A DNA stretch of 38,377 nucleotides, taken from the NCBI GenBank assembly GCA_012513645.1, contig JAAZBU010000021.1, positions 1 through 38,377 of the forward strand, read 5' to 3'. The notes below the pieces were generated by a model. It was not told the DNA's origin. It searched no databases and saw only the letters and a list, made by a program, of their open reading frames with translations. The stretch is from Clostridiales bacterium. Its GTDB lineage: Bacteria > Bacillota > Clostridia > Christensenellales > Aristaeellaceae. Positions 1 through 38,377 of the stretch are shown in pieces. How positions within the stretch are numbered: the stretch's first letter is position 1; each line of letters begins with the position of its first letter. The position numbers were made by a program, and so were the translations under genes.

Positions 1-430
1 TGCTCAGCCCATTGCCGCCCAGGGTATTGCGGGTGAAGGGCACCAGCAGCTTGAGCCCGAAGAAGCCGTAGACCACCGAAGGGATGCCGGCCAGCAGGGC
101 GATGGCGGGTTTCATGATCTTGACCACGGGCTTGGCCGCAAAGCGGGCCATCAGGATGGCGGTCAGCACACCGATGGGTGCGCCGAGCAGAAGCGCGCCA
201 AAGGTGACCAGAAAGGATCCGACGATCATCGGCAGGATGCCAAAGATGCCGCGGGTGGGGGCCCATTCGGTGCCGGTGATGAAATCCCATACGGAATACT
301 CGGCAAAGAAGGGCAGGCCGTTGGCAAACAGGAAGTAGCAGATGACGCCGACCGCGAAAATACAGACACATGCGGAGGCTAAGAACAGCCCCCGCATGAG
401 TCCTTCGGAAACGTTTTTCCGATGTTGCAT
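1..430 (-). CDS. pstC: Phosphate ABC transporter permease PstC (N-terminal part; runs off the left window edge)
   Basis: Minus-strand reading from the ATG at 430 gives MQHRKNVSEGLMRGLFLASACVCIFAVGVICYFLFANGLPFFAEYSVWDFITGTEWAPTRGIFGILPMIVGSFLVTFGALLLGAPIGVLTAILMARFA..., typical of PstC; directly downstream of pstS. Confidence 0.9.
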   Translation of the reverse strand, partial: MQHRKNVSEGLMRGLFLASACVCIFAVGVICYFLFANGLPFFAEYSVWDFITGTEWAPTRGIFGILPMIVGSFLVTFGALLLGAPIGVLTAILMARFAAKPVVKIMKPAIALLAGIPSVVYGFFGLKLLVPFTRNTLGGNGLS

Positions 431-434
431 GATG

Positions 435-1316
435 TTACTTGCTCAGCGCGTCCCAGGTGGTGACTTCGCCGGTGAACACCTGGCGAACCTGCTCAACCGT
501 GATGTCTTCCACGGGGTTAGCCAGATTGACAACCACGGCGATGCCGTCGTTGCCGATGACGATGGGCTGCGCGCCCTTCTCTACTTCACTGTCCTTGAGC
601 AGGCGGGAAGCCATGCCGATGCCGTAGGTGCCATCCAGGGCGCCGGTGACGCCGGCGGAAGAACCGGTGGACTGCACTTCAATCTTGGCTTCGGGGTTCA
701 GCTCCATGTAGGCTTCGGCCAGCAGTTCCATGACGGGGGCCACGGAGGTGGAGCCGCCCACGGTCAGGCTGCCGGACTTGTTGGCGGCTTCGTAGCTGGG
801 GGTCTCATCGGTGGCGCCGGACACGAGGCCGTCTTCAGACACGATGGCCTGGCCTTCCTTGCTCATCACAAAGGCCATGAAGTCGATGGCCAGCTCGTCA
901 GTCAGCTCGCCCTTGGTGACCACGTTGAAGGGACGGGCGATCTTGTAGGTGCCGTTGAGGATGTTCTCGGTGGAAGCCTCGACGCCTTCGACCTTCAGGG
1001 CCTTGACGGTGTCGTTGTGCATCACCGAGGAGAGGGAGGCGTAGCCGATGCCGGCCTGGTTGTCGGCAACGGTGGTCAGCACGAGGTTGGTGCCGTTGGA
1101 GATGATGGCTTCGCTGTAGGTGTTATCCTTCTCTTTGCCGGCAGCGTCTTTTGCCAGAACGCCGGTCAGCTCAACGAAGGCGCCGCGGGTGCCGCTGCCC
1201 TCTTCACGGGAGACGACGGTGATGGTCTGCGCGGCGTCAAACTGGGCGGCCAGCGCGGTGAGGCCCAGGGCCAGGGTGAGGATCAGCAGCAGGGCGGTGA
1301 AAGAACGTAATTTCAT
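435..1316 (-). CDS. pstS: PstS-like phosphate-binding protein, apparently circularly permuted
   Basis: ITVVSREEGSGTRGAF, GSTSVAPVMELLAEAY, SSAGVTGALDGTYGIGMASR and QVFTGEVTTW motifs; N-terminal signal peptide without a Cys; upstream of pstC. Confidence 0.88.
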   Translation of the reverse strand: MKLRSFTALLLILTLALGLTALAAQFDAAQTITVVSREEGSGTRGAFVELTGVLAKDAAGKEKDNTYSEAIISNGTNLVLTTVADNQAGIGYASLSSVMHNDTVKALKVEGVEASTENILNGTYKIARPFNVVTKGELTDELAIDFMAFVMSKEGQAIVSEDGLVSGATDETPSYEAANKSGSLTVGGSTSVAPVMELLAEAYMELNPEAKIEVQSTGSSAGVTGALDGTYGIGMASRLLKDSEVEKGAQPIVIGNDGIAVVVNLANPVEDITVEQVRQVFTGEVTTWDALSK

Positions 1317-1373
1317 GATTTTTCCTCCTCGTCATTTACATCGTTTCGATGCAGTTTCAAGGTAAAGCCTGCG

Positions 1374-1413
1374 TGTAAAAGGAGGGGGGCCGTTTGTGTA
1401 AAATCCATGTAAA
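1374..1413 (-). promoter_or_regulatory. Candidate Pho box (PhoP/PhoB-type direct repeats) upstream of pstS
   Basis: On the minus strand TTTACA-N5-TTTACA (11-bp period; plus-strand TGTAAA at 1397 and 1408), with a third TGTAAA at 1374; 60-100 bp upstream of the pstS start. Confidence 0.55.
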
Positions 1414-1524
1414 ATCGCCGCCCGCCCGCGGCCATTTCCGGCCAGGTTTTCCTTTCCCGATGCGGCCATGTGTGCTATGATACGGGCAAATCACACAAAC
1501 CAACATCATCAGGGAGGAAACGCG

Positions 1525-2388
1525 ATGAAGATCGATCAATACCGCATCCGGCCAAAGGAGCAGGTGGACCTGTCCAAGTGCCCCACCCGCCGGCCCGACA
1601 AGGCCGACAAGCAGGAGATCACCCAGCGGCTGATGCCCGAGAATATTGACAAAATGGCCGACCTGCAGGAAAGGCTGTACGCTGAAAACCGCTACGCCCT
1701 GCTCATCTGCCTGCAGGCCATGGATGCCGCCGGCAAGGATGGCGCCATCAAGCATGTGATGACCGGCCTCAACCCCCAGGGTACGCAGGTGGTGGCCTTC
1801 AAGCAGCCCTCCAGCGAGGAGCTGGATCACGACTACCTCTGGCGCATCGGGCGCGCGCTGCCCCGCCGGGGCGAGGTGGGCATCTTCAACCGCAGCCACT
1901 ATGAGGAAGTCATCGTGGCCAAGGTGCACAACCTGGTGGCCAACCAGCAACTGCCAAAGGAGCTGGTGGACGATGGCATCTGGCAGCAGCGCTACCGCCA
2001 GATCAATGATTTTGAGCAGTATCTGTATGAGAACGGCATCCGCACGGTCAAGATCTACCTCAACCTATCAAAGGACGAGCAGCGCGACCGCCTGCTGGAC
2101 CGCATCAACGAGCCGGACAAGAACTGGAAGTTCTCCTCCGGCGATGTGCGCGAGCGCAAATATTGGGATGAATACATGAAGGCGTACGAGGAGATGATGG
2201 AGCAGACCTCCACCCGGCACGCCCCCTGGTATGCTGTGCCGGCGGACAACAAGTGGTATGCCCGCTATGTGATCTCCGAGATCGTCAAGCAGCAGTTAGA
2301 GCAGATCAACCCCCAGTACCCCGAGCTGGCCCAGGCCGAGCGCGATGTGCTGGAGGAGTGCCGGGTGCTGCTGGAGAATGGCAATTAA
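1525..2388 (+). CDS. Polyphosphate kinase 2 family protein (class III-like polyphosphate:nucleotide phosphotransferase)
   Basis: AMDAAGKDGAIKHVMTGLNPQGTQVVAFKQPSSEELDHDYLWRIGRALPRRGEVGIFNRSHYEEV; RBS agggagg before ATG at 1525. Confidence 0.9.
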   Translation: MKIDQYRIRPKEQVDLSKCPTRRPDKADKQEITQRLMPENIDKMADLQERLYAENRYALLICLQAMDAAGKDGAIKHVMTGLNPQGTQVVAFKQPSSEELDHDYLWRIGRALPRRGEVGIFNRSHYEEVIVAKVHNLVANQQLPKELVDDGIWQQRYRQINDFEQYLYENGIRTVKIYLNLSKDEQRDRLLDRINEPDKNWKFSSGDVRERKYWDEYMKAYEEMMEQTSTRHAPWYAVPADNKWYARYVISEIVKQQLEQINPQYPELAQAERDVLEECRVLLENGN

Positions 2389-3575
2389 GTCAAATCCATA
2401 TCGATGTCAAGCAGGTTGAGCCCCCGGAAGGCGGCGTATTCTTCCGCCTGAGCGCTTAGCGCCTGCCGGGCATCGGGGCCATCCTGCCACAGGGCCGCGC
2501 GGACAGTCAGTCCGCCGGCCTTTTTGGTGGCTGTCCAGGTGCCGGCAATGGCGCCCTCGTGCAATATGGCGCCGGGGTTGGATACCGTCTGCCACACGCG
2601 GCGCTGCCTGGCCTTGTCGGGCAGCAGGATATCCCGGTCGCGCTGGTCCAGGTAGGGGTCGTGGGGGCCCAGCAGCAGCCAGGGGCGCTGCGGGGCGGGT
2701 GGATCGGCCAGTGCCTCCCTGTCTGCCGACAGGATGAAGGCCTGCTTGCCCTCTGCCTGCACGGCCTCCATCTCCTGCGCGCAGGCTGCCCACATGCGCC
2801 GCGCCTGCGCGGGTGTGCAGCCCAGCCACTGCGCCAGCGCCCGGGGCGTGGCGGGGCCATAGCAGTGCACAAACCTGCGCACTAACAGCTGCACCGCCTC
2901 CGGCCGGGGCGTCAGCGGACGGCCCAGCCATCCCTTGAAGGATGTAAAGGCAGGGCTGCTGCCCCGGCGCTCGCCAAACACCACCAGCCCTAAAAGCGCG
3001 CAGGGCCGCAGCAAAAAGGAGACCACCGCCCCGCCCACCGTCTGGCGGTCGGGCTGCCCGTACATGGAGGGGGACGTCCAGATATCCCGCTTGTCCGGCG
3101 GGATCAGCGGCAACATATGCTCGGCCAGCAGCTGGTCCAGCGCTGCCTTGCTATGCACGGTCTCATTGTCCAGCGCGGGTATCACGCCCATTAGCGATTG
3201 CAGCAGCTCGTCAAAGGGCATGCCCAGCGCGTCCAGCGCCAGGCCGATGCCCCGGGTGTAGATCCACTCCTCACCCGCCTGAGGAATCAGCGCGGACAAA
3301 AAAACATCGGCCTCCCCGACGGGGAAGACGATGGGCGCGCCCCGCAGGCTCCACGCCTGCAGGAGGGACTTGTCGGGCGCCAGCAGCGCGTTCATATCCG
3401 CCGGGCCAAGGCCCTGCACGCGCGCAAAGAGCGATGCCTCCCACGCGCCGGGCGGCGTATTCTGCATTCCGCAGGCGCCTGCGGATTGCACGGCATGCTC
3501 TTTGCCCCTGCGCTCGGCCAGGCCGTGGGCCCACAGGCGGTACCGGCGGATGGACTGGGCGCTCACCTGCATCAT
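2385..3575 (-). CDS. Winged-helix DNA-binding domain protein of the AlkZ/YcaQ-like (HTH_42) family
   Basis: Internal segment VQLLVRRFVHCYGPATPRALAQWLGCTPAQARRMW and overall architecture (GPHDPYLDQRDRDILLPDKARQRRVWQTVSNPGAILHEGAIAGTW). Confidence 0.8.
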   Translation of the reverse strand: MMQVSAQSIRRYRLWAHGLAERRGKEHAVQSAGACGMQNTPPGAWEASLFARVQGLGPADMNALLAPDKSLLQAWSLRGAPIVFPVGEADVFLSALIPQAGEEWIYTRGIGLALDALGMPFDELLQSLMGVIPALDNETVHSKAALDQLLAEHMLPLIPPDKRDIWTSPSMYGQPDRQTVGGAVVSFLLRPCALLGLVVFGERRGSSPAFTSFKGWLGRPLTPRPEAVQLLVRRFVHCYGPATPRALAQWLGCTPAQARRMWAACAQEMEAVQAEGKQAFILSADREALADPPAPQRPWLLLGPHDPYLDQRDRDILLPDKARQRRVWQTVSNPGAILHEGAIAGTWTATKKAGGLTVRAALWQDGPDARQALSAQAEEYAAFRGLNLLDIDMDLT

Positions 3576-3586
3576 GGGTTGATCCC

Positions 3587-4234
3587 CTAATTCATCAGCC
3601 GGATGGGGGTGATGTCAATGGTCTTGGCGATGCGCAGCAGCAGGGCGATGGCCTCCTCATAGCCCATGTGCGGGCTTTGCAGGCCAAAGATGTACTCGTT
3701 GTGCTCATCATAATAGTCCAGGTACACGACGCACCAGGTTTCCTCCTGCCCCTGCTCGCCGTCCACTTCGTAGAGGGTGGCATTCTCCAGCATGGGGCCC
3801 GCGGGCAAGTCGTGGATGATGGCCGCATCGTGGGCAAAGCGCAGGTTGCGCGCGCCCTGGGCGGCCATGTCGTCCGCCACCAGGGCCAGGTATTCCGGCA
3901 GGCGGGCGGCTTCCTCCGCCAGGTTTTTGTAGGTGGGGCGCTTGAGCTGGAAGAAGAACTGCCAGCGGCCGTCCATGCTCTCCCAAAGGCGGGCATCCCA
4001 CACGCGGTCGGGCCCGTCCTTGGTGTCCCAATAGGCATCCTCGAGCACCATTTCGCCCGGCAGGCTGAAGCCGTAGCGGTACACCAAGTTGTCATGCCGG
4101 CGCATGGGCAGGTGCCTGGGGGCGGCATCCCCCCAGCTGACGGCCGGATCAACCTGGGTGGGGGCGCTGCCCAGGGCGGGCAGGCTCAGGGCCAGCAGGC
4201 AGACAAGCAGCGCCAGAGACATCCATCTTTTCAT
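3587..4234 (-). CDS. Hypothetical secreted protein
   Basis: N-terminal signal peptide MKRWMSLALLVCLLALSLPALG; start overlaps the MFS stop by 4 nt. Confidence 0.7.
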   Translation of the reverse strand: MKRWMSLALLVCLLALSLPALGSAPTQVDPAVSWGDAAPRHLPMRRHDNLVYRYGFSLPGEMVLEDAYWDTKDGPDRVWDARLWESMDGRWQFFFQLKRPTYKNLAEEAARLPEYLALVADDMAAQGARNLRFAHDAAIIHDLPAGPMLENATLYEVDGEQGQEETWCVVYLDYYDEHNEYIFGLQSPHMGYEEAIALLLRIAKTIDITPIRLMN

Positions 4235-5448
4235 GCGGTTCCTCCTTGCAGCGGCTGTGCGCGGCGCGCGCGCACAACGGTATACACCATCAGCCCCACC
4301 AGCGCCAGCGGGAAAACCGTGGCCGCGGCAAAGCCCCAGATCAGGCGGCCGTCCGCCATGTCGCTCACAAAGCCCACCAAAGACGGGCCCACAGAGCAGC
4401 CCACGTCGCCCGCCAGCGCCAGCATGCCGTACATCACCGTGCCGCCCAGCGGCAGGCGCACGGCGGCCAGGCTAAGCGTGCCCGGCCAGAACACGCCCAC
4501 CGAGAAGCCCACCAGCCCCACCCCCAGGAAGGCCACCGCCGGCACGGGGGAGAGGATGAGCATCAGGTACCCGGCCACGCACAGCACGCCGCTGACCGCG
4601 ATGAAGCGCGGCAGGGAAAACCGCTCGGAAAACCGCGCGTGCAGCACCCGGGACAGGCCCATCGTGGTGGCGAAAAAGGCGGGGCCGGCCAGATCGCCCA
4701 CGGCCTTTGATACCCCAAGGCCGCTCTCGGCAAAGGCAGAGGCCCACTGCGATACGCTTTGCTCCGCAGCACCCGAGCACACCATCAGCACAAACAAAAA
4801 CCAGAAGGCCGGCCGCCGCAGGGTGTGCAACGCGCCCTTCATGCCCTGGTGACCGGGCGGCTGGGTGATGGGCACGCGGGTGAAGTACCACGCGTCCGCC
4901 AGCGGCAGCAGCGCCCAGATGACGGCCAGCACGCGCCAGTGGCGGATGCCGAATGCCAGGAAAAACGCGGCCGATACCAGCACCACAAACACATGCCCCC
5001 AGCAGTAGAAGGAGTGCATCAGGCTCATGGCGGCAGCCTTCTTTTCGGTGGGGCTGTGCTCCACAATGGGGCTGACCAGCACCTCGCACAGGCCGCCGCC
5101 CACGGCGTACACGGCCACCGCGATCATCAGCCCGGCAAAGGGGGCCATCAGGCCGGGCAGCACCGCCAGGCCAATCAGCCCCAGCGCCGCGCACACCTGG
5201 CCAAACACGATAGCCGGGCGGTAGCCCACCCGGTCCACCACAAAGGCGGCGATAAAGTCCGTCACCAGCTGCACAAAGAAGTTGAAGCCCACCAGCACCG
5301 CGATGTCGGTCAGGGTGAGGCCGAACTCGCCTTCAAAGGTGAGCAGCAGCAGGGGCACAAAGTTGTTGACCACCGCCTGGCTGCCGATGGCCAGGCCGCA
5401 GGCGTATAGCGTGTGCTTTGGGTCCAGCAGCCGGCGCTCGGGCCTCAC
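4231..5448 (-). CDS. MFS transporter
   Basis: About 12 hydrophobic segments, MFS-like loop DFIAAFVVDRVGYRPAIVFGQ; translationally coupled to arcC (ATGA overlap). Confidence 0.85.
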   Translation of the reverse strand: MRPERRLLDPKHTLYACGLAIGSQAVVNNFVPLLLLTFEGEFGLTLTDIAVLVGFNFFVQLVTDFIAAFVVDRVGYRPAIVFGQVCAALGLIGLAVLPGLMAPFAGLMIAVAVYAVGGGLCEVLVSPIVEHSPTEKKAAAMSLMHSFYCWGHVFVVLVSAAFFLAFGIRHWRVLAVIWALLPLADAWYFTRVPITQPPGHQGMKGALHTLRRPAFWFLFVLMVCSGAAEQSVSQWASAFAESGLGVSKAVGDLAGPAFFATTMGLSRVLHARFSERFSLPRFIAVSGVLCVAGYLMLILSPVPAVAFLGVGLVGFSVGVFWPGTLSLAAVRLPLGGTVMYGMLALAGDVGCSVGPSLVGFVSDMADGRLIWGFAAATVFPLALVGLMVYTVVRARRAQPLQGGTA

Positions 5449-6383
5449 GCGGTCAACTCCGTGCCCGCGCGGCCCTGCAGGGCCTCCGCCGCCTTTTCAA
5501 GCGAGGTGACGATGGCCCGGCGGCCCGGGCCGCTTTTGACAAACCGCAGCGCGGCCTGCACCTTGGGCAGCATGGAGCCGGGGGCGAAGTGCCCCTCGCG
5601 GATGTACTGCTCGGCCTGCTGCACGCTCATGCGGGCCAGGTCCTGCTGATCGGGCCGGCCGTAGCAGGTGCTGATGCGCTCCACCGCGGTGAGGATCAGC
5701 AGGGTGTCGGCGTTCACATCCTCGGCCAGCCTTTCGGCGGCCAGGTCCTTGTCGATCACGGCGGCGGTGCCTGCCAGCGTGCCATCGGGCGCTTCTACCA
5801 CCGGGATGCCGCCGCCGCCCACGCACACCGGCACAAAGCCGGCATCCGAAAGCGCGCGGATGGCACTGAGCTCCACAATGCGCACCGGATCGGGCGAGGC
5901 CACCACCCGCCGCCAGCCGCGGCCCGCGTCCTCGCGCACGGTGTAGCCCTTTTCGCCGGCTATCTGCTCGGCCTCCTCCTGGGTGTAGAAGGGGCCGATG
6001 GGCTTGGTGGGGTTTTGAAAGCCGGGGTCATTTGCATCCACCACCACCTGGGTGAGCACCGTGACGGCAGTTTTGCCGATGCCGGCATCCTGCAGCGCCT
6101 CGCTCAGGCCCTGCTGCAAATGGTAGCCGATCAGCCCCTGGCTCATGGCGCCGCATACGTCAAAGGGCATGGCCGGGGTGATGGGGGTGGCGTGCTCATT
6201 TTGCAGCACGATGCGCCCCACCTGCGGGCCGTTGCCGTGCACCACCAGCACGCGGTTGTCCCGTGCCAGGGGCGCGATGAGCGCGCAGGTCTTTTTGACG
6301 ACGGCCAGCTGGGCCTCAGCCGTGGCCGGCCCCTTGGCCTCCTGCAGGGCATTTCCGCCCAGGGCGATGACGATGGTTTGCAT
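5445..6383 (-). CDS. arcC: Carbamate kinase
   Basis: MQTIVIALGGNALQ..., VVHGNGPQVGRIVLQNE, PVCVGGGGIPVVE, GSMLPKVQAALRFV; RBS aaaggag 8 nt before ATG at 6383. Confidence 0.95.
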   Translation of the reverse strand: MQTIVIALGGNALQEAKGPATAEAQLAVVKKTCALIAPLARDNRVLVVHGNGPQVGRIVLQNEHATPITPAMPFDVCGAMSQGLIGYHLQQGLSEALQDAGIGKTAVTVLTQVVVDANDPGFQNPTKPIGPFYTQEEAEQIAGEKGYTVREDAGRGWRRVVASPDPVRIVELSAIRALSDAGFVPVCVGGGGIPVVEAPDGTLAGTAAVIDKDLAAERLAEDVNADTLLILTAVERISTCYGRPDQQDLARMSVQQAEQYIREGHFAPGSMLPKVQAALRFVKSGPGRRAIVTSLEKAAEALQGRAGTELTA

Positions 6384-6399
6384 TCCCATTACTCCTTTT

Positions 6400-6415
6400 A
6401 CAGGCAACTGCCTGT
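6400..6415 (-). other. Short hairpin between the pentapeptide-repeat gene stop and arcC
   Basis: ACAGGCA-AC-TGCCTGT inverted repeat overlapping the upstream stop codon and close to the arcC RBS. Confidence 0.4.
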
Positions 6416-7017
6416 TACTCGCCAGAGGCGTCAAACTCTACCTTTACGCCGGCGGAGGCCAGCAGGCGCACCGCCTCGGGGAAGGAAAAGCGGGATTCAG
6501 CCACCTTGCACGTGGGCATGTCCACCACATAGCCCGCCGCGCCGCGAAAGTCGGCGCGCCGCAGGTCGCACTCGGCAAACTCGGTCCTGTGCAGCGCACA
6601 ATCCTTGAAGCTGCTGCCCGACAGGTCGCACCCGCTGAACAGGCAATCGGCCAGATCGCTGCCGCAAAAGCTGAAGCTGGGCAAGGCCATCCGGTGGAAG
6701 GTCGTGTACTTCAGCCGGCAACCGTGCAAGCTGTCCAGGGGCGGCATATACCGCGAGGCAGGTAGCCAGTCGGCCGCACTTATCCCCACCAGGTCGCAGA
6801 CGTCAAAGCGCAGGCTGCGGATCTGCGTGCGCCGGGAGGTCAGGTTGACCAGCCGGCACCCCGTCCAGGTGCACGCGGCGAAGGCGCAGTCGGTCAGCAC
6901 GCAGCTGTCAAAGGTGCAATCCTGAAACACGCAATCCACAAAGCGCATGTTGTCGAAGTGCTCATCCTCCAGGCGCAGGCCGGTAAAGGTCTGCCCCTCA
7001 TACAGCCGCTCAGCCAT
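6415..7017 (-). CDS. Pentapeptide-repeat protein (QnrB/McbG/YjbI-like)
   Basis: Repeats such as FVDCVFQDCTFDSCVLTDCAFAAC and FCGSDLADCLFSGCDLSGSSFKDCALHRTEFAECDLRRADFRGA; C-terminal SRFSFPEAVRLLASAGVKV helix. Confidence 0.85.
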   Translation of the reverse strand: MAERLYEGQTFTGLRLEDEHFDNMRFVDCVFQDCTFDSCVLTDCAFAACTWTGCRLVNLTSRRTQIRSLRFDVCDLVGISAADWLPASRYMPPLDSLHGCRLKYTTFHRMALPSFSFCGSDLADCLFSGCDLSGSSFKDCALHRTEFAECDLRRADFRGAAGYVVDMPTCKVAESRFSFPEAVRLLASAGVKVEFDASGE

Positions 7018-7606
7018 GGGCCGCTCCCTCCGGCCTGTAGGCCAGCAGATACCGGAAGCTGAACCCCTTGAGCGCGGCGGCCTTCTCGGGCTCGGTGCCC
7101 GTGCGCACAAAGCCCAGGCCCTCAAACAGCGGCAGCACCGCCTCATTGCCCTCCGTGACGTCCAGAGTATAAAGTTCGTAGGCCCGTTTGTCCAGAATGT
7201 GGCGCAGCATTTGCCGGGCCAGGCCCCGGCCGCGCGCCGTTTCGCGCACGGCCACAAAGTCCAGGTGCGCCTGCCCGGGGCGGAAGGCCTTGGGGCGGGT
7301 CACCATCTCGCGCAGCGCCGCGGCGGCCAGGTTGCCCTTGATAAAGCCCATGGCCTCCCGAAGCACTTGGGGCAGCACGGTGATGGCGTAGCCCGCCGCA
7401 TCCGACAGCGCCGCCGTGCCCACCACCCCGCCCTGCTCCTCTACCGCCACGGTGAAGCGCTCCGGGTGCAGCATGGGGGCCAGGCCCCGGGCCACGCCCT
7501 CCCGGTCCTGGGTGAGGGATTTGAACTGGTCAAAATACGCCTCGGCCATCGTGTCCGCGATGCCCCGGCGGTCAGTTTCGGTGCCGGGTCGGATCTGGTA
7601 GGTCAT
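7010..7606 (-). CDS. GNAT family N-acetyltransferase
   Basis: LDFVAVRETARGRGLARQMLRHIL acetyl-CoA binding motif; LPLFEGLGFVRTGTE. Confidence 0.85.
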   Translation of the reverse strand: MTYQIRPGTETDRRGIADTMAEAYFDQFKSLTQDREGVARGLAPMLHPERFTVAVEEQGGVVGTAALSDAAGYAITVLPQVLREAMGFIKGNLAAAALREMVTRPKAFRPGQAHLDFVAVRETARGRGLARQMLRHILDKRAYELYTLDVTEGNEAVLPLFEGLGFVRTGTEPEKAAALKGFSFRYLLAYRPEGAAHG

Positions 7607-7670
7607 AAGCTTCCTCACTTTGCTCTTCGCGCAGAGGCGGGGTGATGGTAATTCGCCGGTCAGGGTGATG

Positions 7671-9032
7671 CTAAATGGCATCCGCCAACAGAAAATCGGT
7701 CAGCTTCATGATGCGGATGCCATCCTCCGTATGGGAAACGTCGCTGTGCAGGGCGATGACGAGCTTTTGATGGCTGTCCTGGGTGCGGCGCAGGGCGGAG
7801 AACTCGCGCTGCCTGGTTTGCTCCGATTGCATGTGTTCGGTGACCTGCAGGTAGCGCTTCTGATTTGGCTTGGTCGCGACAAAATCCACCTCTTTGTCGC
7901 CGATTTTGCCGATGGCCACATCCCACCCTTGACGGAGCAATTCAAAGTATACAAGGTTTTCCAGCGCGTGGCCCCTGTCCATGTCACGAAAGCCCAGGAG
8001 GTAGTTGCGCAGCCCGAGGTCCACAATATAGTATTTGCCAAGTGTTCGCAAATACTCTTTTCCCTTGATGTCATAGCGCTTGACATCATAAAACACGTAC
8101 GCCTCCGTCAGCGCGGCGACATAGGCCTGAATGGTCTGCACCGCAGGGGAACCCTTGCGGGAGCGGTCATCCAACATGCCCTCGCTGACCAGCGTGTTGC
8201 CGATGGAGCGCATGGAGGTATTGCTGCCGATGCTGTCAGCCAGAAACAGGATGATCTTTCGCAGCAGCAGCGGGTCGGTTATTCGCCGCTGGCCCCGGCG
8301 GGCCTCCCGCTCCAGGATATCGCGCATGACCACGGTGGCGTAGATGCCGTCCAGCAGCGTCATGGCTTTTTCCTGATCAAGGCCCACATCAGCCAACCCC
8401 GGCATCCCGCCGAAGGTGAGGTAGGATTGTAACAGCTCCTCAGGCGTGTACTGTTCGCCTGCGCTGTTCGTGATGTGCTTGCGCGTACCCCCGGAGGGGC
8501 TTTCTCGCCGGGCAACCGTGTAGCCGTGGAAATACAGAAACTCCTGAAAAGACAGCGGCAGCATGTTGATTTCGACATGCCGCCCGGCCAGGTAGGTGGA
8601 GAACTCGCCGGACAACAGATGCGCGTTGGAACCGGTGATGTAGATGTCGCAGTCTGTATCTACGCGCAGGGAGTTGACCGCGTCCTGCCAGGCCGGGATC
8701 AGCTGGATTTCATCAAAGAACAGGTAGGCACGCTTGCCCTGCGGCAATAGGCCTTGCACATGCTGATACAGCGCGGCGGCATCCATGCTGCGGTATTGCA
8801 TGGATTCAAAATTGAGCTCAATGATCTGATCATCTGCTATGTTTTGTTCGCGCAAATGCTGCGCCATCAATTTCATCAGGCTTGATTTGCCGCAGCGGCG
8901 AATGCCTGTCACGATTTTGACTGGCTCGGTATCCTGAAATGCAACCAATCTGTTGAGGTACAGATCGCGCCGCTTGAGCGCTGACTTGCCGGAGGCCACA
9001 ACATCACCTTCTTTCGATATAGAGAATAACAC
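7671..9032 (-). CDS. ATP-binding protein (AAA_14 + DUF4143 type)
   Basis: VKIVTGIRRCGKSSLMKLM Walker A, RAYLFFDEIQLIPAWQDAVNSLR Walker B, ITGSNAHLLSGEFSTYLAGRHVEINMLPLSFQEF, C-terminal nuclease-fold-like VDFVATKPNQKRYLQV. Confidence 0.9.
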   Translation of the reverse strand: MLFSISKEGDVVASGKSALKRRDLYLNRLVAFQDTEPVKIVTGIRRCGKSSLMKLMAQHLREQNIADDQIIELNFESMQYRSMDAAALYQHVQGLLPQGKRAYLFFDEIQLIPAWQDAVNSLRVDTDCDIYITGSNAHLLSGEFSTYLAGRHVEINMLPLSFQEFLYFHGYTVARRESPSGGTRKHITNSAGEQYTPEELLQSYLTFGGMPGLADVGLDQEKAMTLLDGIYATVVMRDILEREARRGQRRITDPLLLRKIILFLADSIGSNTSMRSIGNTLVSEGMLDDRSRKGSPAVQTIQAYVAALTEAYVFYDVKRYDIKGKEYLRTLGKYYIVDLGLRNYLLGFRDMDRGHALENLVYFELLRQGWDVAIGKIGDKEVDFVATKPNQKRYLQVTEHMQSEQTRQREFSALRRTQDSHQKLVIALHSDVSHTEDGIRIMKLTDFLLADAI

Positions 9033-9042
9033 AAAAATTGAA

Positions 9043-9084
9043 AAAATAAAAGTTTGTAGTATTCATGTTACAAACTTTTATTTT
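9043..9084. repeat. 16-bp perfect inverted repeat (10-nt spacer) upstream of the DUF4143 ATPase
   Basis: AAAATAAAAGTTTGTA-gtattcatgt-TACAAACTTTTATTTT. Confidence 0.85.
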
Positions 9085-9170
9085 CGGAAGATTTGTCACC
9101 TGGAGTGAAGAAGCCTTATCGCGCGTCCGTTTGGGCTGGTGCGAACTGCGCTCAGCTTACAGAACCGGGG

Positions 9171-10232
9171 TCAGCCCACCACGGCCTTGTGCACATACGG
9201 GCTGGTATACGCTTTGAGCAGCGCGCCGTAGCTGAAGCCGAACGTCACCACATCGCCCACCTCATAGCCTGAGGCGGCAGTCAGGTCCACAATCAGGTGG
9301 TCGCTGGAGGCGCCCAGCACCTGGATGCGCACATCCCGCGGGGTGAGGCCGTCCACGTCAATATCCTGCCGGCCGATCAGCACAATGCCCCGGCGCATAG
9401 GCCCCAGGTCCGGGAAGGACACCCGCTCGCCAAAGGCATTGGGGCCGGGGGAGCCGATGGGCCGGGACGGCTTGGTCTGCACCTCGCCCAGCACGGCATG
9501 GAGGGTGAATGCGTCCCGGTGCAAAAAGTCAAAGGCTTCGCCGGTGGCGGTGTCGCTGCCCAGCAGCATGCTTTCGCCGATGCGCAGGTGGTTGATGCCG
9601 GCGGGCACTTTCCCTTGCAGCAGCAGGCCCACGGTGCTTGAGTTGCCGCCCGATACCAAGGGGATGGGCAGGTCCAGCTCCCGGCGCAGCCAGGCGGCGA
9701 TCTCCACCAGGCGGCCCAGGTTGTCTTCCTGCGGGATGATGCCGCCAAAGCAGGTGAGGTTGACGCCCACGCCGTGCAGCGTGAGGCCGGGGGTATCCTT
9801 GACGGCACTGGCCGCGCGCAGGATCCCCTCGCGGTCGGTGTACATCAGCCCCTCGCGCAGGTCGCCCAGGTCCACCATCAGGATAACTTTGTGCTGCCTT
9901 TGCAGCGCCTGCGCCGCCTCGCCCAGGGCATGGATGGTGAGGATTTCGCTTTGCAGGCTGATGTCAGCATGCTGCACGATATCCCGTGCCTGGGCGGGAT
10001 CGCCGATGCGCAGCAGCAGCTTGGGCTTGGCTGTGTTGATGCGTGCCAGGTTTTGCAGGCGGCTGTCGGCAAAGCCGTCGGCGATGTCCGCCAGCGCGGC
10101 CACGATATCGGGCTGCGCGCCCACGCACTTGGTGACGGCGTAGTACTGGATGCCCGCCTTGCGGCACAGGCCGGCCAGATGGGCCGCGTTCTCGCGCAGC
10201 TTGCCCAAATCAGCCTGAATCATGGGATACAT
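9171..10232 (-). CDS. orr: Ornithine racemase (alanine racemase-fold PLP enzyme)
   Basis: MYPMIQADLGKLRENAAHLAGLCRKAGIQYYAVTKCVGAQPDIV...; GVGVNLTCFGGIIP; VSGGNSSTVGLL; last gene of the ornithine operon. Confidence 0.88.
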   Translation of the reverse strand: MYPMIQADLGKLRENAAHLAGLCRKAGIQYYAVTKCVGAQPDIVAALADIADGFADSRLQNLARINTAKPKLLLRIGDPAQARDIVQHADISLQSEILTIHALGEAAQALQRQHKVILMVDLGDLREGLMYTDREGILRAASAVKDTPGLTLHGVGVNLTCFGGIIPQEDNLGRLVEIAAWLRRELDLPIPLVSGGNSSTVGLLLQGKVPAGINHLRIGESMLLGSDTATGEAFDFLHRDAFTLHAVLGEVQTKPSRPIGSPGPNAFGERVSFPDLGPMRRGIVLIGRQDIDVDGLTPRDVRIQVLGASSDHLIVDLTAASGYEVGDVVTFGFSYGALLKAYTSPYVHKAVVG

Positions 10233-10243
10233 GGCGCCCTCCT

Positions 10244-11620
10244 TCACGGTTGTGCAAGAAAACTATGCTGCATCAGGGCCATGGCCGCCTGCGGGTGCTT
10301 GCGGCTGAGTACGCCCAGCGAGGCCATGATGTAGTGATGGTCGGTAAGCAGTTCTGCCTCCCCCGGCTTGGGGTAGAGCCACTTGCGCTGGGCGTTCATA
10401 TCGCGCAGCTGCGCCATGACGCGCTCCCTGCCGGGCAGGCGGGTCAGCGCGCCGCCGGTGGCGATGAGGTATTGAAGCTGCGTCAGGTCCTTGCCCTCGG
10501 CGATCTGCTGGCGGCCGCCCGGCAAAAATACGCTGCGGATGCTGCCCGCGTGCCGCCGCAGCGCCGTCAGCCCGGCCTCCAGCGCCAGGCGCTCGGCCAG
10601 CGCCTCCTGCTCGGGGGTGCGGGGGATGGGCTGCCAATCGGCCATCAGTGCCCGGGTGTCCGTGCCCAGCTCCCGGTCCAGCCGGTCCGTGCCCAGGGCA
10701 TCCAGCAGGTGAGCGGCGTTGATATACAGGCCCAGGTCGCCCTCCACGGTGCGCAGGTACAGGGGCTCGGGCCTGGTCTGTATGCGGGCGATCTCCTCGG
10801 ATTCCTCGCAGGCGCTGTGCACGTCGGTGGTGGCGCCGCCGATGTCGATGACGGCCAGGTTGCCCAGGCTGCCGTGCATCAGGCGCGCCATCTCCATCAC
10901 CGCGCCCGGGGTGGGCATCAGCGGCTGGGTCACCATATCGTACACATGGCGCATGCCCGGCGCCTTGACGATGTGGCGCTCAAACAGCATCTGGATGTGG
11001 CGGCGGGCGGGCTCGATGTTCAGGTCATCCAGCCGGGGGTAGACATTGTCGCAGATGGCAATCTCAAGCCCCGCTTGTTCAAACAGCGCGCGCACCTCGC
11101 CTTGGTTTTGCACGTTGCCGGCGTACAGCGTGGGGATGTCCTGCATGCCCAGCGCGGCAATGGCCCGGGCGTTATATAGCGCGGTGTCCCGCTCGCCATA
11201 GTCGGTGCCGCCGGCCAGCAGGATGAGGTTAGGATGCAGTTCACGCAGGGCCTCAAGGTCGCTCTCGCGCAGCATGCCCGCCGTCACCTGGCGCACCACG
11301 GCCCCCGCGCCCAGCGCGGCCGCCTGGGCCGCGCGCACGGTCATGTCGTACACCAGGCCGTGCACGCTCATCTTGAGGCCGCCTGCGGCCGAGCTGGTGG
11401 CGAACAGGTCGGTGTATTGCAGCTCCTGCGCGCCCAAAGCGGCCTTCAGGTCGTCAATGGCGGCCTGAAGGCCCAGGCGCACATCGCCCTGGGCCACGCT
11501 GGTGGCGGCGCTTCCCTGGCCGATGAAGCGGGGGCTGTCCCCGTGCAGGCCGTCAAAGGCGTTAACCAGCGTGGTTGTGGAGCCGATTTCGGCCACCAGG
11601 GCATCGATGCGCAGCGTCAC
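10244..11620 (-). CDS. GlmL/MutL-like ornithine-degradation protein (ASKHA ATPase-like)
   Basis: VAEIGSTTTLVNAFDGL, NLAVIDIGGATTDVHS, LLAGGTDYGE; position between oraE and orr. Confidence 0.88.
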   Translation of the reverse strand: MTLRIDALVAEIGSTTTLVNAFDGLHGDSPRFIGQGSAATSVAQGDVRLGLQAAIDDLKAALGAQELQYTDLFATSSAAGGLKMSVHGLVYDMTVRAAQAAALGAGAVVRQVTAGMLRESDLEALRELHPNLILLAGGTDYGERDTALYNARAIAALGMQDIPTLYAGNVQNQGEVRALFEQAGLEIAICDNVYPRLDDLNIEPARRHIQMLFERHIVKAPGMRHVYDMVTQPLMPTPGAVMEMARLMHGSLGNLAVIDIGGATTDVHSACEESEEIARIQTRPEPLYLRTVEGDLGLYINAAHLLDALGTDRLDRELGTDTRALMADWQPIPRTPEQEALAERLALEAGLTALRRHAGSIRSVFLPGGRQQIAEGKDLTQLQYLIATGGALTRLPGRERVMAQLRDMNAQRKWLYPKPGEAELLTDHHYIMASLGVLSRKHPQAAMALMQHSFLAQP

Positions 11621-13833
11621 TGCTGCCGGGCCCGGCGCTTTTTAACCAGCGCGGTGGCGACATGGATGCCCTTGCTGCCGCGGCCAAAGCCCTCGTCGGC
11701 CCCGGCCTCGCGCGCCAGTTCAGGCGTCACCTGTGTGCCGCCGGCCAGGAAAATCACCCGGTCGCGCACGCCCATCTCCCGCGCCAGGCGGTCGATGAGG
11801 GCGATGTTTTTGTAGTGGATGTTGTCGTGGCTGATGATGGTGCTAGCCAGAATGCCGTCGGCATTCAGCTCGATGGCCGCGCCCACCAACTTTTCGGGCG
11901 GCACGCTGGTGCCCAGGTAGTGCACCTCTATGCCGTACTTCTCGATGCCGCCGTGCTTGATGTCGATGATCTCGCGCAGGCCGACGGAGTGCTCGTCGTT
12001 GCCCACGGTGCCGGCCACCACGCGCAGGGGCCGCTGCTCGATATCCTGGCGCAGCTCATCCTCGCTCAGGGTGTCGGGCGGCTTGGGCACCACCAGCTCG
12101 TTCACGTTGAGGGCAAAGGGCACATGCCCCTTCATCTCGATGCGCGTGCCTTCATGCGGGTGCATGACCTCGCGGGAGATCACCTCGCAATCCGTCAGCC
12201 CCATGCGCCGGCCGGTCTCCAGCGCCGCGGCCTCGGCCAGGGGGGCCTCCACCGGGAAAAACAGGTTGAGGTGCACCAGCCCATCGGCCAGCCACTCCAT
12301 CTCGGGCTTCAATTGCCCGGCGCCCGGCTGGCGGAAGGCCTCGTTCTCGGCCATGCGCACGTGCACATTGTCCTCCTCGTCCAGCTCGTCGATGAACTGG
12401 ATGAGCTCGGGCCTTTCCAGCGTGCAGCCGCCGATGAGGCTGGCCGGGTCCTCCTGGGCGGCTTCATCGTACTGGGCCACGTTGTTGTAGCCGAAGTGGG
12501 CGGTGACAGGCGCCATGTAATCGGCAGCGCGCTTGATCACCGTGCCGGCGCCGATGCCGCCGTCAGCGCGGCGCACAATGCCGTCGCCGTTGCGCTCGGG
12601 GTACAGCCCGCTGTCTACAAAGAAGCCGGCCTCCACCGCGGCGAAGTAGCCGCCGGCGGCCAGCATGTCCTCCAGAAACAGCACCGCGCGCTCCTTGAGC
12701 TCGCGCGCCTTGTCGCGCAGGTAGCCCTCGTCCTTGAGGCCCACCATGTCCATCAGGCCGTCCAGGCCCACATAGGTCTGCTTGGCGGTGTCGCAGGCTT
12801 CAATATTATAGATGTGCCAGGGCACGTTGCGCCCCTCGTCGGGGGTGATGGTGCTCTGGATGTCGGCGCTGGTCAGCTTTGAGATCAGCATGTTGAGCAC
12901 ATGGGTCACCGTGGCCTCGCGGGTGGAGGACTCGATGTACTTGGTGTTCATCTGCGCGCGCATGCGAAAGCCGGGGAACAGTTCGCGCAGCGCCACGGCG
13001 TAGGGCAGATCGGTGTGTACGCAGGGGGCGGGAGTGGCGGTGGGCGGCACGGTGCTCAAACAGATGAGGTCGCGCGGCACGCCGCACCCCAGGGAGAATT
13101 GGGCGTTGATGGCGTGCTGCACCATGAGCTCGGGCATCACCTTCCAGGCGTCGCGCGCGGTGGCGTTGGCGTTGTGCGCGCCGTCTATCTGGGCCATCTG
13201 GCTCCAGGCGATCAGGCGCTTGGATTCGCAGGCGTCCACAAAGCTGCGCACCATGTTGATGTTGCGGTAGATGACGTTGTACTGCGGGTCCTGATGGCAG
13301 CCGTTGACGCCCTCCTCGGCGAACATCACGGCGATGTCGGGCCCGGCCACGCCGGATACATAGCTGTGGTAGTTGATGGGGCGGCCCACCTCGTCCTCGA
13401 TGAGGTCCAGCGCCTTGCGCTGGGCGCGCACCTGCTTGCGGCTGATGGCTACGCCGCCGATGCCCTGGGGCGTGCCCTCGATCAGGCCGTCGATGTGGCT
13501 CTGCCCGGCGGTGCGGATGACCATGATGTGGTCGGCCCCGTGGTGGGCGGCCATACGCATGCGGCGGATATCATCCTCAAACCGGCCCGAGGCGATCTCG
13601 GTGGTGATGACCGGCAGGGGCTGGGGGTCGATGTTTTCAAAGTTGTGCGCGGGCGGCAGGGGCACCGAGGCCTTTAAAGGCTGGGAGCAATCCTGATAGG
13701 TGAAGGGGCCCATTTTGAGGCCGGGCACGGGCTTGCGCCAGGTCCAGCCGCGGCGGCGGGGGCGGTACTGATCCAGGTCCTTCAAAATCTCGCGGATGTC
13801 GATCTGCTGATCGGGCTTTAACTGATAGCTCAT
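11617..13833 (-). CDS. oraE: D-ornithine 4,5-aminomutase, large (E/beta) subunit, adenosylcobalamin- and PLP-dependent
   Basis: 738 aa; DIREILKDLDQYRPRRRGWTWRKP...; cobalamin-binding DxHxxG motif as DEHSVG; paired with oraS. Confidence 0.93.
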   Translation of the reverse strand: MSYQLKPDQQIDIREILKDLDQYRPRRRGWTWRKPVPGLKMGPFTYQDCSQPLKASVPLPPAHNFENIDPQPLPVITTEIASGRFEDDIRRMRMAAHHGADHIMVIRTAGQSHIDGLIEGTPQGIGGVAISRKQVRAQRKALDLIEDEVGRPINYHSYVSGVAGPDIAVMFAEEGVNGCHQDPQYNVIYRNINMVRSFVDACESKRLIAWSQMAQIDGAHNANATARDAWKVMPELMVQHAINAQFSLGCGVPRDLICLSTVPPTATPAPCVHTDLPYAVALRELFPGFRMRAQMNTKYIESSTREATVTHVLNMLISKLTSADIQSTITPDEGRNVPWHIYNIEACDTAKQTYVGLDGLMDMVGLKDEGYLRDKARELKERAVLFLEDMLAAGGYFAAVEAGFFVDSGLYPERNGDGIVRRADGGIGAGTVIKRAADYMAPVTAHFGYNNVAQYDEAAQEDPASLIGGCTLERPELIQFIDELDEEDNVHVRMAENEAFRQPGAGQLKPEMEWLADGLVHLNLFFPVEAPLAEAAALETGRRMGLTDCEVISREVMHPHEGTRIEMKGHVPFALNVNELVVPKPPDTLSEDELRQDIEQRPLRVVAGTVGNDEHSVGLREIIDIKHGGIEKYGIEVHYLGTSVPPEKLVGAAIELNADGILASTIISHDNIHYKNIALIDRLAREMGVRDRVIFLAGGTQVTPELAREAGADEGFGRGSKGIHVATALVKKRRARQQ

Positions 13834-14195
13834 TTTGCCCCCTCCTGAAAGAGTGCGGCCGCCTCGTCCAGCAGCTCGCCCCGGCTGAGCGCCAGGCCGG
13901 CTTCCCGCAGGGGCAGCCCGCGCTCGCGGCTCAACTTGTACACCACATGGCCCGCGCCGTGGCTGAGCAGCCCGCGGTCCAGGCAGGCGTCGGCAATGGC
14001 CTTGGCCTCCAGCGAGTTAAAGCCCATGCGCAGCAGCACGCTGCGCTCGATGGCCGGGCTGGTGTTTTCGCGGCCGGCCTGCAACAGCGGGTCGGTCAGC
14101 TGCTCCACCAGACTCCAGAAGCGCTGGTGCAGCTGCTCGTCGCTCAGGCCCTTCAAATGCGCGCCGCGCTGGGCGTAGTCGTCCGTGCGTTTCAT
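13830..14195 (-). CDS. oraS: D-ornithine 4,5-aminomutase, small (S/alpha) subunit
   Basis: 121 aa, RTDDYAQRGAHLKGLSDEQLHQRFWSLVEQLTDPLL; directly upstream of oraE with ATGA overlap. Confidence 0.9.
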   Translation of the reverse strand: MKRTDDYAQRGAHLKGLSDEQLHQRFWSLVEQLTDPLLQAGRENTSPAIERSVLLRMGFNSLEAKAIADACLDRGLLSHGAGHVVYKLSRERGLPLREAGLALSRGELLDEAAALFQEGAK

Positions 14196-15592
14196 GGCTC
14201 CTCCTCACAAGCGGCGCGTACAAAGGCTTGGTCCGCGCGCGTTTCATCCATCAGAAAGGCGATATCCTCCGGCCGCACCGGGCCCGGGAAGTGCTGGCGG
14301 GCGTTGCGGATCAGCGAGCGGCGCATCTGCCCAAGGTCGGCCGGCTGTGCTTCAATCAGCTCGGGCGACTGGGGCAGCACAATGCTTTGGCCGGGCGCCT
14401 CATCGCGGGGGTTGCCAAAGCGGATGTCGATGCCCCGGCTGCGGGCGAAGGCCAGTTGGGCGTTGTGGTGCTTGCCCGCGCCGGTGTACTCGGTCTCCTG
14501 CACCACGATGCATTGTTCGCTTGGCATCTGATGCGCCAGGCTGAAGGCGGCCGCCAGGCTGGTGTTGCCGGCGGGGCCGCGCTCCATGCCCTCCAGGCGG
14601 GACAGCGCCTCCGTCATGAAGAATACCTCGCCCTGGGACACCGTGTGGTAGCTATGCAGGTAGCGCAGCGGGCGGCCCGCGCTGCGCGGCACATCCGAGC
14701 GGTCGGGCCAGGTGCTGAACGGCATGCCGAAGCCCGTGTGCCCGGTGGTGAAGCTCTTGCGGTTGAACTGGCCGTCGCTGGCCATGTGCAGCCCATGTAG
14801 GCTGACGCTGGCCGCAGCTACCGGGGTATCACAGTTTTCCTTCAGCAGGCCGCGGGCGGTGCCGGTCAGGTTGCCGCCGCCGGCGTTGGTGGCGATCACC
14901 AGGTCGGGGTCGCGCCCCTCCCGCGCGCGGAACTGGCGGGCGATCTCCGCGCCCAAGGTTTCGATGCCCAGAATGGCATAGGGCGTGTACAGCGAGGCGT
15001 TGAAGTAGCCCGTGTCCTCCAGCAGCCGCAGGAAGACGTAGAACAGCTCCGGCCCTACCGTCAGCTGCAATACCTCGGCGCCAAAGGCCTCGCACTTGCG
15101 GGCCTTTTCCACAATTTCGGGCTGGCCCACGCCCTGGGAGTCAAAGCACTCCTGCACCACGATGCACCTGAGGCCGGCCTTGGCCGCGCAGCTGGCCACC
15201 GCAGCACCATAGTTGCCGCTGGTGGCGGTGACCACGCCCTTGTAGCCCATGCGGCGGGCCATCTCCACGCTGACGGCGGCACGCCGCGCCTTGAAGCTGC
15301 CTGAGGGGTTGCTGGCCTCATCCTTGACGAAGATGCGGGCGCCCATGCCGGGCGCGGCACAGGAGCCGGCCAGGGCGGTGATGTTTTTGAGCTCCACCAG
15401 CGGCGTGTTGCCGATGGCGTAGTCCCGCTGGATGGCTTCGATCTCCTGCAGGCTAAGGCCGGGGGCGGCCATCATGCCCTCGTAGTCAAAGGCGATGCCG
15501 CCCGATTCAAACCGGCTGTAATCCATGCCCACGGCGGCCTTCATGATCTCGGGCCGGCGGGCCATGACGGCCTGGTAGCTGTTGTCACGCAT
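14192..15592 (-). CDS. ortB: 2-amino-4-oxopentanoate thiolase subunit OrtB (PLP fold)
   Basis: MRDNSYQAVMARRPEIMKAAVGMDYSRFE..., FVKDEASNPSGSFKARRAAVSV PLP-lysine motif. Confidence 0.92.
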   Translation of the reverse strand: MRDNSYQAVMARRPEIMKAAVGMDYSRFESGGIAFDYEGMMAAPGLSLQEIEAIQRDYAIGNTPLVELKNITALAGSCAAPGMGARIFVKDEASNPSGSFKARRAAVSVEMARRMGYKGVVTATSGNYGAAVASCAAKAGLRCIVVQECFDSQGVGQPEIVEKARKCEAFGAEVLQLTVGPELFYVFLRLLEDTGYFNASLYTPYAILGIETLGAEIARQFRAREGRDPDLVIATNAGGGNLTGTARGLLKENCDTPVAAASVSLHGLHMASDGQFNRKSFTTGHTGFGMPFSTWPDRSDVPRSAGRPLRYLHSYHTVSQGEVFFMTEALSRLEGMERGPAGNTSLAAAFSLAHQMPSEQCIVVQETEYTGAGKHHNAQLAFARSRGIDIRFGNPRDEAPGQSIVLPQSPELIEAQPADLGQMRRSLIRNARQHFPGPVRPEDIAFLMDETRADQAFVRAACEEEP

Positions 15593-15890
15593 GATGGTCA
15601 CCTCCGTACAGGCGGTCCCACACCATATTGGCCACCTGACGCAGCTCGGGCACATTGTCGCCAAAGCTGTGGGAGTAGCTGAGCCCATCTTCGATCAGCG
15701 TGCCCTGGGCCAGGCGGCCTGCGGCGGTGCGCACGGTGACGGTGTCGCCTATCTGGGCATCCTGGGTCAGGTAGCCCTTGACCCACATCTCCAGCGGCAC
15801 CCGGGCCGTATCCTCGGGCACCTGGGGGGCGCGCTGCCCGGGGGCGAGCGCTACGCTGTGGATGCGCACCCAGTCTCCCTGCTTATACAT
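15585..15890 (-). CDS. ortA: 2-amino-4-oxopentanoate thiolase subunit OrtA
   Basis: MYKQGDWVRIHSVALAPGQRAPQVPEDTARVPLEMWVKGYLTQDAQIGDTVTVRT; upstream of ortB. Confidence 0.9.
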   Translation of the reverse strand: MYKQGDWVRIHSVALAPGQRAPQVPEDTARVPLEMWVKGYLTQDAQIGDTVTVRTAAGRLAQGTLIEDGLSYSHSFGDNVPELRQVANMVWDRLYGGDHHA

Positions 15891-16944
15891 CTGTTGTATC
15901 CCTCCCAAAGGCGATGGCGCGGTAGTCGCCCATCACGCATCGCGGCACGGGCATGTCCAGCATGGTTTTGAGGCCGGGAGCGGCCGCCACTACAAAGGGC
16001 AGCATGTTGCACGCCATGGCGATGGTGCCCAGGCCGCCGTCCACCTCGGGCTTGATGGCCATGCTGACGGGCGGCGTGCCGGTCAGGGTGACGTAGTCGC
16101 CCGTATCCACGCCGGCCAACTGCGGCTCGATCTGCTGGGGGTGCAGCAGGCTGATCTTTTCCTCGCCCTGCACAGTCGCCTGGGCGGTCATGTTGACGCC
16201 GGCGATGTGGCCCTTGGGCGCGAAGCCGTGGGGGCTTTTGCGGTCCACCTGGGTGACGATGGGCAGCATCTGCTGCTCAAACCCATCGTAGCGGATGCCC
16301 AGCGCGTCGCCGATCATGGCGGCCGACTCGGCAAAGCCCACATGCCCGGCCAGCGAGCCATCCTGCACGCCGCGGTCAAAGTCTTCCACCGTGATGCCGA
16401 TGCCCTGCTCCACCATGACGGCCTGGCCAAAGGGGCTGAGGCTGTTGATGCGCTCGCAGCGCACGTGCTCCACCCGCGTCATGCAGCCGGAGAGGAACAC
16501 GGCCAGCAGGTCCATCATCATGCCGGGGTTGATGCCCGTGCCCAGGATGCTGACGCCGTTTTCGCGCGCGGCGCGGTCCATCTGCTGCGCCATCTCGGGG
16601 GACTGGGCCTCTGGCCAGGCCATCTCCTCGGCGATGGTCAGCACGTTGACACCCGCCTGCACCACCTGCATGACCTTGGGGAATACCTCCTTGACAAAGG
16701 AGTTGGTGGCAATGACGCAGATGTCCGGCTTTTTAGAAAGCAGGGCAGCGATATCGCCCGTGACCGTTGCATCGGGCCGGGTACCCCGGGGGGTACCCAG
16801 CAGGGCATAGATGCTCTTGCCCTGCTTATCGGGGTGGGTGTCACACACGCCGATGATGTCTACGCCCTGCCGCCCCAGCAGCACGCGGGCGATGCCCGAG
16901 CCCATGGCCCCAAAGCCCCACAGGGCAACCTGTACGTTGCGCAT
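15883..16944 (-). CDS. ord: 2,4-diaminopentanoate dehydrogenase
   Basis: MRNVQVALWGFGAMGSGIARVLLGRQGVDIIGVCD Rossmann start; first gene of the ort/ora operon. Confidence 0.92.
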   Translation of the reverse strand: MRNVQVALWGFGAMGSGIARVLLGRQGVDIIGVCDTHPDKQGKSIYALLGTPRGTRPDATVTGDIAALLSKKPDICVIATNSFVKEVFPKVMQVVQAGVNVLTIAEEMAWPEAQSPEMAQQMDRAARENGVSILGTGINPGMMMDLLAVFLSGCMTRVEHVRCERINSLSPFGQAVMVEQGIGITVEDFDRGVQDGSLAGHVGFAESAAMIGDALGIRYDGFEQQMLPIVTQVDRKSPHGFAPKGHIAGVNMTAQATVQGEEKISLLHPQQIEPQLAGVDTGDYVTLTGTPPVSMAIKPEVDGGLGTIAMACNMLPFVVAAAPGLKTMLDMPVPRCVMGDYRAIAFGRDTTDV

Positions 16945-17041
16945 TCTTCTCTCCTTCTTTGCTGCCGGCGCGCAGCGAATCATGGCCCGCTGTCGCCCCT
17001 GCGATGTCGGAATCTTGCAGATATGGGGGAATACCGTTATG

Positions 17042-17070
17042 ATTTTATCATACTATTGCGCCGATGTATA
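17042..17070 (-). promoter_or_regulatory. Predicted ord operon promoter (-35 TATACA, 17-bp spacer, -10 TAAAAT)
   Basis: Minus-strand TATACA (17070-17065), 17 nt, TAAAAT (17047-17042); the -35 lies in the outer half-site of the operator. Confidence 0.55.
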
Positions 17071-17101
17071 GACGGGATGCATATACAGACCGCATATACA
17101 T
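17064..17101. promoter_or_regulatory. Candidate operator between ord and rocB-like gene (four ATGTATA/TATACAT-type half-sites)
   Basis: ATGTATAGACGGGATGCATATACAGACCGCATATACAT; same half-site order as the arcA palindrome, with 13- instead of 14-bp spacing. Confidence 0.6.
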
Positions 17102-17211
17102 ATTGGGAGACGAAACGGGCTGAAACCCCCATTGTGCTTGTGATTCAGGCGTGTTACATTGCGGTCAGGCGAACAAAACGAATAATTTCGGGCAACCACG
17201 AGGAGGATGGC

Positions 17212-18852
17212 ATGGGGCATCACAGGGAGAAGCGCATTGAGCAGATCATGGCGGACTATGTAGGCGCGGCCACCCACACGGCGACAGAGCTGGAGAACAA
17301 CAACCGGGCGTTCTTCGAGCGCTACTTTGCGTCGGTGGATTACCTCAGGCAGCATCCGCAGCTGTGCGGGTTTTACCCCATTGCGGGCGACGCGCTTGGA
17401 CGCTGCGTGCCATGGGCGCTGCGCAAGGGGCAGGGTGCACAGACGGTGGTGCTTATCCACCACTCGGACACCGTGGATACCGACGATTACGGCGCGTTAA
17501 AGCAATGGGCCTACAGCCCGTACGAGCTGACGCAGCGCTATCACAATGGTGAGGCCGATCTGGATGCCGCCAGTGCCGATGACCTGCACAGCGGAGAGTG
17601 GCTGTTTGGCCGCGGCGTGGCGGACATGAAGGGCGGCGCCGCCATCCACATGGCGCTGTTTGAGGAATACGCCGGGGAGGCGGATTTTTCGGGCAACGTG
17701 CTGCTGCTGGGCCTGCCCGATGAGGAGAACCTGTCCGCCGGCATGCGCAGCGCCGTGCACCTGCTGGGCGAACTCAAGGAAAAGCACGGCCTGCAATACA
17801 GCCTGATGCTGAACATCGAATCTCAGGAGCGCGATGAGCCGAACGACATGCGGGTGTACGACGGCTCGGTGGGCAAGCTGATGCCCATCTGCTATGTGCG
17901 CGGCAAGCTGGCGCATGTGGGGCAGGTGTTCAGCGGGCTCAACCCCATCCATATCCTGTCCGAGATTGTGACGGCCACCGAGCTGTGCCCCGACTTTATC
18001 GAGCAGGTCGGCAACACCGAGGTGCCGCCGCCCGCCTGGCTGTACTTGAAGGACCGCAAGGAGGTATACGATGTATCCCTGCCGCTGGCCGCCGCCGGGT
18101 ACATGAGCGTGCTGACGCTCAAGAGCTCCGCGCGCGAAGTGATGGCGCGCGTGCACGATTTGGCGGCAGGCGCCTTTGAGCGCGTCATCGCGCGCGCCAA
18201 CCGCGGCTACCGCGTCTATATGCAGGACGAGCAGGCGACCTTGCCCTGGAAGGTCAATGTGCAGACATACGATCAGGTGTATCAGCAGGCGCTGCGGGAC
18301 GCCGGGGACGCCCTGCCGGAGGCCCTGGCGGATTATCAGGCCATTGCCAAGGAGCAGATTGCCCGGGGCACGCTCAGCATGGCGGAGGCCGCCTTCCAGA
18401 TGATCGAGCGCACGGTGGCCCACCTCAAAAGTGCGGAGCCGCTGGTGGTGCTGGCCATGTCGCCGCCCTACTATCCGCATGTCCACAACAGCATGCTGCC
18501 AGACGGCGCGCCGCAGATCACCGGGCTGCTCGAGTACCTGGCGCAGTATACCGGGGAAAAGCTGAATAGCAGCTTCCATGTCAAGAGCTTTTACACCGGC
18601 ATATCCGACCTCAGCTACGCGCTGTATGAGCGCAATCTGGAAAACGCGGACTACATCCGCGCCAACATGCTGCTGTGGGGCGAAATCTACGACATCCCGC
18701 TGGATGAAATCCGGGATCTGTCCATCCCGGTGCTCAACATCGGCCCCTGGGGCAAGGATTTGCACAAGTATACAGAGCGCGTGCACATGAAGGATTTGCT
18801 GGAGCGCGTGCCTGCGCTGGTGGACGCGGCCATTAGGCATTTGCTACAGTAG
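17212..18852 (+). CDS. rocB: M20 family metallopeptidase, RocB-like (arginine utilization protein family)
   Basis: LIHHSDTVDTDDYGALK, GRGVADMKGGAAIHMALFEEYA, LLGLPDEENLSAGMRSAV; RBS gaggagg upstream. Confidence 0.85.
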   Translation: MGHHREKRIEQIMADYVGAATHTATELENNNRAFFERYFASVDYLRQHPQLCGFYPIAGDALGRCVPWALRKGQGAQTVVLIHHSDTVDTDDYGALKQWAYSPYELTQRYHNGEADLDAASADDLHSGEWLFGRGVADMKGGAAIHMALFEEYAGEADFSGNVLLLGLPDEENLSAGMRSAVHLLGELKEKHGLQYSLMLNIESQERDEPNDMRVYDGSVGKLMPICYVRGKLAHVGQVFSGLNPIHILSEIVTATELCPDFIEQVGNTEVPPPAWLYLKDRKEVYDVSLPLAAAGYMSVLTLKSSAREVMARVHDLAAGAFERVIARANRGYRVYMQDEQATLPWKVNVQTYDQVYQQALRDAGDALPEALADYQAIAKEQIARGTLSMAEAAFQMIERTVAHLKSAEPLVVLAMSPPYYPHVHNSMLPDGAPQITGLLEYLAQYTGEKLNSSFHVKSFYTGISDLSYALYERNLENADYIRANMLLWGEIYDIPLDEIRDLSIPVLNIGPWGKDLHKYTERVHMKDLLERVPALVDAAIRHLLQ

Positions 18853-18876
18853 TTATTGATCAATCAACAAAACACA

Positions 18877-18911
18877 CCCCCGGCAGGCGCAGCGGCCTTC
18901 CGGGGGTTTTT
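18877..18911. terminator. Rho-independent terminator between convergent rocB-like gene and arcA
   Basis: CCCCCGG-c-AGGC-gcagcg-GCCT-t-CCGGGGG-TTTTT. Confidence 0.85.
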
Positions 18912-18932
18912 GGTGGTAGATAGGTTTTAACC

Positions 18933-20150
18933 CTATGCCCTCATCAGCGGCATGCTCATGCATCGGGGGCCGCCGCGCCCGCGCCCCAGCTCGCTGCCGG
19001 GCACCTCGATGGTTTCGATGCCGTGGTCGCGCAGGATGGCGTTGGTGATGGTGTTGCGGTCGTAGACGATGACCTTGCCCGGTGCCACGCACAGGGTGTT
19101 GCTGCCGTCGTTCCACTGCTCGCGCTGGGAGGCAATGCTGTCCATGCCGCCGCAGCGGATGAGGGTGACCGGGCCGCCGCCGATGTTGCGCTGGAGGATC
19201 CGGTCAAAGGGGCCGGTCTGCTCCTGCACCTGCACGGTGCCCTTGGCCCCGGGCGTCAGCCGCCAGGCGCGCAGCGTGGGCAGAATGCCCGGGTGCACGG
19301 TGAAGGCATCGCGGTCCACCTGGGTGAACACTGTATCCAGGTGCATATAGGCGCGGATGTTGGGGATGTCGATAGCCAGCACCGCCTTGAAGCCGCTTTG
19401 CTCGTCGGCGAACAGCCTTTGCGCCAGCAGCTCCACGGCCTCGGGCGTGGTGCGCTGGGACAGCCCGGCCGTCAGCAGCCCGTTATCCAGGCACAGCAGG
19501 TCGCCGCCCTCGATGCTGAAGGGCACATCCGGGTCGTAGTACATGGGCACGCGGCCCACATAATCCAGATGATAGTTGAGGATGTAGTTGCCGTAGATGG
19601 TCTCCCGCTGGCGGGAGGGGGCATGCATGCGGCTGATGGCGGCGCCCGAGCCCAAAATAGCAAAGGGATCGCGCGTGAAGTACAGGTTGGGGATCGGGTC
19701 CAGTATAAAGCGCGGCTCGTCGCTGAAGGCGTTGGCCAGCGGGTGGTGGGCGGGGCGCAGCAGCTCCCGGTCGGTCACGCCGGACATGGTTTTGAGCACC
19801 AGGTCCTTCTCGTCCGGGATGTCCATCAGCAGGGCAAACAGCTCCTTGCGGTAGTAGCGGCCCACATCGCCCGAGCGATCAATGAACTCCGTGATAAACT
19901 GCCTGCGCATATCCTCCGACGGGCGCAGGGTATCGGCTACCCGGTCGGACAGGTAGACGACTTCCGCGCCATATCGGCGCAGGGTGTCGGCAAAGGCATC
20001 ATGCTCCCGCTGGGCGCCTGACAGGTAGGGGATGTCATCAAACAGCATGCGGGACAGGTGCCCGGGCGTCAGCTGTTCAAGCTCGGTGCCGGGGCGATGC
20101 AGCAGAACCCGGCGCAGCGGGCCGATTTCACTACGGACGGATAGTTTCAT
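18933..20150 (-). CDS. arcA: Arginine deiminase
   Basis: [50 protein letters not shown], catalytic C-terminal Cys in [14 protein letters not shown]. Confidence 0.96.
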
Positions 20151-20188
20151 GAGGGGTCCTCGTTTTCGTTCAATTTTTTCACACATTA

Positions 20189-20217
20189 AGTATAGCATGG
20201 CACCGACAAAATGTATA
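20189..20217 (-). promoter_or_regulatory. Predicted arcA promoter (-35 TATACA, 17-bp spacer, -10 TATACT)
   Basis: Minus-strand TATACA (20217-20212), 17 nt, TATACT (20194-20189). Confidence 0.6.
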
Positions 20218-20252
20218 CGCCAAAATGTATATACATTTTGGCGTATACATTT
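20209..20252. promoter_or_regulatory. 44-bp perfect palindrome, candidate operator of arcA
   Basis: AAATGTATACGCCAAAATGTAT|ATACATTTTGGCGTATACATTT, 22-bp arms, no spacer. Confidence 0.8.
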
Positions 20253-20259
20253 GCATTTG

Positions 20260-20288
20260 TTGAATCCCTTTTACCACTATGTTAAAAT
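20260..20288 (+). promoter_or_regulatory. Predicted promoter of the GNAT/hydrolase/murF/ddl/murC run
   Basis: TTGAAT-N17-TAAAAT. Confidence 0.6.
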
Positions 20289-20324
20289 AGCATGCCGCAA
20301 TATTGCGGCGGCGGGAGGCGTGGG

Positions 20325-20807
20325 TTGCTCAACCTGTTTAAAAGGCGCAGGGCCCTGTATTCGGACGGCGTGATCGAGCTGCATCTGGCCGATGCCGGCC
20401 TGCGCGATGACCATAGCGGCATTGTGGACGGATACACCTTTGACATCCGCCCCGCGGGCAGCAGGCACACCGTGGGCTACATCAGCCTGAGGCTGGGGGA
20501 AAGCCCGGCGCTGTACTACCTGGGCCACATCGGCTACCGCGTGCACGCCAGCCACCGCGGCCAGGGCTACGCGCGGCGCGCGCTTGTGCTGCTGATCCCC
20601 CTGATGCGCCGGGAGGGCCTGCTGCATCCTGTCATCACCACCAATGTGGACAACCTGCCCAGCCGCTACACCTGCCTGAAGGCCGGCTGCGTGCTGGAGC
20701 GCATCACCCCCGTGCCGCCTGCCCACCGCGAGGTGTGCGCAGGGGCGCAGTGGAAGTGCCGCTACATCTTGCCCATCCCGCGGGCAGAGGAAAAGGAGGG
20801 CCCATGA
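20325..20807 (+). CDS. GNAT family N-acetyltransferase (probable TTG start)
   Basis: IGYRVHASHRGQGYARRALVLLIPLMRREGLLHPVITTNVDNLPSRYTCLKAGC; gggagg RBS before TTG at 20325; ATG at 20292 possible but has no RBS. Confidence 0.82.
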   Translation: MLNLFKRRRALYSDGVIELHLADAGLRDDHSGIVDGYTFDIRPAGSRHTVGYISLRLGESPALYYLGHIGYRVHASHRGQGYARRALVLLIPLMRREGLLHPVITTNVDNLPSRYTCLKAGCVLERITPVPPAHREVCAGAQWKCRYILPIPRAEEKEGP

Positions 20808-21610
20808 TCATACCCGTGCTGGGCATCCCCTCCCACGTGGAGCAATGGGGCAGCGGCGAGGAGGAGATCTTGCTGCTGCACGGCTGGGGCAGGGCCGTGA
20901 CGCTGGAGCGGCACCTGGCCCCGCTGGCCCGACTGCTGGCAGACGACGGCTGCCGCGTGACGGCGCTTGAGTTTCCGGCCCATGGCCAAAGCGGCAAGCC
21001 GCAGGATACCTGGGGCGTGCCCGAGTATGCCCAGTGGACCCAGGCCGCCATGGACGCGCTGGATATCAAGCAGGCCACTATCGTGGCCCACAGCTTTGGC
21101 GGGCGGGTGGCCCTGTGGCTGGCGGCCAATCAGGCACAAAGGGTGCGCCGCCTGGTGCTGACCGGGGCGGCTGGCCTGCGGCGCGAACAGACGGCTGAGG
21201 AGCAGGCGGCGGCTGAGCGCTATCAGCGCCAGAAGAAGGCGCTGGACGGCATCAAAGCCGTGCCGCTGCTGGGCCGGGGCGCCGCATTATTACAAAAGAC
21301 GCTGCGCGACCGCCGCAGCTCGCCCGACTATCTGGAGGCCGATGAGGACATGAAGGCCACCTTCGTGCGCATCGTGTCGCAGGACCTGCGGCCGCTGCTG
21401 GCCCACATCACGCAGCCCACGCTGCTGGTATGGGGCGAGCAGGACGATGCCACCCCGCTATGGATGGGGCAGGAGATGGAGCGGGCCATTAAGGATGCCG
21501 CGCTGATTGTATTTGAAGGGCGCGGGCACTTTGCCTACCTGGAGGAGGCAGGCCGCTTTGCGGCCATCGTAAAGGCATTGATCAGGGAGGACGCAAAACA
21601 GAGTGTCTGA
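20804..21610 (+). CDS. Alpha/beta hydrolase
   Basis: EEILLLHGWGRAVTLERHL, ATIVAHSFGGRVALWLAANQ nucleophile elbow, ARGHFAYLE-like C-terminal His motif (GRGHFAYLEEAGRF); RBS aaaaggagg. Confidence 0.9.
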   Translation: MIIPVLGIPSHVEQWGSGEEEILLLHGWGRAVTLERHLAPLARLLADDGCRVTALEFPAHGQSGKPQDTWGVPEYAQWTQAAMDALDIKQATIVAHSFGGRVALWLAANQAQRVRRLVLTGAAGLRREQTAEEQAAAERYQRQKKALDGIKAVPLLGRGAALLQKTLRDRRSSPDYLEADEDMKATFVRIVSQDLRPLLAHITQPTLLVWGEQDDATPLWMGQEMERAIKDAALIVFEGRGHFAYLEEAGRFAAIVKALIREDAKQSV

Positions 21611-23201
21611 TGACTTTTTGACCTGGGTGCTGTGGCTGTCCCCGGCGCTGGCCTGCGTGCCGGCAGCCAAGGGGCTGGTGCACCTGTTTCAGCTGAGCAG
21701 CTACCAGTACGGCGGGTACTTGCAGGCGCTGCGCCGCCGCTGGAAGCAGGAGATGCTGCCCGGCGTGGCCCTTGGTGTACTATCGTTTGGGGCATGCGTG
21801 GCGGCCGACTACCTGGCGCGCTCGGGCGGCAGGCTGTGGTTGCTGGTTGGTGCTGTGCTGACCATCGTGGCCGGGCTTGCGCTGGGCTACGCCACGCATA
21901 GCCGCAGGCGCAGCGTAAAGCCGCTGCGCTACACCCCGCGGGTGGTGCGCCTGTTTGCCGCGCTGCTGGTTGTGATGACTTTGCTGGCGGTGGCGCTGCG
22001 CGCCGTGCTGCCCGTACTGGGCGCAAGCGCGCTGCTGCCGCTGCTGCTGCCGCTGTGGCTGGCGCTGGCCGCGCTGCTGGCGCTGCCGGTGGAGCAGCTG
22101 ATCAAGCACCTGTACCAGCGGGATGCCCGCCGCATTTTGGATGCGCAAAAGGGGCTGATCCGCATCGCCGTCACCGGCAGCTACGGCAAGACGTCGGTCA
22201 AGTTTTTTCTGCAGACGCTGCTGCGACAGCGCTACAGCGTGCTGGCCACCCGGGGCAGCTTCAACACGCCCATGGGCCTCACCCGCGTTATTCGCGAGGA
22301 CATGGAGCCCGCCCACCGCGTGTTCATCGCCGAGATGGGCGCCCGTCACCGGCAGGACATCCGGGAGCTGTGCCGCCTGGTCAAGCCCCACATCGGCATT
22401 TTAACCGCCGTCGGCCCCCAGCACCTGGAGACCTTTGGCACCATCGAGCGGGTGCGCGACACCAAGTACGACCTCATCCGCTCGCTGCCTGAGGATGGCA
22501 TGGCCGTGTTCATCAACGATGGCGCCATCGTGCGCGGGCTGTACGACCAGACGGGCGGCAAGCCGCGGCTGATCGTGGGCCAGCCGGGGGACGACCTGTG
22601 GGCCGAGGGGGTGGAGGCCACGCTGGAGGGCACCTCCTTCATGCTGTGCTTAAAGGACGGCACGCGCCTGCGCTGCCACACGCAGTTAATCGGCGGGCAC
22701 AACCTGCAAAACGTGCTGCTGGCCGCCGCGGTGGCGCGCCACTTGGGGCTGAGCGATGCCCAGCTGCGGCGCGGCATCGAGGCGCTGGAGCCGGTGGCCG
22801 CCCGCTTCAAGCCGGAGAAGACGGACGACGGCCGCACCATCATCAACAACGGCTTCAACGCCAACCCCGAGAGCAGCCGCGCGGCGCTGGAGCTGCTCAA
22901 GGAGTATGCGGGACGCCGCATCGTGGTGACGCCCGGCTTTGTGGAGATGGGCGAGCAGGAAAAGGCCTTCAACCGCCAGCTGGGCGAGCGCATGGCCGAT
23001 TCCTCCGATCTGGCGCTATTGATCGGCCCCAAGCGCACGCTGCCCATCCGCGAGGGGCTGCTGGCCCGGGGCTTTGACGAGGGTAGCATCCACGCCTTCC
23101 AAAGCCTGAAGGAGGCCCAGGCATGGATAGATGAGCACAAGGCGGCGGGCGACGTGGTGCTCTATGAAAACGACCTGCCCGACCACTACAGTGAATCATG
23201 A
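21603..23201 (+). CDS. murF: MurF-like Mur ligase with N-terminal membrane region
   Basis: IRIAVTGSYGKTSVKFFLQTLL P-loop, NTPMGLTRVI, IAEMGARHRQDI, NNGFNANPESSRAALELLKEY; several TM segments in the first ~160 aa. Confidence 0.85.
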   Translation: MSDDFLTWVLWLSPALACVPAAKGLVHLFQLSSYQYGGYLQALRRRWKQEMLPGVALGVLSFGACVAADYLARSGGRLWLLVGAVLTIVAGLALGYATHSRRRSVKPLRYTPRVVRLFAALLVVMTLLAVALRAVLPVLGASALLPLLLPLWLALAALLALPVEQLIKHLYQRDARRILDAQKGLIRIAVTGSYGKTSVKFFLQTLLRQRYSVLATRGSFNTPMGLTRVIREDMEPAHRVFIAEMGARHRQDIRELCRLVKPHIGILTAVGPQHLETFGTIERVRDTKYDLIRSLPEDGMAVFINDGAIVRGLYDQTGGKPRLIVGQPGDDLWAEGVEATLEGTSFMLCLKDGTRLRCHTQLIGGHNLQNVLLAAAVARHLGLSDAQLRRGIEALEPVAARFKPEKTDDGRTIINNGFNANPESSRAALELLKEYAGRRIVVTPGFVEMGEQEKAFNRQLGERMADSSDLALLIGPKRTLPIREGLLARGFDEGSIHAFQSLKEAQAWIDEHKAAGDVVLYENDLPDHYSES

Positions 23202-23214
23202 GAGGGGGAGCGCG

Positions 23215-24423
23215 ATGAATAAACTGCAATTAGGCGTGATCTTCGGCTCCCGCAGCTGTGAGCACGAGGTGTCGGTCATCTCGGCGGTACAGCTGATGCG
23301 GCACGTGGACCGCGAAAAGTACGATGTGATCCCTGTCTATATCTCCCAGGAGGGGGCCTGGTACACGGGCAGCCCGCTGATGGAGATCGGGACATACGCC
23401 CCCGCCTTCAAGGCGGATTTGCCCGGTATCACCCGCGTGCAGCCCGATGTCACCGCCCGCTCGGGCGCGCTGATCGGCTACGATCGCGGCAGCCTGCTGC
23501 GGGGCGGCGGGCGCAGCATCGTGGCGCGGCTGGATTGCGCGATTCCGGTGATGCACGGCCTGCACGGGGAGGATGGCAGCCTGCAAGGGCTGCTTGAGCT
23601 GATGGACATCCCCTACGCCTCCACGGGCGTTGCGGGCAGCGCCATCGCCATGGATAAGATCATGATGAAGCAGTGCTTCCGCGGCATGGGCTTTCCCGTG
23701 CTCAAGGACCTGGCCCTCACCCGCAGCGCCTGGAAGAAGGACGCGGTAGAGGTGATCAAGCGGGTGGAGGCCGCGCTGCCCTACCCCTTGTATGTGAAGC
23801 CTGCCAACCTGGGCAGCTCCATCGGCGTCAGCCGGGCGGAGGACTTTCAATCCCTCAGCGACGCGCTGGAATTGGCCTTCAGCTACGACCGGCGCGTGCT
23901 GGTGGAGGAGGCGGTAAACAAGCCCATCGAGGTCAACTGCGCCGTGTTGGGCTTTGACGATGAGGTGATGCCCTCGGTGGTGGAGATGCCGGTTACCGGC
24001 GGCGAGCTGCTGGACTTTGAGGGCAAGTACCTGCGCGGCGGCGGGGCCAAGGGCATGGCGTCCCTCAGCCGCGTGGTGCCCGCCCCCATCGGCCAGGCGC
24101 TGACCCAAAGGGTGCGCGACCTGTCGTGCGATATCTTCCGCGCGCTGGACTGCAAGGGCGTCATCCGCGTGGACTATATGATTGACCCCGCTACCGATCA
24201 ACTCACCATTACGGAGATCAACGCCATCCCGGGCTCCCTGGCCTTCTACCTGTGGGACAAGAGCGACCCTGTGATCACCTACCCCCGGCTGATCGACCAC
24301 ATGGTGACCTGCGCGCTGCGCGCCTGGGAGGAGAAGGAGGAGAACAACCTGGCGTTCAAATCTGCCATCCTCAAAAGCGTGAAGCTGGAAGGCGCCAAGG
24401 GCACAAAGGGGGCCAAGGCATGA
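23215..24423 (+). CDS. ddl: D-alanine--D-alanine ligase family protein
   Basis: LGVIFGSRSCEHEVSVISAVQL, HGLHGEDGSLQGLLELMDIPYASTGV, YVKPANLGSSIGVSRA, ITEINAIPGSLAFYLW. Confidence 0.9.
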   Translation: MNKLQLGVIFGSRSCEHEVSVISAVQLMRHVDREKYDVIPVYISQEGAWYTGSPLMEIGTYAPAFKADLPGITRVQPDVTARSGALIGYDRGSLLRGGGRSIVARLDCAIPVMHGLHGEDGSLQGLLELMDIPYASTGVAGSAIAMDKIMMKQCFRGMGFPVLKDLALTRSAWKKDAVEVIKRVEAALPYPLYVKPANLGSSIGVSRAEDFQSLSDALELAFSYDRRVLVEEAVNKPIEVNCAVLGFDDEVMPSVVEMPVTGGELLDFEGKYLRGGGAKGMASLSRVVPAPIGQALTQRVRDLSCDIFRALDCKGVIRVDYMIDPATDQLTITEINAIPGSLAFYLWDKSDPVITYPRLIDHMVTCALRAWEEKEENNLAFKSAILKSVKLEGAKGTKGAKA

Positions 24424-25832
24424 GCGGCGCTGTGAACATATGGGATTATGCGGGCCGGCGCGTGCACATGGTAGGCATCGGCGGCAGCAGCATGTCCGGC
24501 CTGGCTGAGATGCTGCACACGGACGGCTTTGTGGTATCGGGCTCGGACAGCGCGGACGGCTACGCCCTGGACAAGCTGCGCCGCCTGGGGCTGGCGGTAT
24601 ATGCCGGGCACGACCCGCAGCGCGCCGCCCAGGCCGACCTGCTGGTCTACTCCGCCGCCATCAGCCCGAATGACCCTGAACGCGTGGCCGCAGGCGAGCG
24701 GGGCATCCCCCAGGTGGAGCGCGCCGAACTGCTGGGCCAGCTGATGCGCGGCTACGAGCAGACGGCCTGCGTGTGCGGCACCCACGGCAAGACCACGGCC
24801 TCGGCCATGCTGTCCCAGGTGCTGCTGGACGCGGGCAAGGACCCCACCGTGCACATCGGCGGCTCGCTGGATTACCTGGGCGGCGGCTCCCGCGTGGGGG
24901 GCAAGGGCGTGTTTGTCGCCGAGGCGTGCGAGTTTAACCGCAGCTTTTTGCACATGCCGCCCACCATGGCCATCATTACCAACATCGAGGAAGACCACCT
25001 GGACTGCTACCGCGACCTGGATGACATCCAGCACGCGTTTGAGCAGTTTGTGGACCTGTTGCCCCGGGACGGACTGTGCATCGGCCTGGCGGACGACCCC
25101 CGCGTGATGCAGGTGATGCAGCGCTCGGGCCGCAGGTTCATCACCTTCTCGCTGAGCGGCCCGGCCGACTGGACGGCGGGCGGCCTGCGCTATGATGAGC
25201 ACGGCTGCGCCGCCTTTGAGGCGCGCTGCCGGGGCGAGGCCAAGGGGCAGATTGCCCTGCGGGTGGCGGGCGACTTCAACGCCCTGCACGCCCTGGGCGC
25301 GCTGGCGGCGGCGGTGGAGCTGGGGGCGGAAGCCGAGGCTGCCTGCCGGTCGCTGTCGGCATTTGCCGGCGCGCACCGGCGGTTTGAATATACCGGCACG
25401 GTGCAGGGCATGCGCCTGTACCACGACTATGGGCACAACCCGGCCGAGATGCAAAGCGCCGTGAGCGTGGCCAACATGCAGGGCCGCCGCGTGATCGCCG
25501 TGATGCAGCCGCATACCTTTAGCCGGGTCAAGGGGCTGTTTGACGGCTTCCTCACCTGCACGCAGGCGGCGGATATCACGCTGGTGACCGATATCTATGC
25601 CGCCCGCGAAATAGACCCCGGCGACATCCACAGCCGCATGCTGGTGGCGGGCATGCGTGCCCAAGGCATCGACGCGCACCTGACCCCCACCTTTGACGAT
25701 ACCGAGCGATGGCTGCTCGAACACGGCCGCGAGGGCGACCTGGTGCTCACCATGGGCTGCGGCAACATCAACCTGCTCAACGACCAGATGCAGCAGCACT
25801 GGGACGACCGACAACCACCGCTGGAGGGCTGA
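24420..25832 (+). CDS. murC: UDP-N-acetylmuramate--L-alanine ligase
   Basis: VHMVGIGGSSMSGLAEML, VCGTHGKTTASAMLSQVLLDAG, ITNIEEDHLDCYRDLDDI, HDYGHNPAEM. Confidence 0.92.
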   Translation: MSGAVNIWDYAGRRVHMVGIGGSSMSGLAEMLHTDGFVVSGSDSADGYALDKLRRLGLAVYAGHDPQRAAQADLLVYSAAISPNDPERVAAGERGIPQVERAELLGQLMRGYEQTACVCGTHGKTTASAMLSQVLLDAGKDPTVHIGGSLDYLGGGSRVGGKGVFVAEACEFNRSFLHMPPTMAIITNIEEDHLDCYRDLDDIQHAFEQFVDLLPRDGLCIGLADDPRVMQVMQRSGRRFITFSLSGPADWTAGGLRYDEHGCAAFEARCRGEAKGQIALRVAGDFNALHALGALAAAVELGAEAEAACRSLSAFAGAHRRFEYTGTVQGMRLYHDYGHNPAEMQSAVSVANMQGRRVIAVMQPHTFSRVKGLFDGFLTCTQAADITLVTDIYAAREIDPGDIHSRMLVAGMRAQGIDAHLTPTFDDTERWLLEHGREGDLVLTMGCGNINLLNDQMQQHWDDRQPPLEG

Positions 25833-27643
<1,811 letters not shown>

Positions 27644-27644
<1 letters not shown>

Positions 27645-28708
27645 TGCAGGACCATACGCCGGACCAAACCTCGAATCAAACCCCAAAGGAGCAGCCCCCG
27701 GTCAGGAAAAATGCCACCGGCAAGCGCCTGCTGATTGCCCTGCTGGCCATCGCCCTGGCGGCCGGCGGCCTGTACTTCGCCCTGCGCGAGGATGAGGAGG
27801 CCGTGATGCGTCGCCAGCAGGAGGCGATGGAGCAGGCCATGAAGGACGAGGAGCAGGAGGTGGAGGTCGAGTTCCGCGTGGAGGTAGACCCGGCCGACCT
27901 GTCTCAGGCGGAGGGGCTGGACGCGGCCTGGATGAACATCCTGCTGCTGGGCACCGACGGCTGGGGCAGCAGCCTCAACCAGGGGCGCAGCGACGCCATG
28001 CTGGTGCTGTCGGTCAATGAGCAGACGGGGGAGCTGAAGCTCACCAGCCTGGTGCGCGACATGCTGGTGCCCATCCCGGGCGCCAGCCGGGGCGACCGCA
28101 TCAACACGGCCAACGCCTATGGCGGCCCGCTGCTGGCCATCAAGACGGTCAACGAGCTGCTGGGGGTCAATATCGCCCGGTACTGCTCGGTCAACTTCCT
28201 GGGCTTTGCCGAGGTGGTCAACCTTTTGGGCGGGGTGGAGCTCACCCTCAGCGAGGGCGAGGCCCGGCTGTCCGGCGCCGAAAAATCCGACCTGCCCCAG
28301 CGCCTCAGCGGCTATCAGACGCTGGAGTACTCCCGCATCCGCGCGCTGGACAATAACTTTGGCCGCAATGAGCGCCAGCGCAAGGTGCTCAACGCCCTGC
28401 TGGAGCAGGCGCGCGGCCAGGACAGGGACACCGTGATGCAGGCCATCACCGAAAGCCTGCGCTGGATGAGCACCAACCTGACGGCCGAGGAGGCGCTTAC
28501 CCTGGCGATGGGCGCCCTCAACAACCAGAAGCAGCTGGAACTGCTCAGCCTGCCGCCCGAGGGCAAGTACCGCTTTGCCCGCACCCAGGGCGGCGCCAGC
28601 GTGATCGAGTTTAATCAGAACACGGTGCGCGATGCCTTTCACCAGTTTGTATACGGGCAGGACAGCCCGGATGCAGCATCGGATCAACGAAAAGGACAAC
28701 AAACATGA
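27644..28708 (+). CDS. LytR-CpsA-Psr (LCP) family protein, copy 1
   Basis: NILLLGTDGWGSSLNQGRSDAMLVLSVNEQTGELKLTSLVRDMLVPIPG, YSRIRALDNNFGRNERQRKVL; N-terminal TM. Confidence 0.9.
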
Positions 28709-29658
28709 GACGTTTGACAGCTTTATTCTGTGCAATGCTTCTGGTATTCAGCCTGTTTCTTCCTGCTGTGCGCGCAGAGGATGGCCTCCGCCAATTGGAG
28801 GAGGCGCTGATGGATGACGCCCGGGAAGTGGAGGTGGCCGACAGTTTTCGCATCGCAGTGGATGCGGGAGACCTGTCTGCTGTGCAAGGCTTGGACCCTG
28901 ATTGGGAGAACATCCTGATTCTGGGGACGGATACAGGCAACGCACAGCTGAATTATGGCCGCACGGATGCCATGATGGTGCTGTCGGTCAATACCCGCAC
29001 CGGTGAATTGAAGCTGACCAGCCTGGTGCGGGATATGTTGGTGGATATTCCGGGGTTGAACAATCAAAACCGCATCAACACCGCTAACGCCTTTGGGGGC
29101 CCGCTGCTGGCCATGAAAACCGTGAATCAGGTACTGGGTTTGAATATTGCGCGCTATGCCTCCATCAACTTCGGCGGCTTTGTCCGGGTGATTGATCACC
29201 TGGGCGGCGTTTCGTTGGTGCTCAGCCCCGGCGAAGCGGGGATCATTGGCCTGTCCGGTTCGGATGAGGCGCGCCTACTGAACGGAAAACAGGCATTGGA
29301 GTATGTGCGCATCCGCTCGTTGGACAGCAACTTCGGCCGCAATGAGCGCCAGCGCAAGCTGTTGATCGCCCTGTTGGCACAGGTGAAGGAAAAAGACATG
29401 TCGGAGGTAATGGATGCCGCGGCTGAGGTCTTGGCGCTCGTCGCGACCAACCTGACAACAGCAGAGTTGATGCCCCTGCTGCTGGCGGCCCTGAAGGGCG
29501 GCGGGCAGATTGTGCCGCTCAGCCTGCCTGCCGAGGGACAGTATCGCCTCACCCAGACCGACAGCGGCGCCAGTGTAGTGGCCTTTGATGCGGAAGCAGT
29601 CCGCCAGTCCTTTCACCAGTTTGTGTACGGGCAGGATGCGCCCGCTGCCTCGAAGTGA
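28705..29658 (+). CDS. LytR-CpsA-Psr (LCP) family protein, copy 2
   Basis: NILILGTDTGNAQLNYGRTDAMMVLSVNTRTGELKLTSLVRDMLVDIPG; same C-terminal FHQFVYGQDaPaA as copy 1. Confidence 0.9.
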   Translation: MRRLTALFCAMLLVFSLFLPAVRAEDGLRQLEEALMDDAREVEVADSFRIAVDAGDLSAVQGLDPDWENILILGTDTGNAQLNYGRTDAMMVLSVNTRTGELKLTSLVRDMLVDIPGLNNQNRINTANAFGGPLLAMKTVNQVLGLNIARYASINFGGFVRVIDHLGGVSLVLSPGEAGIIGLSGSDEARLLNGKQALEYVRIRSLDSNFGRNERQRKLLIALLAQVKEKDMSEVMDAAAEVLALVATNLTTAELMPLLLAALKGGGQIVPLSLPAEGQYRLTQTDSGASVVAFDAEAVRQSFHQFVYGQDAPAASK

Positions 29659-29698
29659 TGCTGCACGCCTTCGTTCAGCATAAGGAGTTTATGCACCC

Positions 29699-31480
29699 AT
29701 GAGATGCCCCAGCTGCGGCAAGTGGAACCGCGCCACCTTCCCGGTATGCTTCTCCTGCGGAGAGCCGCTGCCCCAGGCCCAAGGGCCGGCGGCGCGCGTT
29801 GCCGCGCCCCCGGAGGATAAGAAGGAGCAGCCGGTAACCGTCGTCTACGATGAGTACGGCGACGAGCGCACTTTGGTGGACCCCAAGGACCGCCTGGCCG
29901 AGGAGATGCAGGACCTGCACCACCGCAAGGCCCAGGGGGAGCTGCGCCAGGAGGAGCTGCGCCGCCAGGCGGCCAGCAAGGGCTTTGCCCCCACCGGCAC
30001 AGGCGTGACGGCGGCCAGCCGGCGCAGCCGCGTGTTTGTGGAGGCCGGGCGCATGCGCTCCGCCTACCCGCAGCCCGATGAGCAGCAGGTGGACTATGAC
30101 GGCTACACGGCATCGCCCACCTATGCCCGCGCCACCGATGAGCTGGGCGCCATCCCCGAGGCCAGGCGCGCCCGCGGCTCCATGAACATCCCGTTGCCCG
30201 GCGCCGGCGCGCGGCGCCCCCGTCTTTTTGGCGTGCGGCGCGCGCTGCCCTACCTGGCGGTGCTGCTGATATTGCTCAGCCTGGGCTACGCGGGCTACCG
30301 CTACCTCTACCTGCCCATGCGCCAGCAGCAGGAGGTGCCTGAGGAGCAGCAGGTGCAGGTGACCGCCTCCATTCTGGACGACATGGCGGCGCACACCATC
30401 CGCATCCCCGCGCCCGAGGGCTCGCAGATCTATGTCAAGGAGCTGCGCCGCAGCTACATCGTCACCGGCGGGTACGCCACCTTTCAGGTGCAGGATTATA
30501 TCTGGTACGAGATGGATGAAAACGTCATCCAGCCCAGCATGGATGTGACGCTCACGCCCTTTATCCGCACCAGCGCGGGCGAGCAGGTGCAGATGGCCCC
30601 GGTCAACTACACCATCGACATCCCCCTGTCGCCGCTGACGCTCATCCGGCCGGATGTCACCTATGTGCAGACGGCCACGCCCATCTACAACGTGCAGTTC
30701 CACGTGATGCAGCACAGCACGGTCTTTATCAACGGGGAGGATTTTTCCTCCTACGTCAACACGCAAAACGGCTACATCAGCTACAACGCGCCCATCCAGC
30801 CCATCGGCGAAAACAAGATTCACATCGTGGTGCGCAGCCAGTACTACCGCGAGAACGAGGTCACCCTCACCATCTTCCGCTCGGTGCAGGATATCCCGCT
30901 GGACCTGGCCAGCACATTGACCGACCGCAGCAGCAAGCCCACCATGACCATCTCGGCCACCACCCGCGCCGGCGCCCAGGTGACCATCCTCAGCCCGTAC
31001 CACAATATGGATGCCAGCCAGCTGGCCTCCACCGGTGCGTTCAAGTTTGATGCGGTGTTCAACCGCATCGGCACCAACACCGTGGTGATCCGGGCGGATT
31101 ACCCGGGGCGTGAGCCCACCACGGTGGAGTATGATGTGTACTACCTGCCCGACCCCGACCACTACACCCCCAAGGCCTGGGGGCTGGATGAGAAGTACGG
31201 CTATGCCGACCTGCTGGCCAACCTGCCCACCCGGGTGAGAAACACGCAGATCTATGTGATGACCGGGCCGGTGCTGCGCGTGGTGTCCACCAAGCCGCAG
31301 TTAGTGATTATCGACTGCTCGGATGGCCGCTCGACCAGCCCGCTGGAGGTGATGGTGGAAAACCAGACCAAGACCCAGTGGCAGGTGGGCGAGCGCTATC
31401 GCCTGTACGCGGACACGTCGGGCAGCTACGGCGGCATCCCCCGCCTGACCGCGCGCTACACCTACAAGCCCAAGGATTAG
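29699..31480 (+). CDS. Zinc-ribbon membrane protein with large predicted extracellular domain
   Basis: MRCPSCGKWNRATFPVCFSCGEPL (CxxC...CxxC); single TM LPYLAVLLILLSLGYAGYRYLYL; long beta-rich C-terminus. Confidence 0.75.
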   Translation: MRCPSCGKWNRATFPVCFSCGEPLPQAQGPAARVAAPPEDKKEQPVTVVYDEYGDERTLVDPKDRLAEEMQDLHHRKAQGELRQEELRRQAASKGFAPTGTGVTAASRRSRVFVEAGRMRSAYPQPDEQQVDYDGYTASPTYARATDELGAIPEARRARGSMNIPLPGAGARRPRLFGVRRALPYLAVLLILLSLGYAGYRYLYLPMRQQQEVPEEQQVQVTASILDDMAAHTIRIPAPEGSQIYVKELRRSYIVTGGYATFQVQDYIWYEMDENVIQPSMDVTLTPFIRTSAGEQVQMAPVNYTIDIPLSPLTLIRPDVTYVQTATPIYNVQFHVMQHSTVFINGEDFSSYVNTQNGYISYNAPIQPIGENKIHIVVRSQYYRENEVTLTIFRSVQDIPLDLASTLTDRSSKPTMTISATTRAGAQVTILSPYHNMDASQLASTGAFKFDAVFNRIGTNTVVIRADYPGREPTTVEYDVYYLPDPDHYTPKAWGLDEKYGYADLLANLPTRVRNTQIYVMTGPVLRVVSTKPQLVIIDCSDGRSTSPLEVMVENQTKTQWQVGERYRLYADTSGSYGGIPRLTARYTYKPKD

Positions 31481-31502
31481 GGGCGAAAACAGATAATAAA
31501 AG

Positions 31503-31532
31503 GCCGTGGTTTCAGCGAAGCCACGGCTTTTC
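31503..31532 (+). terminator. Rho-independent terminator
   Basis: GCCGTGGTTTC-agc-GAAGCCACGGC-TTTT. Confidence 0.8.
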
Positions 31533-31548
31533 CCATATATGCTTTTTT

Positions 31549-32544
31549 CTATTTGCCCGGCACCCGCTGCCTGGTCACGCCGATGCCCACCACATCGGGC
31601 TGGCGGCGCGTCTTGGTGCCGCTGTTGTAGGTGCCCGGGTCCATCACGATGTCTCCCATGAAGATCATGGCCGCCGTCTGCCCGCCATCCAGCGTAAAGG
31701 CATCGGTGCAGCCCTCCTCTAACAGGCGGTCGGCCACAAAGCTCAGGCCCGCGCCCCCGCTGCGCTTGTTGCGCCCCTCCACCATGATGCCCACGAAGTG
31801 GCCGGGGCCGGCTACCCCGATGGCGCTGCGCGGCTCGCGGGAGCTGTAGTTGGCCGTGCGCTCCTCCTTCACGCCGTCACGGATCAAAATGGGGCCGAAG
31901 GAAAACACGTCCGTCGCCCCGGCGGCCAGGTAATCCTGCCCGGTCATCTCGCCCGGGGTGTGAACGGCCATGCGCCCATCGGGGTACAAGCTCAGCTCGT
32001 CCAGCGGCGGGATGTTGACGTTGGCCTTGGTGTAGGTCTTTTCGTGGATGATGCGCCCATCGCGGATGATGATGCCGGGGTACTTCTTGTTGTACACCCG
32101 CCAGGTATACAGGTCGCCGTTCTGGGCGTACACCAGGCGGTGCTGGCGGGCGATCTGCTCGGGCTTGGCGATCTCCCGGCCGGGCTTTTGCGGGCTCTGG
32201 CTCCAGCCACGGAAGGCCAGTTCGCCCCTGAAGCGGATGTGGGCGATGAAGTAGTACACCCGCCCGTAGCGCAGCTTGGCCATGCGCCGCTCGATCTCTA
32301 CCCGCAGGCTTTGGTCCACATAGAGCCACCGCCCGCCTTCTTTGTCCGCGTGGATGAAGGCCGGGCCGTTCTTGCTGAGTGGCTCCCTTAGAAAGCCCTG
32401 GCCGTCCACCTCGGGGTAGCCCGCAAAAGGGGCGGGGGCCTCATAGGGCAATGGCGTGGCGGCCGGGGCCTGGCCTGCTCGTGCAGGGGTCAGCAGGCAC
32501 AGCAGCGCCAGCGCCAGGGCGGCGATGCGGCCGGCTTGCCTCAC
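31549..32544 (-). CDS. Phosphodiester glycosidase (NAGPA-like) family secreted protein
   Basis: Signal peptide; FSFGPILIRDGVKEERT, PRSAIGVAGPGHFVGIMVEGR, ADRLLEEGCTDAFTLDGGQTAAM. Confidence 0.85.
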   Translation of the reverse strand: MRQAGRIAALALALLCLLTPARAGQAPAATPLPYEAPAPFAGYPEVDGQGFLREPLSKNGPAFIHADKEGGRWLYVDQSLRVEIERRMAKLRYGRVYYFIAHIRFRGELAFRGWSQSPQKPGREIAKPEQIARQHRLVYAQNGDLYTWRVYNKKYPGIIIRDGRIIHEKTYTKANVNIPPLDELSLYPDGRMAVHTPGEMTGQDYLAAGATDVFSFGPILIRDGVKEERTANYSSREPRSAIGVAGPGHFVGIMVEGRNKRSGGAGLSFVADRLLEEGCTDAFTLDGGQTAAMIFMGDIVMDPGTYNSGTKTRRQPDVVGIGVTRQRVPGK

Positions 32545-33131
32545 GGCTGGGCCGTCAGCCGGGCCAGCTCCTGCTCCACGGGCTGCTCGGCCTCGCGCAT
32601 GGCCTGCAGGGTTTTGTCCATCAGCTCATCCAGCGGCCAGCCCAGCAGCTCGGCACCCTGGGCGATGACCTCCCGGGAGCAGCCAGCGGCAAAGGCCTTG
32701 TCCTTATACTTCTTTTTGAGGGATTTTAATTCCATATCCTGGGCGGATTTGGAGGGGCGCATCAGCGTGGCCGCGAAGATCAGGCCGGTCAGCTCATCGG
32801 CGGCGAACAGCACCTTTTCCATGGGGTGCACGGGCTCGGGCGAGTTGGGGTTGTGCCCCCAGCCGTGGGCGCATACCGCGTGCACCAGGCGCTCGTCGGC
32901 GCCTATTTCCGCCAGCAGCTCGGGCGCCTTGGCGCAGTGCTGGTCGGGCCACATCTCAAAGTCGATGTCGTGCAGCAGGCCCACCAGGCCCCAGAAATCC
33001 TGCTCGGCTTCGTAGCCCTGCTCCCGGGCGTACCAGCGCATCACCTGCTCCACCGTCAGCGCGTGGCGGATGTGGAAGGGCTCCTTGTTGTATTTCTGCA
33101 GCAGGGCCAGTGCCTGTGTGCGGTCAATCAT
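32541..33131 (-). CDS. HD domain-containing phosphohydrolase-like protein
   Basis: HIRHALTVEQVMRWYAREQGY, WGLVGLLHDIDFEMWP, VLFAADELTGLI. Confidence 0.85.
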   Translation of the reverse strand: MIDRTQALALLQKYNKEPFHIRHALTVEQVMRWYAREQGYEAEQDFWGLVGLLHDIDFEMWPDQHCAKAPELLAEIGADERLVHAVCAHGWGHNPNSPEPVHPMEKVLFAADELTGLIFAATLMRPSKSAQDMELKSLKKKYKDKAFAAGCSREVIAQGAELLGWPLDELMDKTLQAMREAEQPVEQELARLTAQP

Positions 33132-33206
33132 GGCGTCGTCCTCCTTGGCGTTGATGAGGGCATTATACACGCCTGCCCGGCGGCGGGCAAACCACCAGCA
33201 TTGCGC

Positions 33207-33235
33207 TTGAATGCGCTGCACCCGCATGCTACAAT
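33207..33235 (+). promoter_or_regulatory. Predicted sigma-70-type promoter of citXG
   Basis: TTGAAT-N17-TACAAT. Confidence 0.65.
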
Positions 33236-33276
33236 CCCTGTGATTGCATAGCCAACGGATAAATGAGGAGGCCCCC

Positions 33277-34575
33277 ATGACCCACAGCCCCGTACTGGCA
33301 GCCAGGGAGCTGCGCTGGCAGACCCGGCTCTTTCTGGCGGGGGAGGGCGGGCAGCCTTTGCTGACGGCCACCCTGCGCGCGCCCCACGCCCTGCGGCAGG
33401 AAGACGCCTTTCATCAGGCCTTTTTTGCCTGCTGCGCCCGGCTGGAGCAGGCGCTGCATTCAGCGGGCCTGGAGGGCCGCCTGCTGCTGGAAACCCGGGA
33501 TGCCGAGGGCCCGGCCCGCCACTATGCCGTGGCGGATGCTCGCGCGGCCAAGCAGGCGGCCATCCGCTTTGAGGAAACCCAGCCCGGCGGCGCGCTGCTG
33601 GACCTGGATGTGATGGATATGGACGCAAAGCCCCTGTCCCGGGCCGATCTGGGGCTTGCGCCCCGCGCCTGCGCGGTATGCGGGGCGCGGCCGGCGGCGG
33701 GCTGCATTGCAGGCCGTGCCCATGACAGCCATCAGACGGAGGCAGCCTTCCGCGCCCTGCTGCCCCGGGTGGAGGACGAGGCGGCGCGGGCAGCCCGGCT
33801 GGCCTTGCTCAGCCTGCTGTACGAGGTGTCGGTCACGCCCAAGCCCGGCCTGGTGGACCGTGCGGACAACGGCGCGCATGATGACATGGATTTCTATACC
33901 TTCCTGCGCAGCGCGGCGGCGATTGCCCCTTACTTTGCCCGGTGCGCGGCGCTGGGGCAGCAGCCCGGCATCCCGGCGGACGCGCTGCTTGGCCGCCTGC
34001 GGCCCCTTGGCCTGATGGCCGAGCAGGCCATGGCCCGGCAAACCGGCGGCGTCAACACCCACAAGGGGCTGATCTTCTCGCTGGGCATCCTGTGCGCGGC
34101 GGCCGGCCGGCTGGGGGAAAAGCGGGATGCCGGGGCGCTGTGCGCCCTGGCCGGGCAGATTGCCCAGCCCGCCCTGGAGGATGCGGCCGATGCCAGCCAC
34201 GGCGCGCGGGTGCGGCAGCGCTATGGCGACCTGGGGGCGCGGGGCGAGGCGGCGGCGGGCTTTCCCTCCGCATTGGCCGCACTGCCCGTGCTGCGGGAGG
34301 CCATGCATAAGGGCGAAGGCCCCGACCGCGCCGGCGCGCGGGCGCTGCTGGCGCTGATCGCCCGGGTGCGTGATACCAATGTGCTCTACCGCGCGGGCGA
34401 GGAAGGGCTTACCTACTTGCAGCAGGGCGCCAATGACCTGCTGGCGCGGGACATACCGCCCGAGGAGCTGGCTGCCTTCTCCCGCCAGGTGGCGGCCCGG
34501 GGCATCAGCCCGGGCGGCAGCGCAGACCTGCTGGCGGTGGCGTTCTTTTTGCATTTGTATGAGGGTGATGCGTAA
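33277..34575 (+). CDS. citXG: Bifunctional CitX-CitG fusion (citrate lyase holo-ACP synthase / triphosphoribosyl-dephospho-CoA synthase)
   Basis: N-terminal CitX region ending LLDLDVMDMDAKPLSRADLGLAPRACAVCG; CitG region LYEVSVTPKPGLVDRADNGAHDDMDFYTFLRSA and QTGGVNTHKGLIFSLGIL. Confidence 0.9.
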   Translation: MTHSPVLAARELRWQTRLFLAGEGGQPLLTATLRAPHALRQEDAFHQAFFACCARLEQALHSAGLEGRLLLETRDAEGPARHYAVADARAAKQAAIRFEETQPGGALLDLDVMDMDAKPLSRADLGLAPRACAVCGARPAAGCIAGRAHDSHQTEAAFRALLPRVEDEAARAARLALLSLLYEVSVTPKPGLVDRADNGAHDDMDFYTFLRSAAAIAPYFARCAALGQQPGIPADALLGRLRPLGLMAEQAMARQTGGVNTHKGLIFSLGILCAAAGRLGEKRDAGALCALAGQIAQPALEDAADASHGARVRQRYGDLGARGEAAAGFPSALAALPVLREAMHKGEGPDRAGARALLALIARVRDTNVLYRAGEEGLTYLQQGANDLLARDIPPEELAAFSRQVAARGISPGGSADLLAVAFFLHLYEGDA

Positions 34576-34585
34576 TCAGCCGCGC

Positions 34586-34615
34586 TTGCCCACAATCCTT
34601 GCGGCATGGTATACT
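34586..34615 (+). promoter_or_regulatory. Predicted murB promoter
   Basis: TTGCCC-N18-TATACT, 23 nt before the ATG at 34639. Confidence 0.55.
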
Positions 34616-34638
34616 GTGTGCGAAATGACGGAGGACCT

Positions 34639-35556
34639 ATGCAAACGCACACACCCAATGCTTTGACTGACGCTCTGCCGCAGGAAGAGCTGTTTTTTGA
34701 CAGACCCATGTCGGCCTACACCACCATCAAGGTGGGGGGGCCGGCTGCCATGATGATGGAGGCCCATAGCGCCCAGCAGGTCGCCCGGGCGATTCAGGCG
34801 GCCAGGCAGCGCGGCATCCCCACGCTGCTGCTGGGCAATGGCTCCAACCTGCTGATGGATGACGCGGGCTTTGACGGCCTGGTGATTCGCTTTGGCGAAG
34901 CCTTTTCCCAGGTGAAGCTGGAGGGCAACACTCTGACCGCCCAGGCCGGTGCCTCGCTGATGGCGCTCAGCCGCCTGACGGTGGAGCACAGCCTGGCCGG
35001 GCTTGAGTTTGCGGCCGGCATCCCGGCCTCGCTGGGCGGCGCCGCGCTGATGAACGCCGGCGCCTACGGCGGCGAGATGGCCCATGTGATCCGCCATGTG
35101 GACTGCCTGGACCCCCAGGGCCGGGCGGTGCGCCTGCAGGTGAAGGACATTGGCTACGGCTACCGCGACAGCCGCATGATGCGCGAGGGCTATACCGTGC
35201 TCAGCGCGTGCATGGAGCTCAAGCCCGGCGACGGCGAAGCGATCCGCCGCTGTGTGCAGGAGAACCAGATGCACCGCCGCAACAAGCAGCCGCTCACCTA
35301 CCCCAGCGCCGGCTCCTTTTTCAAGCGGCCGCCGGGATACTTTGCCGGCGCCCTTATTGAGCAGGCCGGCCTGAAGGGGTGCCGCAGGGGCGCTGCGCAG
35401 GTCAGCGAGCTGCATGCCGGCTTTCTGATCAACCTGGGCGGCGCCACGGGCCAGGATTTTCGCTCGCTGGTGGCCCATGTGCAGGACACGGTGGAGCAGC
35501 GCAGCGGCGTGTGGCTGGAGCCCGAGGTGCGCATCATCGGCCGCCGCGGCGCATGA
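34639..35556 (+). CDS. murB: UDP-N-acetylenolpyruvoylglucosamine reductase
   Basis: MSAYTTIKVGGPAAMMM, LLLGNGSNLLMDDAGFDGLVI, IPASLGGAALMNAGAYGGEM, YPSAGSFFKRPPG. Confidence 0.96.
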   Translation: MQTHTPNALTDALPQEELFFDRPMSAYTTIKVGGPAAMMMEAHSAQQVARAIQAARQRGIPTLLLGNGSNLLMDDAGFDGLVIRFGEAFSQVKLEGNTLTAQAGASLMALSRLTVEHSLAGLEFAAGIPASLGGAALMNAGAYGGEMAHVIRHVDCLDPQGRAVRLQVKDIGYGYRDSRMMREGYTVLSACMELKPGDGEAIRRCVQENQMHRRNKQPLTYPSAGSFFKRPPGYFAGALIEQAGLKGCRRGAAQVSELHAGFLINLGGATGQDFRSLVAHVQDTVEQRSGVWLEPEVRIIGRRGA

Positions 35557-36503
35557 ACTTCACCGCCACCGTCAAGCAGGAGCTGATCTCCCTCCCGCTG
35601 GAGAAGACCTGCTGCATGACCAGTGAACTCAACGCGCTGACGGCGTGCTGCGGGTCGCTCGCGCTGCTGGGCGGGGGCCGCGTGCAGCTGCACTACGCCA
35701 CCCAGTCGGCCGGCGTGCTGCGCCGCATCTTCACCTTGCTTAAGCAGCGCCACGGCATATCGGCCGCGCCCCGCCTGGTGCGCCTCAACAGCTTTGGCGG
35801 CGTGCGCCAGTATCAGCTGCGCCTGACGGCCGAGGACAGCCGCACCCTGCTGCGCAGCATGGATCCGCAGCGGCGCGAGAGCGCCGGCCTGCGCGGGGTG
35901 CCGGTGCGCATGACGCGGCGCATCTGCTGCCGCCGCGCGTGGATACGCGGGGCTTTTCTGGGGTGCGGCACCGTGACGGACCCTGCCCGCGGCTACCGGG
36001 CTGAGTTTGTGCTGGCGGATGCCTCCCGCGCGGCCCACCTGGTGCGCCTGCTGGAATTGGCCGGCGTGCCTGCTGCGCGCATCGTGCGCCGCGGCAGCGA
36101 GGTGGTCTACCTGCGCCAGGGCGATGCGCTGGTTACCCTGCTGGGCTTGATGGGCGCCAGCCGCGCCGTGTTTCATGTGGAGAATGTGCGCGCCGCCGGC
36201 AGCCTGTCGGGCAGCGTCAACCGCGCCACCAACTGCGACCATGCCAACCTCAGCAAACAGCTCAGCGCTGCCCAGCGCCAGGTGGAGCAGATCACCCGCA
36301 TCTCGCTGGCCTGCGGCCTGACCGCCCTGCCGCGCGAGCTGGAGGAGATGGCCCGCCTGCGGCTGAGCAACCCGGATGCCGGGCTGAGGGAGCTGGGGGA
36401 GATGACCTCCCCGCCGCTGACCAAATCGGGTGTGCAGCAGCGCCTGCGCCGCATTGCGGCCTTTGCCCAGGCCCTGGACGGAACCGCGCCCCACAACCCC
36501 TGA
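35553..36503 (+). CDS. whiA: DNA-binding protein WhiA
   Basis: MNFTATVKQELISLPLEKTCCMTSELNALTACCGSL; RRAWIRGAFLGCGTVTDP; NRATNCDHANLSKQLSAAQRQVEQI; LRELGEMTSPPLTKSGVQQRLRRI. Confidence 0.95.
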   Translation: MNFTATVKQELISLPLEKTCCMTSELNALTACCGSLALLGGGRVQLHYATQSAGVLRRIFTLLKQRHGISAAPRLVRLNSFGGVRQYQLRLTAEDSRTLLRSMDPQRRESAGLRGVPVRMTRRICCRRAWIRGAFLGCGTVTDPARGYRAEFVLADASRAAHLVRLLELAGVPAARIVRRGSEVVYLRQGDALVTLLGLMGASRAVFHVENVRAAGSLSGSVNRATNCDHANLSKQLSAAQRQVEQITRISLACGLTALPRELEEMARLRLSNPDAGLRELGEMTSPPLTKSGVQQRLRRIAAFAQALDGTAPHNP

Positions 36504-36585
36504 ATTGACCCCGGTCATGGCCGGGTTGAAGATACGGACAGGCAACTGCTTACCGCGGTTGCCTCGACGGGATGGAGGGGTTTTT

Positions 36586-36846
36586 GTGCTACAAAAAACG
36601 GTGCGCCTGACGGGCTCCTTGCCCATGAACCGGGACCGGGTCATCCGCCTGGTGACGGCCGCCAACAGCTTCAGCGCCAATGTGCTGCTGGAGAGCCAGG
36701 GGGCCATCATCAACGGCAAGTCGATGCTGGGCCTGCTGAGCATCACGGAGGACACGGGCAGGGACTATACGCTGGTGATCTCGGGCGAGGATGAGGCCGA
36801 AGCGCTGGACCGGCTGGCCGCCATGCTGGAGGAAGTCTGGCCTTGA
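36586..36846 (+). CDS. HPr-fold (Crh-like) protein lacking the catalytic His (GTG start)
   Basis: MLQKTVRLTGSLPMNRDRVIRLVTAANSFSANVLLESQGAIINGKSMLGLLSITEDTGRDYTLVISGEDEAEALDRLAAMLEEVW; HPr NGKSMLGLLS core present; gene order whiA-crh. Confidence 0.85.
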   Translation: MLQKTVRLTGSLPMNRDRVIRLVTAANSFSANVLLESQGAIINGKSMLGLLSITEDTGRDYTLVISGEDEAEALDRLAAMLEEVWP

Positions 36847-36926
36847 CGCTACGCGCTCGTTCGCGGGCCGCTCAGCACCGGATTGTAAAAATATTCATGA
36901 AAACAGCCGATTTCATGAACAAATGA

Positions 36927-36955
36927 TTGACATATTGTCATGATTCTGTTATATA
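36927..36955 (+). promoter_or_regulatory. Predicted promoter of the VanY-like gene
   Basis: TTGACA-N17-TATATA. Confidence 0.7.
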
Positions 36956-37021
36956 TTGGACGGTATAAACCATCCGAGGCGTACAGGCTGCCTGCGCGCC
37001 GCGCGCGGAAAGGATGAAAAC

Positions 37022-38164
37022 ATGTCAAACGCTCACAGGACCGATCCCTACTTTCGCTTGCTGCGGATCATGATCGCCCTCCTGGTGCTGTTCGTGGTAT
37101 TCCTGGTAGGGTATCTGCTGCTGGATTCGCACCTGCGCGGCCGCTACCTGCAGGAGCAGGGCCGCATCGTGGAGGAGAACAACGCCATGGTGCAGGCCTA
37201 TAACGACGCCGTGCTCGCCCAGCGCGAGCAGGTGGTGCCGGATGTGGCCCCCGATTGGCCCGTGCCCGCCCAGACGGGCACCGACATCGTCAGCCTCAAG
37301 GGCTACGCCGTCAAGGGCACCAACTCCGTCACCATCCCGCGCGCCGAGGCCCTCAAGGGCGGCCTGCTGCTGCTCAACCGCTGGCACATGCTGCCGGCAG
37401 ATTTCACGCTGGTGGAGGGCGAGATCGACAGCATCATGACGCTGACCGACCGCCGCGTGCCCACCGAGGCCCGCGAGATGTCCCTCTTCCCCGAGGCCGT
37501 GACGGCGCTGGATGAGATGATCGCCGGCGCCAAGGCTGCCGGGCTTGAAAACTACATCGTGCGCGGCGCCTACCGCACCATGCAGACGCAGACCAACTAC
37601 TGGAACGCGGCCTCCGAGCGGCTGAGCGCCCGGTATTCGGGCGACATCCTCACCGAGGAGGTGCGCAAGGGTGTAGCCTACCCCGGCACCAGCGACTACC
37701 AGAGCGGGCTGTCGGTGGAGATCAAGGCGTGGAGCCCCAATGACCCCGTGCTCAACGCAGCCGTGGCCGCCAACTTCCAGAATACCGAGCAGGCCAAGTG
37801 GCTGTACGAAAACAGCTGGAAGTATGGCTATGTCTTCCGCTTCCCGGTGTCGGGCTACCCCAACGCCCAGACCATCGATAAGTCCTACAAGACGGGTATC
37901 GACCTGAAGATGGACGCCTACCGCTATGTGGGCATCCCCCACGCGCAGGTGATGCACGAAAAGCAGTTCTGCCTGGAGGAGTACATCGAGTACCTGATTG
38001 AAAATAAGCACATCGCCGTGTACGAGGAAGGCCAGCTGAAGTACGAGATTTTCCGCGTGGAAAATGACGGCACCGATGCAGACGTCCGCATCCCGGCCGA
38101 GGCGGCCAGCTACAGCGCCTCCGCCGACAACATGGGCGGCCTGATCGTGGCGGTGAGCTACTGA
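37022..38164 (+). CDS. VanY-like (M15B) D-Ala-D-Ala carboxypeptidase family protein with degenerate metal site
   Basis: N-terminal TM; LLLLNRWHMLPADFTL, NYIVRGAYRTMQTQTNYW, VAYPGTSDYQSGLSVEI, DAYRYVGIPHAQVMHEKQFCLEEYIEYL. Confidence 0.82.
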   Translation: MSNAHRTDPYFRLLRIMIALLVLFVVFLVGYLLLDSHLRGRYLQEQGRIVEENNAMVQAYNDAVLAQREQVVPDVAPDWPVPAQTGTDIVSLKGYAVKGTNSVTIPRAEALKGGLLLLNRWHMLPADFTLVEGEIDSIMTLTDRRVPTEAREMSLFPEAVTALDEMIAGAKAAGLENYIVRGAYRTMQTQTNYWNAASERLSARYSGDILTEEVRKGVAYPGTSDYQSGLSVEIKAWSPNDPVLNAAVAANFQNTEQAKWLYENSWKYGYVFRFPVSGYPNAQTIDKSYKTGIDLKMDAYRYVGIPHAQVMHEKQFCLEEYIEYLIENKHIAVYEEGQLKYEIFRVENDGTDADVRIPAEAASYSASADNMGGLIVAVSY

Positions 38165-38189
38165 TTATTGACGCTATTGCTTAGCAGCG

Positions 38190-38220
38190 GGCCGCCCGAC
38201 CGGGCGGCCGCGCGTTGTTT
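38190..38220 (+). terminator. Rho-independent terminator after the VanY-like gene
   Basis: GGCCGCCC-gacc-GGGCGGCC followed by gcgcgTTGTTTT. Confidence 0.65.
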
Positions 38221-38234
38221 TGACAGGCAAAACC

Positions 38235-38263
38235 TTGACAGCCAAGCACATTTGCGGTAGCAT
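38235..38263 (+). promoter_or_regulatory. Predicted tRNA-Ser promoter
   Basis: TTGACA-N17-TAGCAT. Confidence 0.75.
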
Positions 38264-38288
38264 AAGCCCCGCAGTTCCGCCGCCATGT

Positions 38289-38377
38289 GCAGGGGTATCG
38301 AAGCGGTCATAACGGGGCTGACTCGAAATCAGTTTGGGCGCAAGCCCACGTGGGTTCGAATCCCACCCCCTGCGCCA
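38289..38377 (+). tRNA. tRNA-Ser (anticodon CGA), CCA encoded
   Basis: Acceptor GCAGGGG/CCCCTGC + G + CCA; anticodon loop CTCGAAA; long variable arm TGGGCGCAAGCCCA; T arm GTGGGTTCGAATCCCAC. Confidence 0.93.

Follow-up and report, generated by a model that had tools for sequence, protein, structure and literature searches.

A putative four-half-site operator overlaps the predicted promoters of arcA and of a separated ornithine degradation cluster in a member of the Christensenella-like clade

The clostridial ornithine degradation cluster (ord-ortAB-oraSE-orr) is the closest described match, in its genes and in their order, to the gene run analyzed here. It differs from our locus in that here arcA precedes the cluster (arcB does so as well in relatives), a rocB-like gene splits it, and both parts share an operator. 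In other Firmicutes, arc operons are controlled by ArgR/AhrC. The ARG boxes at arginine deiminase operons likewise lie at an arginine catabolic target and have TGNAT-type half-sites, several of them near the promoter, whereas the elements described below are 10-bp dyads repeated every 13-14 bp, or TATRCA-N4-TGYATA, and not TGNAT-N4-ATNCA. Operators of the HutC subfamily of GntR regulators are a further point of comparison: the subfamily consensus is GTMTAKAC, extra half-sites are reported near GntR sites (PMC4494728), and the Bacillus TreR box is TTGTATATACAA (PMC11356801). Such operators share with ours the central dyad GTATATAC and the additional outer half-sites, but here the dyad is often missing in relatives, the outer half-sites match no worse than the central ones, and the third base varies. 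In the literature searched, the operator dyad was found only in the TreR box and in a Phd-Doc crystal oligo, and no regulator was described for an arcA-led, rocB-split ornithine cluster.

The window, that is, the whole stretch of 38,377 nucleotides that we analyzed, contains the features collected in Table 1. Among the genes after ord, NCBIfam models NF040741, NF040743 and NF040744 passed their cut-offs; Ord, OrtB, OraE and Or-4, which lie in a single gene run, all scored above curated cut-offs, and ortA and oraS were named from gene order and from homology common to the L009 locus and others. The Orr homologue (9171-10247, minus strand) scored 399 bits against NF040742, under the cut-off of 480, and its role as an ornithine racemase is therefore likely rather than certain. 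The rocB-like gene gave only sub-cut-off DapE/ArgE matches in NCBIfam and carries GAGGAGG 5 bp upstream of its ATG. Farther along, an inverted repeat, AAAAGTTTGTAGTATTCATGTTACAAACTTTT, was seen at 9050-9082 upstream of an AAA_14/DUF4143 gene (7671-9032, minus strand); it is a possible terminator or operator.

Table 1. Positions of the genes, putative operators and predicted promoters in the window.
Feature	Coordinates	Strand	Basis or composition
Genes after ord: ortA, ortB, oraS, oraE, GlmL-related Or-4, orr-like racemase	9171..15908	-	
ord, 2,4-diaminopentanoate dehydrogenase	15883..16944	-	NCBIfam NF040740, 471 bits, cut-off 400; Pfam PF19328
Predicted ord promoter	17042..17070	-	consensus scan, 9/12
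ord/rocB operator	17064..17101	.	TGTATA-N7-TGCATATACA-N7-TATACA
RocB-like M20-family hydrolase, divergent from ord	17212..18852	+	Pfam PF01546
arcA, arginine deiminase	18933..20150	-	NCBIfam NF002381, 464 bits, cut-off 414; Pfam PF02274
Predicted arcA promoter	20189..20217	-	consensus match
arcA operator	20212..20249	.	TGTATA-N8-TGTATATACA-N8-TATACA, perfect palindrome; letters TGTATACGCCAAAATGTATATACATTTTGGCGTATACA

Read in the direction of arcA, the window shows a gnat-like gene pointing away from an operator, arcA on its other side, then rocB in the opposite direction, another operator, and finally ord and the genes that follow it. The usual order in relatives is arcA-arcB-ord-ortA-ortB-oraS-oraE-GlmL-like-orr, and in most of them ord is preceded by the end of arcB, with no operator there. 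In the window the position of arcB between arcA and ord is filled by the divergent rocB and its operator, giving ord its own predicted promoter. A search for arcB by homology, in the window and in the L013 locus, found no homologous stretch. Because relatives run ord inside one arcA-led cluster behind an operator, the coupling of arcA and ord appears to be older than the window genome.

The sequence-only reading had described four half-sites at each of the two operators, with a spacing of 13 bp at ord and 14 bp at arcA, and this layout was confirmed, coordinates included, when the window was re-read. The ord operator (TGTATAGACGGGATGCATATACAGACCGCATATACA, 17065-17100) has TGTATA-type half-sites starting at 0/13/17/30, and can be read alternatively as a row of three 10-bp units, one every 13 bp, TGTATAGACG / TGCATATACA / CGCATATACA; the half-sites at arcA start at 0/14/18/32. 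A consensus scan also agreed with the claim that the gene-proximal TATACA lies 17 bp from a -10 element, TAAAAT for ord and TATACT for arcA. At ord, the -35 hexamer TATACA (17065-17070) coincides with the outer half-site and is followed, after the 17-bp spacer, by an extended -10, TGA-TAAAAT (17042-17047). At arcA, TATACA (20212-20217) again coincides with the outer half-site, and the spacer of 17 bp leads to the extended -10 TATACT (20189-20194), with TG before it. Each was the sole promoter-like match on its coding strand. The proposed identity of promoter geometry thus applies to ord and arcA and does not extend to the rocB strand. There, the letters 17 bp beyond TATACA (17095-17100) are GGCTGA, which is no -10, and the promoter scan at the ord/rocB operator found no promoter on that strand. 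Just past the arcA operator begins a promoter-like TTGAAT-17-TAAAAT (20260-20288, plus strand) for the divergent gnat-like gene, a stretch that is unchanged in genome G068 (L009).

The half-site is markedly over-represented in the window, where TGTATA occurs 15 times against 2.5 expected, 7 of the 15 lying inside the ord and arcA operators; the specific ord core pattern was observed once against 0.00 expected. The strict four-half-site pattern matched twice in the 2.0-Mb assembly of the same organism, at arcA and at ord, and only once more in a family sample of 200 genomes that includes this one, at the orthologous arcA of G068. The reversed-pattern control gave 0 matches. When further members of the regulon were sought by genome-wide scans with the strict and everted patterns, nothing appeared beyond arcA and ord except scattered matches that look like chance. 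An order-wide scan of 396 genomes for the everted element (TATRCA-N4-TGYATA) plus a -10 returned 17 matches, of which 3 lay at arcA, all in one genus, and the remainder were unrelated and apparently due to chance. Within this group the motif is thus specific to arcA, and it is not universal in the order.

G068 belongs to the same genus (its Ord is 90% identical) and carries an orthologous arcA with the same gnat-abhydrolase-murF neighbours. Between its arcA operator and that of the window, 22/22 half-site bases are kept, compared with 8/16 linker bases (Fisher p = 2.6e-4). We also collected 71 ord loci and read the regions upstream of arcA. The everted TATRCA-N4-TGYATA was found there in seven more distant relatives (L011, L014, L015, L016, L021, L022 and L071), and arrays of TGNATATNCA-like units were found in L010, L012, L013 and L024. 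TATRCA stands exactly 17 bp from TAnnnT in 12 of the 13 arcA promoters of the window and relatives, the exception being L024, and it does so at ord as well; in the arcA promoters of this type, 30-42 nt separate the element from the arcA ATG. The retention of TATACA could be owed in part to its role as a -35. The arcA operator is absent from the rumen relatives L017-L020 and L023, whose cluster begins at arcB. Upstream of arcB these five loci have in common a conserved promoter sequence of another kind, CCCTTGTCAGCGAAGGGAAAAGATGGTATGATG-like, possibly that of another regulator. The comparison of upstream regions proposed in the sequence-only reading shows kept or related operators at arcA, whereas in most relatives ord has no operator of its own; since relatives have no separate ord promoter, the ord operator has no ortholog for comparison.

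Both layouts may follow a common scheme, a row of 10-bp TGNATATNCA units with a 13- or 14-bp period, of which the genus type would keep the outer halves and the everted type the inner halves. Such a scheme makes a single factor for both layouts possible without proving it; because the layouts differ, that one factor reads the everted (N4) and the four-half-site types is an assumption.

Could these elements be something other than sites for a regulator of the arcA and ord genes? A terminator scan flagged the arcA element, which forms a perfect inverted repeat of 44 nt, as would be expected if the palindromes were transcribed RNA hairpins or terminators and not protein sites. In G068, however, the linkers are changed and no longer pair although the half-sites are intact, suggesting that the hairpin is not the conserved feature; moreover, the element would be transcribed from neither of the flanking predicted promoters, since it lies upstream of both. 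We consider this explanation extremely improbable. Hardly more credible is the idea that TATACA serves just as a -35, with the remaining half-sites arising by chance. It accounts for the almost invariable coincidence of TATRCA with the -35, but the half-sites upstream of the -35 are selectively conserved and no other genome of the 200-genome sample has the strict pattern.

If the elements are protein sites, two known kinds of regulator are candidates. We read by eye the ORFs lying up to ~6 kb from the cluster in 19 relatives, and larger surrounding regions in G204 and G210, and saw no regulator next to arcA or ord; G210 does carry a Crp/Fnr-like gene ~6 kb past orr, which we judged not relevant. 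The lack of any other linked regulator favors ArgR/AhrC, reading an unusual arrangement of half-sites at arcA and ord. Also in its favor, the operator half-sites are TGNATA (third base T 30, C 13 and A 2 times), a form that agrees with the TGNAT half-site of ARG boxes, ArgR was found in 3 of the 4 sister genomes (G029, G068 and G093), and the recognition region of the clade's ArgR, VTQATVSRDIKEL, resembles that of solved Bacillus-type repressors. In G029, which is 90% complete, ArgR is present although argG was not found, and the L024 operator holds one full TGNAT-N4-ATNCA (8/8), the only such case. The operators of the window, however, reach at best 6/8 (arcA) and 7/8 (ord) of this sequence, half-site positions of 0/13/17/30, 0/14/18/32 or everted with N4 are unlike an ARG box, and no ArgR turned up in the assembly of the window genome (78% complete). 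Furthermore, G093 and G207 have canonical ARG-box-like sites adjoining transporter genes of the lysine/arginine/ornithine type, from which the clade's ArgR seems to use normal geometry. These sites are suggestive only, because the search gave eight matches in eight genomes, slightly more than the roughly three that by our own estimate would arise by chance. We judge ArgR an unlikely regulator of arcA and ord. The palindromes TGCATATTTATTCA (L119:1501-1514) and TGCATAATAATGCA (L121:1501-1514), beside lysine/arginine/ornithine-type ABC binding-protein genes, are probable targets of the clade's ArgR. The argG promoters were tried as a yardstick for the ARG box, argG being above cut-off in 2 of the 5 genus genomes, and showed no clear ARG box save TGCATAATAATGCG in G114. 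A GntR-type repressor bound to the central GTATATAC dyad, with the outer half-sites as the accessory half-sites of that family, seems somewhat less likely again. GntR genes are present in 8 of the 8 genomes tested, and GTMTAKAC fits GTATATAC, which is the core at arcA, the ord core being GCATATAC on the plus and GTATATGC on the minus strand. Yet about half of the relatives have no central dyad, many having the everted TATRCA-N4-TGYATA in its place, and the GT is not kept, the third half-site base being frequently C and in some cases A. Of the GntR genes, one is common to the six genomes read and has truB- and fhs-like genes as its neighbours; its upstream region holds no such operator, no strict site was found at it, and no GntR gene was seen among the ORFs beside the cluster. 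This GntR-type gene, with HISRTPLREAF, follows the truB-like gene in L148, L152, L141, L151, L147 and L134, with the fhs-like gene next in most of those loci, and is a candidate regulator of one-carbon metabolism.

We regard as fairly probable a model in which the operator overlaps the promoter and an unlinked multimeric regulator represses arcA and ord, the second operator keeping the split pathway under common control. Such a DNA-binding regulator would read TGYATA/TATRCA half-sites grouped into 10-bp units that resemble TGNATATNCA and recur every 13-14 bp. TATACA, the half-site nearest the gene, would double as the -35 hexamer; because the -35 is itself a half-site, binding should block RNA polymerase, and repression is thus the simplest model. 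Arginine or ornithine is the probable signal that would free the operator and end the repression of ord and arcA. We infer protein binding, repression and the ligand alike from the DNA, and the operators may instead serve activation. In relatives, one arcA operator would serve arcA-arcB-ord-ortAB-oraSE; in the window genome, arcB would have been replaced by a divergent rocB with an operator copy that now drives ord, so that co-control was kept. The L013 locus, which is without arcB, has a rocB (61% identical) divergent from a 13-bp-period operator that precedes arcA-ord. rocB with a divergent operator is therefore seen in two arrangements, and we infer that a rocB-operator unit was moved or inserted, by which ord would have gained its own copy of arcA-type control.

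The sequence-only reading had proposed one undescribed regulon of arginine deimination, ornithine degradation and rocB. The shared operator is a real feature, better supported by the conservation at arcA than the window alone indicated, and on this comparative evidence the predicted regulon holds for arcA and the ord cluster, which share an operator type overlapping the -35 and which relatives keep as a single run behind one arcA operator. For rocB, there is the divergent operator only, in the window and in L013, and no promoter of the same geometry; any promoter of rocB would have the operator upstream of it. Membership of rocB is plausible, and it may respond to the operator. That the regulon is undescribed is compatible with the literature searched. 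More tentatively, the regulator could be a new one, neither ArgR nor a standard GntR protein, which reads TGNATATNCA arrays of 13-14-bp period and controls the whole route from arginine through ornithine to acetyl-CoA/alanine in the Christensenella-like clade, the insertion of rocB plus operator having restored co-control after the operon was split.

These results provide a defined, testable cis-element for the pathway from arginine deiminase to ornithine degradation, the regulation of which is hardly known in uncultured Clostridia, and the operator can serve as it stands as bait in finding the regulator. They point to an operon that was split while its shared control would have survived by means of a second operator.

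Follow-up and report, generated by a model that had tools for sequence, protein, structure and literature searches.

The arginine deiminase gene (arcA) of a Clostridiales bacterium is preceded by a perfect palindrome of 44 bp (20209-20252), which raises the question of what such a sequence does at this promoter. The analyzed stretch of DNA, referred to as the window, was 38,377 nucleotides long and came from a 2.0 Mb assembly (78% complete, 175 contigs). The palindrome, reported correctly in both sequence and coordinates in a preliminary description, was the longest perfect one in the window. The runner-up was 18 bp, and the longest found in 20 mononucleotide shuffles of the window were 14-20 bp. 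Four TGTATA/TATACA half-sites, also recognized earlier, started at 20212, 20226, 20230 and 20244 (relative positions 0, 14, 18 and 32). The reading as a repeat element was rejected, as the 44-mer was present in a single copy in the assembly even with up to three mismatches, and its 14-bp core had no other match at fewer than two mismatches. A literature search for TGTATATACA returned little. Based on the sequence comparisons, it was concluded that the palindrome is probably one copy of an operator for a trans-acting oligomeric regulator of arginine and ornithine catabolism. The features of the locus are listed in the Table.

Table. Genes, predicted promoters and predicted operator elements of the arcA-ord region
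Feature	Position	Strand	Basis or remark
Ornithine-oxidation genes ord, ortA, ortB, oraS (by position), oraE	11617..16983	-	Profile and orthologue comparison
Predicted ord promoter, TATACA-17-TAAAAT, extended -10; -35 is the operator's outer half-site	17042..17070	-	Promoter scan
Second operator (predicted), TGTATA-N7-TGCATATACA-N7-TATACA	17065..17100		Half-site starts 17065, 17078, 17082, 17095
M20-family hydrolase gene, divergent from ord	17212..18852	+	PF01546; intergenic region with second operator
arcA, arginine deiminase	18933..20150	-	PF02274, NF002381/TIGR01078
Predicted arcA promoter, TATACA-17-TATACT, extended -10	20189..20217	-	Promoter scan; same layout in orthologues
Palindrome, arcA operator (predicted)	20209..20252		44 bp, exact sequence match
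Outer half-site TGTATA (minus strand TATACA, the arcA -35 hexamer)	20212..20217	+	Half-site and promoter scans
Core TGTATATACA, two overlapping inverted half-sites	20226..20235		Half-site scan; kept in G004 and G003
Outer half-site TATACA, distal to arcA	20244..20249	+	Half-site scan
Predicted GNAT promoter, TTGAAT-17-TAAAAT	20260..20288	+	Promoter scan
GNAT acetyltransferase gene, probable start TTG	20325..20807	+	PF13302; start inferred

A simple promoter scan of the region 16900-20400 found three sigma70-like promoters, those of arcA, ord and GNAT, all with an extended -10 element, when shuffled sequences gave 1.1 on average. One end of the palindrome contained the predicted arcA -35 hexamer, its outermost TATACA standing at a 17-bp spacer from the -10 element, a feature that had been missed before. 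Since the palindrome was located between two divergent predicted promoters, transcription across it was not expected. The arcA orthologues aligned from the ATG at 20150, hence the longer open reading frame starting at 20198 was considered wrong. The GNAT gene probably starts at the TTG at 20325 and not at the ATG at 20292, which would precede the transcript start expected from the predicted promoter. An open reading frame at 17497-18840 on the minus strand was rejected as the gene following arcA, since it only shadows the M20 gene encoded on the opposite strand.

Within the window, TGYATA/TATRCA half-sites clustered nowhere but at the palindrome and at positions 17065-17100. The latter cluster, which was absent from the preliminary description, was situated upstream of ord-ortA-ortB-oraS-oraE and of the divergent M20 hydrolase gene; the ord gene itself probably starts near 16944. 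The relative starts of its half-sites were 0, 13, 17 and 30. The two operators scored 24 and 23.7 for the four-half-site layout, compared with a maximum of 17.8 in 10 block shuffles, the layout having been defined post hoc with the sites already in view. Because this second copy was found at genes of ornithine breakdown, the site was considered most likely to be an on/off switch for the use of arginine in this uncultured clostridial bacterium, of an ordinary kind but not described before.

In the window, the M20-family hydrolase gene occupied the place of arcB between arcA and ord. An M20 gene was also divergent from arcA in the genome G112 (L044/L193), with no arcB in the DNA examined there. 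Most other arcA loci contained arcB, and the M20 gene was present in none of them. Some M20 enzymes hydrolyze carbamoyl groups, and by analogy the M20 hydrolase may act on citrulline.

The conservation of the site was assessed in 20 promoters of three genera, comprising 19 arcA promoters and the ord promoter of the window. The nearest relative, G004, whose arcA was 91% identical, shared 22 of 22 half-site bases with the arcA operator of the window, as against 8 of 16 linker bases; its operator was 73% self-complementary. Thus, the expected conservation of the palindrome at arcA orthologues held for the half-sites and their spacing, but not for the full 44-bp symmetry. The conserved part of the control site is the four short TGTATA-type marks, and the exact symmetry seen in the window looks incidental. 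The window copy possibly arose as a local perfection of a quasi-palindrome by hairpin-templated mutation.

The four-half-site design was also found at arcA of G003 (spacings 14/14), G002 (13/13) and G118 (14/13), the last belonging to another genus. In G001 and in most other members of the genus g21, TATRCA was kept at the -35 position and paired outward (TATRCA-N4-TGYATA). A lone pair, TGYATA-N12-TATTCA, was found in three members of the genus g36; as counted by eye, its end was some 30 bp upstream of the -10 element. The arcA promoters of g21 and g36 were found without an intact core, the pairs being outward or widely spaced. Hence, both the spacing (13 or 14) and the arrangement (inward or outward) varied between genera. 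The distances that recurred among the 20 promoters were 10 for outward pairs, 4 and 17/18 for inward pairs and 13/14 for direct pairs, with counts unmatched in 500 dinucleotide shuffles; these counts are not probabilities, since the promoter regions were related and the layout was defined after the sites had been seen.

We infer protein binding, repression and a ligand of the regulator as follows. Four TGYATA half-sites would be laid out as A-N(7/8)-BC-N(7/8)-D, where B and C make up the 10-bp core and D doubles as the -35 hexamer. In its simplest form, the mechanism would have a dimer of the regulator occupy the core and its neighbors the outer half-sites, effectively forming a tetramer. The bound regulator would cover the -35 element and bar RNA polymerase from arcA and from the ord-ort-ora operon, and arginine, ornithine or a related metabolite or product would free the operator. 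The oligomeric regulator probably acts as a repressor. Repression is favored by the overlap with the -35 element in the window, by a half-site between the -35 and -10 elements in g21, and by sites past the -10 elements of the histidine ammonia-lyase (hutH) and M20 genes. The half-site pair of g36, placed upstream of the -35 element, would suit an activator equally.

Further candidate targets were searched for with two patterns. TATRCAN4TGYATA gave 26 sites in 16 arcA-bearing genomes, 10 of them at arcA, and the reversed control gave 2. TATACAN7-8TATNCA matched in the genome of the window at arcA, ord, histidine ammonia-lyase and a response-regulator gene, the last match falling at the ribosome-binding region and marking a candidate target only. 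The histidine ammonia-lyase gene (contig C28, TIGR01225) is a possible further target, still a candidate only, with an operator-like match just past its -10 element. This match, TGAATATACATTGTGAGTATGCA, was located at 490-512 (G000:C28, L220) just 3' of the -10 element; hutI-like and hutU-like open reading frames lay farther on, and a helix-turn-helix (XRE-type) gene was divergent. The M20 gene of G112 carried TGCATA and TGAATA, 13 bp apart, just past its apparent -10 element and was likewise treated only as a candidate. In two related genomes (G183:C149, L162 and G024:C64, L163), TATGCAN4TGTATA overlapped the predicted -10 element of an M16-type peptidase gene. In G004 (C77, L210, around 1501-1565), an AraC-family regulator gene was preceded at about 50 bp by a TGGATA-N7-TGTATA pair, possibly by chance. 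Several matches of the patterns fell inside coding sequence (three of them in L200, L202 and L204, for example) and were either put down to chance or left undecided.

In keeping with the preliminary description, which had seen no candidate regulator in the window, no transcription factor was found among its annotated genes, the annotation covering part of the gene set. No regulator gene was recognized near arcA in the neighborhoods that were read. The arginine repressor ArgR is a serious candidate, if short of a probable one; it would bind ARG-like half-sites (TGYAT) arranged non-canonically and would control catabolism only. It was encoded in 180 of the 201 family genomes and in 103 of the 105 good ones, and it was found in the genus members G001, G002 and G004. 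A search for ArgR in the 78%-complete assembly of the window found none, and its usual neighbor recN was missing too; in G131 and G026, truncated ArgR ends were present at the edges of contigs. An exclusion of ArgR based on its absence in G183, G131 and others was undone by the recN search and by these truncated ends. The argC gene, sought for a comparison of ARG boxes with arginine-biosynthesis genes, was missing from all 121 family genomes tested. A catabolic role of ArgR is therefore plausible, and, being nearly universal in the family, ArgR must serve some purpose other than the control of that biosynthetic route. ArgR represses arcA in Listeria (PMC5291005), and the ARG boxes of Streptomyces have TGCAT half-sites (PMC4865122). 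The present sites resemble ArgR/AhrC operators in having arcA as a target and in the likeness of TGYAT to the ARG half-sites TGAAT and TGCAT. However, the spacing here was 13/14, 4 and 17/18 and never that of the canonical N4 box. The 18-bp ARG box, TGNAT-N4-ATNCA, was present in 0 of 20 promoters under the half-site pattern used, in line with the earlier remark that the core does not fit standard ARG-box spacing. ArgR was also encoded in many genomes without arcA, the sites here occurred at ornithine-oxidation genes as well, a difference from the ArgR/AhrC operators at arginine deiminase promoters, and a hutH site would be unexpected for ArgR.

A GntR-family repressor of the HutC subfamily as the regulator is rather unlikely. 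The core at 20226-20235 matched the HutC consensus TGTA-N2-TACA, and TGCATATACA at 17078-17087 was one base off. HutC forms oligomers from dimer to hexamer, one strong site has been described with three half-sites, and its footprints overlap sigma70 sites (PMC12977541). The core, the extra half-site and the overlap with a sigma70 element are thus shared with the hut promoters of Pseudomonas, and a related site stood just after the -10 element of histidine ammonia-lyase in the genome of the window. In contrast to the Pseudomonas operators, the main targets here were genes of arginine and ornithine metabolism. The core was not intact in several orthologous promoters, and no GntR gene was recognized beside arcA in the neighborhoods read. 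Of the earlier proposal of a HutC-type operator and a regulator other than ArgR, the match of the core stood, but the preference for HutC type over ArgR was left undecided by the evidence.

An IclR-type tetramer reading one box in two arrangements, proposed by analogy, is improbable. IclR motifs have two box arrangements, some with three alternating boxes (PMC8222616), and here, too, one box was paired both inward and outward. However, the box sequence and spacing differed from the published consensuses when compared by eye. It is extremely improbable that the palindrome acts in RNA, as a transcribed hairpin or as a terminator: a terminator scan named it a stem-loop candidate, but its place is upstream of the two divergent predicted promoters and it is followed by GCATTTGTTG and not by a T tract, the related operators were merely 44-73% self-complementary, and an Rfam search gave no match, all of which agrees with the DNA-level operator suggested at the outset.

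Returning to the proposed operator for a regulator of arginine and ornithine catabolism, a wider version of it was formulated. A regulator other than ArgR, and not described before, would read a 13/14-bp lattice of TGYATA half-sites that includes the -35 hexamer itself, and would couple the catabolism of arginine, ornithine and histidine in the family. The arrangement would have switched between inward and outward among sister genera, with the -35 half-site remaining fixed. This version is possible but doubtful.

As only the half-sites were conserved, a perfect palindrome, however striking, can be the incidentally perfected form of a quasi-palindrome that is functional. The two operators would define a regulon of arginine and ornithine fermentation that is open to testing, in a large clostridial family whose members are mostly uncultured and which keeps ArgR, with argC found in 0 of the 121 genomes tested.
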